64,000 nt of DNA, taken from assembly GCA_024280755.1 (NCBI GenBank), contig JAJRPN010000036.1, positions 62,001 to 126,000 of the forward strand, in the 5' to 3' direction. This document shows positions 1-64,000 of the stretch, piece by piece (positions within the stretch are counted from its first letter, which is position 1; every line of letters begins with the position of its first letter). Origin of the DNA: Planctomycetota bacterium (GTDB lineage: Bacteria; Planctomycetota; Phycisphaerae; Phycisphaerales; UBA1924). Below the pieces are notes generated by a model. The model was not told where the DNA came from, did not search any database, and saw nothing but the letters and a program-made list of their open reading frames with translations. A program made the translations under genes and the position numbers.

Positions 1-146
1 CCAATAAACCACCCGCCACCCCACAGATAAAACAGCATGCTCGCGGCAAGGAGTACAAAGTTGCGTGCACGCCGAGGAGCGATCGCGTACAACAACAGCA
101 CGATCGGAAAGAAGACAAACAGGAATGTCTGGGATGAGAATACCAT
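1..146 (-). CDS. AlgI-like MBOAT O-acyltransferase, N-terminal fragment (runs off the left edge)
   Basis: The reverse strand opens with ATG at 146 and stays open to the window edge, giving 48 residues. They start MVFSSQTFLFVFFPIVLLLY and continue with a basic PRRARN segment and a second hydrophobic stretch ending LFYLWGGGW. This resembles the start of alginate O-acetylation protein AlgI and related membrane-bound O-acyltransferases, in which the first helix is followed by an Arg-rich turn and an LFYxWG motif. Such enzymes move acyl groups onto exported polysaccharides. Only the N-terminus is visible, so the substrate and the catalytic His cannot be judged. Confidence 0.75.
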   Translation of the reverse strand, partial: MVFSSQTFLFVFFPIVLLLYAIAPRRARNFVLLAASMLFYLWGGGWFI

Positions 147-189
147 ATGAGGGGAGAGTATACGCCGATATGCTCGCCGATGCCATTTC

Positions 190-241
190 TCCTCCCCGGG
201 CTTCCGGGGGAGATGCCCGCTCCTTCGCGGGCGGAGGGGGG
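190..241 (+). repeat. Family A palindromic element, copy 1
   Basis: Two hairpins in a row: CTCCCC(GGGCTTCC)GGGGGAG, then GCCCGC(TCCTTC)GCGGGC, followed by the conserved GGAGGGGG tail. It forms an inverted pair with copy 2 in the same intergenic gap. Confidence 0.8.
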
Positions 242-285
242 CTTTGACATACTCCTTGTGAGTCATCAAGAGAAGAAAAAACCAA

Positions 286-335
286 GACCTCCTCCGTCTG
301 CTGCGCAGCCACCTCCCCCGCAGGCGCGGGGGAGG
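286..335 (-). repeat. Family A palindromic element, copy 2 (inverted)
   Basis: Reverse orientation: GACCTCCTCC tail complement, then GTCTGCTGCGCAGC, then CCTCCCCCGCAGGCGCGGGGGAGG. The stem bases differ from copy 1 but pairing is kept. Copies 1 and 2 face each other about 45 bp apart between algI and degT. Confidence 0.8.
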
Positions 336-388
336 AGAGTATGCGGGCATCGAAATGTATGGCAAAATAATTGCAGGATAGAAAAAAC

Positions 389-412
389 CGCTCCCTTACG
401 GTCGCGGCTCGT
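389..412 (-). repeat. Family D repeat (CTCCCTTACGGTCGCGGCTCG type)
   Basis: A short repeat just downstream of the degT stop codon. The same core occurs at 18431-18452 and, as an inverted pair, at 45537-45611. It lies next to family A copy 2, as the 18431 copy lies next to copy 3. Confidence 0.7.
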
Positions 413-437
413 TCAGTCTACTGATCATCTGAGCACC

Positions 438-1607
438 TTACTTGGCGAAGGCGGCTGCAACCTTGGCGAGTGCATCACACACACCATTGGCCTGCTCGTC
501 GCTGAGCTTCTGGTGGATGGGGATACAGAACACGCAGGTTGCGAGTTTTTGTGCGATCTTGGGGGTGTCGCTGTTCTTGGCGATGCTGGCGAATACCGGC
601 TGCTCGGTCAACGGCTTGGGATAATGCACAGCCGTCGGCACGCCTTCTTTATTGAGGGCCGCACAGAACTCATCGCGGGTACAGGTCAGCTTGTCGAGAT
701 CGACTCGGCAGGTGTACAGGTGCCACGCAGGGTTCGAGCCTGCAGTGGGGACCGGACGAAGCACGCCTTCGATGGTGTCGATGCGATCGGCATAGATATT
801 GGCAACAGCGCGTCGGCGGTTGGTTTCGTCGCCGAGGGTTTCGAGCTTGGATAAGCCGATTGCGCCGGTGATGTCGTTCATGCGGTAGTTGAACCCGATG
901 GATTCGTGGAGGTACTTGCCGGTCTCGCCGTGGGAGCGAAGGAAGCCCATGTTCTTGGCGAGCTCTTCATCGTTGACGGTGACCATGCCACCCTCGCCGG
1001 TGCCCAGGTTCTTGGTGGCGTAGAACGAGTAAGTACATGCGTCGCCGAACGCGCCGATGCCCTTGCCGTTGTATTCAGCGAGGTGTGCCTGGGCACTGTC
1101 ATAGATGACCTTAAGATTATGCTTCTTGGCGATCGCTTCGATTGCGTCGATGTCGACGGGGATGCCATAGAGATGCGTGACGGCGATCGCCTTGGTGTTT
1201 GGTGTAATCAATCGTTCGATGTCCGCAGGATCTGCCTGGTATGAATCTTCAAGCACATCACAGAAGACAACCTTGGCGCCAGCCGCGACGAGCATCGAGA
1301 CGGTCGCGATGAATGTCCATGCCGGGGTGATGACCTCGTCGCCGCGTTCGAGCAGTGAGCCGTAGGCGAGCTGGAGGGCACAGGTGCCGTTGGCACAGGT
1401 GAGCCCGTAGTTTGCGTCTGATTGCTTGGCGAACTCTTCTTCGAGTGCTGCACATTTGGATGCTGCGCGGAGCATGCCCGACTTGAGCACCTCGGTGGCG
1501 GCTGCGATGTCTTTTTCGGTGAGTCCAACGGACATGAACGGGACATTGGCGTCGAAGACTGGGGTGCCGCCATTGATGGCGAGGTCTGATGCGGTCGCGG
1601 TGGTCAT
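438..1607 (-). CDS. DegT/DnrJ/EryC1/StrS family PLP-dependent aminotransferase
   Basis: A 389-residue protein of normal length for nucleotide-sugar aminotransferases. PLP-fold landmarks are in order: GTxAL near residue 74, ITPAWTFIATVSM near 93-105, YDSAQAHLAEYNGK at 169-182 with D170 for the pyridine nitrogen, and SFYATKNLGTGEGG with the Schiff-base lysine K199. Family members transfer an amino group from glutamate to a keto-sugar for exported glycans or glycolipids, but the exact substrate cannot be read. ATG at 1607 has a GAGGAAG ribosome site 6 bp upstream. The nearby AlgI-like gene on the same strand fits an envelope-polysaccharide setting, but repeats separate the two. Confidence 0.9.
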   Translation of the reverse strand: MTTATASDLAINGGTPVFDANVPFMSVGLTEKDIAAATEVLKSGMLRAASKCAALEEEFAKQSDANYGLTCANGTCALQLAYGSLLERGDEVITPAWTFIATVSMLVAAGAKVVFCDVLEDSYQADPADIERLITPNTKAIAVTHLYGIPVDIDAIEAIAKKHNLKVIYDSAQAHLAEYNGKGIGAFGDACTYSFYATKNLGTGEGGMVTVNDEELAKNMGFLRSHGETGKYLHESIGFNYRMNDITGAIGLSKLETLGDETNRRRAVANIYADRIDTIEGVLRPVPTAGSNPAWHLYTCRVDLDKLTCTRDEFCAALNKEGVPTAVHYPKPLTEQPVFASIAKNSDTPKIAQKLATCVFCIPIHQKLSDEQANGVCDALAKVAAAFAK

Positions 1608-1799
1608 GTGTACTTCCTCATTTAGGTCGGATTGGTCGTGGTTTGATTCGCGGCCTCAATCATATGCCTTCATATGAAAAAAACTGCCTTTTTATCAACC
1701 CAAAAACCGCCTCTAAATGGGCATAAAACGCCCATATCGTTCAAGGCCCGAAAAAAACATGACGAAAGACTGGCACAGGCGAAAACCTGATGTACTTTT

Positions 1800-1942
1800 T
1801 AGGCATCAGTGACACCGCTGACGAAAACACGAATCCACGCCGGTTTGGCTGACAAACCCACTTCGGCGTTCACAGTCTCTCTTTCTCTCTCTGCCAATAG
1901 GCAAACCCCAACCCGGACGACCCTCCGGGTTGTTGTTTTTTT
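1800..1942 (+). ncRNA. Candidate small RNA ending in an intrinsic terminator
   Basis: A stretch with no coding sequence holds three hairpins in a row on the plus strand: ACGCCG/CGGCGT (1837-1869) enclosing GGTTTG/CAAACC, then TGCC-AATA-GGCA (1892-1903), then ACCCGGA/TCCGGGT (1911-1930) followed by a T-rich run. The nearest upstream gene (degT) is on the other strand, so this terminator has no known gene to end. The 5' end is a guess. No known RNA family was recognised. It could instead be an attenuator-like leader of the gene at 2105. Confidence 0.4.
1911..1942 (+). terminator. Intrinsic terminator without an upstream gene
   Basis: A 7-bp GC-rich stem (ACCCGGA / TCCGGGT, 6-nt loop) is followed by TGTTGTTTTTTT on the plus strand. 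The opposite strand has no T-run, so it works in one direction only. Confidence 0.75.
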
Positions 1943-2104
1943 GATGCAGATCTCTCCGAGCGACTGAAAACTTGTTCTATCCCATCGTCCTCAGCAAAAT
2001 GCGGCTATTTTCATATCCAGACTCATGAATCTCGGTCGATTCGTCCCCGAATCAGCCCGATATCCCCTTGAACTGCTCTACAAACGATCGAGGGAGAGAA
2101 CCAA

Positions 2105-2407
2105 ATGTCCGAACCAACCAGCACCGCTTCAATCTATGATGACTCCGCCAAATATTGGAAAATGTGTACTATTGTCCTTGGAATCGGGTTTGTGATCGCT
2201 GTCGCCTCTCATGGAGGCCCGGCCAGCGCGAGCGCAAACACCCACATTTCCAACCAACTCACCGAGCATCAAGCCCATGTCGCTTGGCAAGCCCAGCAAA
2301 CCCTCTCCATCGGCGGGTTCGATACAGTCGATGGTGAACCCATGTTCATCATCCTCAACGATCAGGGTCAACGCGTTGGTGCGCTGCCGATGTCCGCTGC
2401 CGAATAG
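2105..2407 (+). CDS. Small single-pass membrane or exported hypothetical protein
   Basis: A 100-residue protein with a GAGGGAGAG ribosome site just before ATG 2105. Residues about 20-37 (MCTIVLGIGFVIAVASHG) form one hydrophobic segment after a short polar N-terminus. The rest is polar and contains two short beta-like segments (FDTVDGEPMFIILND and QGQRVGALPM). No family was recognised. It stands alone between the orphan terminator and the sorting-signal protein gene. Confidence 0.55.
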   Translation: MSEPTSTASIYDDSAKYWKMCTIVLGIGFVIAVASHGGPASASANTHISNQLTEHQAHVAWQAQQTLSIGGFDTVDGEPMFIILNDQGQRVGALPMSAAE

Positions 2408-2645
2408 GTAAAAGCAGTACCATTCAATTTATTATTACACCCAAATTGAGTCTGTTTTCAAGATATTTTCTAGGATTCATGGCTCTTATCGGGCCTTGAG
2501 GTATGTTTAACGCGCTGTGAAGACAGCAAATGGGACAATGGAAAAACCTCCATCGCAATGTTATGTCGATGTGCGGGTAAGCAACCAGAGCGGTCGCATT
2601 ACTCCGATGGTTACTTTCTGAACAAATGGAAATGAGAAGCAGAAA

Positions 2646-3242
2646 ATGAAGACTATGAAAACACTCGCGTTGGTCGCCATCGCAGGCTTTGCATTCAATG
2701 CAAACGCTGATGTATTGACCTTTGACTTTGACATCACCGACTTTGGTGATGTTCCAGAGGATGTCATCAACTTTGACTTTGATTTTGAAGCAATGGCCGG
2801 TGGCCAGATCGCTTCGATCGAATCAGTCAGCATCGAACTGAGCCACTCATGGGCAGACGATATCCGTTTCTCAATGACTGCAGCCGATGGTACATTCTTC
2901 GAGTTGCTCGGTGGCGAAGGCGGCAACCGTGACCTCGGTGACGGCAGCGAGACACTCGACGCCTTAGGCACCTACACATTCGTCGAAGCTGACGGCTTTG
3001 GCGGCTTTGATGACGCACCCCCTGTCGACCCAATCGTCAGTGGCACATACGACGCCATCAGTTGGGGCGCAGCAGGCCCATACGCAGCGGGCAGTTGGAA
3101 CCTCTTCCTTCGTGATCGCTTCTCCGGCGACGACGGAGCAGTCGGTTCGATCTCCATCGAATACACCCTCGTTCCTGCCCCAGGCGCGATGGCACTCATG
3201 GGGCTCGGCGGCCTCGTCGCCACCCGTCGTCGTCGCTCATAA
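2646..3242 (+). CDS. Secreted protein with PEP-CTERM-type sorting signal (VPAP variant)
   Basis: A 198-residue protein. A signal peptide (MKTMKTLALVAIAGFAFNANA) precedes an acidic, Asp/Gly-rich region with beta-rich pattern, including a WADDIRFSMTAADGT segment like proprotein-convertase P domains. The C-terminus is VPAPGAMALMGLGGLVA followed by TRRRRS: a PxP motif, a hydrophobic helix and an Arg cluster, the three parts of a PEP-CTERM signal recognised by an exosortase. It is probably processed at the membrane and released or attached to extracellular matrix. No exosortase lies in the window. A terminator follows at 3271. Confidence 0.8.
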   Translation: MKTMKTLALVAIAGFAFNANADVLTFDFDITDFGDVPEDVINFDFDFEAMAGGQIASIESVSIELSHSWADDIRFSMTAADGTFFELLGGEGGNRDLGDGSETLDALGTYTFVEADGFGGFDDAPPVDPIVSGTYDAISWGAAGPYAAGSWNLFLRDRFSGDDGAVGSISIEYTLVPAPGAMALMGLGGLVATRRRRS

Positions 3243-3270
3243 TGACTTCGATTTGAGAACAAAATAAATG

Positions 3271-3298
3271 CGGCCGGGATCGCTCCTGGTCGTTTTTT
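3271..3298 (+). terminator. Intrinsic terminator after the 2646-3242 gene
   Basis: CGGCCGGGA and TCCTGGTCG pair (with G-U pairs) around a 4-nt loop and are followed by six T. A second inverted repeat (CACGGCTTG / CAAGCCGTG, 3321-3349) follows. The rest of 3243-3583 shows no gene. Confidence 0.7.
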
Positions 3299-3583
3299 GA
3301 TGTCAAGGTAGATGGCAAGACACGGCTTGCCGAAGACGGTCAAGCCGTGGTATCCGATGAAGCGGGACCTTTTTCAATCCCAAACCGCTGTTGTGCACGG
3401 CTTGTGTTAGCGAGTTTGCCTTCGGATAATTAAGTCTGAAATTATTCCATTCATGGGGGATTTCCCTTGAATTGGAAAGAGTTCGCTCTAGACTACATGT
3501 TGAGAGAGGCAGAAAATGTAACTGCCAATACCAAAACGGTTAACACTGACCGTTTTTAATACCACGAGAAAGAGAGAGATAAA

Positions 3584-4150
3584 ATGAACTTGAATGTACT
3601 CGCAGTAGTTGCTGCAACCGGACTCGTAAGCGTCGCTTCAGCTGAGGTCCTCCTGAGCGTTGACCTTTCAGTTGTTGACACCATCACCATCACCGCTACT
3701 GGTGGCCTTTCGTCCGCTGACGCATCAGGAAGCAACTTCACTGGTTACCTCCTCGCTGACTTCTTCACCGATGCAGCAGCTACCCCAGCTGACACATCAG
3801 TTTCAGGTGACTTGAGCACCGCAGCAAACGCATCAGATGGCAGTGCTGACCTCTTCAGCGGCAGCACCAGCTTTGGTTTGAATGTATGGTCATTCTCCAC
3901 TGATGGCACTGTTGGCGTAACCGCTGGTGCTGTTGCATTCGTTGGTTCAACAACTTGGACCGTCGATGCATTTGATTACGCAGACATGCTCGCTGGCAAC
4001 ACCAGCGGCGACATCTACTTCGGTGCTGACACCGATGACGATATCGGTGGCGCCGCAGTCCTCATCGGTACATGGAATGTTGTTCCTGCTCCAAGCTCAC
4101 TGGCCTTGATCGGTCTCGGTGGTCTCGTTGCTGGTCGTCGTCGTCGCTAA
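3584..4150 (+). CDS. Secreted protein with PEP-CTERM-type sorting signal (VPAP variant)
   Basis: A 188-residue protein with a signal peptide ending VASA (about residue 20), a Ser/Thr/Asp/Ala-rich body rich in TGG and GSTS turns, and the C-terminal signal VPAPSSLALIGLGGLVAG followed by RRRR. The body does not resemble the 2646 protein, so only the anchor is shared. Codons end more often in T than in neighbouring genes, which may reflect high expression. GAGAAAGAGAGAG lies just upstream of ATG 3584. Cargo function unknown. Confidence 0.8.
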   Translation: MNLNVLAVVAATGLVSVASAEVLLSVDLSVVDTITITATGGLSSADASGSNFTGYLLADFFTDAAATPADTSVSGDLSTAANASDGSADLFSGSTSFGLNVWSFSTDGTVGVTAGAVAFVGSTTWTVDAFDYADMLAGNTSGDIYFGADTDDDIGGAAVLIGTWNVVPAPSSLALIGLGGLVAGRRRR

Positions 4151-4188
4151 TCGACAACTTCGAATCAACATCGATTGATACAAATAAA

Positions 4189-4223
4189 AAACAGGTCAGA
4201 TTCATTTCTGACCTGTTTTTGTT
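4189..4223. terminator. Bidirectional intrinsic terminator between convergent genes
   Basis: A perfect 12-bp stem, AAACAGGTCAGA / TCTGACCTGTTT with a 6-nt loop, has A-runs on its left and T-runs on its right. It can end both the plus-strand secreted-protein gene and the minus-strand accBC operon. Confidence 0.85.
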
Positions 4224-4244
4224 TTTGGATATGCTTTGAAGGGT

Positions 4245-5588
4245 TTAGCTTTTGAGCAATCGTTCAAGGTAATGAATATCAACCCCACCCTTTTTAAAGT
4301 CAGAGTTCTGCATCAACTCCGCATGCAGCGGGATCGTCGTCTTGATTGGGCCAACTTCAAACTCGTGAAGCGCACGAGCAGCACGCGTAATCGCAGCCTC
4401 GCGTGTCTCGGCATGCACAATCAGCTTGCCGATCATCGAGTCATAGTTCGGTGGAACCCGGTATCCAGCACACACATGTGAATCGATCCGCACGCCTAGG
4501 CCGCCCGGCGCACGGTAAGTCTCGATCAGCCCGGCTGACGGGCGGAAATCCTTGGTGTGGTCTTCGGCGTTAATTCGACACTCAATTGCGTGCCCGCTGA
4601 TCTTGATGTCTTTTTGCTTATACGGAATCTTCTCACCGGCCGCTACCATGATGGACATCTTCACAATGTCCACCCCGGTAATTGCTTCGGTGATTGGATG
4701 TTCAACCTGCACGCGTGTATTTACTTCGAGCATGTAGAAGTTCTGGTCGCCGTCCATGAGGAACTCGACGGTTGCAGCACCGGCGTAGTCCGCACTCTTG
4801 ATCAGCTTGGCGGCTGCTTCACAGACCTTCTCGATCTTCTTGCGCTCAACACCCGGCGCCGGCGCTTCTTCGATAATTTTTTGGTGCCTGCGCTGCATCG
4901 AGCAGTCGCGTTCCCAGAGATGAATCGCGTTGCCGTGCTTGTCGCCGATAACTTGGACTTCAACATGGCGTGCGTTTTCGAGGAACTTCTCGACGAATAC
5001 GCCGCCGTTGCCAAACGCGGCGAGCGCTTCTTGTGAAGCCTTGGATACATTGGCGCGAAGCGTCGCTTCATTGCGGCAGATCCGCATCCCGCGTCCGCCA
5101 CCGCCAGCCGAGGCTTTGATGATGACCGGGTATCCGATCTCCGCTGCCACTTCGACCGCTTCATCAAGCTCTTCGATCTCGCCTTCGGTTCCAGGGAACA
5201 CCGGCACCTTGGCCGCGCGGGCATAGCGTTTGGCTTCGATCTTGTCGCCGAGTTTGCCCATTGCTTCTGGCGATGGGCCAATGAACTCAATCTTACAATC
5301 GCGGCAGATCTCGGAGAAATCAGCACGCTCGGCGAGGAATCCATACCCCGGATGGATCGCATCAACATCGGCAACCTCGGCCGCCGAGATAATCCGCGAG
5401 ATATTCAGATACGAGTCCTTTGATGGCCCCGGGCCGATACAAATCGCCTCGTCGGCGTCACGCAGGTATGGAGCATCCTTGTCTGCGGTGGAATACACGC
5501 AAACAGTTTCAATTTCAAGCTCGCGGCACGCCCGCATAATCCGTTGGGCGATCTCTCCACGATTGGCGATCAACACGCGTTTAAACAT
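4245..5588 (-). CDS. accC: Acetyl-CoA carboxylase, biotin carboxylase subunit
   Basis: 447 residues, the normal length for AccC. It carboxylates biotin on AccB using ATP and bicarbonate, the first half-reaction of fatty-acid synthesis. Landmarks in order: N-terminal FKRVLIANRGEIAQRIMRAC, the ATP-grasp Gly-rich loop KASAGGGGRGMRI (about 159-171), HVEVQVIGD, RDCSMQRRHQKIIEEAPAP, LEVNTRVQVEHPITE with the catalytic Glu/Arg pair, and the C-terminal RINAEDHTKDFRPSAG. It lies 48 bp downstream of accB on the same strand, the usual accBC operon. Confidence 0.97.
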   Translation of the reverse strand: MFKRVLIANRGEIAQRIMRACRELEIETVCVYSTADKDAPYLRDADEAICIGPGPSKDSYLNISRIISAAEVADVDAIHPGYGFLAERADFSEICRDCKIEFIGPSPEAMGKLGDKIEAKRYARAAKVPVFPGTEGEIEELDEAVEVAAEIGYPVIIKASAGGGGRGMRICRNEATLRANVSKASQEALAAFGNGGVFVEKFLENARHVEVQVIGDKHGNAIHLWERDCSMQRRHQKIIEEAPAPGVERKKIEKVCEAAAKLIKSADYAGAATVEFLMDGDQNFYMLEVNTRVQVEHPITEAITGVDIVKMSIMVAAGEKIPYKQKDIKISGHAIECRINAEDHTKDFRPSAGLIETYRAPGGLGVRIDSHVCAGYRVPPNYDSMIGKLIVHAETREAAITRAARALHEFEVGPIKTTIPLHAELMQNSDFKKGGVDIHYLERLLKS

Positions 5589-5636
5589 GGTGGTGACTTT
5601 CGTCTATCTACTGCACGCTAGGCGTGATGTATTGAG

Positions 5637-6086
5637 TTATTTGAGGAGGAACATCTTCTGACCAAACTCGACGGCATCGCCGTCTTTGACCAAAATCTTC
5701 TCGATAACGCCGCTCTGCTCGGCTTTGATCTCGTTAAAGACCTTCATCGCTTCGACGATGCACACGACGGTGTCTGGGCCGACAGAATCGCCCACGCTTA
5801 TAAAGTTCTTTGCGTCCGGGTTGGGCTTGTTGTAGTAAGTCCCAACCATCGGCGACTCAATCGCGGCGAGGTTTTCATCAGCCGCGGGTGGCGGTGCTGC
5901 TGCGGGTGGTGCAACTGCCACAGCGGCCGGTGCTGCTGCGATCGCAGGTGCCTGCTGGATCACAGGCGCCTGATCAGACCCGCGCTTGATGGTGACGGTT
6001 TCTTGTTGGTCATGAAGGTCGAGCTCGGTGAGTTCGTTTTCAACCATTAAGCGGACGAGTTCTTTGAGTTTGCGGATATCAATCAT
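5637..6086 (-). CDS. accB: Acetyl-CoA carboxylase, biotin carboxyl carrier protein
   Basis: 149 residues. N-terminal helical region MIDIRKLKELVRLMVENELTE, then an Ala/Pro linker (about 45-72), then a lipoyl/biotinyl domain. The biotinylation site reads EAMKVFNEI rather than the common EAMKMMNEI; K115 is the attachment lysine. It carries carboxybiotin between AccC and the carboxyltransferase. First gene of accB-accC. Subunits AccA and AccD are not in the window. Confidence 0.96.
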   Translation of the reverse strand: MIDIRKLKELVRLMVENELTELDLHDQQETVTIKRGSDQAPVIQQAPAIAAAPAAVAVAPPAAAPPPAADENLAAIESPMVGTYYNKPNPDAKNFISVGDSVGPDTVVCIVEAMKVFNEIKAEQSGVIEKILVKDGDAVEFGQKMFLLK

Positions 6087-6281
6087 GGTGTTGTATTGCT
6101 GCTGAGAATGGTTTCATTCGGTGTGCGTAAAGAGTCCCCAGAAGCCTGCGTGTACAAATGAAACTCATCCACGAGCGATGAGCAGCAGGCCTGATCATAA
6201 TCATACCCTCAAATGCCATCAAACGCGAACTTCCTCGATAATGGTTCGATCTTCGCTCAAGTCGTGGGGGTACACTCCGCC

Positions 6282-7883
6282 ATGCCCGAACAGGTGCCTC
6301 GCAAAATTTCGGTGTCATCCCTTCCAACAATCGCGTTGATCCTCATCGTGAGTTTTCTCTCGCTTCCGATCGCCATCGAACTCATCCGCTCATTGGCTTC
6401 GCTCTTCATCAGCCAATCGGACACCTCGATTGCCGAGATCTTCTTCCGCTCCGATCGCATCCTTCTGCTCATCCGATCCATTGCCATCGCCTGCCTCATC
6501 GCTTTGGTCGGTATGTGCATGGGTATTCCGCTCGGACGCATGCTCACCAGCAACCAGAAGCCTCTCTTGTTGGCGGTCCTTCTCTCACCGCTTTGGCTCC
6601 CGGCCATCATGCTCTACGCTGCGGGTAATCTCATGCGTGCGCCAGACACATGGCTCGGCAGCATGATCGTGTCCTATTCCACAAGCTCGCCCGATCTCCG
6701 ATGGATCACGATCTGGATCGGATATGCTGTTGCGGTGCTTGGGCTTGCCATCTGGAGCGCACCAATCGCAGCGGTGTTGATCGCTTCAGGTTTAGGCACC
6801 CGCTCGAATCTGTATAACGAGATGATCGCCCTCGAACCCGTAGGCATCATCCGCCGAGCCTGGCTCTGGATGCGCATCTATCAAAGGGTACTTTTTCGAG
6901 CATGGATACTCATCGCCGTGCTCATGCTCGGGTCGGCTGTCCCGATGCACCTCGCCCAGCTCGAAACCTGGTCGATCGTCATCTGGCGCCAGCTCGCCGA
7001 GCGATCGCCCGAGCAGTGGGGGATCGTCTGGCTCTCGAGCTGGCCGACCATTTTCATCGCAGCGATTGGTGCGTGGGTTCTTACCAAAGCCGTTATCACC
7101 CAGCGAGAATCATCAAGCACCGATGATCGCGGCCACACCGCCGAGCAGCTCCCCAAAGCAGTCGTGCTTCTCGCCCTTGCCGTATGGGCACTGGGCGCGT
7201 TGCTCCCCTTGGTGGCCATGTTCATTACCCTCGATGATCTGGGCTCGATTCTTCACTTCTGGAAGATCCAAAGTGCTGCTGTGCGCGATTCAGGACTCAT
7301 CGCCCTCTTCACCGGCTTGTTCACCTTCCTCGTCGCTCTGCTTGTTGCCATCACCTTGGCCAACCCATCACGCACCAGCCGCAAACTCGGCGCGATCTGT
7401 GTGTTGAGCCTTTGTATCCTCGGGCTGATCCCGGGGGTTCTTGTGGGCGCAGCGGTCGCGCGTCTTCCGATCGATGGATTCACTTCGACATGGTTCGCCA
7501 CCCTGCTCGCGTCGTGCATCCGCACCAGCTTCTTGGGCGCAATCGTCGGGTCACTGTGCGCCTCAAGCGAATCTATCGAACGACAATCCATCCGCTGGCA
7601 ACTCGCCGGCCCGTCGCTCGTCGGGTGGTTCCAAACCAGATTTCCTTCCATCTTCATGCCTTTGCTGGGTTCGGGGCTTATTGGAATGATCTACTCGTTC
7701 TCCGAGATCGAAGCAGCCATCATGGTTCGTTCCCCCTCGATGCACAACTTGCCTCAGCAACTCCTCTCCGATCTCCACTATGCCCGCCTTGAGCAGCTCA
7801 GTGCAGCGGGGATCAACATCATCGTCTTCGGATTGCTCTTCTCAGTTGTTGGCTCATTGCTTCTATCCAAACGCAAAGATTGA
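6282..7883 (+). CDS. ABC-transporter-permease-like protein, two fused permease halves
   Basis: Using the ATG at 6282 (MPEQVPRKISV), this is 533 residues with about 12 hydrophobic segments in two six-helix halves, the layout of fused permeases such as those for iron(III) or thiamine. The second half ends with a cytoplasmic-loop-like stretch (FSEIEAAIMVRSPSMHNLPQQ) that matches the permease pattern of an acidic residue, Ala, then a Pro and a leucine-rich run. No ATPase or binding-protein gene is adjacent. The downstream neighbour is an NHL lipoprotein, so substrate and even active transport are uncertain. Confidence 0.6.
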   Translation: MPEQVPRKISVSSLPTIALILIVSFLSLPIAIELIRSLASLFISQSDTSIAEIFFRSDRILLLIRSIAIACLIALVGMCMGIPLGRMLTSNQKPLLLAVLLSPLWLPAIMLYAAGNLMRAPDTWLGSMIVSYSTSSPDLRWITIWIGYAVAVLGLAIWSAPIAAVLIASGLGTRSNLYNEMIALEPVGIIRRAWLWMRIYQRVLFRAWILIAVLMLGSAVPMHLAQLETWSIVIWRQLAERSPEQWGIVWLSSWPTIFIAAIGAWVLTKAVITQRESSSTDDRGHTAEQLPKAVVLLALAVWALGALLPLVAMFITLDDLGSILHFWKIQSAAVRDSGLIALFTGLFTFLVALLVAITLANPSRTSRKLGAICVLSLCILGLIPGVLVGAAVARLPIDGFTSTWFATLLASCIRTSFLGAIVGSLCASSESIERQSIRWQLAGPSLVGWFQTRFPSIFMPLLGSGLIGMIYSFSEIEAAIMVRSPSMHNLPQQLLSDLHYARLEQLSAAGINIIVFGLLFSVVGSLLLSKRKD

Positions 7884-7935
7884 AAACAAACATTCAATAC
7901 GCAACTCGCCTACCCCCTCACGGGTATCTGTTCGT

Positions 7936-9102
7936 ATGATCCCCGATATGGCGATTGATTCACGATTCTGGACACTGACTGTTCTTACAAAGTACGCATG
8001 TGTTCTTGCATGCACTCTCGGCTCCCTTTTCGTAATCGGCTGTTCAAAATCCGCTGCTCAAGCCGGTACTGGCGAACCCACAGCCCTCAACACAATCAAA
8101 GTCTTGGGCGAGCCGGGCACCCAACGCGGGCAGTTCGTCTATCCCCGTGGTATGGATGTCTTCCTCGTTGACGATCAACCAAGAGCCGTCATTGTTGATA
8201 AAACCGCACGCATCCAGGTCATGGATCTCAATACCGGCCATATCATCGGGTCAGTCCACACCCCCAAATGGGATCGTGGCAAACCCACCGGGCTGACCGT
8301 CGCCCCCTCCCTGCTCGATCCAGATATTCTCGCGGTCTATGTCGCCGATACCCACGAACACCGCGTGTTGATGTATCACCTCCCGCTCCCAGATGTACAG
8401 GTGCCCGTCCCGACCCAGCCAGACTTCACCTTCGGCTCCTTCGGCGAAGAACCCGGGCAGTTCATCTATCCCACCGATATTGCGATCGATTCCGACGATC
8501 AAGGGATCGTAAACTATGTCTATGTCTCCGAATACGGCGGCAACGATCGCATTAGCAGGTTCAAAGTCGATCGTTCGACAGATCTCCCTACCCTCACCTA
8601 CGAATACCAAATCGGAATCGTCGGCGAAGAAGTCGACGCCTCAGACTTCCCCAACGCCCTGAGCCGACCACAATCGATCGAACTTTGGACCAACCCCGCC
8701 GGCACGCAAGAGCTGATTATCACCGACGCAAGCCATCATCGCGTAGGGAGAATGACCACCCAAGGCGATGTCATCGCATGGTTCGGCGATCCAATGGACA
8801 CCTCCGAAAACGCCTACCGATTTCCCTATGGTATCACCGCCCTCGACGACGGCACCGCCCTCATCACCGAGTTCGGTTCAAATCGGATACGATGTATCAA
8901 TATAGAATCTGGCGACACCCTCTGGCGGTATGGTGTTGGTGGGCGAAGCATCGGGCAACTCGCCCAGCCTTGGGATTGTGGCGTGATTGGGGACAAACTC
9001 GTGATACTGGATTCGATGAACAGCCGATTGCAAATCTGCACACTCCCCAACGGAGTTTCAAAGATCGGCAACGAATACGCCAACGGAGGATCAGCACCTT
9101 GA
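7936..9102 (+). CDS. NHL-repeat (six-bladed propeller) lipoprotein
   Basis: 388 residues from ATG 7936 (MIPDMAIDSRFW); ATG 7948 is also possible. The hydrophobic leader ends in a lipobox (LFVIGC), suggesting a lipid-anchored protein. Repeated blades follow, with the NHL hallmarks GxxG.F.yPrgm and D...RIq.m: QRGQFVYPRGMDV, PGQFIYPTDIAID, NAYRFPYGITALDDG and SIGQLAQPWDCGV. The fold is usually a binding platform or, in a few cases, a lyase. Its stop codon overlaps the TTG start of the next gene, so the two are translationally coupled. Confidence 0.75.
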   Translation: MIPDMAIDSRFWTLTVLTKYACVLACTLGSLFVIGCSKSAAQAGTGEPTALNTIKVLGEPGTQRGQFVYPRGMDVFLVDDQPRAVIVDKTARIQVMDLNTGHIIGSVHTPKWDRGKPTGLTVAPSLLDPDILAVYVADTHEHRVLMYHLPLPDVQVPVPTQPDFTFGSFGEEPGQFIYPTDIAIDSDDQGIVNYVYVSEYGGNDRISRFKVDRSTDLPTLTYEYQIGIVGEEVDASDFPNALSRPQSIELWTNPAGTQELIITDASHHRVGRMTTQGDVIAWFGDPMDTSENAYRFPYGITALDDGTALITEFGSNRIRCINIESGDTLWRYGVGGRSIGQLAQPWDCGVIGDKLVILDSMNSRLQICTLPNGVSKIGNEYANGGSAP

Positions 9103-12100
9103 TTTTCCAACCCGCATCCCTTTCCCTAGGACCAATCGAGTTCGCACTCGAAACCTACCTCATCCTCATCCCAGCACTCGGGCTGCTCACCGCATTCATC
9201 GCACGAAAAAGCATCTCGGGCTTAGGCAAAGGCTCACGAGTCGCAGCGCTCATCATCCGTCTGCTCGCCATTACCCTCATCGTGGGCGCACTCGCCGAGC
9301 CATCGCTCCGCAAAACAACCGAAGATGTCGGCGTGACCGTTATCGTCGACGCCTCCCAGTCCATCCCCGTCGGCGCCCAAGAACAAATCGATCTCTACAT
9401 CGCCCAGGCTCAACCAAACTCACGCCAGCCAGATGATCAACTCGGTATCATCACCGCAGCAGAAAACGCCTACATCCAATCCTCTGTCTCCAGAGCAACC
9501 AAACGCGTAGAACGCCAGTTCATCGGCGCGATTGATGGCACAAACCTCAGCTCCGCGGTCTCGCTCGCGCTCGCGTCTTCACCAAAGAGTGTCGCATCAA
9601 GAATCGTCCTCATCACCGATGGCAACGAAACCGACGGCTCGCTCATCCGGGCCGCCCAAGCGGCCAAAGCCCAAGGCATCCCGATCGATGTCCTCCCCGT
9701 CGAGTTTGCCTACTCCGAAGAGGTCATCCTCGAATCGCTCCAGATCCCCGCCAATGTACGCGTCGGCGAAACCATCACCCTCAAGGTTGTCCTCACCGCA
9801 ACAACACCCGCTGCCGGTCGTTTGTTGATCTCGCAAGATGGCACCGTGATCGATCTCAATCCGGCAGCCGACGAACTCGGAAAAATCGTCGAACTCAATG
9901 AAGGGCGAAATGTTCTTGCTGTGTCCGTCGCCGTCACACGCCCCGGTGCGCTCACCTACGAAGCAGTCTTCGAGCCAATCACCGCGCTCAAAGCCGACGG
10001 CTCAATCACCGGCACCCGTGGCGACTCCATCTCCGAAAACAACAAAGGCTCGGCAATCACCTTTGTCGATTCCGAAGGCAGCATCCTGATTGTCGCCGAA
10101 GATCCAAACGAAGCGGTCAAATTTGAAGATGTCCTTGCCAAGGCAGAGGTTAATTCCATCCGCATCACCGCCTCTCAGTTCCCAACAACCCTGCCAGAAC
10201 TCGCTGCCTATGAAGGCATCGTCCTGCTCAACCAATCCGCCTATTCATACTCCGAAACCCAGCAAGAACTCATGCGCCAATATGTCTTCGACACCGGCGG
10301 CGGGCTTGTTATGATCGGCGGCCCAGAATCCTTCGGTGCTGGTGGTTGGATCGGTTCACCACTCGCAGAAGCACTCCCCATCCGCCTTGACCCACCACAA
10401 AAACGACAGATGCCAAGAGGCGCACTCGCACTGATTATTCATTCGGTCGAGATCCCCCGTGGCGTTTTCTATGGCAAGCAAATCTGTAACGCTGCTGTCG
10501 ATGCCATGTCTCGGCTCGATCTTGTAGGCATTATCGAATACCAGGGCATGGGCGGCACCGACTGGATCTACCCGCTCGCGCCCATCGGCGACAAAGGTGC
10601 CGTCAAACGCGCCATCCAGAACCTAACCTTCGGCGACATGCCCTCCTTCGATCCCTCCCTCCAACTCGCACTCTCCGGGTTGACCAACGCTGGCGCAGGA
10701 CAAAAGCACTGCATCGTCATCTCCGATGGCGATCCATCCATGTCCCGCTCGTTGCTCCGCAAGTTCAAACAAGCCGGCATCACCATCTCTGCCGTCGGCG
10801 TGAATCCCCATTCGCCCGCAGACACAAGCACTCTGCGCACCATGGCCCGTGTCACCGGCGGCACCTACTACCCCGTGAGCAACAACGCCCTAGCAACTCT
10901 CCCACAAATCTTCATCAAAGAAGCACAAACAATCCGCCGAGCGCTCATCTGGGAAGGCCAAGCATTTGCCCCCGCACGCACCGGCGTGCCGACCGAGACC
11001 ATGCGCGGGATCAACAGTGTCCCCGCAATCGAAGGCTATGTCGTCGCTGCCGAACGCGAAGGCTTGAGCCTGGTCACCCTGCGCGGCAAAGAGAACGATC
11101 CCATCGCTGCCCAATGGCAATACGGCTTGGGCAAAGTCGTCACCTTCACCTCCGATGTCTCCACCCGGTGGGCACCGTCATGGGTCGGGTGGTCCGGGTT
11201 CGATCAGTTCTGGGAACAACACATCCGCTGGACCATGCGACCCAGCGGCAACGCGACCCTCCGCGTCACCACCGAAAATATCGGCGACAAAACACGCGTC
11301 ATCGTCGAAGCCTTCCAGCCAGATGGCGAGCGAATGAACTTCGCCGATTTCCAAGCCCGTTCCTCCACCCCCGATGGCAACGGGGTACCCGTAGAAGTTC
11401 AACAAGTTGGTCCAGGCAGATACGAGGGCGAGTTCGATACCTCCGATGCCGGCGCCTATGTCGTCAACCTTCAATACCGCGCCCCAGGAACCGAAGGTGA
11501 ACTTCTCGAAGGCTCCGCACAAGCCGCCGTCACAAGACCCTTCGCCGACGAGTTCAAAGCACTCCAAACAAACCTTCCCTTACTCAAACAAGTCGCCGCC
11601 ATCACCGGCGGGCGCGTCCTTCCCGCAGATCCAACCCTCGCCAACCTCTGGACACGCGAAGGGCTCAAAGTTCCCGTCGCGCTCAAGCCAATCTGGCTTC
11701 TGTTCGCAATCATCGGCATCGCCGTCTTCCTGATGGATGTCGCCGTCCGCCGTGTCCGCATCGACCCGGGCATGATCGCCGCCTTCTTCCGCCGAGGCGT
11801 ATCCAAAGAAACAAGCTCAACAATGGGATCGATGCAGGCAATGTCCGCCGCCAAATCACGAGCTTCTTCAAGAACAGGCGACGACCAACGGGCCAACACA
11901 AAGCAGGCAGCCGCCCGCAAGTTCGAGGCTCCAGTCGATGCGCCAGCAAGCGCAGAACCCGTCGCACTCACCGGCGAAGAAGAATCAACCAAGCCTTCCA
12001 TCGGCAAACCAGCTCGAACAGTATCCAAAGAACAAACAGAACCAATCGACGCACTCAGTGCATTGCGAGCCGCCAAAAAACGAGCACGCGATGATATGGA

Positions 12101-12110
12101 CGAATCATAA
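9099..12110 (+). CDS. Large membrane protein with VWA and glutamine-amidotransferase-like domains
   Basis: The start is taken as TTG 9099, overlapping the previous stop by 4 bp, with GGAGG 9 bp upstream; an earlier start would lie inside the NHL gene. That gives 1003 residues. Two N-terminal helices (about 17-35 and 48-66) precede a VWA domain with a DASQS metal site at 84-88. A class-I-glutamine-amidotransferase-like fold follows (about 326-425, with GGGLVMIGGPESFGAGGW but no catalytic Cys seen). A second VWA-like segment runs to about residue 620, then beta-rich regions, a C-terminal helix near 865-882 and a polar cytoplasmic tail. Planctomycetes often carry such proteins beside moxR. The role is probably protein-complex assembly at the membrane. 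Confidence 0.8.
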   Translation: MIFQPASLSLGPIEFALETYLILIPALGLLTAFIARKSISGLGKGSRVAALIIRLLAITLIVGALAEPSLRKTTEDVGVTVIVDASQSIPVGAQEQIDLYIAQAQPNSRQPDDQLGIITAAENAYIQSSVSRATKRVERQFIGAIDGTNLSSAVSLALASSPKSVASRIVLITDGNETDGSLIRAAQAAKAQGIPIDVLPVEFAYSEEVILESLQIPANVRVGETITLKVVLTATTPAAGRLLISQDGTVIDLNPAADELGKIVELNEGRNVLAVSVAVTRPGALTYEAVFEPITALKADGSITGTRGDSISENNKGSAITFVDSEGSILIVAEDPNEAVKFEDVLAKAEVNSIRITASQFPTTLPELAAYEGIVLLNQSAYSYSETQQELMRQYVFDTGGGLVMIGGPESFGAGGWIGSPLAEALPIRLDPPQKRQMPRGALALIIHSVEIPRGVFYGKQICNAAVDAMSRLDLVGIIEYQGMGGTDWIYPLAPIGDKGAVKRAIQNLTFGDMPSFDPSLQLALSGLTNAGAGQKHCIVISDGDPSMSRSLLRKFKQAGITISAVGVNPHSPADTSTLRTMARVTGGTYYPVSNNALATLPQIFIKEAQTIRRALIWEGQAFAPARTGVPTETMRGINSVPAIEGYVVAAEREGLSLVTLRGKENDPIAAQWQYGLGKVVTFTSDVSTRWAPSWVGWSGFDQFWEQHIRWTMRPSGNATLRVTTENIGDKTRVIVEAFQPDGERMNFADFQARSSTPDGNGVPVEVQQVGPGRYEGEFDTSDAGAYVVNLQYRAPGTEGELLEGSAQAAVTRPFADEFKALQTNLPLLKQVAAITGGRVLPADPTLANLWTREGLKVPVALKPIWLLFAIIGIAVFLMDVAVRRVRIDPGMIAAFFRRGVSKETSSTMGSMQAMSAAKSRASSRTGDDQRANTKQAAARKFEAPVDAPASAEPVALTGEEESTKPSIGKPARTVSKEQTEPIDALSALRAAKKRARDDMDES

Positions 12111-12152
12111 AAGAAAGAACCGCGATGCACGGAGCATCGAGAGGAGATAGTC

Positions 12153-13214
12153 ATGGCAATGAACGAACAAAGAGCCGAATCCTTAGACACACCCCAAGAA
12201 GTCAAAGCAGAGTGCGAAGCATTCCGTAAAACCTTCTCCGATCTCCGAGCCGAAATCGGCAAGGTCATGGTCGGGCAACAACAAGTCGTCGACTCCGTGC
12301 TCATGTGCCTCTTCTGTGGCGGCAATGTCCTCCTCGAAGGCGTGCCAGGCTTGGGCAAAACACTCCTCGTCCGCACACTCGCAAAATCTCTCTCGTTGCC
12401 TTTCAACCGCATCCAGTTCACCCCAGACCTGATGCCCGCCGATGTCATTGGGACCAACATCGTCTCCGAAGATGTCGACACCGGCAAGCGATCCTTCGAG
12501 TTCCAGCGCGGCCCGATCTTCGCCCAAATCTTGCTCGCGGACGAAATCAACCGCGCCACTCCCAAGACTCAATCCGCACTCCTCGAAGCCATGCAAGAGC
12601 ACTCCGTCACCGTCGCCGGCACAACCTATACCCTCGACGAACCATTCTTGGTTCTTGCAACTCAGAACCCGATCGAACAAGAGGGCACCTATCCCCTCCC
12701 CGAAGCCCAGCTCGACCGCTTCTTGCTCAAGGTCGATGTCGGCTACGCCGGGCTCGAAGATCTGATGGAAATCATCGACCGAACCACCGGCTCAGCAAGC
12801 CCCGTCGCCAGCGCAATAGTCGACGGCCAACGAATCCTCGATATGCAAGACCTCGTCAAATCCGTCGTCGTCGCGCCACATGTCAAGCAGTACGCCGCTC
12901 GGTTAGTCCTCGCGACCCATCCCGAATCCGACACCGCCGCCGGCGGGCCCAACGGCCCAACCAACCGCTACATCCGCTGCGGCGTCTCCCCGCGTGGTGC
13001 CCAAGCACTCATCTTGACGGGCAAAGTCCGAGCCCTCATCGACGGCCGATTCCATGTGTCCTACCAAGACATCCAAGATGTCGCCATGTCCTGCCTCCGC
13101 CACCGCATCCTCTTAAACTTCGAAGCCGAAGCCGACCGCGTAGACAGCGATGCCCTCGTCCAAGAAATCCTAAAACTCACCCCAACCCAACCAACTGCGA
13201 TGGTGGGGATGTAA
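12153..13214 (+). CDS. moxR: MoxR-family AAA+ ATPase
   Basis: 353 residues with Walker A GVPGLGKT at 63-70, Walker B LLADEI at 127-132 and the MoxR signature NRATPKTQSALLEAMQE; sensor-1 region LATQNPIEQEGTYPLPEAQLDRF follows. MoxR ATPases act as chaperones with VWA-domain partners and here lie in the same direction as VWA, DUF58 and BatA-like genes. The stop is 12 bp before a family C inverted repeat that starts the GxxExxY cassette, so the normal moxR-DUF58 link is interrupted. Confidence 0.95.
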   Translation: MAMNEQRAESLDTPQEVKAECEAFRKTFSDLRAEIGKVMVGQQQVVDSVLMCLFCGGNVLLEGVPGLGKTLLVRTLAKSLSLPFNRIQFTPDLMPADVIGTNIVSEDVDTGKRSFEFQRGPIFAQILLADEINRATPKTQSALLEAMQEHSVTVAGTTYTLDEPFLVLATQNPIEQEGTYPLPEAQLDRFLLKVDVGYAGLEDLMEIIDRTTGSASPVASAIVDGQRILDMQDLVKSVVVAPHVKQYAARLVLATHPESDTAAGGPNGPTNRYIRCGVSPRGAQALILTGKVRALIDGRFHVSYQDIQDVAMSCLRHRILLNFEAEADRVDSDALVQEILKLTPTQPTAMVGM

Positions 13215-13225
13215 GAGTAAGACTC

Positions 13226-13263
13226 AACGCAGAGGCCGCAAAGATCACGCAGAGGTGCAGAGG
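13226..13263 (+). repeat. Left 38-bp inverted repeat (family C) of the GxxExxY cassette
   Basis: It begins AACGCAGAGGCCGCAAAGAT and ends in GTGCAGAGG. Its reverse complement is at 13811-13848 with 36 of 38 matching bases. Solo copies of the same family occur near 20549, 33577 and 39022. Confidence 0.85.
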
Positions 13264-13310
13264 TGCAGAGGTGCAGAGGTGCAGAGGTGCAGAGGTGCAG
13301 AGGTGCAGAG
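13255..13310 (+). repeat. Tandem 8-bp repeat, seven units of GTGCAGAG
   Basis: Seven perfect head-to-tail copies of GTGCAGAG extend the inner end of the left family C repeat. The right repeat has only one unit, so the expansion probably arose locally by slippage. Confidence 0.95.
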
Positions 13311-13337
13311 GGAAGAGTGAGGTAAGAAAGAGAAGAT

Positions 13338-13742
13338 ATGGATCGGTTTGATATACCAGAATCTTTGAATCAGTTGAGCCATGATGTGATTGGCTGCGCG
13401 ATCGAAGTGCACCGAGAACTCGGTCCGGGTCTACTCGAATCCATCTACGAATCCGCACTCTGCCAGGAGTTCGATCATGCGGGTATCCAGCACACACAAC
13501 AATTTTCGTTTGTCGGCCAATACAAGGGCAGCCAACTTCCACCTCAACGCATTGACTTACTCATAGAAAACCAACTCATCCTCGAACTCAAAGCAGTCTC
13601 AGCCGTCAACGATCTCCACCTCGCCCAACTCGTAAGCTACCTCCGCCTCGCAAACAAACCACTCGGCTTACTCATCAACTTCCACGCCCCAACAATCAAG
13701 AAAGGAACATACCGCAGAATCAACTCCAAAGCCCTCACCTAA
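13338..13742 (+). CDS. GxxExxY family protein
   Basis: 134 residues. After MDRFDIPESLNQLSHDVIGCAIEVHRELGPGLLESIYESAL the GPGLLESIYE block is the GxxExxY signature that names the family. Later come IDLLIENQLILELKAV, with an E-L-K core like the PD-(D/E)XK nuclease fold, and HLAQLVSYLRLANKPLGLLINF. Function is not established; the nuclease-like fold is an inference. The gene lies within 38-bp inverted repeats between moxR and DUF58 and is best seen as the cargo of a small mobile cassette. Confidence 0.9.
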   Translation: MDRFDIPESLNQLSHDVIGCAIEVHRELGPGLLESIYESALCQEFDHAGIQHTQQFSFVGQYKGSQLPPQRIDLLIENQLILELKAVSAVNDLHLAQLVSYLRLANKPLGLLINFHAPTIKKGTYRRINSKALT

Positions 13743-13810
13743 CTATTCTCCTTCTTATTCTTTCCCCCTCTTCCCCCTCTTCCAAAGTCTTCCTCCCTCT
13801 TCTCTCCCCC

Positions 13811-13848
13811 CCTCTGCACCTCTGCGTGACCTTTGCGACCTCTGCGTT
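13811..13848 (-). repeat. Right 38-bp inverted repeat (family C) of the GxxExxY cassette
   Basis: Reverse complement of the left repeat at 13226-13263 with two mismatches. It ends 13 bp before the DUF58 start codon, so the 623-bp cassette fills almost the whole gap between the two genes. Confidence 0.85.
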
Positions 13849-13861
13849 AAAATCCCCTCCC

Positions 13862-14809
13862 ATGCTCCGATCAGAAAACCCAACCCGCCCAACCACCATC
13901 GAAGAGCTCCTCTCCTCGGATCTCATCGCCAAAATCTCCCAGCTCGATGTCTCATCGAAAAAAATCTTCGCTGGCAAACTCCAAGGCGAACGCCGATCCA
14001 AAAAGCGAGGCGAGTCCGTCGAGTTCGCAGACCACCGCCCATACACCGCCGGCGACGATCTCCGACACATCGACTGGAACATCTACGCACGCCTCGATCG
14101 CTTCTTCATGAAGCTCTTCATGGAAGAAGAAGACCTCTCACTCCACATCGTCATCGACGCATCCGCCTCCTCAGACTGCGGCGAACCAAACAAGTTCTAC
14201 TACATGCAACAAGTCGCTATGGCTATGGGCTACATCGGCTTAGTCAACCTCAACCGTGTTGAAGTGACCGCTGTGGGCTTGCGCGATGAACTCGTGATTC
14301 CGGGCGGCGAAAAATCAATCGCAGGCAACATCCGTGACCTTCGAGGCCGAAGAAGAACCCACGACCTCGCACGCTTCCTCTGCACCATCGAACCTGAAGG
14401 CGGGACCGACTTCGCCCAAGCCTGCAAACGCATCGCCATGACCCGCCGAGGCAAAGGCGTCATGATCGTCCTCTCCGATTTCCTCATGAAAGAAGGCTAC
14501 GAAACCGGCCTCCGCATGTTGGTCGGGCGCGGGTACGATGTCTTTGCGATCCAAACATTATCGCCTCAAGAAGTGAATCCTGACATCGCCGGCGACCTCC
14601 AACTCCGCGACATCGAAGACGGCGACATGGCCGAAGTCACCATCTCCGCACCGCTCTTAAAGAAGTACAAAGAGAATGTATCCGCCTACTGCCAAGGCTT
14701 CCGAGACTTCTGCGCCCGCCGAGAAATCACAGCTTTAACAATCCAAACCGACACCCCCATCGACACCCTCCTCCTCGACTACCTCAGAAAGCGAGGCGTA
14801 CTGAGATGA
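13862..14809 (+). CDS. DUF58 protein of the MoxR/VWA cluster
   Basis: 315 residues from ATG 13862; an upstream start at 13826 would translate the inverted repeat and is rejected. The hallmark GERRSKKRGESVEFADHRPYTAGDDLRHIDWNIYAR (about 41-75) is the conserved DUF58 core. VIDASASSD and a VWA-like fold follow. DUF58 proteins accompany MoxR and BatA-type proteins and probably form a complex with them at the membrane. The stop codon overlaps the next ATG (ATGA). Confidence 0.92.
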   Translation: MLRSENPTRPTTIEELLSSDLIAKISQLDVSSKKIFAGKLQGERRSKKRGESVEFADHRPYTAGDDLRHIDWNIYARLDRFFMKLFMEEEDLSLHIVIDASASSDCGEPNKFYYMQQVAMAMGYIGLVNLNRVEVTAVGLRDELVIPGGEKSIAGNIRDLRGRRRTHDLARFLCTIEPEGGTDFAQACKRIAMTRRGKGVMIVLSDFLMKEGYETGLRMLVGRGYDVFAIQTLSPQEVNPDIAGDLQLRDIEDGDMAEVTISAPLLKKYKENVSAYCQGFRDFCARREITALTIQTDTPIDTLLLDYLRKRGVLR

Positions 14810-15312
14810 AGAACAAAAGAGTTGGGCTTTGCATTTTCGCAATGCTAACCATGCTGTCGATGGCGGGGTGTTCGTACAACTCTGCATCATTCCACGCGAA
14901 CCTCAGCCAGGTAGAAATGAAACAGATAATCCAAGATACCTTTTGCAGAGGAATGCCTGTAGACGAGGCAAAGGCAAAGGCGGTCAATCTTGGATTGCAT
15001 TTGGAATGTTGGGATCTCGCAGGAAAAAACCCAAGAGATGGAGCAAAGAAACAATGGATATGCAGAGCCAACATCCATCCGCCTGGATTGTATAGCAAAC
15101 CATTCATGGGAAAAGGCGGTCCCAAATGGCTGCGTACTCTCAATCTCTATTTTTCCGATGACTTCCTATTAGAGAGGGTGTCGATAAAGTCGTACCCTGC
15201 ACCGAACTCAGGAATCGTGACGAGTTCTGTGGAAGGCGCAGGCAATGTTCCGCTCCATGATTGCGAGAACGCTTCAGAGGGCGAGAATAATCTGGTCCAT
15301 CCCAGCCCTTGA
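14806..15312 (+). CDS. Putative lipoprotein of unknown function
   Basis: 168 residues overlapping the DUF58 stop by 4 bp. MKNKRVGLCIFAMLTMLSMAGC is a signal peptide with a lipobox (SMAGC). The mature part has three Cys, a GMPVDEAKAKAVNLG helix and a WLRTLNLYFSDD strand. No family was recognised. The tight coupling to DUF58 suggests cotranscription, yet its codon use is less C-rich than DUF58, so it may be a later addition. Confidence 0.6.
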   Translation: MKNKRVGLCIFAMLTMLSMAGCSYNSASFHANLSQVEMKQIIQDTFCRGMPVDEAKAKAVNLGLHLECWDLAGKNPRDGAKKQWICRANIHPPGLYSKPFMGKGGPKWLRTLNLYFSDDFLLERVSIKSYPAPNSGIVTSSVEGAGNVPLHDCENASEGENNLVHPSP

Positions 15313-15459
15313 AACATCTGATAACGCAGTGACTAGATACCGAATTTGCCAAGGATCCCACTTTTCATGCAACGATTCGCCCCGTTTCCCTGTATCTTCT
15401 ACCAGAGCCCTTCGTTCTGAAGGCTCAATGAAGAGAGAAGAGAAGAGAAGGGAAATCCA

Positions 15460-16146
15460 ATGAATAAGTTCGCAACCATCGCCGCGCTGTCCTGCGCCGC
15501 GACCATCGCCGCCGCACAATCAACCGTCGATTACACAACCACCGCCTGGACCGACTTCGGCACCGCCAGCATCGCGGGCGTCTCCGGCAACTTCCTCCCC
15601 GGCTGGACCACCATCACTGCCACACCAGACCTCGGACAGGATTTGTTCTTCATTCCAACCACCAGCCTCTCGGGCGCATCCGATGATGCTGCAATCTGGC
15701 TCAATCAAGGAGATCTCGGAGGCGTAGGCGCAGCAATTAATGAAGTCGTTCGCTTATCGCTCTCGGGCTTCACCATCGGCCAAACCTATAGCCTCGACTT
15801 CTTCGCCACCCTCTACCTATCAAATACCTCAGGCTGGTCCGGCAACAACGACGCAATCGATGTCGCACTCTCCGGTGCGAACATCTCCGATTGGGATTCA
15901 ACAATCCTCTTCGACGCCGGCGACATCGACGGCATCAACACCTGGGACGCCCAATCCCTCGTCTTCACCGCACTCAGCGAAACCGTAGAGTTCGACTTTG
16001 GAGGCAACGCAAGCTACCACAGCGATATCGGAGGCAACGCCACCCGCTTCGGAATCGACGGCTTTGCCGCCCGCGCCGTCCCAACCCCATCCTCAACACT
16101 CCTCCTCGGAATGGCCGGTCTCCTCACCACCCGCCGCCGACGCTAA
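15460..16146 (+). CDS. Secreted protein with PEP-CTERM-type sorting signal (VPTP variant)
   Basis: 228 residues. A signal peptide ends CAATIAAAQS. The body reads like a carbohydrate-binding or jelly-roll domain with many Gly/Asn/Asp turns (SGFTIGQTYSLDFFATLYLS, GGNASYHSDIGGNATRFGIDGF). The C-terminus is VPTPSSTLLLGMAGLLT then TRRRR, the exosortase-type sorting signal. It lies between the DUF58-linked lipoprotein and the BatA-like gene, and a strong terminator follows directly. Confidence 0.8.
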   Translation: MNKFATIAALSCAATIAAAQSTVDYTTTAWTDFGTASIAGVSGNFLPGWTTITATPDLGQDLFFIPTTSLSGASDDAAIWLNQGDLGGVGAAINEVVRLSLSGFTIGQTYSLDFFATLYLSNTSGWSGNNDAIDVALSGANISDWDSTILFDAGDIDGINTWDAQSLVFTALSETVEFDFGGNASYHSDIGGNATRFGIDGFAARAVPTPSSTLLLGMAGLLTTRRRR

Positions 16147-16170
16147 AATTTGCACAACGAACTCACTACG

Positions 16171-16196
16171 CAACGGGCCAGATCGGCCCGTTGTTT
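16171..16196 (+). terminator. Intrinsic terminator after the 15460-16146 gene
   Basis: A 9-bp perfect stem, CAACGGGCC / GGCCCGTTG with a 5-nt loop, is followed by TTTAATT. It separates the sorting-signal gene from the BatA-like gene. Confidence 0.75.
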
Positions 16197-16292
16197 AATT
16201 CCCAATCCGACCTCGTCCACTGCATCCATACGACCCAACTCCGTGTATACTTAATATTCATTAAGCAACGCGAACGAGGAGCATCACAACAC

Positions 16293-18416
16293 ATGACCTG
16301 GGCCACCCCAACCCTCGCCGCACTCGTCGCCGCCATCGCGATCCCCGCGCTCATCATCCTCTACTTCCTCAAGCTCCGCCGAATCCCGCGCGAGGTCTCC
16401 TCAACCCTGCTCTGGAAGAAGGCCATCCAAGACCTCCAGGCCAACGCCCCCTTCCAACGCCTTCGCAAAAATCTGCTGCTCTTCCTCCAACTCATCATCC
16501 TTTCGCTCATCATCCTCGCACTCGCCCAGCCAAGATCCGCCTCGACCACCGAGATGGGACGCAAGTACATCGTCATGATCGATCGCTCCGCATCGATGGC
16601 CGCCGTCGATGGCCAAGAAACCCTCGGCAAAGATTCCAGACTCGAAGCCGCCAAGAAGCAGGCCATCGAACTCATCGAAACCATGCGCGAACCCTCCATG
16701 TTCTCCCAAGGAGAGAGGGCCGACGAAGCGATGATCATCGTCTTCGATGCCAACGCCCAAATCCTCGCTCCCCTCACCGCAAACCAAGCAACCCTCATCG
16801 CCGCCATCAACTCGATCGAGCAAACCGACGCCCCATCCTCAATCGCCCAGGCCTACCGTCTCGCCCAGGCCCAACGCCCAAACCGCATCGTCAACGCCAC
16901 CAACGAACTCGGCGAGATCACCGAATCGCACGAACTCGACGAACTCAAAGGCGGCGAACCCTACTTCTTCCATCTCTTCTCCGACGGGCGAATTTCCGAT
17001 ATCGACTCCGTCCGTGCAGAAGAAATCGATTCCACTACAACCTTCGAATACCACGCCCTCGGGTCCCAAACCTCAAACAACATCGGGCTCGTCGCGCTCC
17101 GCTCCGAACGCGACTACGACACCCCCTCCAAACTCTCCATCTTTGTCGGTGTTCAATCTACCGACACCATCCCCCGCACTGTAGACGCCGAACTCCTCGT
17201 CGCCGGCGTCACAAGATCCGTCCGCGCAATAGATCTCCCCGCCGCCACAACCGACGCAACCACAGGCTACAAAACACCCGCCAGTGGGGGCGTCGTCTTT
17301 GAACTCGACGAACCCGAAGGCGTCATTATCCGCGTACGCCTCGACACCAACGGCCGCGAAAACCCACAAGCCGATGTACTCCTCACCGATAACGAAGGTG
17401 TCCTCATCGTCCCCCCAGCCAAACAAGCAAGCGTCGCACTCGTCTCCACCGGCAACCTCTTCGTCGCCTCCGCACTCAAAGGCTTCCCGCTCTCACGCTT
17501 CGATGTCCTCACACCCTCAAAGTATGAAGCAGGTCGAACCAACGGCGACAACGATGTCTACGACCTCGTCATTCTCGACGGCTACCTCCCCAAAACCGAT
17601 GAACTCGGTTCCGTCCTCGACCCAGGTCGATACCTCGTCATCGGCCAAACACTCACCGGCGAACTCGGTGTCATCGACCACGGCACCGGCCCCGGCGGCC
17701 CAATCATCGACTGGCGACGCACCCACCCAATCCTCCGAGACCTCACCCTCGATGCTCTATTGATGGCCGAAACACCAAAGGTCGAAATCCCCAAAGGCTC
17801 AGGCGTCGTCTCGCTCGCCGAAACCGCCTCAGGCCCAGCCATCCTCGAAACATCCTCAGGCGATGTCCGCGCGATCCTCGTCCCCTTCGCCATCACCAAA
17901 ACAAACTGGCCCTTCGATGTCTCCTTCGTCGTCTTCCTCGCATCCACCGTCGACTATCTCGCCACCGGGTCCGTCGTCGCGATCGACGAAGACGAACGCC
18001 AAATCACTCCCGGCTCAGTCCTCTCCGATCGACTCCCACCAGACGCAACCGCCGTCCGCATCATCCTCCCCGACGGCTCACGCTCGGAAGAAATCATCCC
18101 CTCCGCCGACGGCCGAATCGTCTATGGCCCAGTCCAAACCGCCGGCATCTACCGCCTCCGCTGGCGAGGTACCGCCGCCCCAACAGACATCACCGACGAA
18201 GGCACCAACTTCCGAATCTTCGCCGCCAACTTGCTCAACCCCGCCGAATCCAATGTAAGCACCCAGCGAACAATTGCCTTAGCCAACAAGATAGTCACCG
18301 CCGACTCCCTCACCGAGCGCAAACGAATAAAAGACTGGTGGCCCTACTTCCTCGGAGCCGCCCTCGCCATCCTCATGTTCGAATGGTACATCTACAACAA
18401 AAAAATGTTCCTCTAA
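16293..18416 (+). CDS. BatA-like membrane protein with VWA domain
   Basis: 707 residues from ATG 16293. The N-terminus is the BatA domain: a first helix MTWATPTLAALVAAIAIPAL, the FLKLRRIPREVSSTLLWKKA basic segment and a second helix near 58-80. A VWA domain follows with the metal site MIDRSAS at about 94-100. A long beta-rich periplasmic region leads to a C-terminal helix near 683-700. It belongs with MoxR and DUF58 and probably assembles with them. A family D and family A repeat block starts about 15 bp after the stop. Confidence 0.88.
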   Translation: MTWATPTLAALVAAIAIPALIILYFLKLRRIPREVSSTLLWKKAIQDLQANAPFQRLRKNLLLFLQLIILSLIILALAQPRSASTTEMGRKYIVMIDRSASMAAVDGQETLGKDSRLEAAKKQAIELIETMREPSMFSQGERADEAMIIVFDANAQILAPLTANQATLIAAINSIEQTDAPSSIAQAYRLAQAQRPNRIVNATNELGEITESHELDELKGGEPYFFHLFSDGRISDIDSVRAEEIDSTTTFEYHALGSQTSNNIGLVALRSERDYDTPSKLSIFVGVQSTDTIPRTVDAELLVAGVTRSVRAIDLPAATTDATTGYKTPASGGVVFELDEPEGVIIRVRLDTNGRENPQADVLLTDNEGVLIVPPAKQASVALVSTGNLFVASALKGFPLSRFDVLTPSKYEAGRTNGDNDVYDLVILDGYLPKTDELGSVLDPGRYLVIGQTLTGELGVIDHGTGPGGPIIDWRRTHPILRDLTLDALLMAETPKVEIPKGSGVVSLAETASGPAILETSSGDVRAILVPFAITKTNWPFDVSFVVFLASTVDYLATGSVVAIDEDERQITPGSVLSDRLPPDATAVRIILPDGSRSEEIIPSADGRIVYGPVQTAGIYRLRWRGTAAPTDITDEGTNFRIFAANLLNPAESNVSTQRTIALANKIVTADSLTERKRIKDWWPYFLGAALAILMFEWYIYNKKMFL

Positions 18417-18430
18417 CCCGGTTTTCCCCA

Positions 18431-18452
18431 ACGAGCCACGACCGTAAGGGAG
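18431..18452 (+). repeat. Family D repeat
   Basis: ACGAGCCACGACCGTAAGGG and two more bases, the reverse complement of the copy at 389-412 with one change. It is directly followed by family A copy 3. Confidence 0.7.
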
Positions 18453-18466
18453 TGTTCTTCTCTTGT

Positions 18467-18520
18467 TCCTCCCGCGTCCCGACGGGGGAGGTGTCGGCGT
18501 CTTCGCCGACGGAGGGGGTC
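18467..18520 (+). repeat. Family A palindromic element, copy 3
   Basis: First hairpin CCCGCGTCCCGACGGGGG, second hairpin GTCGGCG(TCT)TCGCCGAC, tail GGAGGGGGTC. The second stem differs from copy 4 (GTCCGCG/TCGCGGAT) with both sides changed. Confidence 0.85.
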
Positions 18521-18540
18521 TCCTTCTTGTATTTGATACG

Positions 18541-18644
18541 GGTGCCCTGCTTACGCCGGGTGTCTTCATCGGGTTGAAGCAGGACCGGAACCAATCGACA
18601 ATCAAAGAGTCTGCTTAAGCTACGCGTAAGCAGGGCACCCGGTA
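18541..18644 (+). repeat. Family B repeat block; holds the left 33-bp inverted repeat of the 18.6-20.5 kb cassette
   Basis: GGGTGCCCTGCTTACGC (18541-18557) pairs perfectly with GCGTAAGCAGGGCACCC (18625-18641). The stretch 18612-18644 also matches the reverse complement of 20511-20543 at 31 of 33 bases. Confidence 0.85.
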
Positions 18645-18740
18645 AAAATATTAATAGAAGAAAAGCAAGTTTTCAATTTGACATGTGCGGGGGGGGTAAT
18701 GTACGATTGTGATCTAAACATACACTTGAAAGGTATAGAA

Positions 18741-18989
18741 ATGAACAATCGAAATGTAAATGTAGCCAGCTTTCTTGTCGCGGCAGTTGCAAGCGTGGCG
18801 TTGGGTCAAGTCGGAGTAGGCGGTCCAATTCCCGTGGGTTCGATTGAATGTTCTAATTGCCATTCAGAAGATCCTGATCTCTGTGTGAGGAGATTTTGTG
18901 ATGAAAACACTGTATGTGTTCCAAAGGAAGGTGAGTTTGATGATGGCACGCTTTGGGTTAGTGTTCACTGTATTGGTACGCCGGCATAA
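18741..18989 (+). CDS. Small Cys-rich secreted protein
   Basis: 82 residues from ATG 18741, with GAAAGG 7 bp upstream. A signal peptide (MNNRNVNVASFLVAAVASVALG) precedes a mature part with six Cys in the order ECSNCH, LCVRRFCDENTVC and HCIG. The spacing suggests disulfides or metal binding. Comparable in layout to the small Cys-rich gene at 33058-33392. No family was recognised. First gene of an AT-richer cassette between family B inverted repeats. Confidence 0.6.
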   Translation: MNNRNVNVASFLVAAVASVALGQVGVGGPIPVGSIECSNCHSEDPDLCVRRFCDENTVCVPKEGEFDDGTLWVSVHCIGTPA

Positions 18990-19018
18990 TCAGATGGTGA
19001 TTGGGATTTGGCTTAAAT

Positions 19019-19765
19019 ATGAAAAATATAAATTTCCGAACTCTCCTCGTTCTAGTATTTGTGATTGTTGCGATTGGTCTTTTAGTGAGATCTGTCCTGA
19101 ATACTACGGTAGGTTTGCCTGAAAGGGCAATTGAACAACTTGTTGACGAGCATGCTATCGGGCGGCTTGATTCTGCAAATGTGTTTTTATCTCCAGTCTC
19201 TGATGAACTGCGAGCTGAGATACCCGCTCGGCTTGCGCAAGTTGTTCGGTCGGATCATGATATAGAGCATCAAGAGGAGCTTATGCAACTCTTTGAGGAG
19301 AGGCTGAGTCTTTTAATTGATCCTGACTTCAACAAATATATCGAGCATGTGGCTCGTCTGACAGGGAGAGGGCAAGCTCAAGTTCGTGCAAGTTTGAGTG
19401 ATCGCTTTGTTGAACGATGGGATATCGACACAAGGATATTCAAAGAGGCTTCGTTTGCTGTAGATAGCTGTTTGCTTTCTCGTGGTGACACAGCCCGGAT
19501 GCAGGTTGGGGGCACCGTTTTAGCAAAGCGCGATCCTGGGGTATACGGGACCGACGCTCTGCTCGCAAACCCAGAAGCGATTCTTGCTGATATTCGTATT
19601 CCTATCATGATGGCGGTAACAATGAATGGCGAGGGGAGTACGCTACTTCTTGAACTCGTGATGGGATTTGTTTGGAATGAAACGCGAGGGACTTGGGTTC
19701 CACATGTTGTCGCCTTCCACGATCCAAGTTCTGAAATCGAACGGCTTCCCGTTCCGTGGATTTGA
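19019..19765 (+). CDS. Hypothetical membrane-anchored protein
   Basis: 248 residues from ATG 19019; TTG 19001 is an alternative. One N-terminal helix (FRTLLVLVFVIVAIGLLV) anchors a soluble part rich in charged helices (about 30-140), followed by a more beta-rich half. No known motif was seen. T- and A-ending codons are common, unlike the C-ending codons of the BatA-like and 942-residue genes around the cassette, which points to transfer. Confidence 0.6.
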   Translation: MKNINFRTLLVLVFVIVAIGLLVRSVLNTTVGLPERAIEQLVDEHAIGRLDSANVFLSPVSDELRAEIPARLAQVVRSDHDIEHQEELMQLFEERLSLLIDPDFNKYIEHVARLTGRGQAQVRASLSDRFVERWDIDTRIFKEASFAVDSCLLSRGDTARMQVGGTVLAKRDPGVYGTDALLANPEAILADIRIPIMMAVTMNGEGSTLLLELVMGFVWNETRGTWVPHVVAFHDPSSEIERLPVPWI

Positions 19766-19769
19766 CCAG

Positions 19770-20501
19770 ATGTCAAACAAAGCATTTACAATCGTTGAGC
19801 TTATGGTATCCATTGGAATAATCGCCTTACTTGTTGCACTTGTGCTTCCGTCATTGTCGGGTGCGCGCACGAAGTCACTTGAAGTTAAGGCGATGTCACA
19901 GCTTAAAAACCTGGGAGTGACACTAGAGATATACTTACAGGATAACAAAAGCACCTTTCCATGGCATCCGCCGGGAGTTCCTTACAATTATTCGCCTCCT
20001 GGTTTTCCGAGTACTGGGGATCTTACTTCGAGTGAAGATCCTTGGACATTGAAAAATTTTTGGCCGACAACTCTCCATAGGGTCGCTCCTTGGACAGAAT
20101 ATTACGAATCGTGGCTTGGTGCCAAGCCGCAGGAGTTGGATTCTGTAATCCCTTGGCAAAATAGCGAAGGTCTTGCAAATTTCTCTCCTTACCAATATTC
20201 AAACTCATTTATCGGTGATCCCGCTTGTTGGCTTGCCTTGGGGCCGGCTAGGCCGCGACCAGTGCGCCAATACGAAGTCAGGTTTCTTTCATCCAAGGCA
20301 CTTATGTTTGATCTTGGGCGTAATTACCTTCCACAGGTTCGTCGTTCCATTTCGCCGCGTGCAGTACTCGCTGCAGATAGCAGTACTGCAATGCGACAGG
20401 ATAAGGATGCTCAGGTTCCAACACAAAATCGTGCGCGTCAAAGCTCAGGTGCTCAAATATATCATGATACCCCAGGAGGGGTTTTCGGTCGAGATTTTTA
20501 A
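19770..20501 (+). CDS. Type IV pilin-like protein (prepilin N-terminus)
   Basis: 243 residues from ATG 19770, 4 bp after the previous stop. The leader is very short: MSNKA, then F-T-I-V-E-L with the conserved Glu at position 5 of the mature form, and a hydrophobic helix to about residue 28. The residue before the cut is Ala rather than the usual Gly. The rest has the DUF1559-like planctomycete pattern of a helical stalk (VKAMSQLKNLGVTLEIYLQDN) and a globular head with Pro- and Trp-rich loops. Likely a pseudopilin-like surface protein. Last gene of the cassette. Confidence 0.75.
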   Translation: MSNKAFTIVELMVSIGIIALLVALVLPSLSGARTKSLEVKAMSQLKNLGVTLEIYLQDNKSTFPWHPPGVPYNYSPPGFPSTGDLTSSEDPWTLKNFWPTTLHRVAPWTEYYESWLGAKPQELDSVIPWQNSEGLANFSPYQYSNSFIGDPACWLALGPARPRPVRQYEVRFLSSKALMFDLGRNYLPQVRRSISPRAVLAADSSTAMRQDKDAQVPTQNRARQSSGAQIYHDTPGGVFGRDF

Positions 20502-20510
20502 CTATCTGTT

Positions 20511-20543
20511 GCCGGGTGCCCTGCTTACGCGCAGCTTAAGCAG
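20511..20543 (-). repeat. Right 33-bp inverted repeat (family B) of the 18.6-20.5 kb cassette
   Basis: Starts GCCGGGTGCCCTGCTTACGC. Its reverse complement matches 18612-18644 at 31 of 33 bases. It sits 9 bp after the pilin-like stop codon and is directly followed by a family C solo copy. Confidence 0.85.
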
Positions 20544-20548
20544 GTCTT

Positions 20549-20588
20549 CTCTGCGTCCTCCGCGCCCTCTGCCACCTCTGCGTACAAC
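20549..20588 (-). repeat. Family C solo repeat
   Basis: CTCTGCGTCCTCCGCGCCCT then GCCACCTCTGCGT, in the same orientation as the right repeat of the GxxExxY cassette. It is adjacent to the family B copy at 20511. Confidence 0.7.
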
Positions 20589-20598
20589 TCCCCCCTCT

Positions 20599-21255
20599 TC
20601 ACTCCTCAAACACCGAAATCTCCCCAAGCACCTTTCGCCCCAAATCCGGCACCGTGCAATCATCACTCGCATACCCCACCGGGATCACCATGTAAGGCCG
20701 CTCATGCTCAGGCCTCCCCAGCAACTCACGCAAAAATCCCATCGGCGCAGGCGTCTGCGTGACCGTCGATAGCCCTGCATGGTTCGCCGCCGTCAACAGC
20801 AGCCCCGTCGCTAGCCCGACCGATTCATTCAGGTAATACACCTGCTCGCCATCGTCCGTCGTCCGCAGCGCCATCACCACAATAATCCAAGGCACCGTAT
20901 CCAAATACGACTTGTCAGGCGTCGTCGCAAACTCCTCAAGATCATCCAACCAACGATCCGAAGCCTTCTTCTCATAAAACTCAGTCTCCACCTTTTCAAT
21001 CTCTATCCGAACCTTCTTCTTCAACTCAGGATTCGAGATCGCAATAAACCGCCAAGGTTGCTTGTGCGCCCCCGACGGAGCCGTCCCCGCCGCCATGATA
21101 ATCGTCTCGATCACTTCTTTGGACACCGCCCGATCCGAAAACTGTCGAACCGTTCGACGCCGATTGGCCACCTCATAAAACGCCCGGGCCGCCTGCTCTG
21201 AAGATTGCTCAGGCTCATACGCCGAATGTCTAACCTGGTCGTTGTGTTCGCTCAT
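20599..21255 (-). CDS. Nitroreductase-family protein
   Basis: 218 residues from ATG 21255 (MSEHNDQVRH); a longer frame upstream is not supported. FMN-binding landmarks are present: NRRRTVRQFSDRAVSKEVIE (the RRSxRxF loop), MAAGTAPSGAHKQPWRFIAI, and GLATGLLLTAANHAGLSTV before the PMGFLRELLGRPEHERPYMVIPVGYAS end. Such enzymes reduce nitro groups, quinones or flavins with NAD(P)H. It is divergent from the 942-residue gene (112 bp gap) and separates it from the MoxR set. Confidence 0.88.
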   Translation of the reverse strand: MSEHNDQVRHSAYEPEQSSEQAARAFYEVANRRRTVRQFSDRAVSKEVIETIIMAAGTAPSGAHKQPWRFIAISNPELKKKVRIEIEKVETEFYEKKASDRWLDDLEEFATTPDKSYLDTVPWIIVVMALRTTDDGEQVYYLNESVGLATGLLLTAANHAGLSTVTQTPAPMGFLRELLGRPEHERPYMVIPVGYASDDCTVPDLGRKVLGEISVFEE

Positions 21256-21366
21256 GTGCTTGTTTCTCGCAGTGGGGGATAGCCGATGGTTCGGTGTATC
21301 GATCCTAGGAGAGTTTTCGCCCTCAGATTTGCACAGATCCCGCCTCAAATACCGATACATCCTGCA

Positions 21367-24195
21367 ATGTCTCTGCGCCATCGTTTTATTCACGCCATAC
21401 GCAACTCCCGAGCAATCTTCGGGCTCTGTGCCTGCGCCGTCCTCGCTGTGCCCGTATCGGCCCAAACCTCTTCAACCGGAGGCGAACGCCCGCTCTCCGC
21501 AGGGCGAATCGTTCGAGCATTCGATTTCGAAGAACAAGACTACAACCCCCTCCCCGTCCCCATCGGCTGGATCCGCGCTCAAGAAGACCCCGCCGTCCCA
21601 CGGGTCCGCCCAGGTTTTCCAATCTGGAATGGCGGCATCATCGACTACAAATCACCCGCCTACGCCGGAGTTGGCTCGGCCAAACTCCCAACCGCCGGCG
21701 GCTCGACAAGCCTCATCCTCCGAAGAGGCGAAATCAACATCTTCCCAAACGCAGACTACATCGTTACCGCCCACATCAAAACCCAAGGGGTGAAATACGC
21801 CAAAGCCCGCGTCGTCGCCAAACTCCTCGATCGCCAAGGCGAAGAAATCAAAGAAGCCCAAGCCCATACCCCGCTCGTCAACACCCAAGGGCAATGGATT
21901 CAAGTCGCTGTCGAAATCGAAGGTGTCTATCCAAACGCTGCCTTCGTCCAGCTCGAACTCCAACTCCTCCAACCAGAACAACAAAGCACCGATCAGTTCG
22001 AACATCCATTCACCGTCTGGGATCAAGACTTCTCCGGCTCGGCATCCTTCGACAACCTCGTCATCGCCCAACTCCCACGCCTAGAACTTACCACCGGCAT
22101 CCCCGGAAACATCGTCGAATCCGAAACACCACCAGAACTCCAAATCCTCGTTCGAGATCTCACCGGCGACGACATCATCGCAAGCACACGCGTTTTCGAT
22201 GTCCACGGCAACCTCGTTGATCGTGAACTCCTCGACAACAAAGACCGCCGATCACAAATCAACTGGACCCCAAACCTCCCAGGGCTCGGGTGGTACCGAG
22301 CAGTGCTCGAAGTTTCAACAAACAACCAGCTCGTCGGGCGACGAACACTCGACTTCATCTGGTCCTCGCCAAGCGATTCAGAAATTAACTCAGGCATGTT
22401 CGGTATCCACGCCAAGCTCACCAACGAAAAAATCGCCAAGTCCGCAACCGCACTCATCAAAGGCACCGGCGTCACCAATGCATCCATCGAACTCTGGTCC
22501 TACGAATCGACCTCCGAATCGCTCGATCCAGAACAAGCCCAGATGCAAGCAGTCGATCAACTCGTTGCCCTAGGCACAAATCTCAGCGTCGTTCTCGCCC
22601 AACTCCCCAAAGAACTCGCAACAAGCCTCGCCAAAGACCCGCAAGAAGTCATGCCAACATTCGCAGCGCCACTCGCCTCGTGGATCAACTGGGCCGGCGG
22701 CATGCTCGATCAATACGGCCAAGTCGTTTCCAACTGGCGCTTCGGTGCCCTCCCGTCCCAAGAATCAACTACAGAACTCAACACCCAAATCGAAGCGATT
22801 AACAAATCACTCACCGGCTACATCCCCGGGCCAATCATCGTCACCCCCTGGGCAATCGACCGCCCAATCGACCAAGAAATCGTCCAATCAAACCATCAGA
22901 TCTTCTTCGTCAACACCCAAGGCACCAGCGAAGAAACAATGCAGCTCCTCGTCGATCAATGGGTCGCGCTGGCAACAAGCCCAACGCTCGAAAAACATGA
23001 TCACCCGCCATCGCTCGGCATGGCCCTCTCGCCAACACACCAACCAGGCACAATCTCAGGGATCGAAATATGGTCCTCCATCGGCGCCCTCGCAAGAAAA
23101 GCAATCGCCTTCTGGTGGGCTGCAAGCTCAAGCTCGATCGACAACGAACAGTTCAATCTCGAACTCACCGATGCATGGTGGATCTCACCAGGAAAACGCG
23201 GCCAAGTCATGCCCGCGCCAGAACTCATCGTCTGGAGAACACTCGCCACACACCTAGGCACAAGAAAAGCAATCGAACAACTCGATATCCTCCCCGGCGT
23301 AAAAATGCTCGTCGCCGGGCCCAAGAACAATCAAACTAACTCCGACGAAGGCATCATGATCCTCTGGCTCGATAAACCAGGGCTCGAACCGATCACCCTC
23401 AACCTCCCCCTCTCAACAAACCCCGTCGCCAGTTACGATGTGTTCAACAATAAAACAATCATCCCTGTAGAAGCGATCGGCTCGCTGGGTTTGCCAATCC
23501 ATCGCATCAAAGTCGGGCGATCACCAATCATCGTTACCGGCGTCAACACAAACCTCGTTCGCTTCCTCAACGATATCAACCTCTCGCCCAACAGGCTCCA
23601 AGCATTCTCAGGCATCCACGATCACCAACTTATGCTCTCAAACCCTTGGCCCTTCGCTATCCGAGGCAAGGTCTACATCGTCGAACCCGGAGGTTACACA
23701 AACGATGACGAGCCGATCGATCGATCATGGGAGATCAACCCAAGAGTCGTTCCCTTCGCGCTCGAACCAAACCAAAACAAAGCAATCCCAATCGAAATCG
23801 CCTACTCCCTCGGCGAGATCGCAGGATTCAAAAAACTCACCTTCGATATCGAACTCGAAGCCGACAAAGACTATCCCCTTATGCGCCTCGAAAGACAAAT
23901 CGAACTCGGGCTCGACGGCATCGACATGAGGCTCACCGCAAGAAAAGGAGCCGACGGCATCACCACCATCGGCGTCCATGTCACCAACAAACTCAACACC
24001 AACCAAGATTTCGAAATCATCGCAATCGCGCCAAGCGAAGCAAGAATCCGCCGATCAATCAACGGCATCCCCCCCGGCGAACAAGTCTCAAGAGAGTTCG
24101 CCTTCACCAAGGTAAACTCCGGCGACCAAGTCATCGTCGCCCTCCTCTTACGAAACTCATCGACCCGACTCAATAAAGCAGTCACCGTCCCATAA
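21367..24195 (+). CDS. Large exported protein of unknown function
   Basis: 942 residues from ATG 21367. A signal peptide (MSLRHRFIHAIRNSRAIFGLCACAVLAVPVSAQ) leads to a long extracellular or periplasmic part. Residues about 35-250 look like a carbohydrate-binding jelly-roll (FDFEEQDYNPLPVPIGWIR, NADYIVTAHIKTQGVKYAKARVVAKLLD). A central region resembles a TIM-barrel hydrolase fold without identifiable catalytic residues. The last 200 residues are beta-sandwich-like. No family was recognised. It is in the same direction as the MoxR/VWA set and shares its C-ending codon use, so it may be the set's last gene. Confidence 0.65.
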   Translation: MSLRHRFIHAIRNSRAIFGLCACAVLAVPVSAQTSSTGGERPLSAGRIVRAFDFEEQDYNPLPVPIGWIRAQEDPAVPRVRPGFPIWNGGIIDYKSPAYAGVGSAKLPTAGGSTSLILRRGEINIFPNADYIVTAHIKTQGVKYAKARVVAKLLDRQGEEIKEAQAHTPLVNTQGQWIQVAVEIEGVYPNAAFVQLELQLLQPEQQSTDQFEHPFTVWDQDFSGSASFDNLVIAQLPRLELTTGIPGNIVESETPPELQILVRDLTGDDIIASTRVFDVHGNLVDRELLDNKDRRSQINWTPNLPGLGWYRAVLEVSTNNQLVGRRTLDFIWSSPSDSEINSGMFGIHAKLTNEKIAKSATALIKGTGVTNASIELWSYESTSESLDPEQAQMQAVDQLVALGTNLSVVLAQLPKELATSLAKDPQEVMPTFAAPLASWINWAGGMLDQYGQVVSNWRFGALPSQESTTELNTQIEAINKSLTGYIPGPIIVTPWAIDRPIDQEIVQSNHQIFFVNTQGTSEETMQLLVDQWVALATSPTLEKHDHPPSLGMALSPTHQPGTISGIEIWSSIGALARKAIAFWWAASSSSIDNEQFNLELTDAWWISPGKRGQVMPAPELIVWRTLATHLGTRKAIEQLDILPGVKMLVAGPKNNQTNSDEGIMILWLDKPGLEPITLNLPLSTNPVASYDVFNNKTIIPVEAIGSLGLPIHRIKVGRSPIIVTGVNTNLVRFLNDINLSPNRLQAFSGIHDHQLMLSNPWPFAIRGKVYIVEPGGYTNDDEPIDRSWEINPRVVPFALEPNQNKAIPIEIAYSLGEIAGFKKLTFDIELEADKDYPLMRLERQIELGLDGIDMRLTARKGADGITTIGVHVTNKLNTNQDFEIIAIAPSEARIRRSINGIPPGEQVSREFAFTKVNSGDQVIVALLLRNSSTRLNKAVTVP

Positions 24196-24350
24196 AGCAT
24201 TTCGCTCAACACGATCGACCCGAAATCTCCGCACTTTTTCCGTAAATCCAAGCCTCAAAGATCGATTTGTAACAATCTTCTTGGCACAGATCTCCAGAAT
24301 TAGGATAAAACCTTTTCTATTGGCGTGTACCATATAGGAGAGTTTCAATC

Positions 24351-24932
24351 ATGCCACGACCAAAGTCATTCGATCCCGATACCGTCCTCGCCAAGGCGAT
24401 GGGTGTCTTTTGGGAAAAAGGCTTCGACGCGGCAAGCATCTCAGATCTCACCGACGCCATGGGAATCAACCGTTTCTCCCTCTACGACACCTTCGGCGAC
24501 AAGCACGAACTCTACCTCCAAGCCCTTGATTCCTACAACCAACGAGTCGTCGAACCAATGATCGCCAAGATCGCTGACATCAACACGCTCGATTCGCTTG
24601 AAGCCTATTTCTCAATGACTATCGAATACCAACACAACTGCACTGGTTCGCCGTGCTGCTTGATGCACAAAGCCGCGGTGTCGTTGGTTGCCGTCGATGA
24701 CCAGGCCAAACAGCGCATCGAACAAGTCCGCGCCCGATTCCAAACCGCATTCCGCGAAGTGCTTCAAAGAATCAAAGATGCTGGCGAACTCAAGCCCGAT
24801 CTCGACCTCAACGCAACCGCTTGGCTCCTTAAAATCACACAGGCCGGGCTCGCAACCTACGGCTCATCCCCAATCGCCGAAACCGATGCTAAGGCTGCCA
24901 TTTCGGCCCTTATTGAGCAACTCCGAGCCTAA
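24351..24932 (+). CDS. TetR/AcrR-family transcriptional regulator
   Basis: 193 residues. The N-terminal helix-turn-helix reads FDPDTVLAKAMGVFWEKGFDAASISDLTDAMGINRFSLYDTFGDKHELYLQAL, the TetR pattern with the recognition helix at about 37-46. The C-terminal ligand-binding half contains ...CTGSPCCLMHKAAVSLV, a Cys-rich stretch typical of a TetR subgroup. Family members repress nearby genes until a ligand binds. Candidate targets are the AhpD-like gene downstream and the remnant reductase at 25722. Confidence 0.93.
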   Translation: MPRPKSFDPDTVLAKAMGVFWEKGFDAASISDLTDAMGINRFSLYDTFGDKHELYLQALDSYNQRVVEPMIAKIADINTLDSLEAYFSMTIEYQHNCTGSPCCLMHKAAVSLVAVDDQAKQRIEQVRARFQTAFREVLQRIKDAGELKPDLDLNATAWLLKITQAGLATYGSSPIAETDAKAAISALIEQLRA

Positions 24933-25088
24933 CTCCGACCAAGTTACAAAATAACCAACCAATTAGTCAGATATTCTGTCAGGTTTCGGAACAATCGGTT
25001 GGATATCGCGGTTCCTTTCTTCATCACGCCAACAAAATCGGCGTCAAATGAACAGCATTGCCCAACCCGGGCACGAAAGGAACACAAA

Positions 25089-25658
25089 ATGATCAACGGC
25101 TACACCATCACCAAACCGTCAGACGCAAACCAAACCCAACAGAAAATTTTCGAGCAAGCAACCCAAGGCTTCGGGTTCGTACCAAACATCGTCAATGCAT
25201 TCTCCGAATCCCCAACCCTCGCATCAGCCATGCTCGCCCTCTACACAAAATTTGACGATGCATCATTCGACACCATCGAATCGCATGTCATCCTCCAAAC
25301 AATTAATGTAATCAACCAATGCCACTACTGCGTCCCCGCACATTCAACCATCGCCCGCAACGCCGGCGTTGACGATGCACTCGACGACGCGCTCCGCAGC
25401 TCCCAGCCGCTCAGCGATTCCAAACTCGAAGCCCTCCGCCAGTTCACGGCCCAAATGGTCGAACAACGCGGACACCTTTCCGAAGAACAGTTTAACGCCT
25501 TCACCAATGCCGGCTACACCAGACAATCAGCACTCGATGTCGTCTTCTTCATCACCGTCAAAACACTCACCAACTACGGCAACCACATCACAGGCACAGA
25601 CATCGACGACGCATTCAAACCCTTCGAATGGACACCCGAATCCCCTGTGTCTGTATAA
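25089..25658 (+). CDS. Carboxymuconolactone decarboxylase/AhpD-like protein
   Basis: 189 residues from ATG 25089 with AAAGGA 9 bp upstream. The AhpD-type redox site is QCHYCVPAHSTIARNAG (C-x-x-C with a His 4 residues after it). A helix-rich bundle surrounds it. Family members act as alkylhydroperoxidase partners or ring-cleavage decarboxylases. It follows a TetR regulator and precedes a decayed short-chain-reductase start, a common trio. Confidence 0.9.
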   Translation: MINGYTITKPSDANQTQQKIFEQATQGFGFVPNIVNAFSESPTLASAMLALYTKFDDASFDTIESHVILQTINVINQCHYCVPAHSTIARNAGVDDALDDALRSSQPLSDSKLEALRQFTAQMVEQRGHLSEEQFNAFTNAGYTRQSALDVVFFITVKTLTNYGNHITGTDIDDAFKPFEWTPESPVSV

Positions 25659-25721
25659 ACCATCTGTATAGCCAAAACTGCACAAACCAAAGCGCACTCC
25701 ATTGATAGATGGAATAGAACC

Positions 25722-25772
25722 ATGACATAATCAGCACAACTCCTAGAGAACAAAGTCGCCATCATCACCGGC
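25722..25772 (+). pseudogene. Remnant of a short-chain dehydrogenase N-terminus
   Basis: ATG at 25722 is followed by ACA and then TAA (25728-25730). Downstream in the same frame the codons read SAQLLENKVAIITG, the first strand and TG turn of an NAD(P)-dependent short-chain reductase. The Gly-rich loop that should follow is absent and the frame runs into non-reductase sequence. Only about 17 codons of the gene survive, 63 bp after the AhpD-like gene. Confidence 0.55.
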
Positions 25773-25824
25773 TTATCCCCAAACTGTTCGCAAGAGCACC
25801 ATTCAAGAATCCCTCTAGACCTAG

Positions 25825-25884
25825 ACGCCTTGCCGGTATTCATCCAGTCCTGCCTCTCCCCAGGCAGCCCCTCCGGCAAGGCGT
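25825..25884 (+). terminator. Long hairpin, possible terminator
   Basis: A 12-bp perfect stem, ACGCCTTGCCGG / CCGGCAAGGCGT, encloses a second hairpin (CTGCCTCTCCCCAGGCAG) and is followed by TTTTA. Likely ends transcription from the AhpD-like gene. Confidence 0.55.
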
Positions 25885-25907
25885 TTTACAGTCATCCGTT
25901 TCCTCTC

Positions 25908-25945
25908 GAACCACCCGGGCCCGTCGTCCGGGTGGTTCATTTTTG
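25908..25945 (+). terminator. Intrinsic terminator
   Basis: An 11-bp perfect stem, GAACCACCCGG / CCGGGTGGTTC, is followed by ATTTTT. With the previous hairpin it makes a double terminator before the NmrA-like gene. Confidence 0.75.
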
Positions 25946-25996
25946 CATACCCCTCTCTACTCCTACCTCTTCCTTTACCTCTTCCTTTATCTCTTG

Positions 25997-26050
25997 TCCC
26001 TCCCCCGTCCCGACGGGGGAGGTGTCCGCGTCTTCGCGGATGGAGGGGGC
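25997..26050 (+). repeat. Family A palindromic element, copy 4
   Basis: CCCTCCCCCGTCCCGACGGG and on, then GTCCGCG(TCT)TCGCGGAT, tail GGAGGGGGC. The plus-strand frame PSPVPTGEVSAS is open here too, although the copy is intergenic. It lies in the 474-bp gap between the AhpD-like and NmrA-like genes. Confidence 0.85.
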
Positions 26051-26132
26051 TTTTTCTTCTATTCCCTCACATTGTTATATTCATATTTCAATAAGCATTG
26101 AAAATACAATAAATACATGCTACACTCAAAGC

Positions 26133-27074
26133 ATGGCAAACACTTCACTCCACTGCGTCACCGGCGCCCTTGGCTACACAGGTAAATCTGTCGCCCAGCA
26201 GCTCATCGCCCAATCCATCCCAGTTCGCACCCTCACCAACTCCCAAAACCGACACAACCCATTCGCTGACAAACTCGACATCCACCCCCTCGCCTTCGAC
26301 AACCACGCCCAACTCGTCGAATCCCTCCAAGGCATATCCGTCCTCTACAACACCTACTGGGTTCGCTTCAACCACAAACTCTTCACCTTCGATCAAGCCG
26401 TCAAAAACACCAAAGCCCTCTTCGCCGCCGCCAAAGAAGCAGGTGTCAAAAAAATCGTCCATGTCTCGATCCTCCACGCCGACCAAGCCGACGATTTAGG
26501 TTACTACAAAGGCAAACACGAACTCGAAGATGAACTCAAAGCTCTCGATCTGCCCTATACCATCGTCCGCCCCGGCGTCCTCTTCGGCAAAGGTGATATC
26601 CTCGTCAACAACATCGCATGGACCCTCCGCCGACTCCCATTCTTCGGCACCTTCGGCGATGGCTCCTACAAACTCCGCCCACTCCATGTCGACGACATGG
26701 CCGCCCTCATGATCAACGCTGCGAATGAATCAGAATCCAAAACAATCGATGCCGTCGGCCCAGAGTCATTCACTTACAAAGAACTCGTTCAACTCATCGG
26801 CGAAACAGTGGGGGTGTCCAAACCAATCATCCCCGTGCCTCCAACCTTCGCCTACCTCGTCTCCAAAATCGTCAACCGAGCAGTAGACGATATCGTCATC
26901 ACCCGCCAAGAAATCAAAGGCTTGATGCGAGGGCTCCTCGACTCAACCGCTCCCAACGCCGGCGAGACCAAACTCTCCAGCTACATTCACCAAAACAAAC
27001 AATCCCTAGGCAACCGCTACGCCAACGAAATCAAACGCCGAACCAACCGTCTCTCCCCCTACGATAAAATCTAA
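26133..27074 (+). CDS. NmrA-like NAD(P)-binding protein (atypical SDR)
   Basis: 313 residues from ATG 26133. N-terminal Rossmann motif TGALGYTGKSVAQQL (GxxGxxG type). VKKIVHVSILHADQADDLGYYKGKHELEDEL holds the atypical-SDR Tyr/Lys region (YYKGK), and LPYTIVRPGVLFGKGDILVNNIAW is the substrate-side block. Family members are complex-I-assembly-like or redox-sensing NAD(P)H-binding proteins, or epimerase/reductase relatives. Family A repeats lie on both sides. Confidence 0.88.
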   Translation: MANTSLHCVTGALGYTGKSVAQQLIAQSIPVRTLTNSQNRHNPFADKLDIHPLAFDNHAQLVESLQGISVLYNTYWVRFNHKLFTFDQAVKNTKALFAAAKEAGVKKIVHVSILHADQADDLGYYKGKHELEDELKALDLPYTIVRPGVLFGKGDILVNNIAWTLRRLPFFGTFGDGSYKLRPLHVDDMAALMINAANESESKTIDAVGPESFTYKELVQLIGETVGVSKPIIPVPPTFAYLVSKIVNRAVDDIVITRQEIKGLMRGLLDSTAPNAGETKLSSYIHQNKQSLGNRYANEIKRRTNRLSPYDKI

Positions 27075-27104
27075 CCCTCCCGTTCGTTCCTTTTTCCTTT
27101 CTTG

Positions 27105-27159
27105 TCCCTCCCCCGTCCCGACGGGGGAGGTGTCCGCGTCTTCGCGGATGGAGGGGGTC
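27105..27159 (+). repeat. Family A palindromic element, copy 5
   Basis: Nearly identical to copy 4 (both read TCCGCGTCTTCGCGGATGGA), tail GGAGGGGGTC. Copies 4 and 5 lie on either side of the NmrA-like gene as direct repeats. Confidence 0.85.
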
Positions 27160-27217
27160 TGCTCTTCGCTCTACACAGCAAAACATGATACACTCAAGAA
27201 TACATCAGGAGCTTATC

Positions 27218-27715
27218 ATGAGTCTATCGAACGCGCCAACAGATCCCGCCCGTGTTCTCATCGCACACAACCACTGGGCAAACGAACAGTTCTACTCAGC
27301 TTGCGCAAAGCTTTCAAATGAACAGTTCCACCAATCATTTGACTTAGGCGTGGGATCGTTGCACGAAAACCTCATCCATATCCTGAGTTGGACACGCATC
27401 TGGACTGATGTCATGAATGAAGAAAAATCACGCCCTAACCTCGAGGCCAAAGAAAAGATATACACAATCGCCGATCTCCAACACCTCAACACAATCGTCT
27501 CCGCAGAGTTTGAAACCGCAGCCATGTGCAACTCATTCGATGACATCCTCCGGCCAAATAAATCTCTCGTGTTCACAAGAGGCGGGCTTGTTTCACATGT
27601 CACCACCCATGCCGTTCACCACCGCGCACAGTGTCTAAGTATGTTTCGACAACTCGGCGTCAAAAAACTCCCCAAGTCCAGCGTGTACGAATGGATGCAG
27701 ATCAATTACTCATAA
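27218..27715 (+). CDS. DinB-family protein, first of a tandem pair
   Basis: 165 residues from ATG 27218 with AGGAG 8 bp upstream. A four-helix-bundle pattern carries the DinB metal-ligand His residues: HNHWAN near 19-24 and THAVHHRAQ near 130-138. DinB/YfiT-like proteins are metal-dependent thiol transferases or hydrolases, or have unknown roles. Start SLSNAPTDPARVLIAHNHWANEQFY is clearly related to the next gene. Confidence 0.85.
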   Translation: MSLSNAPTDPARVLIAHNHWANEQFYSACAKLSNEQFHQSFDLGVGSLHENLIHILSWTRIWTDVMNEEKSRPNLEAKEKIYTIADLQHLNTIVSAEFETAAMCNSFDDILRPNKSLVFTRGGLVSHVTTHAVHHRAQCLSMFRQLGVKKLPKSSVYEWMQINYS

Positions 27716-27771
27716 ACCAACGAACCCGTAGCCCGATTGTTGATACACTCCCCAAACAACAGGAGCAAGAC

Positions 27772-28269
27772 ATGCAACCAACCGGTCAACCATCAAGCCC
27801 CGCCTCAGTCCTCATCGCCCACGATCGCTGGGCCAACCAACACCTCTACACAACCTGCCAAGCACTCACCCCCGAACAGTTCAACCAACCCTTCCAAATG
27901 GGCACCGGCTCACTGTCCACCAACCTCCTCCACAACCTCGGCGCCATGCAAGGCTGGACCGATGTCCTCAACGAAACCCCAAACCGGCCACGCCTCGAAG
28001 AACAAAGCTGCACCCTCGATCAAATCATCGAACTCCACGACCCAACATCATCAGCCTTCGAACAAGCCGCCCTCGCCCGTCCATTCGATACCATCATCAC
28101 CCGAGATCGAGGCGACCAAATCTACACCTTCACCGCCGGCGGCATCCTCACCCATGTCATGACCCACTCCATGCACCACCGAGCCCAATGCTATAACATG
28201 CTCCGCCAACTCGGCATCAAAGACCAACCCATGTCCAGCATCATGGAATGGATGATCACGAGCGACTAG
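27772..28269 (+). CDS. DinB-family protein, second of a tandem pair
   Basis: 165 residues from ATG 27772 with AGGAG 7 bp upstream. It aligns without gaps in the key blocks to the previous gene: VLIAHDRWANQHLY against VLIAHNHWANEQFY, and TPEQFNQPFQMGTGSLSTNLLHNLG against SNEQFHQSFDLGVGSLHENLIHILS. The last block MTHSMHHRAQCYNMLRQLG keeps the His pair. The first gene has T-richer codons than this one, so the duplication is not very recent. A 56-bp gap separates them. Confidence 0.88.
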   Translation: MQPTGQPSSPASVLIAHDRWANQHLYTTCQALTPEQFNQPFQMGTGSLSTNLLHNLGAMQGWTDVLNETPNRPRLEEQSCTLDQIIELHDPTSSAFEQAALARPFDTIITRDRGDQIYTFTAGGILTHVMTHSMHHRAQCYNMLRQLGIKDQPMSSIMEWMITSD

Positions 28270-28302
28270 GCCCTGCCTGACGGCTCGTTTCCCAACTCTT
28301 TG

Positions 28303-28353
28303 TCCCTCCCCCGTCCTGACGGGGGAGGTGGCTGCGCAGCAGACGAAGGGGGC
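28303..28353 (+). repeat. Family A palindromic element, copy 6
   Basis: CCCTCCCCCGTCCTGACGGG and on, then GGCTGCGCAGCAGAC, tail GAAGGGGGCC. A conserved 5' flank (TGACGGCTCGTTTCCCAACT) precedes it, also seen before copy 10. Confidence 0.8.
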
Positions 28354-28370
28354 CCTATCTTTATCTTGCC

Positions 28371-28424
28371 CCTCTCCCGCGCCCCCGCGGGGAGGTGGCC
28401 GCGTCTCCGCGGACGGAGGGGGTC
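28371..28424 (+). repeat. Family A palindromic element, copy 7
   Basis: CCTCTCCCGCGCCCCCGCGG and on, then GGCCGCG(TCT)CCGCGGAC, tail GGAGGGGGTC. The pair of copies 6 and 7 and the spacer CCTATCTTTATCTTGCC recur at 29461-29581. Confidence 0.85.
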
Positions 28425-28449
28425 TCCTCTGATCACATCCATCCCCTCC

Positions 28450-28486
28450 GGGTGCCACTACTCGCCGCCCCGGCGCAGTAGTGCTC
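28450..28486 (+). repeat. Family B-like hairpin
   Basis: GGGTGCC leads into a hairpin CACTACTCGCCG / CGGCGCAGTAGTG (imperfect). The start matches the GGGTGCC repeats at 18541, 20511, 33512, 36767 and 38910. Confidence 0.55.
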
Positions 28487-28514
28487 TTCCATCTTCCATT
28501 CCTACAATCCACCA

Positions 28515-29393
28515 ATGTCCAACCCAAAGAAACCAATCACCCCCATAAAGCGCATCACCCGCACACTCCGCTGGACACTCATCACCCTCCTCCTCGCACT
28601 CCTCGGTATCCGCATTTCTGGAGCCGCAGAACAACTCGCCTACTTCCCATCCCGTCACCTCATCGTCACCCCAGCCGAGTACGAAGATATCTGGATCACC
28701 ACACCCGACGGCTTAAGACTCCACGCATGGTTCATGCCCGCCAAAGGAATCCCCGAAAACCAACAAGCACCCGCCATTCTCCATGCCCACGGCAACGCCG
28801 GCAACATCGCCGACCACGAATCATTCTCAAACTTCCTCACCGACGCCGGGTTCCATGTTCTGCTCTTCGACTACCGTTGCTACGGGCGATCCGATGACAT
28901 CGCCCCCATCAACCGAGCCAAACTCGCCATTGACACCGCGGCTGCGCTCGAAACCCTCTTCAATCACCCGCGCGTAGACCCAGCCCGCATCGCCGTCCTC
29001 GGCGTATCCCTCGGCGGCCCCTTTGCCTTGAACGCCGCCGCCAACGAACCAAGAGTCAAAGCAATCGCCACTCTTTCAACATTTTCATCGTGGCAAGCTG
29101 TTGCCGCCGACATGTCCCCGCTCGGCCCGCTGCTCATGCCAGCGGGGCTCGATTCCAAAGACTCAATCAAACACCTGAGCAACCAGCCCTACCTCATCAT
29201 GCACGGCCTCAACGACCAAATCATCCCCCCCCGCCACGCCGACATTCTCTACAAAGCCGCAACCGATGCGCAACTCCCCGTCACCTTGAAGACCTACCTC
29301 GGCGACCACAACTCTCTCATCCAAACAAACATCCAAGCCCGATCCGACCTCATTGAGTTCTTCAAAACCAATCTCACCGATCAACCCGATTGA
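28515..29393 (+). CDS. Alpha/beta hydrolase, membrane-anchored
   Basis: 292 residues. One N-terminal hydrophobic segment (ITLLLALLGIRISG) suggests a membrane anchor or uncleaved signal. The hydrolase core has the oxyanion block HAHGNAGN, the nucleophile elbow GVSLGG (Ser), an acid in HGLNDQIIPP and the catalytic His in GDHNSL. It matches the family of YqiK/Bem46-like serine hydrolases. Substrate unknown. It lies between two nearly identical double family A repeats. Confidence 0.88.
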   Translation: MSNPKKPITPIKRITRTLRWTLITLLLALLGIRISGAAEQLAYFPSRHLIVTPAEYEDIWITTPDGLRLHAWFMPAKGIPENQQAPAILHAHGNAGNIADHESFSNFLTDAGFHVLLFDYRCYGRSDDIAPINRAKLAIDTAAALETLFNHPRVDPARIAVLGVSLGGPFALNAAANEPRVKAIATLSTFSSWQAVAADMSPLGPLLMPAGLDSKDSIKHLSNQPYLIMHGLNDQIIPPRHADILYKAATDAQLPVTLKTYLGDHNSLIQTNIQARSDLIEFFKTNLTDQPD

Positions 29394-29460
29394 TTGCCAG
29401 GGTACCCCGGCGCAGTTAGGTTCACAAACCAATCGATACACAAATCGTTCCCCTTTTTCT

Positions 29461-29512
29461 CCTCCCCCGGGTTTCCGGGGGAGGTGGCACGCGCAGCGTG
29501 ACGGAGGGGGTC
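29461..29512 (+). repeat. Family A palindromic element, copy 8
   Basis: CCTCCCCCGGGTTTCCGGGG and on, then GGCACGC(GCA)GCGTGAC, tail GGAGGGGGTC. The second stem has changed on both sides compared with copy 6. Confidence 0.85.
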
Positions 29513-29527
29513 CTATCTTTATCTTGC

Positions 29528-29581
29528 CCCTCTCCCGCGCCCCGCGGGGAGGTGGCCGCGTCTCCGCGGACGGAGGGGGTC
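29528..29581 (+). repeat. Family A palindromic element, copy 9
   Basis: Nearly identical to copy 7 apart from one C in the first loop. Copies 8 and 9 repeat the double arrangement of copies 6 and 7 about 1.16 kb upstream, with the same spacer. Confidence 0.85.
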
Positions 29582-29713
29582 TTCTCCACTCCCTCCCAAC
29601 CCATCTCCCCAATTCCCAACATCCCCTGTAACCAATCCCCACCCCACAACTCTATAGAGATACCGCGATGTTCGTTCATCGCACAATCCCATCCTCATAT
29701 AGAGAGACAAACC

Positions 29714-30190
29714 ATGCACGTCCTCAAAGCAACCACAACAATCGCCGCCCTGATCGCATCCACAACCCTCATCGCATGCCAATCGGCACAAACATCCACA
29801 TCAAAAGCCTCTTCCAATAACCACGAGTTCTCCACCGCAGACGCCCAAATCGCCCACGGCATAAAAATCTACACAAACAACTGCGCAAGCTGCCACGGCG
29901 ACGCCGGACAAGGAACAGACAAAGCACCATTCCTCGTCGGCAAAGGCGCATTCGAAGACTACCATTCCGCATTAGATGTCGCTGTATTCGTCACCAAAAA
30001 CATGCCACCAAAGAATACCAAAGCGGTATCAACCTCCGAGCAAGACTTCTTTTCCGTCAGAGCCCAGCAACCAAAGCTCACAGATCGTGACTACTGGGCA
30101 GTCCTCGCATTCGCACTCTCCGCCAACGGCGTACAACTCGCCGAACCCGTAGGCCCACACAACGCATCAAATATCATCCTCAATCCATAA
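29714..30190 (+). CDS. c-type cytochrome lipoprotein
   Basis: 158 residues from ATG 29714 (MHVLKATTTIAALIASTTLIAC). The lipobox LIAC makes a lipid anchor likely. A single haem-binding site CASCHGD lies at about 58-64, with a downstream Met (NMPPK) as possible sixth ligand. A typical electron carrier of the periplasmic side. It precedes a Tat-exported four-helix-like protein and a second cytochrome gene, so the three may work in one respiratory route. Confidence 0.9.
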   Translation: MHVLKATTTIAALIASTTLIACQSAQTSTSKASSNNHEFSTADAQIAHGIKIYTNNCASCHGDAGQGTDKAPFLVGKGAFEDYHSALDVAVFVTKNMPPKNTKAVSTSEQDFFSVRAQQPKLTDRDYWAVLAFALSANGVQLAEPVGPHNASNIILNP

Positions 30191-30221
30191 ACAAACGCAC
30201 ACCAGTGCAGATCGGACAAAC

Positions 30222-30701
30222 ATGACATCAGCAGTACACCGCAGAGCCTTCCTCGCAGCAACAACCCTCGCTGTCCCTTCCCTCGCCTTCGCCGGTGTAT
30301 CTGCCGATGCCAACAGAGCAAACGAACCAATGGACTTCGGCAAGCTCATGAAACAAGCCAACCGGCACCTCAAATCAATGCGCACACCAATGCGATCGCT
30401 CGAATCAGAAGACCAGTGGGAGACCGCAGCCTTCTACGCAAACCAAATCACCATCCTCCTTGCGCAGTGCATCGAGGTCGCCGATCAAGTACACATCCCA
30501 CCGCAATCAGAAGCCAAATACGAAAACAACAAAGCTAAGTTCGTCACCGACCTCCGCCTAAGCCTCACCGCCGGCGCATCAGCATCAATCGAACTCTCCA
30601 AGGCCCTCTGGCTCAAAGACGAACAAGCCGCCAAACAGTTCTACAGCCAACTCAAACGAGTCCGAAACGACGGCCACTCAGAGTTCCAAGATGACGATTA
30701 A
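30222..30701 (+). CDS. Tat-exported four-helix-bundle-like protein of unknown function
   Basis: 159 residues. The start MTSAVHRRAFLAATTLAVPSLAFAG has the RRAFLA twin-arginine pattern and a signal cleavage AFAG. The mature part is alpha-helical with several heptad-like helices (MDFGKLMKQANRHLKSM, ETAAFYANQITILLAQCIEVADQ, KFVTDLRLSLTAGASASIELSKAL). The fold recalls cytochrome b562/c-prime but there is no CxxCH. It follows the cytochrome gene by 31 bp. Confidence 0.65.
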   Translation: MTSAVHRRAFLAATTLAVPSLAFAGVSADANRANEPMDFGKLMKQANRHLKSMRTPMRSLESEDQWETAAFYANQITILLAQCIEVADQVHIPPQSEAKYENNKAKFVTDLRLSLTAGASASIELSKALWLKDEQAAKQFYSQLKRVRNDGHSEFQDDD

Positions 30702-30775
30702 CTCCATTAACCGCCTAGCCGATTACACTCTCCTCCCTCTAGGTCGTGTCTGACGGCTCGTTTCCCAACTCTCTT

Positions 30776-30830
30776 TCCTCCCCCGTCCTGACGGGGGAGG
30801 TGTCCGCGTCTTCGCGGACGGAGGGGGTCT
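30776..30830 (+). repeat. Family A palindromic element, copy 10
   Basis: CCTCCCCCGTCCTGACGGGG and on, then GTCCGCG(TCT)TCGCGGAC, tail GGAGGGGGTC. The 5' flank TGACGGCTCGTTTCCCAACT is shared with copy 6. Confidence 0.85.
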
Positions 30831-30841
30831 TCAGTTTCATG

Positions 30842-30898
30842 TCCCTCCCCGCGCCCCGCAGGGAGGTGGACCGGCGGAGTCGGGTCGGAAGGGTGTCC
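30842..30898 (+). repeat. Family A palindromic element, copy 11 (diverged)
   Basis: CCCTCCCCGCGCCCCGCAGG and on, then GGACCGGCGGAGTCGGGTC, tail GGAAGGGTGTCC. It follows copy 10 as another double, but its second half is more diverged. Confidence 0.65.
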
Positions 30899-30970
30899 TG
30901 ATAGTTTCTAACCAATCACCAAGTCAAACTCAACCCGTCCCACCCACAGTTATGTTAAACTAGACCAAAC

Positions 30971-31813
30971 ATGCTCAATCACCTCATCGAGTTCATCGCC
31001 CGAACCCACCTCGTCGTGCTCCACTTCCCCATCGCGTTGATCACCGTCGCCGCGATCATCGAGTCCACGCGCCTACTCCACATCAAACTCACACGAAGAT
31101 CAATCTCCGATCACTTCCGCCCAAGCCAATCCGCTTCGATCATCCTCGCGTTTGCCCTCGCCTCAACACTCATCGCCACAACCACAGGCATCATCCTCGG
31201 GTTCGACGAAACCACCGCCGTAGACCTTCACAGAATCCTCGGCATCGCTTCCGGAATCCTCATCCTCATCACGACCATCGCCTTGCTGATCGCACTCAAA
31301 AAAGCAACACACAAACCCGCCCTTGTCTACCTCGCATTCCTCTGCACCTCCGCACTCGCCGTCTCCATCACCGGCCACCTCGGCGGCAACCTCACCCACG
31401 GCGAAGGCTTCCTCACCGACCCACTCAAACAAATCTTCAACTCTTCATCACCTTCTTCATTCGATTCGCAATCAGATTCACAGCCAGATACACAAGCCCA
31501 AGATTTCAACATCACCCCAGACGCCCTCGAAACCTACAACACAATCATCCAACCAATCCTCGACTATTCCTGCACCAAATGTCACGGCCCAAAAAAACAA
31601 AAAGGCGACATCCGCCTAGACACCCTCGCCTATCTCCTCGATGAAGATTTCGCCATGATAGAACGCGGCGACCCCGAAGCCTCCGAAATCATCTACCGCA
31701 TCACCCTCCCCCGCACAGACGAAGACGCCATGCCCCCCCTAAAAAAATCCCATCCCCTCACCGAATCCCAAATCGAATCAATCCACTCCTGGATCACCAC
31801 CCTCACCCCTTAA
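30971..31813 (+). CDS. Membrane protein (DUF2231-like) fused to a planctomycete cytochrome c domain
   Basis: 280 residues. The first 150 carry four hydrophobic segments (LVVLHFPIALITVAAIIEST, SIILAFALASTLIATTTGII, IASGILILITTIALLIAL, LVYLAFLCTSALAVSITGHLGG) as in DUF2231 proteins. After a Ser/Gln linker, the C-terminal part holds CTKCHGPKKQKGDIRLDT (about 197-214) and a later Met/Pro (DAMPPLKK), the PSCyt1 cytochrome pattern common in planctomycetes. Likely an electron-transfer membrane protein. A degenerate family A fragment follows near 31831-31872. Confidence 0.85.
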   Translation: MLNHLIEFIARTHLVVLHFPIALITVAAIIESTRLLHIKLTRRSISDHFRPSQSASIILAFALASTLIATTTGIILGFDETTAVDLHRILGIASGILILITTIALLIALKKATHKPALVYLAFLCTSALAVSITGHLGGNLTHGEGFLTDPLKQIFNSSSPSSFDSQSDSQPDTQAQDFNITPDALETYNTIIQPILDYSCTKCHGPKKQKGDIRLDTLAYLLDEDFAMIERGDPEASEIIYRITLPRTDEDAMPPLKKSHPLTESQIESIHSWITTLTP

Positions 31814-31830
31814 AGCTTCCTTCATTCTTT

Positions 31831-31872
31831 CTCCTCCCCCCGCCCTCCGGGCATGGTGGTACGCGAAGAGTC
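31831..31872 (+). repeat. Degenerate family A fragment
   Basis: CTCCTCCCCCCGCCCTCCGG and GGTGGTACGCGAAGAGTC keep the order of family A but lack the tail and good pairing. Possibly a decayed copy. Confidence 0.35.
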
Positions 31873-31880
31873 AATTATAC

Positions 31881-31914
31881 AAAAACCTGCTTTGCCCATC
31901 TGGTCAAAGCAGGT
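31881..31914 (-). terminator. Intrinsic terminator for the minus-strand gene at 31957-33051
   Basis: A 10-bp perfect stem, ACCTGCTTTG / CAAAGCAGGT. Read on the minus strand it is followed by five T. It lies between convergent genes. Confidence 0.8.
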
Positions 31915-31956
31915 CATAGAATCGATTTAAATAGCCGGAGAGTCTGGCCAGATCCA

Positions 31957-33051
31957 TTACGAATTTCGTATGTTTTTGATCAACGCAATCCCGGCAATAA
32001 CACCTATCAAAGCTACAGATAAACCTGCGACGATTTTGAACAAAGAACCTGTTGAGTTGGTAGTGTTCTGTTCGTCTGTTTGTAGTGCTCGTGTTTCCAC
32101 AGAGTCGTCATGTGCGCCATCAGGTAGTTCGGTCGTTTGATTGAGTGTCGCATTAATATCAATGTGATTGCTCGCGACTCGCCCTACCGCATAGAGATCA
32201 CTCTGAGTTGGCGGCTGGGAATAAACGATGTCATCGACTCGATATTCAACGGTTGCCTCATCACCCTCGATGAGTACAAAGCTACATTCGCTGGGAAGGA
32301 AAACAGTTTCGTTGCCGGTTTGAAATTCAACATACGAACTAATTTGAACGATCGCAATCGGCACAGAATCCTGAATCATCTCTAAGCGTTTTGGTAGTGC
32401 TTTGTCAGATCCCAAATCATCAAAATGCTTCATGTACACCCGGTAGTGCGAATTAATCTTGTCCGAATATTCACGATTCCGCTCGGGATTAAGTTCAATA
32501 TGGAGATACGCATTAGAGTCGGCATCCTTTTTGATCTTAATCGACTTGATATTTTGCTCAATCAGTTCCCGCGAACGAAAATGTCGAACATCTAAGAGTT
32601 GGGTACCATCAAGATCATTGCGAAGCATCGAGACAGGAAACAGGAGCGGATTTAATGGGAAATCAGTTCCAGCAAACGGTTCGCTCGTACGATCTTCTGA
32701 AGTATCAAGTTGCGCTAAAAAAATCTTGTAGATGCTTCCGTCGAAACTGTAGACGCCGCGTTGCCCAAGCATCTCGCCAGGCTCATCACGGCCCACAATG
32801 TCTACTTCAACTCGAAAGCCATCTTCGGTAACGATGTACTGGTAGGGGCCACGAGCTTCAGCATTGATATAGACATCCTCTGTTGGATTGAGCGTCATTG
32901 ACCGTGTATAAATACAATCTACTTGCACACGATCAAGTGATTCGAACTGTTCGATAAATGACCAATAGTCTTGAACATCATCTGCAAACGATGTGTTCGG
33001 AAAACACAAATAGATGGCTGTAAACAATGCGGGCAATATTCGCAATTTCAT
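31957..33051 (-). CDS. Exported, C-terminally anchored hypothetical protein
   Basis: 364 residues. Signal peptide MKLRILPALFTAIYLCFPNTSFAD, a long beta-rich extracytoplasmic part and one C-terminal hydrophobic segment (SLFKIVAGLSVALIGVIAGIALI) with a short basic tail. The central region (YQYIVTEDGFRVEVDIVG, YRVYMKHFDDLGSDKALPKRLEMIQ) recalls outer-membrane lipoprotein-sorting or DUF-type beta folds, but nothing definite was recognised. GGAGG lies 7 bp before ATG 33051. It follows the small Cys-rich gene immediately and is probably cotranscribed. Confidence 0.65.
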   Translation of the reverse strand: MKLRILPALFTAIYLCFPNTSFADDVQDYWSFIEQFESLDRVQVDCIYTRSMTLNPTEDVYINAEARGPYQYIVTEDGFRVEVDIVGRDEPGEMLGQRGVYSFDGSIYKIFLAQLDTSEDRTSEPFAGTDFPLNPLLFPVSMLRNDLDGTQLLDVRHFRSRELIEQNIKSIKIKKDADSNAYLHIELNPERNREYSDKINSHYRVYMKHFDDLGSDKALPKRLEMIQDSVPIAIVQISSYVEFQTGNETVFLPSECSFVLIEGDEATVEYRVDDIVYSQPPTQSDLYAVGRVASNHIDINATLNQTTELPDGAHDDSVETRALQTDEQNTTNSTGSLFKIVAGLSVALIGVIAGIALIKNIRNS

Positions 33052-33054
33052 TGA

Positions 33055-33392
33055 TTATCCTCCGGTTACAGGTGAGTCGGCTTGCTTTTTCGAGGCAACT
33101 TGCCCAAAACATGCATCCAAACTAGAAGCTCCACACATTCCACTTATAATAGTAAAACCGAGAACGGTTTTTCTGCATGTGCCACAAGATACACCGCTTG
33201 CTACATAAGCACCCCCCGTCCAGGCGTAATCATGTACCTTTGAGTGGACAGTGGTCCAGGTGTGCAGCTAAATGTCAAAGGGCACCCGCCAGTACAGGGG
33301 GTCGCATCTTTGCATACTGATTGTTCTTGTCCAATTACATCGGAAGACATCGCGATAACAATTATCAGGGTGAAAAGCATAGTCGGTTTCAT
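33055..33392 (-). CDS. Small Cys-rich secreted protein with an apparent frameshift
   Basis: From ATG 33392 the frame gives MKPTMLFTLIIVIAMSSDVIG (signal peptide), then a Cys-rich segment with CKDATPC, GGCP and FSC, and stops at 33201. Another frame, opening near 33270, continues to a TAA at 33055-33057 and adds four Cys (SCGTC, GMCGA, DACF), ending just before the next gene's GGAGG site. One inserted or lost base near 33245-33275 would make a single protein of about 112 residues. Either a sequence error or a real truncation. No family was recognised. Confidence 0.5.
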
Positions 33393-33511
33393 ATAGTTTA
33401 GTTCTCCTTATAAAAGATGATTTTTTCTGTTTAGGTAAGGTACTGATTTAGTCTAACCGAGATAACGGGACAATGCTGTTGTTTTTATAGATATCTTGAA
33501 AATTGTAAATT

Positions 33512-33553
33512 CCGGGTGCCATGCTGGGTGCCGTCCCCGGCTCCTGCATGTCT
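33512..33553 (+). repeat. Family B repeat
   Basis: CCGGGTGCCATGCTGGGTGC then CCGTCCCCGGCTCCTGCATG. A family C solo copy follows at 33577. This matches the B-plus-C pairing seen at 20511-20588. Confidence 0.65.
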
Positions 33554-33576
33554 TCTCCCCACCCAATCCCCTCTCC

Positions 33577-33616
33577 CCCTCCGCACCTCTGCGTGATCTC
33601 AGCGCCATCTGCGTAC
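33577..33616 (-). repeat. Family C solo repeat
   Basis: CCCTCCGCACCTCTGCGTGA then TCTCAGCGCCATCTGCGT, in the orientation of the right GxxExxY-cassette repeat. It sits just upstream of the riboswitch. Confidence 0.65.
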
Positions 33617-33665
33617 AAACCTCTTCCTCCCTCCCCTCCCCCAATCCGCTACAATACCCCCAACT

Positions 33666-33745
33666 GCTCGGGGCGCACCCAAATGGATGCTGAGAAGAAC
33701 CCGTAGAACCTGATCCGGCTCGCACCGGCGGAGGGAATGCAGCCA
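33666..33745 (+). promoter_or_regulatory. TPP riboswitch (THI element)
   Basis: Conserved parts are in order: GGGGCGCACCC, then the CTGAGA of the pyrimidine-sensing loop, ACCCGTAGAACCTGATCCGG, and ACCGGCGGAGGGAA. They match the thi-box with P2-P5 arms. It ends about 70 bp before the thiC start, consistent with control of translation start or transcription by thiamine pyrophosphate. Excess TPP should reduce thiC expression. Confidence 0.93.
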
Positions 33746-33812
33746 CCGATCATCCTTATTAGATCGAAGGCCACGCATACTCCCGGTGCTTAACACTTGT
33801 GGAGTATCAAAG

Positions 33813-35963
33813 ATGACCGACCAAACAACCTACCCAAAATCAACACCAGCCCACCTCGCCATCACCTCCCCCGCAGGCAAAGCCGTCGCGCTCACGACCA
33901 AATACAAAACCGCCGACGACATGAAGAACGCCTTCCGCACAGTCCAGCCCGGCCCAGCAATCGCAGGCTCAACAACATTCCCCCTCCCAGTCCACGGCGC
34001 CTACAACCCCGGCACAGACACCACCGCACCAACCCCAGGCTCCTTCGCACACAAACCCGACATCGGAGGCCCATACACCTTCTCCTCCCCCGACACCCCA
34101 GGCATGCCAAAGCCCTCATCAAAAACCGCCTGGGACTTCCTCCCCAAAGACTGGTCAACAACCCTCGCAACATCAACCACTCCCTGTCCCTCCCCCGTCC
34201 CGACGGGGGAGGTGTCTGCGTCCCCGCAGACGGAGGGGGTCCCCTCTTCTATCTCTTATAAAGAAGCCCTCGGCCAATTCCGCACCGTCACCTACCCATC
34301 CTCCTTTACCCCAATCACCCAACTCGAATCCGCACGCCTAGGCATCATCACCAAAGAGATGCACCGCGTAGCCGAACGTGAACCACACCTCACCGCGACC
34401 CAAATCCGCGACGAGATCGCCGCCGGCCGACTCATCATCCCAGCCAACATCCACCACCTCAAAAAGAACCTCGATCCCATGGCCATCGGCCGCGCATCCA
34501 AAACCAAAGTCAACGCCAACATGGGCGCGTCCCCAATCTCCTCAGGCACCGAGCAAGAAGTCGAAAAACTCCAATGGGCCGAGCAATGGGGCGCCGACAC
34601 CGTCATGGACCTCTCCACCGGCGGCGACCTCGACGCATGCCGCCAAGCCATCCTCGAAAACTCCACCGTCCCCATAGGCACCGTCCCCATCTACTCCATG
34701 ATCATCGGCAAAAAAATCGAAGACCTCGATCACGACCTCATCATGGACACCCTCGAAAAACAAGCCAAGCAAGGCGTCGACTACTTCACCATCCACGCCG
34801 GCATCAAACGAGCGCACCTCAAGTTTGTCAAAAACCGAGTTATCGGCATCGTCTCGCGTGGCGGCTCACTCCTCGCCAAATGGATGCTCGTCCACAACCA
34901 AGAAAACATCATGTACACCATGTGGGACGAAATCTGCCAGCTCATGCGCGAGCACGATGTCGCCTTCTCCATCGGCGACGGCCTTCGCCCCGGCGGGCTC
35001 GCCGACGCCACAGACTTCGCACAACTCGCCGAACTCGAAGTCATCGCAGAACTCACCGAACGCGCCTGGACCCACGGCCTCCAAGTCATGGTCGAAGGCC
35101 CCGGTCATGTCCCGTTCGACCAAATCGAATACAACGCCAAACTCCAACGCACCCTCTGCCACGGCGCACCCTTCTATGTCCTCGGCCCCCTAGTAACAGA
35201 TGTCTTCCCCGGCTACGACCACATCACATCCGCCATCGGCGCAACATCCATCGCCTACCACGGCGCATCCATGCTCTGCTATGTCACCCCCAAAGAACAC
35301 CTCGGCCTCCCAAAGAAGGGTGATGTCAAAGAAGGCTGTATTGCTTATAAAATCGCAGCCCACGCCGCCGATGTCGCCCTCGGAATCCCCGGCACTCGTG
35401 ATTGGGACGACGAACTCACCAAAGCACGGGCTGCCCTCAACTGGAACAAGCACTTCGAACTCGCCTTCGACGAAGACACCGCCCGCGCCTACCACGACGA
35501 AGACCTCGATGTAGACACCGACTTCTGCGCCATGTGCGGGCATGACTGGTGCTCCGTCCGCATCTCCATGGAAATCAAAGAGTTCCAATCCGGCAACGCC
35601 GAAGGCTTCGCCCGTGTTGGAGCCGATGGAAAAGTAGGAGCCGCCATAAAATCCGCCGCCCTCACCGAAGAACAAACAAAGATCCTCGAAGCCCGAGGCT
35701 ACCTAAGCCCCGAAGAAATCCACAAACTCGCCAACAAAACTAAAGCCGCCATGACCCCCTCCCCATCTTCCACTCCCCGTCCCTCCCCCGTCCCGACGGG
35801 GGAGGTGTCTGCGTCCCCGCAGACGGAGGGGGTCCCCGAAAAAGCCTCCTGCCACTCCGACTATGTCGACCCACAAGCCGCCCAACAAGCCCAAGGCGAA
35901 GTCCTCGTCCAACTCAACACCGCCCCCGCCCACAACATCGCGAGCGATGATCGGCTAATATAA
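33813..35963 (+). CDS. thiC: Phosphomethylpyrimidine synthase ThiC, carrying two in-frame family A insertions
   Basis: 716 residues from ATG 33813 (TGGAG 8 bp upstream). A radical-SAM-type enzyme turning aminoimidazole ribotide into HMP phosphate for thiamine. Typical ThiC blocks: MGASPISSGTEQEVEKLQWAEQWGADTVMDLSTGG, FTIHAGIKRAHL, SRGGSLLAKW, GDGLRPGG, PGYDHITSAIGA, and the C-terminal Fe-S motif CAMCGHDWC (C572, C575, C580). Two copies of PSPVPTGEVSASPQTEGVP, at about residues 125-143 and 656-674, are translations of 56-bp family A elements. They lie in a linker before the core and in the C-terminal tail past the cluster motif, where a loop insertion could be tolerated. Without them the length is near the family norm. 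Confidence 0.96.
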   Translation: MTDQTTYPKSTPAHLAITSPAGKAVALTTKYKTADDMKNAFRTVQPGPAIAGSTTFPLPVHGAYNPGTDTTAPTPGSFAHKPDIGGPYTFSSPDTPGMPKPSSKTAWDFLPKDWSTTLATSTTPCPSPVPTGEVSASPQTEGVPSSISYKEALGQFRTVTYPSSFTPITQLESARLGIITKEMHRVAEREPHLTATQIRDEIAAGRLIIPANIHHLKKNLDPMAIGRASKTKVNANMGASPISSGTEQEVEKLQWAEQWGADTVMDLSTGGDLDACRQAILENSTVPIGTVPIYSMIIGKKIEDLDHDLIMDTLEKQAKQGVDYFTIHAGIKRAHLKFVKNRVIGIVSRGGSLLAKWMLVHNQENIMYTMWDEICQLMREHDVAFSIGDGLRPGGLADATDFAQLAELEVIAELTERAWTHGLQVMVEGPGHVPFDQIEYNAKLQRTLCHGAPFYVLGPLVTDVFPGYDHITSAIGATSIAYHGASMLCYVTPKEHLGLPKKGDVKEGCIAYKIAAHAADVALGIPGTRDWDDELTKARAALNWNKHFELAFDEDTARAYHDEDLDVDTDFCAMCGHDWCSVRISMEIKEFQSGNAEGFARVGADGKVGAAIKSAALTEEQTKILEARGYLSPEEIHKLANKTKAAMTPSPSSTPRPSPVPTGEVSASPQTEGVPEKASCHSDYVDPQAAQQAQGEVLVQLNTAPAHNIASDDRLI
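34186..34241 (+). repeat. Family A palindromic element, copy 12, inside thiC
   Basis: 56 bp: GTCCCTCCCCCGTCCCGACG then GGGGAGGTGTCTGCG, CCC, CGCAGACGGAGGGGGTC. The hairpin arms are GTCTGCG and CGCAGAC. It has no stop in the ThiC frame. It matches copy 13 base for base. Confidence 0.95.
35779..35834 (+). repeat. Family A palindromic element, copy 13, inside thiC
   Basis: Same 56 bp and same reading frame as copy 12, 1.6 kb downstream. The shared upstream CCACTCCC also extends the similarity by about 8 bp. The two copies are more alike than any other pair except 7/9 and 4/5. Confidence 0.95.
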
Positions 35964-36025
35964 GTTAATGAAGTTTTCCGATCGTGGTGAGTGATCATCC
36001 TCGGATGGTGTGAGTTGCATTGGTG

Positions 36026-36754
36026 ATGGGACATGAAATGAGCGAAGAATCGGATTCTAGAACTCACAACTTAGTTGTGCCAAAGACTAGTAAGGGAGAT
36101 GTTGGGCATGCTATCGCTAAAGGAGTGATAGGGTCTGTCCCTGTTCTGGGTTCGGCAGGTGCTGAGCTTTTTTCATTTGTTGTGTCTGCTCCTATTGAGA
36201 AACGACGAAATGAATGGATGGAACAGGTAGGCGAACGATTGAGAACTCTGGAATCCGATCGCGGACTCTCTCTAGAAGAACTTCAGCAAGACGAAGAGTT
36301 TATCGACATGCTTATTCAGGCGTCTACTATTGCGTTACGCACTAGCCAGCAGGAGAAGCGGGAGGCTCTCCTTAACGCTATCTCAAACTCAACTTCGTCT
36401 ACATCAATTCAGTCTGCGATAAAGCAGATGTATCTACGCTTAATTGATGATTTTAACGAATGGCATATACGCCTGTTGAAACTGTTTTCTAATCCTCCAC
36501 AATGGTTTTCAGAGCACGGGGTAAAGCCGCCACAAAACATCACGATGGGCTCTTTAGAGTTAGTCTTGAAAGCTGCTTATCCAGAACTAATAACCAAAAG
36601 AGCATTTTATGATCAGGTATGGCGTGATTTGAATGTGGCAGGGCTTGTATCCACGGATTCCTTGCAAGGGGGTATGTCTGGCCAAGGAATGATGCAACTT
36701 CGGGCCTCGGAGCGTGGCAAGGAATTTTTATGGTTTATTCAATCACAATCATAA
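36026..36754 (+). CDS. Hypothetical protein, AT-richer accessory gene
   Basis: 242 residues from ATG 36026; TTG 36020 and ATG 36038 are alternatives. A Gly-rich weakly hydrophobic segment (GVIGSVPVLGSAGAELFSFVVSAPIEKRR) near the start resembles a glycine-zipper membrane segment. Helical regions follow (SLEELQQDEEFIDMLIQASTIALRTSQQEKREALLNAI), with a conserved-looking WFSEHG and a C-terminal winged-helix-like end (DQVWRDLNVAGLVST). Base and codon use differ sharply from thiC beside it, pointing to transfer. Function unknown; a defence-type role is possible but unproven. Confidence 0.55.
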   Translation: MGHEMSEESDSRTHNLVVPKTSKGDVGHAIAKGVIGSVPVLGSAGAELFSFVVSAPIEKRRNEWMEQVGERLRTLESDRGLSLEELQQDEEFIDMLIQASTIALRTSQQEKREALLNAISNSTSSTSIQSAIKQMYLRLIDDFNEWHIRLLKLFSNPPQWFSEHGVKPPQNITMGSLELVLKAAYPELITKRAFYDQVWRDLNVAGLVSTDSLQGGMSGQGMMQLRASERGKEFLWFIQSQS

Positions 36755-36766
36755 ATCTCTCATCGC

Positions 36767-36801
36767 CGGGTGCCATGCAGGTGACGAAGTCTCCTGCATG
36801 C
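36767..36801 (+). repeat. Family B repeat with left 26-bp direct repeat
   Basis: CCGGGTGCCATGCAGGTGAC then GAAGTCTCCTGCATG; 36771-36796 recurs at 38881-38906 with one difference. The repeats lie on either side of the Xre/Fic pair and one membrane-protein gene. Confidence 0.75.
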
Positions 36802-36825
36802 TCTTCTCTCCTCCCCCCAAAGTGG

Positions 36826-36854
36826 TTGACACAAAACTTAATGTTTGGGATAAA
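36826..36854 (+). promoter_or_regulatory. Candidate promoter of the Xre/Fic pair
   Basis: TTGACA (36826-36831), a 17-bp spacer and GATAAA (36849-36854). It lies about 80 bp before the ATG at 36933. Confidence 0.55.
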
Positions 36855-36872
36855 TTAGTGCAAATTTGCTAA

Positions 36873-36926
36873 ATCGTATCAAAACTGCCCATTATGCCTT
36901 GCGTATGGGTCGATAAATGATACGAT
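36873..36926 (+). promoter_or_regulatory. Palindromic operator candidate for the Xre regulator
   Basis: ATCGTATCA (36873-36881) and TGATACGAT (36918-36926) are perfect inverted half-sites. A second inner pair (CCCAT/ATGGG) lies between. The right half ends 6 bp before the start codon. Such sites commonly bind the antitoxin for self-repression. Confidence 0.6.
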
Positions 36927-36932
36927 ATAGCC

Positions 36933-37313
36933 ATGGTTGCACAAGTCCAAAATCCTGTTGATCGCCTCTACCGCCAGTTCAAAGTGTCAGGTATGACCTA
37001 TCCGGTGCTCGCCAACCGCAGCGGCGTGCCTATCCCCACGCTCAAACGAATCTTCGCAGACAACTCCGCCAAAGCATCACTCGCCAATGTCCTCGCGATC
37101 GCCGAGGCCCTCGGCATGTCGATGGGTTTGAATGAAACGATTGATGTCCGCATGGCTCAAGCCCGCAAAAAAGCACGCCGTGTTGTGGGCATGGTGCAAG
37201 GAACCAGTGCGCTCGAATCCCAAGCCTTAGACGAAGAGCAAATCAAACAAATGATCGAGCGAACCGTCCACGAACTCCTCGCAGGCTCAAATCGAAAACT
37301 CTGGGCACCCTAA
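36933..37313 (+). CDS. Mobile mystery protein A-like Xre helix-turn-helix protein
   Basis: 126 residues. An Xre-type DNA-binding domain occupies about 18-60 (MTYPVLANRSGVPIPTLKRIFADNSAKASLANVLAIAEALG). Basic and helical regions follow. The stop overlaps the next start by 1 bp (TAATG). The pair order matches mobile mystery protein A with mobile mystery protein B (Fic/DOC), an arrangement of toxin-antitoxin type. It probably represses its own promoter and antagonises the Fic partner. Confidence 0.8.
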   Translation: MVAQVQNPVDRLYRQFKVSGMTYPVLANRSGVPIPTLKRIFADNSAKASLANVLAIAEALGMSMGLNETIDVRMAQARKKARRVVGMVQGTSALESQALDEEQIKQMIERTVHELLAGSNRKLWAP

Positions 37314-37922
37314 TGCCATTCGATCCACCCATCGCAGGCCAAACCCCGCTCGACGACATCTCGGGTCTGCGCGATCGATCCATCAAAACAACATCCCAAC
37401 TCAACGCCGCCGAAGCAGAGAATATCCGCAAGGCGGTTCTCAAATACCTCGCCTCCAAACCAGCCAAACGCTCAGCCAAGTTCGATGTCACCTGGACAAA
37501 GAAACTCCACAAAGAAATGTTCGGCAAAGTCTGGGCATGGGCAGGCTCCTTCCGCACAACCCAACTCAACATCGGCTCCCAACCCTACGAAATCGAAACC
37601 CACATGCACGCCCTGCTCGATGACCTCCACCAATGGCCAACCTTCGGCATGCCCATGATCGAACAAGCCGCCCGCCTCCATCACGGAGCCGTCAAAATCC
37701 ATCCCTTCCTCAACGGCAACGGGCGATGGGCACGCCTGCTCACCAACATCTGGCTCAAACTCAACGACCAGCAACCCATCCTCTGGCCAGAACAAACCAT
37801 CGGCTCCACCAAGCACCATCCGAGCCCAATACATCACCACCCTCCAAGCCGCCGACCAAGCCGACTTCGCCGCTTTCATCCAACTCCACCAAGAACACCA
37901 ATCACCACCAGAGATTGATTGA
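37313..37922 (+). pseudogene. Mobile mystery protein B-like Fic/DOC protein, frameshifted near the C-terminus
   Basis: About 202 residues if read through the shift. The Fic motif HPFLNGNGRWAR lies near 127-138, with the upstream inhibitory-type helix and the block TSQLNAAEAENIRKAVLKYL. Fic enzymes AMP-modify target proteins. The uninterrupted frame ends GSTKHHPSPIHHHPPSRRPSR..., a low-complexity tail unlike the family. From about 37806 the next frame reads STIRAQYITTLQAADQADFAAFIQLHQEH and stops at 37920-37922, as a normal end would. One extra base or two missing bases near 37799-37811 explain this. The toxin may be inactive or the read may hold an error. Confidence 0.75.
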
Positions 37923-38029
37923 TATCACATCTCAATCGATCCGCCAAGTAAACCTACATCGCATTGTCCGCGTTTGCTAAGATCAGGTGCCTTTCTTTTG
38001 ATACCGAAATTTTATAGCATGGGGAAACA

Positions 38030-38890
38030 ATGGAAACCACAAACAAACCCGGGACCGGTCAGCTCCTGATCATTACACTCATCGGTTCGATCGTCTCCGC
38101 GATCAACGGCGGTGTCTTCGCTCTTGTTACAGCCTCCCACGGGTGGGGCATCGTATCGGTGTTGGTGCTGCTGGCGATTGCCTGTGGAATTGTGCTGTAT
38201 ACGAAGTTCTTCCTACGCGCGGCCCGAATCAATCGGTACGCAACTGGAGCAAGGATTGCACTGGTGATGATGGGGTCGTACATACTTGCAGAGACCCTGG
38301 TCTCGGCGTCACTCATGGGTACGGACCTGAGCGGATTCTATGTGTCCCGATGGAATATCGGGATCACATTGTTTGGGGGCGGATCATGGACGATCGCTGG
38401 GTGGGTTTGGGCGGTGTGCTATGTATCAAAAATCCTGTTTCTATTGATCATATTCTGTGGGGCGGCTGCAGACGAAGGGGATCGTCCGTACTGCGAATCT
38501 TGTGGTTCCGCAACTACGCATCTCATCTGGAAACAAGTCGCCGGTCGTTTTGATGGAGCGCGTCTTTCGGATTTTGCCCGAAATCATGGGCAATGGGATG
38601 TTCATGAACTAATCACGACGGTGCAACAAGATCAAGATGGGGATCATGGAGTCTTCATCCGAATATGGACTTGTGCGTGTGGGTCGAAGTTTGAGTTCAA
38701 GGCCGAGGCATACAAGTTGTCAACAAATATTGCCGGGGGAGAACTCGTCGGTTTTCTGCCGATGGATACATCCGGGGTGTCGAGGATTGTGCGATGGGTG
38801 TGGACAATCGACCCGGAGGCTGATATCCCAGAAGCTATTCTCGCCATCTACAAGGATAGTCCCGAGGCGAATGAGCCCGATGCCATGTAG
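38030..38890 (+). CDS. Membrane protein with CxxC site, paralogue of the 41139 gene
   Basis: 286 residues. Four hydrophobic segments lie in the first 150 (LLIITLIGSIVSAINGGVFAL, GIVSVLVLLAIACGIVLY, ARIALVMMGSYILAETLV, AGWVWAVCYVSKILFLLIIFC). A cytoplasmic CESCG site follows (about residue 155) and later a TCACGS pair. The 41139 protein has the same order: TM segments, GEGERQFCELC, then TCTCA. Role unknown. It may be a metal-binding sensor or handling protein. The last codons lie inside a family B repeat (GATGCCATGTAG). Confidence 0.7.
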   Translation: METTNKPGTGQLLIITLIGSIVSAINGGVFALVTASHGWGIVSVLVLLAIACGIVLYTKFFLRAARINRYATGARIALVMMGSYILAETLVSASLMGTDLSGFYVSRWNIGITLFGGGSWTIAGWVWAVCYVSKILFLLIIFCGAAADEGDRPYCESCGSATTHLIWKQVAGRFDGARLSDFARNHGQWDVHELITTVQQDQDGDHGVFIRIWTCACGSKFEFKAEAYKLSTNIAGGELVGFLPMDTSGVSRIVRWVWTIDPEADIPEAILAIYKDSPEANEPDAM

Positions 38891-38946
38891 GTGACGAAGT
38901 CTCCTGTTGGGTGCCATGCAGGTGCCGTCTTCGGCACCTGCATGGC
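38881..38946 (+). repeat. Family B repeats: right 26-bp direct repeat, then a 15-bp-arm palindrome
   Basis: 38881-38906 matches 36771-36796 at 25 of 26 bases. GCCATGCAGGTGCCG / CGGCACCTGCATGGC (38913-38946) is a perfect hairpin with a 4-nt loop. Confidence 0.8.
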
Positions 38947-39021
38947 TTCAAAGACCTACACATGCTGCCCATGAGCAGGGAACCACCGCTCATCTTTTCT
39001 TCCACCTCTCCCCCCTTCGCG

Positions 39022-39052
39022 CCCTCTGCGTGATCTTTGCCACCTCTGCGTT
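39022..39052 (-). repeat. Family C solo repeat
   Basis: CCCTCTGCGTGATCTTTGCC then ACCTCTGCGTT. It lies about 75 bp downstream of family B, as at 20511-20588 and 33512-33616. Confidence 0.7.
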
Positions 39053-39219
39053 CAAAAAAGAACCACAAAATCACCCCCAACACACCCCTGTGTGCAAAAT
39101 CCCTGCACTCCCCAACTCCCCCCTTGTGCCGCACATCGGCCATGCGATCATTCACGCATGACCAACACAAACAACAAACCGTTTCCAATCCTCATCCCCC
39201 TACACCTTCAACTCTGTCG

Positions 39220-39270
39220 CCTCCACTGGGCTTCCGGGGGAGGTGGACGCGCAGCGGCCGGAGGGGGTCT
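39220..39270 (+). repeat. Family A palindromic element, copy 14 (partial first hairpin)
   Basis: CCTCCACTGGGCTTCCGGGG and on, GTGGACGCGCAGCGGCC, tail GGAGGGGGTC. The left arm of the first hairpin has decayed. The gap 38947-39556 otherwise shows no convincing gene. Confidence 0.7.
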
Positions 39271-39556
39271 TCTCTCCCTCTTCCTCTTCCCCATTGCCTA
39301 TTCCCTATTGCCCATTACCTTCCCCCTCATCCCCTCACGGACACGCCACCGCAAACGCACTCAAAAACGCGATTACATCAAAGAAGCTAAACTGCCCATC
39401 ATCCGTAAAGTCAGCCTGACCGTATCCGATTCAAACCACATATATAAGCAATGCAAGTTCTGGGGGACGAAACACTACATAGCCAATACGGCAGCCGATC
39501 GGCCAGGCAAAGCCGACTGTGTATACTTTTCCCATCACACAAGAAAAAGTCCATCC

Positions 39557-40042
39557 ATGATTACACGCATCAAACGCTACGCCGAAAACAACGGCCCAAT
39601 ATACACACTCATCAACATCGGCGTCCTCGGTTTCCTCATCTGGTTCCACACCGGCTATGACAACCTCGCCACAGTCGTGGTGATGGAGTCGCTGGTTGTC
39701 TCTGCATTCTTGTTGCCCTACTTCACCATTCGCTGGAGCCACCGCCACCCGATGGCGGCGTACCGGATGACCAAGTATGGACACTACATGATGATGGCCT
39801 TTGTGATGTTGAGTGTGACCAATGTCGTCAACGCGCCATGGATGGTCTGGTTGCTCTTCCACCTTCTAATTGTGACGATGCTCGGGTGGTCGTTTTGGTT
39901 CTTCTCAAGCCCAACGATCGCAACAAATCGGGGCCTGAACTTCGATCAGAATCGAGTGCTTGATGCTGAGGAAACCTATCTCAAGGAAGAAATCGAGCAC
40001 AATACCGACATGCTCAACGATGACAAAAGCCCGCAAAGATAG
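39557..40042 (+). CDS. Hypothetical integral membrane protein
   Basis: 161 residues from ATG 39557 (MITRIKRYAENNG). About four hydrophobic segments (IYTLINIGVLGFLIWFH, NLATVVVMESLVVSAFLLPYF, YGHYMMMAFVMLSVTNVVNAP, WMVWLLFHLLIVTMLGWSFWFF) follow a short basic start, and the C-terminal tail is charged. No family was recognised. Frame remnants upstream contain a family A copy and are not regarded as coding. Confidence 0.6.
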   Translation: MITRIKRYAENNGPIYTLINIGVLGFLIWFHTGYDNLATVVVMESLVVSAFLLPYFTIRWSHRHPMAAYRMTKYGHYMMMAFVMLSVTNVVNAPWMVWLLFHLLIVTMLGWSFWFFSSPTIATNRGLNFDQNRVLDAEETYLKEEIEHNTDMLNDDKSPQR

Positions 40043-40108
40043 CCTTTCACGCGGACTTGATTTCTGGTATACTCTGTACTGCACACCTACATACAGGAGA
40101 TCCCTTCA

Positions 40109-40600
40109 ATGCTTAGAAAAATCCTCGCCGTCATCACAGGCTACTTCGTCATGGCCATCTTCGTAATGCTTTCGCTTGGTGGGATCTATATGGCAATAGG
40201 TTCAGAACGAGCCTTTGAGCCGGGGACTTACCAAATCACGACCCTCTGGCTTGTCTCGATGTTCGCCGTCGGCTTGCTCGCGGCAATCTTTGGTGGGGTC
40301 ACATGCGCAAAGGTCTCTAAGCATTCCAAGCATGCTGTCATTGGACTCATGCTTTTGGTTCTGGTTCTTGGGGTGTCCATGGCCCTCGACAAACTGAAGG
40401 CGTCCGATGCAGAAATGCCTCTTGTTCGTGAGCCTGGCACTTCAATGATGGATGCAATGAATATTGCGAAAGAGCCGGTATGGGTGTCCTTCACTCACCC
40501 GATCATCGGATGCCTGGGTGTCATGATCGGGGCGATGATTGTGTGTCCGTGTCGAAAGGGAAGTTGTGATGTGCCTGCGGAACAATCGGTAGAAGAGTAA
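40109..40600 (+). CDS. Hypothetical integral membrane protein
   Basis: 163 residues, AGGAG 9 bp upstream of ATG 40109. Hydrophobic segments at about 5-30, 46-66, 73-90 and 128-147. The last loop holds CPCRKGSCDVP, three Cys possibly for metal or disulfide. No family was recognised. Followed by the OsmC gene 28 bp downstream; cotranscription is possible. Confidence 0.6.
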   Translation: MLRKILAVITGYFVMAIFVMLSLGGIYMAIGSERAFEPGTYQITTLWLVSMFAVGLLAAIFGGVTCAKVSKHSKHAVIGLMLLVLVLGVSMALDKLKASDAEMPLVREPGTSMMDAMNIAKEPVWVSFTHPIIGCLGVMIGAMIVCPCRKGSCDVPAEQSVEE

Positions 40601-40628
40601 ATCGAACTCGCATGGCATAGAATGAGCC

Positions 40629-41033
40629 ATGAGTACACATACCGCAACCGTTGTTATTGGCAAGGACAAATACCGCACGACATGCACCGGCGTCGAGCAT
40701 ACTTTTTATGTTGACGAGCCGGCGGATATGGACGCGACGAACACCGCACCGAATCCGTATGAGATTCTTCTCGGATCACTCGGCGCGTGCAAGGCAATTA
40801 CTGTTCGGATGTACGCCGATCGGAAGGGCTGGCCGCTCGATTCGATTCGGCTCGATCTGGAACATTCGCGTCCCAATGGGCGTGGAAATCCAGAGCAGAT
40901 CGATATTTCGCTGAGCTTTGAGGGTGATTTGACAGACGAACAACGCGCTCGGCTCAAAGAGATCGCCAATGCGTGCCCGGTTCAAAAGACGATCTTGGGT
41001 GAGCTCACAATCAACTCGATCTTGGAAGATTAA
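40629..41033 (+). CDS. OsmC-family protein (peroxide-handling)
   Basis: 134 residues. The two conserved Cys of the OsmC/Ohr family are in place: LGACKAITVRMYADRKG and ANACPVQKTI. The N-terminal strand DKYRTTCTGVEHTFYVDEPADM and NTAPNPYEILLGSLGAC are typical. It reduces organic or fatty-acid peroxides through a thiol pair. A short hairpin (GACGCG / CGCGTC, 41085-41104) follows without a T-run. Confidence 0.93.
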   Translation: MSTHTATVVIGKDKYRTTCTGVEHTFYVDEPADMDATNTAPNPYEILLGSLGACKAITVRMYADRKGWPLDSIRLDLEHSRPNGRGNPEQIDISLSFEGDLTDEQRARLKEIANACPVQKTILGELTINSILED

Positions 41034-41138
41034 GAGGGTTCTTTGGGGGCATTGTCTGGGTTTGAATGTTATCATGCTTGCTAGGACGCGTGATGATGCG
41101 CGTCTTGGTTATTGTAATTGAAAGAATGGAGCGAACGC

Positions 41139-42947
41139 TTGTCAGTACACTTGAAACGATCGGTTGAAATGAGAACCTGGTTTATAATTCCGATTGCAGC
41201 GTGTATTTTCTTCGGGCTCGGTGGGGTGTATTCGTTATTGACGAGTACCCATCAGTGGGGGATCGCGGCGGCGGGGATTATGGTTGCGTATATCTTTTTG
41301 ATCGCGTATGTGGGGATCCAAGTGGCGCGGTTTGGGCGGATTAAGAGCGCGAACTTTGGGGCGTTGGTGGGGCTGTTTCTTGCAGGGTTTTACCTTGCGG
41401 GTGAGTTGATTGTTGCTGGGTTGATTGAACAGGTTTCGATTTCGCAGTGGTATGGCAGCCGATGGAACGATGGGTATGAACTCTTTGGAGCGGGGTCGTT
41501 TTCGATTAAGGGATTTCTTTGGGCGGTTGCGTATAGCTTGCGGATCTTGTTGATCTTGTTTGTGTTGCCTACTGCGATGCTTGGCGAGGGGGAGCGGCAG
41601 TTTTGTGAGTTGTGTAAATGCTCGACGACCAAGACGAGGTGGAAGAGTATTGTCAAGTCGTTTGATCCTGCTGTTCTTGGTGGTGTGTCTGATTTGCGGT
41701 CGTTGATGATGCTTGGTGCAGGCGATGGAGGGGAGCGTGGGGTTTGGCTTCGGGTGCGGACTTGTACATGTGCAAGCCTTGGGGAGTTGACAGTTGATCA
41801 ATACAAGATCGAGGCGGAGCAGCGGGGCGATACGATCATGAAGGATTCGCCGATCTCGCCGATTGGATTGTGTCGGCTTGTTGAATGGGTGCGGGCGACG
41901 GATGGATCGGCGGAGTTGCCGGGGTCTGATCTAGATATTGAGCAGTTTGGCGCGAATCGGCAGATGTTTGATTTGCCATTGGAACCAGAAGGCGACGAAT
42001 GGGAGTCATTGCATCGTTGGAATGGTTCGGGGATGGGGATGGAGTGGCGGTGTGATACGGAATATACACGGGCGATGCGTGTGTTGGTGGGCAAAGGTGA
42101 TTTTCGGGCGATCGAAGAGTCGCTTGCGATGGCAGAAGATATCAATGATATCGCTTGTATATATGAGGCAGGCGCGGATTGGTATGACCCTCAGGATTGG
42201 ATCGGGCTTTGGTGTGATGAGCAGCCTGAGAGTTCGGTTGCGCATACGGTGGCCGGGATTAATCATGTGAAACGGGCATGGCTCAAGCGTGGTGGTGGAT
42301 GGACGCCCAAGCATGTGCCTGAGTTTATGGGGCTATTGAACTTGGCGATGGAGTCGTTTGACCGGGCGACTGCGATTGATCCTGAGAATGCGACAGCGCA
42401 TGCTTGGAAGATCTATGCGGGCAAAGGGCTTGGTCAGGAGGATGAGCGGGTGCGTTCGTACTTTGATGCAGCAACTCGATCGCATCCTGATTTTCATGGG
42501 GCTCATTGGATGTACTTTGATTACCTGACACCCAAGTGGTATGGGTCGGAGGAACAGTGCATCGGCTTTGCGCGGGAGGTTTTGAAAAACCGAGCTGCGG
42601 GATCCGCGGCGTTGGGTGTTGTTGCGTATGCGCACTTTGAGATTGCTCGTGAGCGGATGGAGAAGGATAAGAAGGCTGGGTTTATGGGCTATTTGAGCCA
42701 GCCGGAGGTTCGGTCGGATATTGTGCGTGCCAATGAGTTGGCGTTTACGGATCATCGGATGAGTATGGTGACGCCGCGTGTGCGGGTGTTCTTTGCCTAT
42801 ATGCTTTGGCAGCTTGGTGAAACGCGGGGGGCGAAGTCGCACATGGAGATCATTGGCAAGACGACTCCTTGGGATCCGTTCTCGGCTTCGGTGTTCTTTT
42901 TATCGAAAGAGACTTATGCCAAGGCTCGTAAGGCGTGCGGGCTTTGA
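41139..42947 (+). CDS. Membrane protein with CxxC site and TPR-like C-terminal half
   Basis: 602 residues from TTG 41139 (GGAG 7 bp upstream); ATG 41169 (MRTWFIIP) is the alternative. The first 270 residues match the 38030 protein: four hydrophobic segments, an FCELCKCSTT Cys site and a TCTCAS pair. The second half is helical with TPR-like pairs (AEDINDIACIYEAGADWYDPQDW, FDRATAIDPENATAHAWKIYAGKGLG, DAATRSHPDFHGAHWMYFDYL), suggesting protein binding. Probably a duplicated membrane module fused to a solenoid. Function unknown. Confidence 0.7.
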   Translation: MSVHLKRSVEMRTWFIIPIAACIFFGLGGVYSLLTSTHQWGIAAAGIMVAYIFLIAYVGIQVARFGRIKSANFGALVGLFLAGFYLAGELIVAGLIEQVSISQWYGSRWNDGYELFGAGSFSIKGFLWAVAYSLRILLILFVLPTAMLGEGERQFCELCKCSTTKTRWKSIVKSFDPAVLGGVSDLRSLMMLGAGDGGERGVWLRVRTCTCASLGELTVDQYKIEAEQRGDTIMKDSPISPIGLCRLVEWVRATDGSAELPGSDLDIEQFGANRQMFDLPLEPEGDEWESLHRWNGSGMGMEWRCDTEYTRAMRVLVGKGDFRAIEESLAMAEDINDIACIYEAGADWYDPQDWIGLWCDEQPESSVAHTVAGINHVKRAWLKRGGGWTPKHVPEFMGLLNLAMESFDRATAIDPENATAHAWKIYAGKGLGQEDERVRSYFDAATRSHPDFHGAHWMYFDYLTPKWYGSEEQCIGFAREVLKNRAAGSAALGVVAYAHFEIARERMEKDKKAGFMGYLSQPEVRSDIVRANELAFTDHRMSMVTPRVRVFFAYMLWQLGETRGAKSHMEIIGKTTPWDPFSASVFFLSKETYAKARKACGL

Positions 42948-42983
42948 TGCTTGTCTCGAAGTGTTTTGGTCATTGGGTTTGTC

Positions 42984-43388
42984 TTAATCGGTGTGTGTTG
43001 AGCAGGTATTGTTGTCGCACTTGTGCTTAGCAAACCAACGCAGGCGGTTGTTGGCGAAGGTGATGTAGAGGCGGTCGGTGGTTGGGCGGATGATTGGGAG
43101 TTTGGTCCAGTTGATCATCCATCCTCGCCCGACGGCTTGCATTGTGAGGCGCAAGGAATCCATTGCGAGAAGGACTTGGCCATCGGGTGTGATGGCGTGC
43201 ATGACTCGACGGACATCGGCCGGATTGAGGTTGTGTTTTTTGATGAGATCTGTTTCTTGGCGCAGGTCGACCATTGAGAGCTGGTTGCGGTTGTTGTCGA
43301 GTTTGCGGAGTTTGGATGCGCTTGCGGAGCATACTGAACACATGCCGTCGTAGAGGATGATGATTGGTTTGTCGGTAGCGTTTGGCAT
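42984..43388 (-). CDS. DUF393/DCC-family thiol-disulfide oxidoreductase-like protein
   Basis: 134 residues. The start IIILYDGMCSVCSASASKLRKLD has the D-G-x-C-x-x-C signature of the DCC family near residues 14-20, and further on VLLAMDSLRLTMQAVGRGWMIN. It is a thioredoxin-fold-like protein whose role is mostly unknown. Convergent with the 41139 gene, 36 bp apart. Confidence 0.88.
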   Translation of the reverse strand: MPNATDKPIIILYDGMCSVCSASASKLRKLDNNRNQLSMVDLRQETDLIKKHNLNPADVRRVMHAITPDGQVLLAMDSLRLTMQAVGRGWMINWTKLPIIRPTTDRLYITFANNRLRWFAKHKCDNNTCSTHTD

Positions 43389-43450
43389 ATTGGATTATAG
43401 GTTAGGGCGTGCCTGCCGACTCATTCCCCACACAAGGACGCTCTCTTTTC

Positions 43451-43517
43451 GCCTCCCCCGGGCTTCCGGGGGAGCACCCATAGGGCGGTTGTGGCTGCGC
43501 AGCAGACGGAGGGGGTC
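43451..43517 (+). repeat. Family A palindromic element, copy 15
   Basis: CCTCCCCCGGGCTTCCGGGG and GAGCACCC, a short insert, GTGGCTGCGCAGCAGAC, tail GGAGGGGGTC. It faces copy 16 as an inverted pair. Confidence 0.75.
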
Positions 43518-43573
43518 TTGAAGAAGGCAATGGGCAATGGGGAAGAGGCAATGGGGAAGAAGAAGAAAGAGAA

Positions 43574-43625
43574 GACCCCCTCCGCATCACTTCGATCGGC
43601 ACCTCCCCCGGAAGCCCGGGGGAGG
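43574..43625 (-). repeat. Family A palindromic element, copy 16 (inverted)
   Basis: GACCCCCTCCGCATCACTTCG and CACCTCCCCCGGAAGCCCGG and on, in reverse orientation to copy 15. This is the same head-to-head arrangement as copies 1 and 2. Confidence 0.8.
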
Positions 43626-43634
43626 CGAATAGTT

Positions 43635-43663
43635 GAAAAAAGCCGAGCCGTCGGACTCGGCTT
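43635..43663 (-). terminator. Intrinsic terminator after the pilin-like gene
   Basis: AAGCCGAG / CTCGGCTT with an 8-nt loop overlaps the stop codon at 43662; on the minus strand it is followed by a T-run. Confidence 0.75.
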
Positions 43664-44348
43664 AGCCGCCGAGGTCTTTGATGAGTGTGTCGGTGACTGC
43701 TTCGACGGTTTCGCCGGTGGCTTTGTATCCGGTTGCGCCGGCGAGGTGGTCTGGTTCTACGCGCCCGGAGGTTGTGTCGTATCTCCACCCGTGGGTGTTT
43801 GCTCCTGCGGCGGCTCCATTTTGTCGAATGGTTGCGAGGCCGTTGATTTTGTTTGCGGGGATGCCGTTGATGTATGGGCCGTAGATTCCGGTGGCGTCGT
43901 TGACTATTCCGTCGAGATCGGAGCGTTTGATGAGTCGGAAGTAGAATGTTTTGAGTGTTCCGGCACCAACATGTGCCATCACGCCTTCGTGTTCGATTTC
44001 GTAGAGATCGAGTGCGCGTTGGATGACTGCTTGGTCACCAACGACGGCGTTTTTGGCGGCATTATCTGCGGAGCTTGACATGCGTGGGATTGCGATTGCG
44101 CTGATAATTCCGATGATGACTACAACGATCACGAGTTCTACTAGTGAGAATGCTCTTTGGCGGCGATTGAGATGGTGGGTGGAGTTGTAGATAAGTACAT
44201 AATCGGCCGGGTGCAGCGGGGGGATCGTGCAACCGGGCGAATGGATGTCTATTGGGAGATTTTGCCTAGTGCTTGTAGGAGTTGTGCAGGTCCGAGAATG
44301 GGTTAGGTCGTTTCTGGTTCGAGTCCTGAATCTGATTCGGTTGCGCAT
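43662..44348 (-). CDS. Type IV pilin/GspG-like pseudopilin (start uncertain)
   Basis: Up to 228 residues. The prepilin motif RRQRA then F-S-L-V-E-L and a 20-residue hydrophobic helix (VIVVVIIGIISAIAIPRM) is clear; mature Glu5 is present. As in the 19770 gene the residue before the cut is Ala. The head includes DQAVIQRALDLYEIEHEG, like GspG, with a Gly-rich end. The only ATG (44348) would give an unusual 66-residue leader overlapping the DoxX gene; a non-ATG start near the motif is more likely. Likely part of a type II secretion or pilus-like system. Confidence 0.8.
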   Translation of the reverse strand: MRNRIRFRTRTRNDLTHSRTCTTPTSTRQNLPIDIHSPGCTIPPLHPADYVLIYNSTHHLNRRQRAFSLVELVIVVVIIGIISAIAIPRMSSSADNAAKNAVVGDQAVIQRALDLYEIEHEGVMAHVGAGTLKTFYFRLIKRSDLDGIVNDATGIYGPYINGIPANKINGLATIRQNGAAAGANTHGWRYDTTSGRVEPDHLAGATGYKATGETVEAVTDTLIKDLGG

Positions 44349-44791
44349 CGTCCATCAACCGACCAGGCTCCTGCGCCTTTGAGGATGACGAATGCTGAGG
44401 TGAGGATGATGATTGCGGCGATTGCCATCATGAATGTTGGTTCTGCGCCGGGGACCATGATGGCGGGGTCTATTTCTGATGGGGTGGGCCATTGATCGTT
44501 TGGGATCTTCATGTGTGTGATGAGTGCGCCGAACATGGTGGCGATGGCGACGACTGCGCCCACGCGTGCGAATGCGCCGGAGAGGAGGAGGATGCCGGCG
44601 AGGACTTGGGCGAGTGGTGCGATGATGGCGGTGATGCCTGGCATCGGGAGCCCGGCGGCTTCAATCAAGGGCTTCATAGGCATCGCGCCTGTGAGGTGCA
44701 TGATGCCGAACATGAGGAGGGGGGCACCTGCGAGGATGCGGATGATGGCGATGTGTTTTTGATTTGTTGTTTTGGTGAGTGCGTTGTTCAT
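44303..44791 (-). CDS. DoxX-family membrane protein
   Basis: 162 residues from ATG 44791 (MNNALTKTTNQKHIAIIRI); a longer frame upstream reads into sequence before the gene and is not used. Four hydrophobic segments with the DoxX pattern: RILAGAPLLMFGIMHLTG, IIAPLAQVLAGILLLSGAF, VGAVVAIATMFGALITHM and MMAIAAIIILTSAFVILKG. Family members are small quinone-linked or thiosulfate-linked membrane proteins. The C-terminus overlaps the annotated start of the pilin gene. Confidence 0.85.
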   Translation of the reverse strand: MNNALTKTTNQKHIAIIRILAGAPLLMFGIMHLTGAMPMKPLIEAAGLPMPGITAIIAPLAQVLAGILLLSGAFARVGAVVAIATMFGALITHMKIPNDQWPTPSEIDPAIMVPGAEPTFMMAIAAIIILTSAFVILKGAGAWSVDGRCATESDSGLEPETT

Positions 44792-44861
44792 GTATCTATC
44801 AACGGCGATCTGTAGACTTCTATTCCAGAAATTTTGAAGGCTTTGACGAACTCTGTCGGTG

Positions 44862-45473
44862 CTATCGAACAACTCGGAGGCGGGGATGACTGGTGGGGCG
44901 GATGACAATCGGGTGATTCTCGGGAATTTGGTTGTTTTCATCCAAGTTGAAGTGTTTGAACTCGATTTGGGATGCTGGGCCGGTGCCTGGCTTTGCGCGG
45001 GCGGCGGCATCGACATTGATGGTACCTAGGGCGATTGAGGGTGCTTCGACGATTGAGCCTTCGATGGTTGCGCCGGGTTGGATGATGAGTTGTGCGGCCC
45101 GGATGCCGCCTTTGAGTTCGCCGGTGGAGGTGATTGTTGCGGTGCCGCCACAGATGCACATTCCTTGGACGACGCCCTCGATGAGGATGTCGTGCGAGGC
45201 GATGATGAGGTTTGCGATGAGCTTTGCTTGTGGGTGAACATGGATCGACTCGGTGGTCATGATGGATGTTCCCCAATGGCCTTTGGTGATTTCTATGGGG
45301 AGGAGTCGGAGGTTTCCTGCACAGTGGGGGCATGAGCTTGATTCGGCGTAGCCTGAGACGGTGGATTTTTTGGCGCAGCGGTAGCATGTCACGATGCGTG
45401 ATTCTGGTATGGCGGTGCGGGCGGAGCCTTTATCGCGCATGAGGAATCGTGGTGGCTTGAAGAATGAGGCCAT
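44862..45473 (-). CDS. Bactofilin with an N-terminal zinc-ribbon
   Basis: 203 residues from ATG 45473 (MASFFKPPRFLMRDKG). A zinc ribbon, CYRCAKK ... CPHCAG (about 29-50), precedes a bactofilin beta-helix: LIANLIIASHDILIEGVVQG, IRAAQLIIQPGATIEGSIVEAPSIALGTINVD. Bactofilins polymerise into cytoskeletal filaments next to the membrane. The ribbon is unusual and may bind a partner or nucleic acid. It pairs with the ordinary bactofilin 151 bp upstream on the same strand. Confidence 0.82.
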   Translation of the reverse strand: MASFFKPPRFLMRDKGSARTAIPESRIVTCYRCAKKSTVSGYAESSSCPHCAGNLRLLPIEITKGHWGTSIMTTESIHVHPQAKLIANLIIASHDILIEGVVQGMCICGGTATITSTGELKGGIRAAQLIIQPGATIEGSIVEAPSIALGTINVDAAARAKPGTGPASQIEFKHFNLDENNQIPENHPIVIRPTSHPRLRVVR

Positions 45474-45536
45474 AGAAATGGCCGATCCGGCGTTTGCCGA
45501 GTTCGGCCAGGGATGGGTAGTTTGGTGAGGTATTGA

Positions 45537-45611
45537 ACGAGCCGCGACCGTGAGGGAGTGGGTTTGGGAGCACGGCGAAGAGAAGAACACTCCCTTACGG
45601 TCGCGGCTCGT
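45537..45611. repeat. Family D inverted pair
   Basis: Arms of 24 bp at 45537-45560 and 45588-45611 match with one difference (core CCGCGACCGTAAGGGAG). It forms a long hairpin in the gap between the two bactofilin genes. Confidence 0.85.
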
Positions 45612-45624
45612 TGGGAGTCATGGA

Positions 45625-46122
45625 TTAGGCGACGCTTGAGCCTGTGGTTTGTGCCCAAGGCGGGGTGAGGTCGAGCTGGGTGGTGATGTTTGTTTTGGGC
45701 TCGGTGTTGATTGCTTGGGTTGGAGTTGAATGTGTTGTTGTGGTTTGTGTGGTGCCTGTCATTTCGTTGGCTCGTGGTCCGACATTGCAATGGCCTACGA
45801 ATGATGCGCCTTGGGCGACGACGAGTGTTCCTGCGGTGAGATCGCCCTGAACTTGGGCGTTTTCGGTGAGGGTAAGGCGGTCGCGGGCAAAGAGTGGGCC
45901 TTGGACTGAGCCATCGACGATGATTTTTTCTGCTTCGACTGCGGCGTTGCAGTTTGCACCGTTTCCGATGTGTACTTCGCCTTGGGCGGTGATTTTTCCT
46001 TCGAAGTTGCCCAAGATGCGGGCCGATTTTTCAAAGAACATCTCGCCTTTGATTGTGGTGTCTGCGCCGATGACGGTCATCTCTGGGGAGTTGTTTGCTT
46101 GTGTTGTTGGCATTTGTGACAT
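45625..46122 (-). CDS. Bactofilin cytoskeletal protein
   Basis: 165 residues from ATG 46122 (MSQMPTTQANNSPEMTVIGADTTIKGEMFF). The bactofilin beta-helix is evident: SARILGNFEGKITAQGEVHIGNGANCNAAVEAEKIIVDGSVQGPLFARDRLTLTENAQVQGDLTAGTLVVAQGASFVGHCNVG. The termini are polar and disordered (TQTTTTHSTPTQ). It forms membrane-linked filaments that position wall or secretion enzymes. It lies upstream of the zinc-ribbon bactofilin in the same orientation. Confidence 0.92.
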   Translation of the reverse strand: MSQMPTTQANNSPEMTVIGADTTIKGEMFFEKSARILGNFEGKITAQGEVHIGNGANCNAAVEAEKIIVDGSVQGPLFARDRLTLTENAQVQGDLTAGTLVVAQGASFVGHCNVGPRANEMTGTTQTTTTHSTPTQAINTEPKTNITTQLDLTPPWAQTTGSSVA

Positions 46123-46487
46123 ATTTGTGTCCTTCCCTATCCCTATGGAATGGCGAGCGTTTGCTCGATCTTGGTGGGCGCGGAGATCGTGGGCACACAG
46201 ATGGCTTGTGTATCTCGGCTTTCCCGATTGGTGATGAGTTGTTTGTTTGGCATCCTTGCCAGTGTTCGCCTTCCTTGGCACTGGTAGTGCATCGTCCAGA
46301 TAAGGGAGGGGACTGAAGTATGGGTTGTATGGATTGGAGAAATTGTGCGGATTGTGCAGGCAAAGTATGCCTGAATGGCTTGTTGGGGCTTGGGAGGGCG
46401 ATTTGTTGGTTGAACGGGCTTTTTGTGGTGGATTTGGGGGTGGCAATTGTGTGCCCGGGATGTCTGACGGGCCGATAATGATGAGAT

Positions 46488-49400
46488 ATGGCCAAGTCTA
46501 CTAAAGCGAGATCGAAGAAGAAGTCCTCTAAGCCTTACCGTATGCGGGATGGGTCTTATGAGCCCAGTGAGCAGCAGGTTCTTGCTGCGCGCGTTGGGTG
46601 GTTGGTTCTTGGTGCGCTTTGGATATTTGTGATTGCGGGATTGGTGAGCTTTGATGCGGGGGATAGCCCTTCGCATGCGGTGTGGCCGAACAATGCGAAG
46701 ACTGGGAACTGGACGGGTCCGATTGGTGCGTATATGTCGTATGGGTTGCTTCGGACCTTTGGGTTTGGGGTTGTGATCCCGATGGTGTTTACTGGTGTGA
46801 TGTTGACGCTTCGTTTGATTCGTCGCCCGATGACGCAGCCTGTGGTTCGTGCGATTGGTGCGTTGGTGTTGACGGCGTCGCTTTGTGTATTGCTTGGTGT
46901 GTTGATTCCTGATGGTGGGGCGTTGCCTGGATTGGCGGGCGGGACGCTTGGTGTTGTTGGCGCGGGGATGTTGCTTCCTGCGTTTGCGATGGCGGGGTCT
47001 TTGGTTTGGATTGTTTTGGCGACGATTGTTGGGTTGATTGTTTGCTGTGATAGATATGTTGTGATTGTGCCTGTTGCGATTTGGGGGATGGTTGCGCAGC
47101 GGGTGTTGCCGGCGTTGAGTGTTTCTGGGGTGAAGGCTGGCGAGGTTGCCGGTGCGACGGCGGTGCGTGCGAACGCGGGTGCTGATCGTGCGAGCGAGGC
47201 GGGGCGATTGGTTGGTCGTAAGGCTGGTGGTGGGATGCTTGCGGGGCTCAAGGCGATGTTGAGTAAAAAGCCTGCTCCTGTGATGGTTCGGTTGAACGAT
47301 ATTGACGATGAGATGGTGGAGGTGAAACCGATCGCGGCGCCTGTTATGACGCGTGAAGAAGAGATCGCGGCTCGGCGGAAAGCGAAGCCTCGGCGTACGG
47401 TCAAGCCGGTGCCTCAGCAGCTTGAGGAAGATGATGAGGATGTGGTTGGTGCGCCGCAGGTGTTCTCGCAGGAAGATTTACGTGAGAAGATTGCGAAGCT
47501 TCCGGTACGGTTTGCGCAGCAGAACAAGGAGATGGCGACGGATGACGACCTGGCCGATTTTCAGGATGTGCAGTCGCTTGAGGGGTATAGGTTCCCAACG
47601 ATGGATCTTTTGGTTGAGCCTGAGGTTGGGTTCAATGCCAAGCTTGAGGAGTTGGTTCGGAATCAGGCTGAGGCGTTAGAGCATGCGCTTCAGCAGTACA
47701 AGATTAATGGTGAGGTGGTGGATATTGAATCTGGCCCGGCGATTACGCTGTACCATATCCGTTTAGCGCCGGGGACGAAGGTATCGCAGATCAATGCGAT
47801 TGAGAGCGACCTTGCGCGATCGCTCAAGGCTGTGAATATTCGGGTGGTTGCCAACATGGTTGGTCGCGACACGATTGGTATTGAAGTGCCCAACCCGACG
47901 AAGGAACGGGTGCGTCTGAAGGAACTGATGAGTAATCGTTCGTTGTTTGAGGATATGAAGCTGCCGATGTTCCTTGGGAAGGATGCGGCGGGCGAGCCTT
48001 TGATTAGTGACCTGACGAAGATGCCTCACATGTTGATCGCGGGTACGACTGGTTCTGGTAAATCGGTGTGTATGAACACGATTATCATGAGCTTCCTGTA
48101 TACGAAGAAGCCGAACGAACTCAAGCTGGTTTTGGTTGATCCCAAGATGGTGGAGATGAGCCAGTTTAAGGATATCCCGCATTTGATGTGTCCTGTTGTG
48201 ACGGAGATGCCTAAGGCGGCGGCGATTTTGGAATGGGCGACGACGAAGATGGATGAGCGGTATGAGCTGCTCGCCAAGGCGGGTTGTCGCGATATTGGTG
48301 GGTACAACGAGCTTGAGTGGGATGAGCTCAAGGAGCGGTTGGATATCGAGACCGAAGAGCAGGCGGCAAGAGTGCCTAAGCAGTTGCCTTATATGGTGTT
48401 CATTATTGATGAACTTGCGGATTTGATGATGACGACCAAGGAGGTTGAGGGCGCGATTATTCGTATTGCTCAGAAGGCGCGTGCGGTGGGGATCCATTTG
48501 ATTCTTGCGACGCAACGCCCGCAGGCGAATGTGGTGACGGGTTTGATCAAGTCAAACATGCCTTGTCGTATTGCGTTTAAGGTGGCTTCGGGGATGGACT
48601 CGCGGATTGTGCTTGATCAGAAGGGCGGCGAGTTGCTGCTTGGTCAGGGCGATATGTTGCATTTGTCGCCGACGAGTCATGAGCTGAGCCGGGCGCAGGG
48701 GACGCTTGTTGATGATAAAGAGATTCGCAAGGTTGTGAAGTTCTTGAAGGATATCGCGGCGCCGAGCTTTGAACGGTCGTTGATGCAGGTTAAGGGTGGA
48801 ATGGACTCCGACGAAGAGCGGGTGTTCTTATCTGAGAATAACTCGTCGGCTTCGCTGCAGGCTGCGGAAGAAGATCCGATGTTTGATCGGGCGGTGGAGA
48901 TTGTGTTGGAGACCAAGCGTGGATCGGTATCGCTGTTGCAACGGCGATTGGCGATTGGGTATACGCGGGCGAGCCGACTGATTGATTTGATGGGGATCGC
49001 GGGGATTCTGTCGGATCATAAGGGTTCGGTGGCGCGTGATGTGTTGATCTCGCTTGATGAATGGGATGCGATGAAGGATTTGGTCGCGGAGGATGCGCGG
49101 GTTGCGGAGATGCGTGATCCTGAGGATCCGAGCCAGGAGATGATGTTTGAGGCGCAAGATGAAGAACTAGGCGAAGAAGTAGATGAGGAAGAAGCTCCGT
49201 TTGATGACGAGCCAGTGGCGGCGGTGGAGGTTTTGGGGACGCTTGTAGAAGAGGAAGAACTCGAAGATGAGTATGAGGAAGAAGTTGAGGACGATGATGA
49301 GGATGAAGACGAGGTAGATGAAGTGGGGGAGGCAGAGGAAGATGAGTTAGAGGAGGAAGAGGAAGAGCTTGAAGACGGCGAGGCTGTCGATGAGGAAGAA

Positions 49401-49589
49401 GAGGATGAAGAAGAGGTTGAGTATGAGTATGTCGATGAGGATGGGAACCCGATTGACCCGGCGGATATCGATGAGGATGAGTATGAGGTAGAGGATTCGG
49501 AGGAAGAAGAGGGTGATGAGGAAGATGAGGAGGGGTGTGAATATGAGGATGAGGAGTGTGAGGAGGAAGAGGAGCCGGCGTCTCGGTAA
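46488..49589 (+). CDS. ftsK: FtsK/SpoIIIE DNA translocase with a long acidic C-terminal tail
   Basis: 1033 residues. Four N-terminal membrane segments (about 36-55, 83-105, 120-145, 160-180) anchor it at the division site. The motor has Walker A GTTGSGKS (519-526), VLVDPKMVEMSQF, Walker B FIIDELADLMM and the RAVGIHLILATQRP block. The gamma winged-helix region (DRAVEIVLETKRGSVSLLQRRLAIGYTRASRLIDLMG) recognises orientation sequences. About 140 residues after it are almost all Glu/Asp, an extension not part of ordinary FtsK. The protein moves chromosomal DNA at the closing septum. A strong terminator follows. Confidence 0.95.
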   Translation: MAKSTKARSKKKSSKPYRMRDGSYEPSEQQVLAARVGWLVLGALWIFVIAGLVSFDAGDSPSHAVWPNNAKTGNWTGPIGAYMSYGLLRTFGFGVVIPMVFTGVMLTLRLIRRPMTQPVVRAIGALVLTASLCVLLGVLIPDGGALPGLAGGTLGVVGAGMLLPAFAMAGSLVWIVLATIVGLIVCCDRYVVIVPVAIWGMVAQRVLPALSVSGVKAGEVAGATAVRANAGADRASEAGRLVGRKAGGGMLAGLKAMLSKKPAPVMVRLNDIDDEMVEVKPIAAPVMTREEEIAARRKAKPRRTVKPVPQQLEEDDEDVVGAPQVFSQEDLREKIAKLPVRFAQQNKEMATDDDLADFQDVQSLEGYRFPTMDLLVEPEVGFNAKLEELVRNQAEALEHALQQYKINGEVVDIESGPAITLYHIRLAPGTKVSQINAIESDLARSLKAVNIRVVANMVGRDTIGIEVPNPTKERVRLKELMSNRSLFEDMKLPMFLGKDAAGEPLISDLTKMPHMLIAGTTGSGKSVCMNTIIMSFLYTKKPNELKLVLVDPKMVEMSQFKDIPHLMCPVVTEMPKAAAILEWATTKMDERYELLAKAGCRDIGGYNELEWDELKERLDIETEEQAARVPKQLPYMVFIIDELADLMMTTKEVEGAIIRIAQKARAVGIHLILATQRPQANVVTGLIKSNMPCRIAFKVASGMDSRIVLDQKGGELLLGQGDMLHLSPTSHELSRAQGTLVDDKEIRKVVKFLKDIAAPSFERSLMQVKGGMDSDEERVFLSENNSSASLQAAEEDPMFDRAVEIVLETKRGSVSLLQRRLAIGYTRASRLIDLMGIAGILSDHKGSVARDVLISLDEWDAMKDLVAEDARVAEMRDPEDPSQEMMFEAQDEELGEEVDEEEAPFDDEPVAAVEVLGTLVEEEELEDEYEEEVEDDDEDEDEVDEVGEAEEDELEEEEEELEDGEAVDEEEEDEEEVEYEYVDEDGNPIDPADIDEDEYEVEDSEEEEGDEEDEEGCEYEDEECEEEEEPASR

Positions 49590-49628
49590 TGGGTGATGTT
49601 GGTTTTCTGATTGAATGGATATATTCGA

Positions 49629-49660
49629 AACGCCCAGAGTTTGTGCTTTGGGCGTTTTTC
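49629..49660 (+). terminator. Intrinsic terminator after ftsK
   Basis: AACGCCCAGAG / CTTTGGGCGTT (one G-U pair) with a 6-nt loop, followed by TTTTTC. It lies 39 bp after the stop codon. Confidence 0.8.
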
Positions 49661-49816
49661 TTTGGGTTTATGAGTGAGTTTGGGTGATAAATTGGGTAAA
49701 AATTTGTGGTTTGGAGAGTTGGAATGAAACTTCTGATTGATGAACCCGAACAACCTAGGATGAATGCCTTACCCGCGACGCTGCGGGTTGTCATGTCGAA
49801 TGAAAGGACACCCACT

Positions 49817-51553
49817 ATGCAGGTTCGTGCTTGTACTTCTTGTCGTATTGTTTGCTCGCTTGCTGCGGGTTTGTTTACTCTTCCGGCCCTCGCTGGTACT
49901 CCAGGGGCTTTGGATCATGTGCCCAGCGATGCTCAGGCGGTGGTTGTGGTGCCCAACTTTGGTGAGTTGCTCAATGATATCAACACGGTGAACATGTTGA
50001 TGGGCGATCAGGGCGAGCCGATGGTGATGATGATTACCTCGATGATTCGTGGGATGCCCGGGATCAATCTTGATGGATCGCTTGCGGGCGTGCTTTCTTT
50101 TGAAGAGGGTGAAGAAGAGCCTGAGGTAGTGCTTTTGATTCCTGTGTCTGACTTTAATGCGTTCTCGCAGGGGCACGCTGAGGCGGATGGGATTTATGAG
50201 TTTGATATGGGCAATGATGTCCAGTATTTTCGTGATGCAGGCGGCGGGTATGCGGTGATGGGCGATGATGCGGAGACGGTTGACGCGTTCGATGCTTCGG
50301 CTGGCAATCTCAAGGCGCACACCCAAATACTGGGCAAGGCGGGCAACCGGATCGCCAATGGGAATGATGTTTTTGTGTATGCGAACTTTGGCGCCTTTGC
50401 AGATGAGATAGCAGCGGGTTTGGAAATGCTCGAAGAGCAGGGCGAGATGGTTGAGATGCAGGGCGGGGCTGAGGCAGCCGAGGGCTTTGATGCGATGCTC
50501 GAAGCACTGGGAAGCTTTGCCAATGATGGTTCATCGTTTGCGATGGGTTTGAACTTTGATGTGGAGAGCGGGATCTCTTATGATTTCGGGCTTCAGTTTA
50601 AGGATGGATCTGATTCTGCATCGTATCTTCAGAACAATGGAGATTCGGGCAAGTATTTTAACAATGTGCCTGCGATGGACTACTTCTTTGCGTCTGCTTT
50701 TGATGTCTCGGGTAACGGGATTCAGAAGTTGATGGGCGAGTATTTGGAGATGATCGAAGGGCTTGATCTCGGCGATATGGCTGGTGGCATGAAGATGCAG
50801 AACATGATGAATGATGTCAAGGGTGGCATCTCGGTTATGGGCGCGTCGGACAATGTGATGGGTGGGCTCTTCTCGAAGGTGCTCAACTACATGGAGGTTG
50901 GCGACGCGGATGCGTATATCGGAGCATCGCAGGAGATGTATGCGGGCATGGGCGAGCAGATGGCCCAGCTCGCAGAGCTTGGTGTGCAGGTCCAAGCCGG
51001 TATGGATGAAGATCCAACGAGCATTGCAGGTGTTGATGCGTATGGATACAACTTCTCGATGGATATGTCCGGGCTTGATGTTGGTGATGCGATGGGCGGC
51101 ATGAACCCTGGGATGATCATGGGGATGATCTTTGGTGGCGATGGCGGCCCGAGCGGGTATATGGCCAAGGTCGGCAATGGTGTATTGACCACGATGAGCA
51201 AGGACGCGGAGTTCTTTGCGATGGCGGCGGGTGCTGCCAAGGGCAAGAACACGATGATGGGCAATGCTTCGATTGCTCAGACGGCTGCGATGCTGCCTGA
51301 GAATCGGATTATGGAGACTTATCTTGCAGCGGATCACTTGATTAATACTGCGGGCCCGATGTTGATGATGTTCGGGGTGATTCCTGAGTTTGAGCCTATG
51401 GGTGCTTTGGCACCGATTGGTATGGGCATGAGTGCTGATGGCGGGGGCGTGTTGTTCCGGTTGGCGTTGCCGATGCAGACGATTGGTGCGATTATGGAGA
51501 TGGTTCCTGCGGACGCCTTTGGTGACGATGGCGGGGACGATATGGACTTCTGA
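49817..51553 (+). CDS. Large exported protein (DUF3352-like), Met/Gly-rich
   Basis: 578 residues from ATG 49817 (AAAGGA 9 bp upstream). Signal peptide MQVRACTSCRIVCSLAAGLFTLPALAG. The start of the mature part, LDHVPSDAQAVVVVPNFGELLNDIN, is typical of planctomycete DUF3352 proteins. A Met/Gly-rich middle (GGMKMQNMMNDVKGGISVMGASDNVMGG) and several Asp-rich segments follow. The C-terminus ends GDDGGDDMDF. Function unknown; likely cell-surface or periplasmic. Confidence 0.7.
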   Translation: MQVRACTSCRIVCSLAAGLFTLPALAGTPGALDHVPSDAQAVVVVPNFGELLNDINTVNMLMGDQGEPMVMMITSMIRGMPGINLDGSLAGVLSFEEGEEEPEVVLLIPVSDFNAFSQGHAEADGIYEFDMGNDVQYFRDAGGGYAVMGDDAETVDAFDASAGNLKAHTQILGKAGNRIANGNDVFVYANFGAFADEIAAGLEMLEEQGEMVEMQGGAEAAEGFDAMLEALGSFANDGSSFAMGLNFDVESGISYDFGLQFKDGSDSASYLQNNGDSGKYFNNVPAMDYFFASAFDVSGNGIQKLMGEYLEMIEGLDLGDMAGGMKMQNMMNDVKGGISVMGASDNVMGGLFSKVLNYMEVGDADAYIGASQEMYAGMGEQMAQLAELGVQVQAGMDEDPTSIAGVDAYGYNFSMDMSGLDVGDAMGGMNPGMIMGMIFGGDGGPSGYMAKVGNGVLTTMSKDAEFFAMAAGAAKGKNTMMGNASIAQTAAMLPENRIMETYLAADHLINTAGPMLMMFGVIPEFEPMGALAPIGMGMSADGGGVLFRLALPMQTIGAIMEMVPADAFGDDGGDDMDF

Positions 51554-51600
51554 TTTGGTTGGGTCTTGATTGATTGTGTTGGGCGGCCTCCAATCTGTTG

Positions 51601-52530
51601 ATGGAGCATGCACAGAACGATCATCTTGGTACCGGCTTGAGTGTAAATGAATGCCAGATTTGGCAAATAAACGCACGACGGGCGATCCGATTGGATCGCC
51701 CGTTTTGTATTGGTATTTTGAATGTGACTCCGGATTCGTTTTCTGATGGTGGGGCGTTGGGATCTGTGGGGGCGGCTGTGGATCGGGCAAGGGCGATTGT
51801 TGACGAGGGCGGGGATGGATTGGATATTGGTGGGGAGTCCACGCGACCCGGTGCGGCGCGTGTTTCGGTGGATGAGCAGATCGCTCGGGTGGTGCCTGTG
51901 ATTGAGGGGATTCGCAAGGCGGGGATCGAGCTTCCGATTACGATTGATACGACACGGGCAGCGGTGGCAGCGGCGGGGCTTGATGCCGGTGGCGATGCGA
52001 TTAATGATGTTTCTGCGGGGGGCGAGGATGCGGGGATGTTGGGGCTTGCAGCGGAGCGAGGATGCGGGATTGTTTTGATGCATCGTGAGACGACGCCTGA
52101 GCGGGATCGGTATTCAGATGCGTATGGGGATGGGGGGCGGCCGATTGGTGATGGGATTGTGGGGCATGTGGTTGGGGCGTTGGAGTTGGCGCGAGATGCA
52201 GCGGTGGATGCGGGGGTTGATCGGGGGTGTATTGTGCTCGATCCTGGTTTGGGCTTTGGGAAGGATGTTGGGCAGAACTTGGGGTTGATTGGTGGGACGG
52301 GGTTGATTGTTGGGCTTGGGCATCCGGTGTTGAGTGCGTTGAGCAGGAAGAGCTTTGTTGGGCGTGTGAGTTTGGGTCGGGATTCGGAGCCGAGCGAGCG
52401 GCTGGCAGGGACACTTGGGTTGTCTGTTTTGCACTTGTCGATGGGAGCGATGATGTTTCGGGTGCATGATGTGGGGGCGCATCGTGAGGCTCTTGATGGT
52501 GCGTGGGGGTTGTTGGGTGGTCGGGGTTGA
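51601..52530 (+). CDS. folP: Dihydropteroate synthase
   Basis: 309 residues from ATG 51601; the true start may be a later TTG near 51637. It has LDRPFCIGILNVTPDSFSDGG, DIGGESTRPGAARVS and ITIDTTRAAVAAAGLDAGGDAINDVSAG, the pterin-site blocks, and later GCIVLDPGLGFGKDV and SALSRKSFVG. It joins 6-hydroxymethyl-dihydropterin pyrophosphate to p-aminobenzoate in folate synthesis. A perfect hairpin (ACGGGCGATCC / GGATCGCCCGT, about 51678-51703) lies inside the N-terminal codons, just before the first conserved block. Confidence 0.95.
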   Translation: MEHAQNDHLGTGLSVNECQIWQINARRAIRLDRPFCIGILNVTPDSFSDGGALGSVGAAVDRARAIVDEGGDGLDIGGESTRPGAARVSVDEQIARVVPVIEGIRKAGIELPITIDTTRAAVAAAGLDAGGDAINDVSAGGEDAGMLGLAAERGCGIVLMHRETTPERDRYSDAYGDGGRPIGDGIVGHVVGALELARDAAVDAGVDRGCIVLDPGLGFGKDVGQNLGLIGGTGLIVGLGHPVLSALSRKSFVGRVSLGRDSEPSERLAGTLGLSVLHLSMGAMMFRVHDVGAHREALDGAWGLLGGRG

Positions 52531-52689
52531 TTTGGGACCAATATTCGCGTGTTTTTCTGTTGTTTGGCGGCGGGTTTGAGGTTGCGGGGCACCTACCATC
52601 GGGCAGTAAGTAAAATGAGGGGAATCGTGGTTTGGTGTGCCAATGGGTGCCGATTGCGATTCACACGATGACCCGGAAGGATCTTGTTT

Positions 52690-53019
52690 ATGGCCAGTGC
52701 GAATGTGAGCGAGTTTACTGATAGTAACTTTGAAGCAGAGGTTCTTGGATCTGATAAGCCTGTGCTTGTTGATTTCTGGGCCGAGTGGTGCATGCCTTGC
52801 AAGATTTTGGCTCCGACGATTGATGAGGTTGCGGATGCGAATGTTGGCACGATCAAGGCAGGCAAGGTTGATATTGATTCGAATAATGCGATCGCGGTGA
52901 AGTATGGGATCAGTGCGATTCCGACTGTGATTATTTTCAACAAGGGCGAGATCGCCAAGAAGTTTGTTGGATTGACGAAGAAGGAAGACCTTGAAGCCGC
53001 GATCGCTGAGATGAGCTGA
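52690..53019 (+). CDS. trxA: Thioredoxin with a WCMPC active site
   Basis: 109 residues from ATG 52690 (AAGGA 9 bp upstream). Thioredoxin fold with FWAEWCMPCKILAP (Met between the Cys pair replaces the usual Gly) and the cis-Pro loop ISAIPTVIIFNKG. It donates electrons to protein disulfides in the cytoplasm. A change in this position is known to shift redox properties. It follows folP in the same direction, but a 160-bp gap separates them. Confidence 0.93.
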   Translation: MASANVSEFTDSNFEAEVLGSDKPVLVDFWAEWCMPCKILAPTIDEVADANVGTIKAGKVDIDSNNAIAVKYGISAIPTVIIFNKGEIAKKFVGLTKKEDLEAAIAEMS

Positions 53020-53073
53020 TTGTTGTTGGTCTTCCTGAGTTTGTATTTTTAGAACCCACTATTGAGAATCACT

Positions 53074-54153
53074 ATGAGTACTGAATCGAATAATCGTCCT
53101 TTGCGTTGTGGAGCTGTTGGTGTTGGTCGGATGGGCCAGCATCATGCTCGGGTGTATGCCGAGATGGAAGGGATTGAGCTTGTTGGTGTTGTTGATGCCA
53201 ACTTCGATCGTGCCAAGGAGATTGCCGAGAAGTTTGGTTGCCCTGCGTTTGCCAGCGAAGAAGAGTTGCTCGCGGCGGGTGTTGATGCGGTATCGATCGC
53301 GGTGCCTACGACTTTTCACTTAAAGAGCGCGACACCTTTCTTGAAGGCGGGCGTGGCGTGTTTGATCGAGAAGCCTTTGGCGCAGAACGGCGACGAGGCC
53401 GAGCAGATCAAGTTGCTTGCTGAAGAGCATGATGCGTGTTTGATGGTTGGGCATATTGAGCGGTTTAATCCGATCATGCGTGCGATGCAGAAGGCGACGG
53501 AGGGTTCTGGCGAGCCGATCCGTCCGAGTTTTATCGATGTGCATCGTGTTTCGCCGATGACTTTCCGTTCGATGGATATTGGGGTTGTGATGGACATGAT
53601 GATCCACGATCTTGATGTTGTTTTGATGCTGATGGGCGGGCGCGAGCCTGACGAGGTGCAGGCATCGGGCGTTGCGGTGATTTCTGAGTTTGAGGATTTG
53701 TGCAATGCTCGCTTGGTTTGGAACCGCTCTGAAGAGGACGGCGGCGGGCAGTGTGTTGCCAATGTCACGGCTTCGCGTTTGGCGATGAAGACCGAACGGG
53801 TGGCGCGGATTACTGGCGAGAACGGGTATATCAAGATTGATTACGCGGCCAAGACCGGGACGCTGATTCGTAAGACGGCCAATGAGATTCAGATGCGTGA
53901 GGTTCGTGACCAGCTTCGTACTGGTGCGGATCTGACGGATATGGATTGGACCGAGTTGATTAACATCGAGCCACTTGAGATTGATGGGGGCGAGCCGATT
54001 GTCAAAGAGATCGAGGCGTTCTTGGACGCTGTGCGGTCTGGCGAGCAGCCTGCGGTGAATGCCGAGGCCGGGTTTGCCAATGTGCGGACTGCTGAGCGGA
54101 TCGTCGCGGCGATTAAGCTTTCTGTTGGCGATAAGGCGACGGCGCTTTCGTGA
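53074..54153 (+). CDS. Gfo/Idh/MocA-family NAD(P)-dependent oxidoreductase
   Basis: 359 residues from ATG 53074. N-terminal Rossmann motif AVGVGRMGQHHARVYAEMEGIELVGVVDANFDRAKE with GxGxxG. The EKPLA motif (IEKPLAQNGDEAEQIKLL) and VGHIERFNP are the cofactor and catalytic blocks, and AFLDAVRSGEQPAVNAEAGFANVRTAERI closes the domain. Such enzymes oxidise or reduce sugars or their derivatives. The order suggests envelope or glycan work, without certainty. Confidence 0.92.
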   Translation: MSTESNNRPLRCGAVGVGRMGQHHARVYAEMEGIELVGVVDANFDRAKEIAEKFGCPAFASEEELLAAGVDAVSIAVPTTFHLKSATPFLKAGVACLIEKPLAQNGDEAEQIKLLAEEHDACLMVGHIERFNPIMRAMQKATEGSGEPIRPSFIDVHRVSPMTFRSMDIGVVMDMMIHDLDVVLMLMGGREPDEVQASGVAVISEFEDLCNARLVWNRSEEDGGGQCVANVTASRLAMKTERVARITGENGYIKIDYAAKTGTLIRKTANEIQMREVRDQLRTGADLTDMDWTELINIEPLEIDGGEPIVKEIEAFLDAVRSGEQPAVNAEAGFANVRTAERIVAAIKLSVGDKATALS

Positions 54154-54267
54154 GCCTTGATTGATTCTTTGAAACTGAATTGAACAAATGTTAACAAACG
54201 ATACAACCCTGATGCCCATTGCGACGAACGGTCGTATGGGTGTCTCCTGGGCATCACTTTGAGTATG

Positions 54268-54292
54268 AGCCTTTGACGATCGAAGGCTTTTT
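54268..54292 (+). terminator. Intrinsic terminator before the S1 gene
   Basis: AGCCTT / AAGGCT with a 9-nt loop, followed by TTTTA. It lies about 115 bp after the oxidoreductase stop and 75 bp before the S1 start. Confidence 0.55.
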
Positions 54293-54366
54293 ATCACGAT
54301 CTGCACAGATGCAGGATGAATTTTTCTAGGACTGACATCAGAACCCGCCAACACGAGAACATCACT

Positions 54367-55827
54367 ATGACTGAGAAGCCTCAAGAGTCGAACACCGAAT
54401 CAACCACTCCAAAGACCGAGGCTCCTGCTCCGGTTTCAACACCTGCTCCGGCTCCTGCAGCACAGGATGTTCCTGTGAAGATGCAGACTGCTGAGCTTGA
54501 TGACCAGACGAACGCCGAGATCGAGGCAGCGATGTCTGAGATGGCTGAGGCTGGCGCTGCTGAGGACAAGGGCGGGTCAAAGAAAATTCGTGGGCCTCGC
54601 GTTGTGCGTGGTGGGCGTGAGCATCGTACGGGTAAGGTTGTATCTGTGGGCGCGACGGATTTGTTCGTTGAGTTTGGGCCTAAGGAGCTTGGCGTTGTTG
54701 ATGTGAGCCAGTTTAAGGACGAGAAGCCAAATGTTGGCGACGACCTTGAGGTTGCGGTGCAACGGTTTGACAGTGCGGAGTCGCTCTACATCTGTGCGTT
54801 GCCCGGTTCGGTTCAGAAGGCCGACTGGGAGATGCTTGAGCAAGGGCAAGTTGTTGAAGCGCGGGTGACGGGCACCAACAAGGGCGGGCTCGAGCTTGAG
54901 ATCGCGGGACATCGTGCGTTCATGCCTGCGTCGCAGGTTGATATCAACCACATCGCAGATTTGTCTGTGTTTGTTGGCGAGAAGATGACTTGTGAGGTGC
55001 AGAAGATTGATCGGCGCGGGCAGGGCAATATTTTGCTTTCTCGTCGTGACATTATTGCCAAGGAACGCGCCAAGCTCGCGGAGGGTTTGAAAGATCGGCT
55101 CAACGAAGGCGATACGGTTGAAGGTACAGTTCGTAAGATCATGGACTTCGGTGCGTTTGTTGATATCGGGGGCATCGATGGTTTGATCCATATCAATGAT
55201 CTTTCGTACAACCGTGTGAACCATGGCGCCAAGGGCGTTGGAGAGCATGTGACCGAAGGCCAAAAGGTGACTGTGCAGATCTTGAAGCTCGATTGGGAAG
55301 CGAACCGGATTGGTTTGGGACTCAAGCAACTCGCGGCTGATCCGTATTCGGCAGCAGCAAGCGAAGTTGTCGAGGGTGCTGAGATGACCGGCAAGGTCAC
55401 CAAGATCTTGGACTTCGGTGCGTTTGTTGAAGTGGCACCGGGCGTTGAAGGTTTGGTGCATATCTCAGAACTCGAATGGCGTCGCGTTGGCGATGTGAGC
55501 GAAGTGCTTACGGAGAACGAAGTGATTCAGGTCTTGGTGCTGAAGGTTGATAGCGAAGATCGCAAGATCTCGCTTTCGGTTAAGCAGCTCAAGGAGCGTC
55601 CTGCACAGCAGGGCGGCGGCGGCCAAGGTGGCGGCGGTGGTCGTGGTCGTGGCGGTAAGGGCGGCGGTCGTGGCGGACGCGACGATCGTGATCCGGCAGA
55701 GATCTTGAAGGAGACTCGCCAGCTTCGTCGGATGCGTGAGCAGGCGCAGAAGACCAAGCCGAAGACCGGCGGCGGCATCGGCAGTGCTGGCGGTTTGGGG
55801 ATTGGTCTTGGCGATTTGAAGCTTTGA
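54367..55827 (+). CDS. S1 RNA-binding protein (ribosomal protein S1-like)
   Basis: 486 residues from ATG 54367; no clear ribosome site was seen. After a Pro/Thr/Glu-rich start (about 1-70) there are four S1 domains: two less typical, then [31 protein letters not shown]-like and [31 protein letters not shown]. A Gly/Arg-rich linker ([20 protein letters not shown]) and a Lys-rich end follow. It probably brings mRNA to the 30S ribosome. A terminator follows. Confidence 0.92.
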   Translation: [486 protein letters not shown]

Positions 55828-55854
55828 TCAAACGGTATATTTGAATGTGATGAG

Positions 55855-55882
55855 CCGCCCGCGTGTTTCGCGGGCGGTTTTT
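55855..55882 (+). terminator. Intrinsic terminator after the S1 gene
   Basis: A 9-bp perfect stem, CCGCCCGCG / CGCGGGCGG, with a 5-nt loop and then TTTTT. Confidence 0.9.
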
Positions 55883-55904
55883 ATGTTGTCTATACTTGTG
55901 TCAT

Positions 55905-57251
55905 ATGAAATATATCCATCCTGATATTGTTGTTGGTGAGCCGGTGCCGGAGGTTGAGCCGAGGGTGAATGTGGAGATGCTCGGGGCGATTGGGAAGTTG
56001 AATCGTTGGGGGATTTGGTTTGTTGGTGTGTATGGTGTGATTGTTCTGGGAGTGGTTGTTGCGAGGCCTGCGGTTTGGGTGTCGTATGTTGTGTTCTTTA
56101 TTGGTGTGTTTGCTTGGGCGATCCCGTTTTTTCGTTTGAAGAAAGCGTTAAGGGAATACAAAACAGATCAATGGTGTATCCCGTTTCGAGATGGGTTGAA
56201 GTATCGACTGGTCTCGACTTGTGTCGGGTTTGTTTTGTATATGCCTGTGTTGGCAACGGGGCGTGTGTCGTCGACCATTACGATCTTGGGTTTGATGGTT
56301 GTTGGTGGTGGGGTGGTGCTTTTTTTCATGTTGAGGCAGGCGAGTGAGCCTGGGCAGGTTGGTTGTGTGGATTGCGGATATCCGCTTTTGGGGTTGACGC
56401 TTCCTTGCGAGTGTCCTGAGTGTGGGCGGATGATTTATGATGCAACCTGGACGACGGATCGTGTGCGGGTTCGTTCGCCTTGGTTTGTGTGGGGCGGGAT
56501 GGGGTTGATTGTTTTGGGGAGTTTGATTGCGTATGGGAGCTTTGCGCGTCCTGGGGTGTTTTATGGAACGATGCCTCGGGGGGTGTTGATGAATCTTGCG
56601 GTGAGTGATCGGGGTGCGTTTGATGAGCTTATTGCCAAGCCTATAAGCGAGAAAGAAGAAGCAGAACTGATCGAAGCGATTATCGCGAGGAATGATGGGA
56701 GTGGTGATTGGGATTACCAGAGCAGCAAGCAGGGGCGATGGGTGATGCAGTTTGTGGGGACGGGGAAGATATCGTGGGAACAGTTTGACCGGATGTTTGG
56801 GCGGGTTGTTGGGCCGATACGGATTGAAGTATCGGGTGCGAAGCGGGTAGGTGAGCCGATCGAGGTTCGGCTTGCGTCGGAGTATGTTTCGATACCTGGT
56901 TCGGGAGATTCGGTTCGGTATTTCTTTCGTGGGTTTGAAGTCGGTGATGATTCTGAGTTGAGTGGGGGTGGGTCAAAGGAGCGGTATCTTGGATTCCTCG
57001 ATTCGGAGTTTTCGCAGGCGTCGTATAAGTATGTGCCTCGCGTGACATTGACCCCGAGTGAGGCGGGGGAGTTGGTGGTGCGTGCGCGTGTGATTGTGGC
57101 GTTGTTGCCTGCGCAATGGACGACACATGTTCGTTGGGGAGATGGAGATTTTGAGAGGTTCTTTGATAAGGATGGAAAATCTGGCGCAGGGATTGAGCCT
57201 TTATGGTCAGAACAGATTGATTTGGAATATGTGATTGAGGTGGAGCGGTGA
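55905..57251 (+). CDS. Zinc-ribbon membrane protein, first of a tandem pair
   Basis: 448 residues from ATG 55905. Two TM segments near 35-75, two more near 110-150, then a zinc ribbon CVDCGYPLLGL...CECPECGR (about 174-198), another TM near 220, and a long soluble C-terminal region. The N-terminus KYIHPDIVVGEPVPEVEPRVNVEMLGAIGKLNRWG is closely repeated in the next gene. The C-terminal half has YFFRGFEV and VVRARVIVALL, beta-rich. Function unknown. The stop overlaps the next GTG start. Confidence 0.75.
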   Translation: MKYIHPDIVVGEPVPEVEPRVNVEMLGAIGKLNRWGIWFVGVYGVIVLGVVVARPAVWVSYVVFFIGVFAWAIPFFRLKKALREYKTDQWCIPFRDGLKYRLVSTCVGFVLYMPVLATGRVSSTITILGLMVVGGGVVLFFMLRQASEPGQVGCVDCGYPLLGLTLPCECPECGRMIYDATWTTDRVRVRSPWFVWGGMGLIVLGSLIAYGSFARPGVFYGTMPRGVLMNLAVSDRGAFDELIAKPISEKEEAELIEAIIARNDGSGDWDYQSSKQGRWVMQFVGTGKISWEQFDRMFGRVVGPIRIEVSGAKRVGEPIEVRLASEYVSIPGSGDSVRYFFRGFEVGDDSELSGGGSKERYLGFLDSEFSQASYKYVPRVTLTPSEAGELVVRARVIVALLPAQWTTHVRWGDGDFERFFDKDGKSGAGIEPLWSEQIDLEYVIEVER

Positions 57252-58603
57252 GTAAGTTTGTGCATCCTGATGTTGTGGTTGGCGAGGTTATTGCTGAGAT
57301 TGAGCCGAGGGTTGATGGGGATGTTTTGGCAGCGATCGAGATGTTGACTCGGTGGGGCTTGGTGTTTTTGCCGGTGTATGTATTGGTATCGATGGTGTTT
57401 TTGGTTTTTCCGCTTTCTGTCTTTGCATCGTATGGTTTTATTTTGGCGGGGGTTTTTGTTTGGAGTGTGCCGTTTTATCGTGTGCGGAAGGTGTTGAAGG
57501 AATACAAGGCGGAACAGTGGTCGGTGCCTCTGGGGGTTGAGATCAAGAATCGTTTGGTGTTGGGTACAACTTGTTTTTCGTTGATTCTGCCGTTGATGAT
57601 GAGCAACGGGGTTATCTGGATTTTGGGGATTTGGGGGGGGTACTTGTTGATCTTTGGTTGTGCATGTGTTGCATTGAAGTGGCTTGCTCGTGAGCCGGGG
57701 CAGGTGAGTTGTGTGGGGTGTTCGTATTCGCTTGTGGGTTTGGTATTGCCTTGTGAGTGTCCTGAGTGCGGGCGTTTTTTGTATGGGGTGTTGGACACGA
57801 CGGATCGGCCGAGGGTATTCTCGGCTTGGTTTGGATGGGTTGGATCTGGGATGGTTGTATTGGGTTTGGCAATTCTCTTTGGGGTATTTTTTCGGCCGGG
57901 GTTGATGTATGAGCGGCTGCCGAGGTCGGTTTTGTTAGAGTTGGCGGTGACGGACGATGCGGCTTTTTCTGAGTTGATTTTGTTGCCAATGAGTGAAGAT
58001 GAGCAGTCGCGATTGATAGATGATTTGATTTCGGCGAATAATTTTCAGGGGCGTTGGTCGCAGTATTCATATGAGCACGGAGATTGGTTGGTGCAGTGCT
58101 TTGGGGACGGGTCGATGGATGACGCGCAGGTTGCGCGGATTCTTGAGCCGTACATAGAGGAGGATGTGATTGAACTTGTCGGACCGGATGCTGTGCGAGT
58201 TGGGGAATCGATCCGGGTCGAGTTTCAGGGTGAACGGGTACGGATGCCTGGGGATGAGTTTGTGCCGATGATGTATTTTCGTGGGTTTGTGATTGACGAA
58301 GAAGGTGATGATGAGTGGTTGAAGGGGAGTTCGAAGGCTCGGAGCTTGTCTCGGCTGACTAGGCGAGGGCGTGATGTCGCGTGGCAGGATGCGAATGCTG
58401 AGCGTGTGCAGCCGGTGTATGAGTTTTTAGCCGAGGAGCCTGGGGTTGTGGTGGTGCGTGCGCGGGCGGTGTTGGCGTTGGTTCGCGGGCGGACTCGGCA
58501 AACGGCGATCGATTGGGGGCGGCCGATTGATGGTGCTTTTGGTGTGCCTGTGGTTTGGTATCGTGTGATTGATTTGGAGCATCGGGTTGTTGTTGAGCGT
58601 TGA
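57248..58603 (+). CDS. Zinc-ribbon membrane protein, second of a tandem pair
   Basis: 451 residues from GTG 57248, overlapping the previous stop by 4 bp. The order matches the first gene: N-terminal KFVHPDVVVGEVIAEIEPRVDGDVLAAIEMLTRWG, TM segments, zinc ribbon CVGCSYSLVGL...CECPECGR, TM, then YFRGFVIDEE and VVVRARAVLALV. The pair arose by tandem duplication and is translationally coupled, so the products may work together as a complex at the membrane. Confidence 0.75.
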   Translation: MSKFVHPDVVVGEVIAEIEPRVDGDVLAAIEMLTRWGLVFLPVYVLVSMVFLVFPLSVFASYGFILAGVFVWSVPFYRVRKVLKEYKAEQWSVPLGVEIKNRLVLGTTCFSLILPLMMSNGVIWILGIWGGYLLIFGCACVALKWLAREPGQVSCVGCSYSLVGLVLPCECPECGRFLYGVLDTTDRPRVFSAWFGWVGSGMVVLGLAILFGVFFRPGLMYERLPRSVLLELAVTDDAAFSELILLPMSEDEQSRLIDDLISANNFQGRWSQYSYEHGDWLVQCFGDGSMDDAQVARILEPYIEEDVIELVGPDAVRVGESIRVEFQGERVRMPGDEFVPMMYFRGFVIDEEGDDEWLKGSSKARSLSRLTRRGRDVAWQDANAERVQPVYEFLAEEPGVVVVRARAVLALVRGRTRQTAIDWGRPIDGAFGVPVVWYRVIDLEHRVVVER

Positions 58604-58819
58604 GGGGTGGTTATCGCCCGATCATTGGTGAATGGGGTTTACAAGGCGGGGTCGTAACCGGAATATGTTCTCTAGGTTCTACTATCGGCAGGTGGTGAGT
58701 TAAGAACGATTTGAACGGGTTGGCAATTTAGGTATTTGATTTGGATGATATGGATACGGTTTCTTCTCCGGGGGGCATTAAGAGCCGTATTTATGTCGAT
58801 GTGTGCCATACCATCTTGT

Positions 58820-60229
58820 ATGGAAAACACTGAATCTATGCGTCGGCGTCGTCACCCTGGAGTTTTCATGCTATTTAATTTCACTTCTGTTCTTACCGCT
58901 TGCACACTGATTTCTTGCGCAACTCTTGTCGCTGTTGATGAGGATACCAAGAGGCCCGGGCGAGGAAACTCTTCGCCGTTTAGTGTTGCCAATGGATCGA
59001 GTGGGGGTGGGTCTTCTGGTCCTAATGGGTCAGGAGGGAATGGCACAGGTTCAGGGTCGGGACCAAGGGATTATGGTCTTGGTGGAGAACGGTGGCAGGA
59101 CCGGGTGCCCCGCGAGCCAATGTGGTACATTCCTTGTGGGGGACTTGTGTATGACAACCCTGTGCATCCTGATGACAACTATCGTGGATATGCGCATTGG
59201 TGGCGTGGTGATGGTGCAGTCGAGCGGTTTATTGGTCGAATCCAGACGGGGTACGATGTCGGAGCACGGTGGTTTTTCATCAATCGGCCGATGGGTGCGC
59301 CTCGGACTACGCATGTTCCTGGTGCGAGTTGGTTGACCTTAGATCATAATCGTCGCGATGACATTCCTAAGTTGCTCACGGATGCGTTGCTTGATCGGTT
59401 TGACGAGCCTGTTCATGTCGTATGGTTTATTGGCTCTGAGATGTCTGATCCTCGTTCTTTTCCGGGGTGGACACCGGCTCGATCTGATGAGTTTTATGCG
59501 GTCGGTGCGGATGAGAACTGGCATCAGTTGATATCATCGCGTGTAACACTCGGCGGATGGATTTCAACGGGTGCATCTGGGATTGCGATTGATGATTCAA
59601 GCCCACTGATCGAGCGTGAGCATTTCATGAGGCTCTCTGAGAGTTTTAGTGGATTTCCTTTTCATTTGACGATCTATGGTGAAACATATCCGCTGGATTT
59701 TGAGAGTGATGGTCGATATTTACGAGGGGCGTTTGGCAAGCCGACCTTTGATCAGCATGCGATAGAAACGATGCCTTGGATCGCGACTACAAACTTCTTG
59801 GATCTGAACTGGCCTTTGGATTCGCAGTCAGATGTGTTCCCTGTCGATCCTGATCAAACGCGAATGTTTGTTTGGCTTGAGCATAGCAATCTTCGATATG
59901 GAAGCGACTCTGATCGGGTGCAACTTGTGCATGCGTATATGGATCGAAACCAGATACCGATCACAAATGATCCATTGATGTTTACTGAGGCGATCAATCG
60001 TTTACGGTCTTCGCGTTCTTCGGCTCGGGCACCGGGCGGGGGATCGGATGAGCAAGCGGGTTCTGGGAATCAAAGCTCGGGGTCACCGCGGGCACGATCG
60101 CATCGGGCATCTGGTGCGGGATCGGGTTCGGAGAAGAGTGGTTCTACACAAGCACAAGCGGGGCAGGGATCGAGCAAAGCGAACTTGCCTAAGCGGTATA
60201 CCCGGAGCAAGCGCAAGCAGAAGAAGTAG
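58820..60229 (+). CDS. Exported hypothetical protein with low-complexity linkers
   Basis: About 469 residues from ATG 58820 (MENTESMRRRRHPGVFM); earlier or later starts are possible. A hydrophobic signal-like stretch (FTSVLTACTLISCATLVA) is followed by a Ser/Gly/Asn-rich linker (about 50-90). The central domain (about 100-370) has WYIPCGGLVYDNPVHPDDNYRGYAHWW, WFFINRPMGAPRTTH and GIAIDDSSPLIEREHFMRLSESF. These Asp- and Trp-rich blocks recall a TIM-barrel hydrolase. The last 80 residues are Ser/Gly/Arg/Lys-rich. Not recognised; secreted glycan-related enzyme is a guess. Confidence 0.55.
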   Translation: MENTESMRRRRHPGVFMLFNFTSVLTACTLISCATLVAVDEDTKRPGRGNSSPFSVANGSSGGGSSGPNGSGGNGTGSGSGPRDYGLGGERWQDRVPREPMWYIPCGGLVYDNPVHPDDNYRGYAHWWRGDGAVERFIGRIQTGYDVGARWFFINRPMGAPRTTHVPGASWLTLDHNRRDDIPKLLTDALLDRFDEPVHVVWFIGSEMSDPRSFPGWTPARSDEFYAVGADENWHQLISSRVTLGGWISTGASGIAIDDSSPLIEREHFMRLSESFSGFPFHLTIYGETYPLDFESDGRYLRGAFGKPTFDQHAIETMPWIATTNFLDLNWPLDSQSDVFPVDPDQTRMFVWLEHSNLRYGSDSDRVQLVHAYMDRNQIPITNDPLMFTEAINRLRSSRSSARAPGGGSDEQAGSGNQSSGSPRARSHRASGAGSGSEKSGSTQAQAGQGSSKANLPKRYTRSKRKQKK

Positions 60230-60258
60230 ACCGAGTTGAGCTTGGGTTATTGATTGGT

Positions 60259-60750
60259 TTAGATGCCAGTGGAGCCAAAGCCTGATGAGCCACGAGCCGT
60301 ATCGTCGAGTTGTTCGACGGTGCGGATTGTTGCGTGCGCAACGGGTGCGATGATCATTTGGGCGATTCGGTCTGCGTGGTTGATGGTGAAGGGTTCATTG
60401 CCTAGGTTGATCAGTGCGATGAACATTTCGCCTCGGTAGTCTGCGTCGATGGTTCCTGGTGCGTTGGGCAGGGAGATGCCGTGCTTGGTGGCGAGCCCTG
60501 AGCGTGGTCGGACTTGTCCTTCGTAGCCGACGGGGATGGCGCAGGCGTAGCCGAGTGGGATCTTGACGATTTGCCCGGGTTCGATGGTGACGGATTCGGG
60601 CATGTCGTGGCGCGGGAGGCAGGCAGCGAGATCGAGCCCGGCAGCGAGTTCTGATTTGTATTGTGGGAGGGTCGCGCGGTCATCGAGTTTTTTGATGCGG
60701 AGGAGCGCGGTGTGTGTAGTGGGCGAAGGCTGGGTTGGTGATTGGTTCAT
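60259..60750 (-). CDS. dut: Deoxyuridine 5'-triphosphate nucleotidohydrolase
   Basis: 163 residues. dUTPase motifs in order: AGLDLAACLP (motif 1), RPRSGLATKHGI (2), NAPGTIDADYRGE with the catalytic Asp (3), ADRIAQMIIAPV (4) and the C-terminal RGSSGFGSTG (5). It hydrolyses dUTP to dUMP to keep uracil out of DNA. Normal length; the N-terminal 10 residues are Ser/Thr/Pro-rich. Confidence 0.97.
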   Translation of the reverse strand: MNQSPTQPSPTTHTALLRIKKLDDRATLPQYKSELAAGLDLAACLPRHDMPESVTIEPGQIVKIPLGYACAIPVGYEGQVRPRSGLATKHGISLPNAPGTIDADYRGEMFIALINLGNEPFTINHADRIAQMIIAPVAHATIRTVEQLDDTARGSSGFGSTGI

Positions 60751-60819
60751 GCACGATGATAAGCATGCGTTTGCATGTATGGGGGGAAGTTTTGGGTTGT
60801 GGAAGGAAGAGCTTTGGGT

Positions 60820-61119
60820 TTAGCTCAGGGCGATGGTTGTTTCGATCGAGCCGATGAGTTGGAGGTCTTCTTCGGTAAGGTTTCGGCGAAGGTCATCGAG
60901 GATTCGATTGAATGAATCGATGAGTCGGCGGGTGGAGGCGATGGCGGTATCCATAGAGGATTTGCCGGTGACTTGTTTGACGAGGTCTGGCTGATGGATC
61001 TGAATGAGGTTTTGTTCGGAGATGGATTTGGCGTCGATGAGCGAGCGGAGGAGTGTGAGTGCCTCGTCGCGATGTTGGGTGGCTTCTTGAATCATTCGTT
61101 GCTTGGCGGTATCGATCAT
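60820..61119 (-). CDS. Small helical hypothetical protein
   Basis: 99 residues from ATG 61119 with a perfect AGGAGG 6 bp upstream. Almost entirely helical and charged: IDTAKQRMIQEATQHRDEALTLLRSLIDAKSISEQ, DTAIASTRRLIDSFNRILDDLRRNLTEEDLQLIG. No signal, Cys or domain was recognised. Possibly a coiled-coil partner of a neighbour. Confidence 0.6.
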   Translation of the reverse strand: MIDTAKQRMIQEATQHRDEALTLLRSLIDAKSISEQNLIQIHQPDLVKQVTGKSSMDTAIASTRRLIDSFNRILDDLRRNLTEEDLQLIGSIETTIALS

Positions 61120-61307
61120 GTCGGCCTCCTTTGCCTGAATCAAATCATAGTATATGCGAGATCTGTATGGTGTTATTGTCGCATGCTTTAGGTCATCGGT
61201 CAACTGGGGTTGATGATTCCAATATTTCAATACGCACCTTGATCAGCACAGATGCACTGTGGTGGAGGGAAAGGTGCGGAAACGCTGGGGAATCGCGTTG
61301 TTTTGGG

Positions 61308-62261
61308 TCAATCGTCGTCATCGTCATGGAGGATGGCCGTTTGGGCTTTGTTCTTGTTTTTGGAGAGAAACCCGAGTTGAACCATTAAGCCTACGACGGT
61401 AAGCACGACCCAGGCGGCGGCCCAGATGACGGCGGATTGGTTGAGGAAGTCGGGGCGTTGTCCTGATCTTGCGGTGAGGAGCGCGGTGGTGGATGCCATC
61501 ATTGCGGCGGAGCCAAAGAGGGAAGTAACAAGAGCGGTGGTGCGTTTGGGGAGAACGACGCCGACGAGGAGCCCGAAGGCGAGCCCGGCGAACCCGGAGC
61601 TGAGCGCGATGAGCTTGTCGCGTGCGGGGCGTTGATCGAGGTCGGCCTTGATGGTGTTGTATATGTGTGAGACGAACTCTTGTGAACGGGTGGCGGCGTC
61701 TTTGAGTTGTTGCTTGGTGGTGTCGTCGAGGATCTTGCCGTCTTCGTCGAGGATGTTGAGCGCGGTCTCGGCGGCTTCACGGTTGATGGTGTCGTTGAGT
61801 GAGGAGGTGATGCCTGCGAGGGAATCGCCGGTTTCTACAAGGGCGGTTTGGGTATCGGTGAGATCGGCATCGGTGATGGTTGGGTTGAAGTGGAGGAAGA
61901 CCATCGCGCCCAATACGCCGGCAGCAGCGAAGGCCATCGCGGAGGTGAATGCGATGACGAGTCGGAACATGGCGAGGGAGACGAGCGAGCCAAGGATGCC
62001 GCCCGCGATGAGTCCGGTGATTCCTGGTGTGAGGGTGAAGCCACCGGGGTGGAAGGTTGGGAGTCCGGTGAGTGGGATGATAGTTGTGCCTACGAATGCG
62101 CCGATGGCGAGCCCGAAGAGGAAGAAGACGGGCTTGATGACGCGGGCGCCGACGAGCCAGAGGAGAAGCCCGCCCATGAGTGCCATCCCGAGGGGGACGG
62201 AGCCGCCTTCGGGGAGGGATTGGGCGAGGAGGAGCATGGATGGTTCGATGGTATTGATCAC
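61308..62261 (-). CDS. Hypothetical membrane protein with a periplasmic or loop helical domain
   Basis: 317 residues. About eight hydrophobic segments: GGLLLWLVGARVIKPVFFLFGLAIGAFVG, ITGLIAGGILGSLVSLAMF, LVIAFTSAMAFAAAGVLGAMVFLHF, then a helical hydrophilic loop (about 130-215), then LIALSSGFAGLAFGLLVGVVL, LVTSLFGSAAMMASTTALLTA, and AVIWAAAWVVLTVVGLMVQLGFL. The tail ends in five Asp. It resembles DUF4203-type proteins in helix arrangement. Function unknown. Confidence 0.65.
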   Translation of the reverse strand: MINTIEPSMLLLAQSLPEGGSVPLGMALMGGLLLWLVGARVIKPVFFLFGLAIGAFVGTTIIPLTGLPTFHPGGFTLTPGITGLIAGGILGSLVSLAMFRLVIAFTSAMAFAAAGVLGAMVFLHFNPTITDADLTDTQTALVETGDSLAGITSSLNDTINREAAETALNILDEDGKILDDTTKQQLKDAATRSQEFVSHIYNTIKADLDQRPARDKLIALSSGFAGLAFGLLVGVVLPKRTTALVTSLFGSAAMMASTTALLTARSGQRPDFLNQSAVIWAAAWVVLTVVGLMVQLGFLSKNKNKAQTAILHDDDDD

Positions 62262-62411
62262 GATGTATTATTGGGATGCTGGTGCTGGGATTTCGTTGGG
62301 TGGGTCGGATTCGGGTCCAGATTTGGATTATCAGAGTACTATCGGACAATCCTTTGCCAAGTGGCCATGTCTGTTGAGCTTTGTGGGTGATTTGGGCGAT
62401 ATCCTGCGTGT

Positions 62412-63614
62412 ATGGCTAAGAAAACCACCAAAAAGAAGACGACCAAGAAAACGGCTAAGAAGACCGGCAAGAAGGCTGCATCTGGCAGCGAGACCGCAGC
62501 AGCGTCGAAAGACCTTGCGGTGTTCCGTAAGAAGATCGATCGGCTGGATCAGAAGCTGGTGGACACGCTCAACGAACGGGCGAAGCTGGTGGTTGAGGTT
62601 GGGGAGCTGAAGCGTGGCTCGGACACGCCGATCTATGCGCCGCATCGTGAGGCACAGGTATTGCAGAAGGCGATGGATCGCAATGAAGGCCCGTTGCTTG
62701 ATCGGACGATCGAGGGGATTTATCGTGAGATGATGTCGGGGAGCTTTGCGCTCGAACGGCCATTGCGTATTGGATTCTTAGGGCCTGCCGGTTCGTACTC
62801 GCATCAGGCATCGGTTAAGCAGTTTGGGTCGTCGGTTGATTACGAAGACCTGCAACTGATCGCAGGTGTGTTTACGGAGGTTCGGCGTGGGCATGTGAAC
62901 TATGGATTGGTGCCGATCGAGAACTCGATTGGTGGTGGGATTACGGAATCGCTCGATGCGTTGGCGCACAATGCGGGGAGTGTGCATGTGTATGCGGAGG
63001 CGCAGATTGCGATTCGGCATATGTTGTTGACGAACTGCAAGCCTCAGGATGTGAGGCGGATTCATTCGAAGCCTGAGGTGTTTGCGCAGTGTCGAAACTG
63101 GTTGACGACGCAGTATCCCAACGCCGCGTTGATCCCCGATGCCTCGACGAGCCAGGCGGTGAAGACCGCGCTCAAAGAGAACAAGCTGGCGATTGAGATC
63201 GGGGCCGATCCGGGCACGGCGGCGATTGCGTCGGAGCTTGCGGGCGAGTTGTATGGGCTCCCGGTGTTGTTTAGCAATATCGCCGACAACCCGGACAACA
63301 TCACGCGGTTTTACATTATCTCGAAGGAGAAGGCGTTGCCTACGGGTGATGACAAGACTTCGATTATGTTCGCGACCGAGGATAAATCGGGTGCGTTGGT
63401 CGAGGTGCTCCAGGCGTTTCATAGCGAGGGTGTGAACCTAAGCCATATCGACAAGCGGCCTTCGGGAAGAGAGAATTGGAGCTACGCGTTTTATATTGAT
63501 GCGCTCGGGCACCGGGATGACAAGGCGATGAAGCGGGCGATTAAGGGCGCGCGGCTGCACTGTAAGGACTTGCAGGTGCTTGGGTCGTATCCGAGGTCGA
63601 AGCGGATTTTGTGA
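62412..63614 (+). CDS. pheA: Bifunctional chorismate mutase/prephenate dehydratase with Lys-rich N-terminal tail
   Basis: 400 residues. After about 35 Lys/Thr/Ala-rich residues (MAKKTTKKKTTKKTAKKTGK) a chorismate-mutase domain runs to about 115 (LAVFRKKIDRLDQKLVDTLNERAKLVVEVGELKRG). The prephenate dehydratase domain follows (RIGFLGPAGSYSHQASVKQFG, GLVPIENSIGGGITESLD, SSQAVK-like DASTSQAVKTALKENKLAIEIGADPGTAAIASELAGELYGL) and an ACT domain (TSIMFATEDKSGALVEVLQAFHSEGVNLSHIDKRPSG). It makes phenylpyruvate for phenylalanine. The Lys-rich tail is not part of the usual enzyme. Confidence 0.95.
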   Translation: MAKKTTKKKTTKKTAKKTGKKAASGSETAAASKDLAVFRKKIDRLDQKLVDTLNERAKLVVEVGELKRGSDTPIYAPHREAQVLQKAMDRNEGPLLDRTIEGIYREMMSGSFALERPLRIGFLGPAGSYSHQASVKQFGSSVDYEDLQLIAGVFTEVRRGHVNYGLVPIENSIGGGITESLDALAHNAGSVHVYAEAQIAIRHMLLTNCKPQDVRRIHSKPEVFAQCRNWLTTQYPNAALIPDASTSQAVKTALKENKLAIEIGADPGTAAIASELAGELYGLPVLFSNIADNPDNITRFYIISKEKALPTGDDKTSIMFATEDKSGALVEVLQAFHSEGVNLSHIDKRPSGRENWSYAFYIDALGHRDDKAMKRAIKGARLHCKDLQVLGSYPRSKRIL

Positions 63615-63625
63615 GCCCGGCTCTT

Positions 63626-64000
63626 TCAATCCCACATCCAATACCAAACCTTCGCTGGATCCCACATCGATAGCGCAAACCCGCACGCCAATAAAATTGT
63701 TGCCAAAAGTCCGCTTCGAAGCAATTGTGTCCATGCCTTATGGGTCAACAACGCGATCGCCAGCATCAACCCTGCTACCACTGAAGGAATCGACGCAAAG
63801 GCGAACAGCATCGCTCCAAGGGTAAAAAATCCAATCCCAGGAATACTCGAAGGCCCGAATCCATCTCGCTGAGGCCACTGCCCAAGCGAGATTCGAGCTC
63901 CTATCAACGCCGTGTACGCAAATACATTCGCGATCAAAGGCACCATTGCGACCATGATCAGCCCAATCTCAAGCCGCGCCGCCCGCCGATCCCGACGCCC
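63626..64000 (-). CDS. Hypothetical membrane protein, N-terminus cut by the right edge
   Basis: Open from the window edge to a stop at 63626. The visible part is 125 residues with three or four hydrophobic segments (MVAMVPLIANVFAYTALIGA, GIGFFTLGAMLFAFASIPSVVAGLMLAIALL, LLRSGLLATILLACGFALSMW) and an RRDRRAARLEIGLI stretch before the first one. ATG 63953-63955 is in frame but the reading frame is open beyond it. It is convergent with pheA. Strand composition switches between the two genes. Confidence 0.55.
   Translation of the reverse strand, partial: GRRDRRAARLEIGLIMVAMVPLIANVFAYTALIGARISLGQWPQRDGFGPSSIPGIGFFTLGAMLFAFASIPSVVAGLMLAIALLTHKAWTQLLRSGLLATILLACGFALSMWDPAKVWYWMWD

What the first reader, a model, noticed from the sequence alone, without database searches (positions are those of the whole stretch)
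34186..35834. Two identical palindromic elements translated in frame inside thiC
ThiC carries the peptide PSPVPTGEVSASPQTEGVP twice (about residues 125-143 and 656-674). Each is encoded by a 56-bp copy of family A, a repeat otherwise found in gaps between genes in this window. Both copies are in the same frame, have no stop, and lie in a linker and in the C-terminal tail past the Fe-S site. A palindrome that spreads into genes and is tolerated as a peptide is known in Rickettsia (RPE); this looks like an analogous case in a planctomycete. Nearly all family A copies are open in this same frame, which would ease such insertions.
Basis: partly seen in the sequence, partly recalled or inferred. 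Interest (0 to 1): 0.88.

Follow-up and report, generated by a model that had tools for sequence, protein, structure and literature searches.

The report
Mobile palindromes translated inside ThiC
In this bacterium a short, hairpin-forming mobile DNA repeat has landed twice inside a vitamin B1 gene and appears to be read through as extra peptide, one of several conserved enzymes in its group that carry such in-frame repeats in tolerant loops.

Summary
Confirmed. ThiC (33813-35963 +) carries PSPVPTGEVSASPQTEGVP at residues 126-144 and 657-675, encoded by two copies of a two-hairpin element (59 bp identical). The genome (3.02 Mb, apparently a Phycisphaerales MAG) has at least 133 copies; by coding score 7 of 149 hits lie in genes. 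None of 29 aligned homologues has both blocks; the closest, G016, has a diverged copy at site 1. Codons before insert 1, in the core and after insert 2 are under purifying selection in one frame, so ribosomes should read through. The same two loops carry related or unrelated palindromes in other lineages. The family is also in frame in a Kbl/BioF-type gene (palindrome swapped or nested in relatives) and a DinG-type helicase gene. In-frame palindromes are known (Rickettsia RPEs, intragenic REPs), so this is a new variant of a known kind; it lacks their GTAG/CGTC foot, and no transposase flanked by it was found. The ThiC frame is not unusually open. Side finding: 14 of 29 valyl-tRNA synthetase ORFs read (a biased sample) hold a whole REP-type transposase in frame at one linker; two paper searches naming the enzyme showed no report.

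The parts
33659..33754 (+). TPP riboswitch (RF00059) upstream of thiC
   Evidence: 64.4 bits, gathering score 54.3
33813..35963 (+). thiC, phosphomethylpyrimidine synthase, 716 aa from ATG (725 aa from GTG 33786)
34181..34242 (+). Family A element, copy 1, in frame (peptide at ThiC residues 126-144; modelled as a loop between two strands)
   Evidence: (86.1 bits)
35774..35835 (+). Family A element, copy 2, in frame (peptide at ThiC residues 657-675; linker before the conserved C-terminal CHSDY tail)
   Evidence: (84.2 bits)
285..343 (-). Family A copy, not accepted as genic
   Evidence: 62.7 bits
18460..18521 (+). Family A copy, not accepted as genic
   Evidence: 81.5 bits
25991..26052 (+). 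Family A copy, not accepted as genic
   Evidence: 84.9 bits
27099..27160 (+). Family A copy, not accepted as genic
   Evidence: 88.1 bits
28297..28355 (+). Family A copy, first of a tandem pair; loose ORF hit dropped by eye
   Evidence: 76.8 bits
28363..28425 (+). Family A copy, second of the pair
   Evidence: 62.2 bits
29453..29513 (+). Family A variant copy, first of a tandem pair
   Evidence: 56.3 bits
29521..29582 (+). Family A copy, second of the pair; loose ORF hit dropped by eye
   Evidence: 61.8 bits
30769..30830 (+). Family A copy, not accepted as genic
   Evidence: 87.2 bits
43444..43518 (+). Diverged family A-like copy
   Evidence: 33.4 bits

Best explanation
Family A is a non-autonomous mobile palindrome of about 62 bp: two hairpins plus a GGAGGGGGTC tail, with at least 133 copies in this genome. 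Shown: two copies sit in frame in thiC, others in a Kbl/BioF-type gene and a DinG-type helicase gene; relatives have unoccupied sites; the ThiC codons on the far sides of both inserts are constrained in one frame. Inferred: insertions happen widely but persist in genes only when they keep the frame, lack a stop and fall in a tolerant loop, where the Pro/Ser/Gly/Glu-rich peptide hangs out as a disordered segment. Insert 1 entered thiC before the split from G016; insert 2 is later and may have been copied from insert 1. Once a loop carries a palindrome it may be remodelled, swapped or hit again. The enzyme that moves family A is not identified.
For: None of the 29 other ThiC ORFs has both blocks (L054 is cut before site 1). 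G016 (90% aa identity) has a diverged element at site 1 (50.6 bits) and an ordinary 90-nt segment at site 2 against 159 nt here; it groups with G000 on the core DNA tree, 100/100. dN/dS is 0.08-0.42 before insert 1, 0.03-0.18 in the core, 0.05-0.47 after insert 2 where calculable (7 rows, of which L034 and L308 are the same sequence). Among 76 distinct ThiC ORFs with both linkers delimited, perfect stems of 8 bp or more: site 1 6 against 2.2 in codon shuffles, site 2 7 against 0.44, core 35 against 24.8. L314 and L315 carry family A-type elements in frame at site 2 (60.1 and 43 bits); with L031 this takes 3 changes on a quick ThiC tree, so three gains are likely. The Kbl-type site is occupied in 6 of 18 homologues, one of them at a contig end. 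The helicase site is occupied in G000, G014, G016 and empty in G005, G009, G013. In the model residues 122-141 are a low-confidence coil between strands 115-119 and 145-150.
Against: No expression data. The 23 codons right after insert 1 (146-168) are hardly constrained against relatives without the insert (dN 0.60-0.74; dN/dS 0.6-1.1 where calculable; 0.31 against G016). No mobiliser found: of 33 same-genus Y1 transposase matches, none is flanked by family A. No target-site duplication recognised. The C-terminal part of the model is poor (mean pLDDT 61.6), so exposure of site 2 is not shown. Tolerance is inferred from retention, not assays. The helicase insert is patchy on the tree, so gain, loss or gene exchange cannot be told apart.
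Confidence: 0.82

Rival explanations
1. The inserts are kept for a job at the RNA or DNA level (hairpins that pause ribosomes or RNA polymerase, or protect the thi mRNA), and the peptide is a by-product.
For: Predicted hairpins are strong (-32.9 to -40.2 kcal/mol, z -2.1 to -3.2) and pairs are kept by compensatory changes across the family; the gene is riboswitch controlled.
Against: Most ThiC homologues lack them; the same family lies in unrelated genes; G016 has a weakened hairpin 2 at site 1 (read).
Confidence: 0.08
2. The peptides are selected protein parts (linkers or interaction motifs) of ThiC.
For: Both copies use the same frame; the Kbl-type insert persisted through gene divergence and probable transfer.
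Against: The peptide sequence is not kept: other palindromes replace it at the same sites, and close relatives do without it.
Confidence: 0.06
3. The segments are skipped or spliced out (translational bypass or RNA processing), so the peptide is never made.
For: Hairpins at both sites.
Against: The occupied ThiC, Kbl-type and helicase sites read through keep the frame without a stop despite different insert lengths (ORFs were picked by an open frame, so broken copies could be missed).
Confidence: 0.02
4. Assembly artefact: the assembler put repeats into the gene.
For: Some contigs end inside or near these repeats (for example the G009 Kbl-type contig).
Against: In-frame inserts with diverged sequence occur at the same sites in separately assembled genomes (G000, G001, G008, G014, G016, L314, L315).
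Confidence: 0.02

Closest known systems
Rickettsia palindromic elements (RPE) and the Wolbachia counterpart
   Same: Palindromic selfish repeats found between genes and in frame inside conserved genes; the inserted peptide is tolerated (PMC2229807 and PMC10969869, passages seen; the Ogata papers not read, the Wolbachia one seen only as a title in a reference list).
   Different: RPEs are given as about 105-150 bp in those papers, and PMC3733652 says R. conorii RPEs end in CGTC; family A is about 62 bp without such a foot. Here 7 of 149 hits are in genes, against nearly half in R. conorii as told in PMC10969869.
GTAG and CGTC REP families with intragenic copies (Di Nocera 2013, PMC3733652: abstract, passages and section 15 read)
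   Same: Dispersed hairpins, mostly between genes, some inside ORFs, including doubly hit genes, tRNA synthetases and a same-site case (recB of Xanthomonas); REP families reported in Planctomycetes.
   Different: No GTAG/CGTC foot, a two-hairpin unit, no flanked transposase; re-use of the same loops across lineages in ThiC.
Class 3 TnpA-Y1 transposases (PMC6006769: passages and section 27 read)
   Same: The ValS-embedded transposase of this genome has NHVH, WT and a Y----Q motif (YVLDEQ), like the class 3 signature given there; that class is mainly planctomycete.
   Different: YVLDEQ departs from the listed YV[VI][AENY]EQ at two positions; here the gene lies in frame inside valS (that study discarded unexpectedly long proteins as fusions or annotation errors). 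It is not linked to family A.

Membership tests
Rickettsia palindromic element (RPE) | Palindrome of about 105-150 bp | tested here: not met
   Family A unit is about 62 bp
Rickettsia palindromic element (RPE) | In-frame insertion in conserved genes with an encoded peptide | tested here: met
   By sequence only; expression not testable here
Rickettsia palindromic element (RPE) | Terminal CGTC (as told for R. conorii RPE in PMC3733652) | tested here: not met
   GTAG/CTAC/CGTC/GACG in the outer 8 nt: 4 of 132 copies at the 5' end, 0 of 132 at the 3' end
REP (GTAG or CGTC) | Conserved tetranucleotide foot at one end of the hairpin | tested here: not met
   as above
REP (GTAG or CGTC) | High-copy hairpin, mostly between genes | tested here: met
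REP (GTAG type) | Cognate RAYT gene flanked by the repeats | tested here: not met
   All 33 same-genus PF01797 matches looked at with 1.5-2 kb flanks or up to a contig end (17, 16). One-sided copies only: G010:C34 about 1.0 kb away (42.8 bits), G014:C12 about 1.7 kb away inside the helicase gene (65 bits), G012 an 18-bit hit about 0.5 kb away, G000 a pair upstream of valS. A more distant mobiliser is not excluded
ThiC (phosphomethylpyrimidine synthase) | ThiC radical SAM domain with C-terminal CxxCxxxxC motif | tested here: met
   PF01964 591.5 bits; motif at 572-580

The most novel reading that the evidence does not exclude
Loops of essential or conserved proteins act as landing pads: a first in-frame palindrome is tolerated, then serves as a preferred target for more palindromes and finally for a whole transposase. 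In Phycisphaerales this has gone so far that valS repeatedly carries a REP-type transposase, with its catalytic motifs, translated as an internal domain, an intein-like refuge without splicing: the essential gene guarantees expression and punishes frame-breaking loss. The ThiC double insertion is an early stage of the same process.
Probability: 0.22. Interest if true: 0.88.

Novelty: new variant of a known kind. Interest (0 to 1): 0.62.

Why it matters
It extends protein-coding palindromes to a planctomycete order with a comparative series (unoccupied, occupied, swapped and nested sites), which makes the old question of how selfish repeats add segments to proteins testable. It also warns annotators that such peptides are repeat-derived. 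The ValS case suggests that transposases can live as domains of essential enzymes.

Tried and rejected
Rejected: family A moved by a transposase that it flanks (33 of 33 same-genus matches looked at). Rejected: one special open frame. Rejected: the two ThiC copies are uniquely identical; other 100% pairs exist in the genome, though the nearest copy outside thiC is 94%. Weak: flank similarity of the two ThiC copies. One search gave 18 of 25 against 9.4 expected, but 10 of those matches lie within the 68-nt block already counted; beyond the block it is 12 of 25 against 7.3 (about 2% of shuffles reach it). So copying from site 1 to site 2 is only a suggestion. The first codon-score filter missed even thiC and was replaced; of 23 loose hits there I accepted 7 by eye (thiC 2, Kbl-type 1, helicase 1, 3 in a small paralogous family) and dropped 16, mostly gene-edge or low-score ORFs; frame-broken copies would not be seen by this filter. 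and 61 counts included 12 duplicate ThiC rows (the same sequences from two collections); one search repeats the count on distinct rows. A pattern search left several genomes unread at the Kbl-type and helicase sites; reread the Kbl-type ones. On the quick ThiC protein tree site 1 takes 4 changes, that is G000 and G016 apart; the DNA tree of the core joins them at 100/100, and I follow the latter. A Pfam match of the helicase to PF02764 at 18.3 bits, under its cut-off of 27, was disregarded as noise. The AlphaFold model is too weak for site 2.

Full report
What is there. The window lies in G000 (3.02 Mb, 41 contigs, 94% complete). The 19-residue peptide occurs twice, residues 126-144 and 657-675; the DNA is identical over 59 bp and in 67 of 68 positions with the 5' flank.

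The repeat. 27 aligned copies show hairpin 1 CCTCCCCCG(loop)CGGGGGAGG, hairpin 2 of about 7 bp and a GGAGGGGGTC tail. Pairs are kept in 98.5% and 86.8% of cells, with compensatory changes at pairs 21-26 and 41-52. A covariance model lists 150 hits in the genome (the number scored, so a lower bound), 133 at 43 bits or more and none overlapping. With at most 131 candidates scored per genome, 131 match here, 107 in G010, 90 in G006, 84 in G015, 80 in G001, and 0 in G011, G013, G017 and G020 (some hits may be the same element on both strands, as 2 of 26 are in G016). So the family is abundant or absent within one genus, as mobile elements are.

Where copies lie. Of 149 hits with DNA in hand, 23 had an open frame through them with some coding score, and I accept 7 as inside genes: thiC twice; a Kbl/BioF-type acyltransferase (C3:151698); a DinG/YoaA-type helicase, read on the other strand (C8:152222); and three in a small paralogous family, of which the two ORFs scanned have no Pfam match (C2:29395, C2:29792, C21:50177). 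The two enzyme names are best NCBIfam matches below the curated cut-offs (403.7 against 460; 522.9 against 680). By this measure copies are strongly depleted from genes. All six frames of the element are mostly open (113-137 of 144), so an in-frame hit is often translatable whichever way it lands.

Homologues. Of 30 ThiC ORFs aligned none but this one has both blocks. G016, the closest, has a diverged element at site 1 (hairpin 1 with a different apex) and an ordinary segment at site 2; G021, another genus, has an unrelated palindrome at site 1. G000 and G016 group at 100/100 on the core DNA tree of 13 same-genus genes, which fits one gain of insert 1 before their split. With 80 named ThiC loci added, 110 ORFs (98 distinct) were scanned: L314 and L315 carry family A-type elements at site 2 (60.1 and 43 bits), L345, L347/L351 and L046 have other inverted repeats there, and L314 has one at site 1 too. 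On a quick tree the three family A-type occupancies of site 2 take 3 changes (few branches well supported). In 76 distinct ORFs with both linkers delimited, stems of 8 bp or more number 6 against 2.2 expected at site 1, 7 against 0.44 at site 2, and 35 against 24.8 in the core; a few of these, such as L049/L050 at site 1, look like ordinary codons. The two loops are thus used repeatedly, which argues that they tolerate insertion.

Translation. Codons 1-115, the core and the tail after insert 2 evolve under purifying selection in one frame, so the ribosome should pass both inserts. Against this, the 23 codons directly after insert 1 are close to unconstrained except against G016, as expected of a loose loop, but they do not themselves prove translation. 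In the model, residues 122-141 form a low-confidence coil between two strands; site 2 is in a poorly modelled tail.

Other genes. At the Kbl-type site, 6 of 18 homologues are occupied: family A in G000, G001, G016, two elements in G008 with one apparently nested in the other, a different palindrome in G014, and G009, whose contig ends inside the element. On the gene tree of 15 same-genus rows the occupied genes form one group (83/91, not starred) with one change; G016 groups with G001 and G008 at 100/100, although it sits with G014 at 100/100 on the four-gene tree, which included this gene. The likely reading is a single gain, later gene exchange, and remodelling of the palindrome, in frame where read. 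At the helicase site G000, G014 and G016 are occupied while G005 and G009, nearer to G000 on the tree, are empty. In G016, the three hits in conserved genes are among the 11 strongest of its 26 hits (21 of 26 read).

Side finding. The only Y1 transposase match in the genome lies in frame inside ValS (ValS 924.6 bits against a cut-off of 704, Y1_Tnp 31.5 against 23). Of 30 ValS loci fetched, 29 gave an ORF across the linker, and 14 of these carry a transposase there, of at least two kinds. The 30 were the best of 39 matching genomes to a query that contains the transposase, so the share is biased upwards; of the nine genomes not fetched, seven have adjoining match coordinates that leave no room for it. 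HuH and tyrosine motifs are found in all 14 by permissive patterns written after seeing the sequences. In G016 the insert passes the NCBIfam REP-transposase cut-off (87.0 against 80), in G000 it does not (30.5). Omega between inserts is 0.11-0.29 in the 10 of 11 pairs where it could be calculated, but it may reflect constraint before insertion. In the sister genomes G001 and G008 the ValS part upstream of the insert is close (pS 0.28; the part downstream less so, 0.55) while the transposases are not (pS 0.73), so the site seems re-used. Split matches in a wider search suggest more cases (for example G106, G134, G142, list truncated, not verified). Searches naming valyl-tRNA synthetase with REP transposases or in-frame insertion gave no paper holding both, and a search for RAYT fusions listed none; listings only.

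Known or new. In-frame palindromes are known from Rickettsia (PMC2229807, PMC10969869, passages) and intragenic REPs from many bacteria, including doubly hit genes and a same-site case (PMC3733652, section 15). A search for Phycisphaerae with intragenic palindromes listed nothing on this group (8 of 796 listed). Family A fails the terminal tetranucleotide test and the RPE size test, and none of 33 same-genus transposase matches is flanked by it, so I do not file it under either; it works like them. The new points are the host group, the unit, the re-use of the same loops and, beside it, the ValS case.

Noticed in passing
G000:C27:31610-31888 (L061, L092); also L093-L099, L103, L105, L110, L113, L118, L120: A REP-type Y1 transposase lies in frame inside valyl-tRNA synthetase at one linker in 14 of 29 ValS ORFs read (sample biased by the query), of at least two kinds; sister genomes carry different ones.
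   Followed up: partly
L202-L224 (Kbl/BioF-type gene; own copy at L130:1935-3251): Kbl-type gene with an in-frame palindrome that was swapped (G014) or nested (G008); its gene tree conflicts with the four-gene tree, suggesting gene transfer with the insert.
   Followed up: yes
L226-L231 (DinG/YoaA-type helicase): In-frame family A element on the opposite strand, present in G000, G014, G016 but absent in the nearer G005 and G009.
   Followed up: partly
L158:14907-15752, L125:6311-7540, L390, L401: A small paralogous protein family carries family A elements, mostly in its N-terminal linker, in two genomes and in different frames; the two ORFs scanned have no Pfam match.
   Followed up: partly
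380-413, 18430-18463, 45534-45612: Another palindromic repeat family (AACGAGCCGCGACCGTGAGGGAGTG type) in the window; by translation a related-looking sequence flanks the ValS transposase (similarity judged by eye).
   Followed up: partly
13241-13319 and 13804-13848: 8-bp tandem repeat GCAGAGGT and an inverted relative 0.5 kb away; similar sequence near 20558, 33589 and 39026.
   Followed up: no
L303 (G009) and L424 (G014): A separate RAYT gene sits next to the helicase gene in two relatives; not flanked by family A.
   Followed up: partly
49239-49573: Imperfect tandem repeat array with spacing in multiples of 3, 13 copies listed.
   Followed up: no
C3:200, C11:105, C12:103, C9:103 of G000; G009:C45 end: Repeat-model hits lie within about 100-200 bp of several contig ends, so counts in fragmented genomes are likely too low.
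   Followed up: no
G023:C8:9652-10244: An unmatched insert of about 590 nt in the ValS linker of another genus, perhaps a further transposase kind (coordinates; not read).
   Followed up: no
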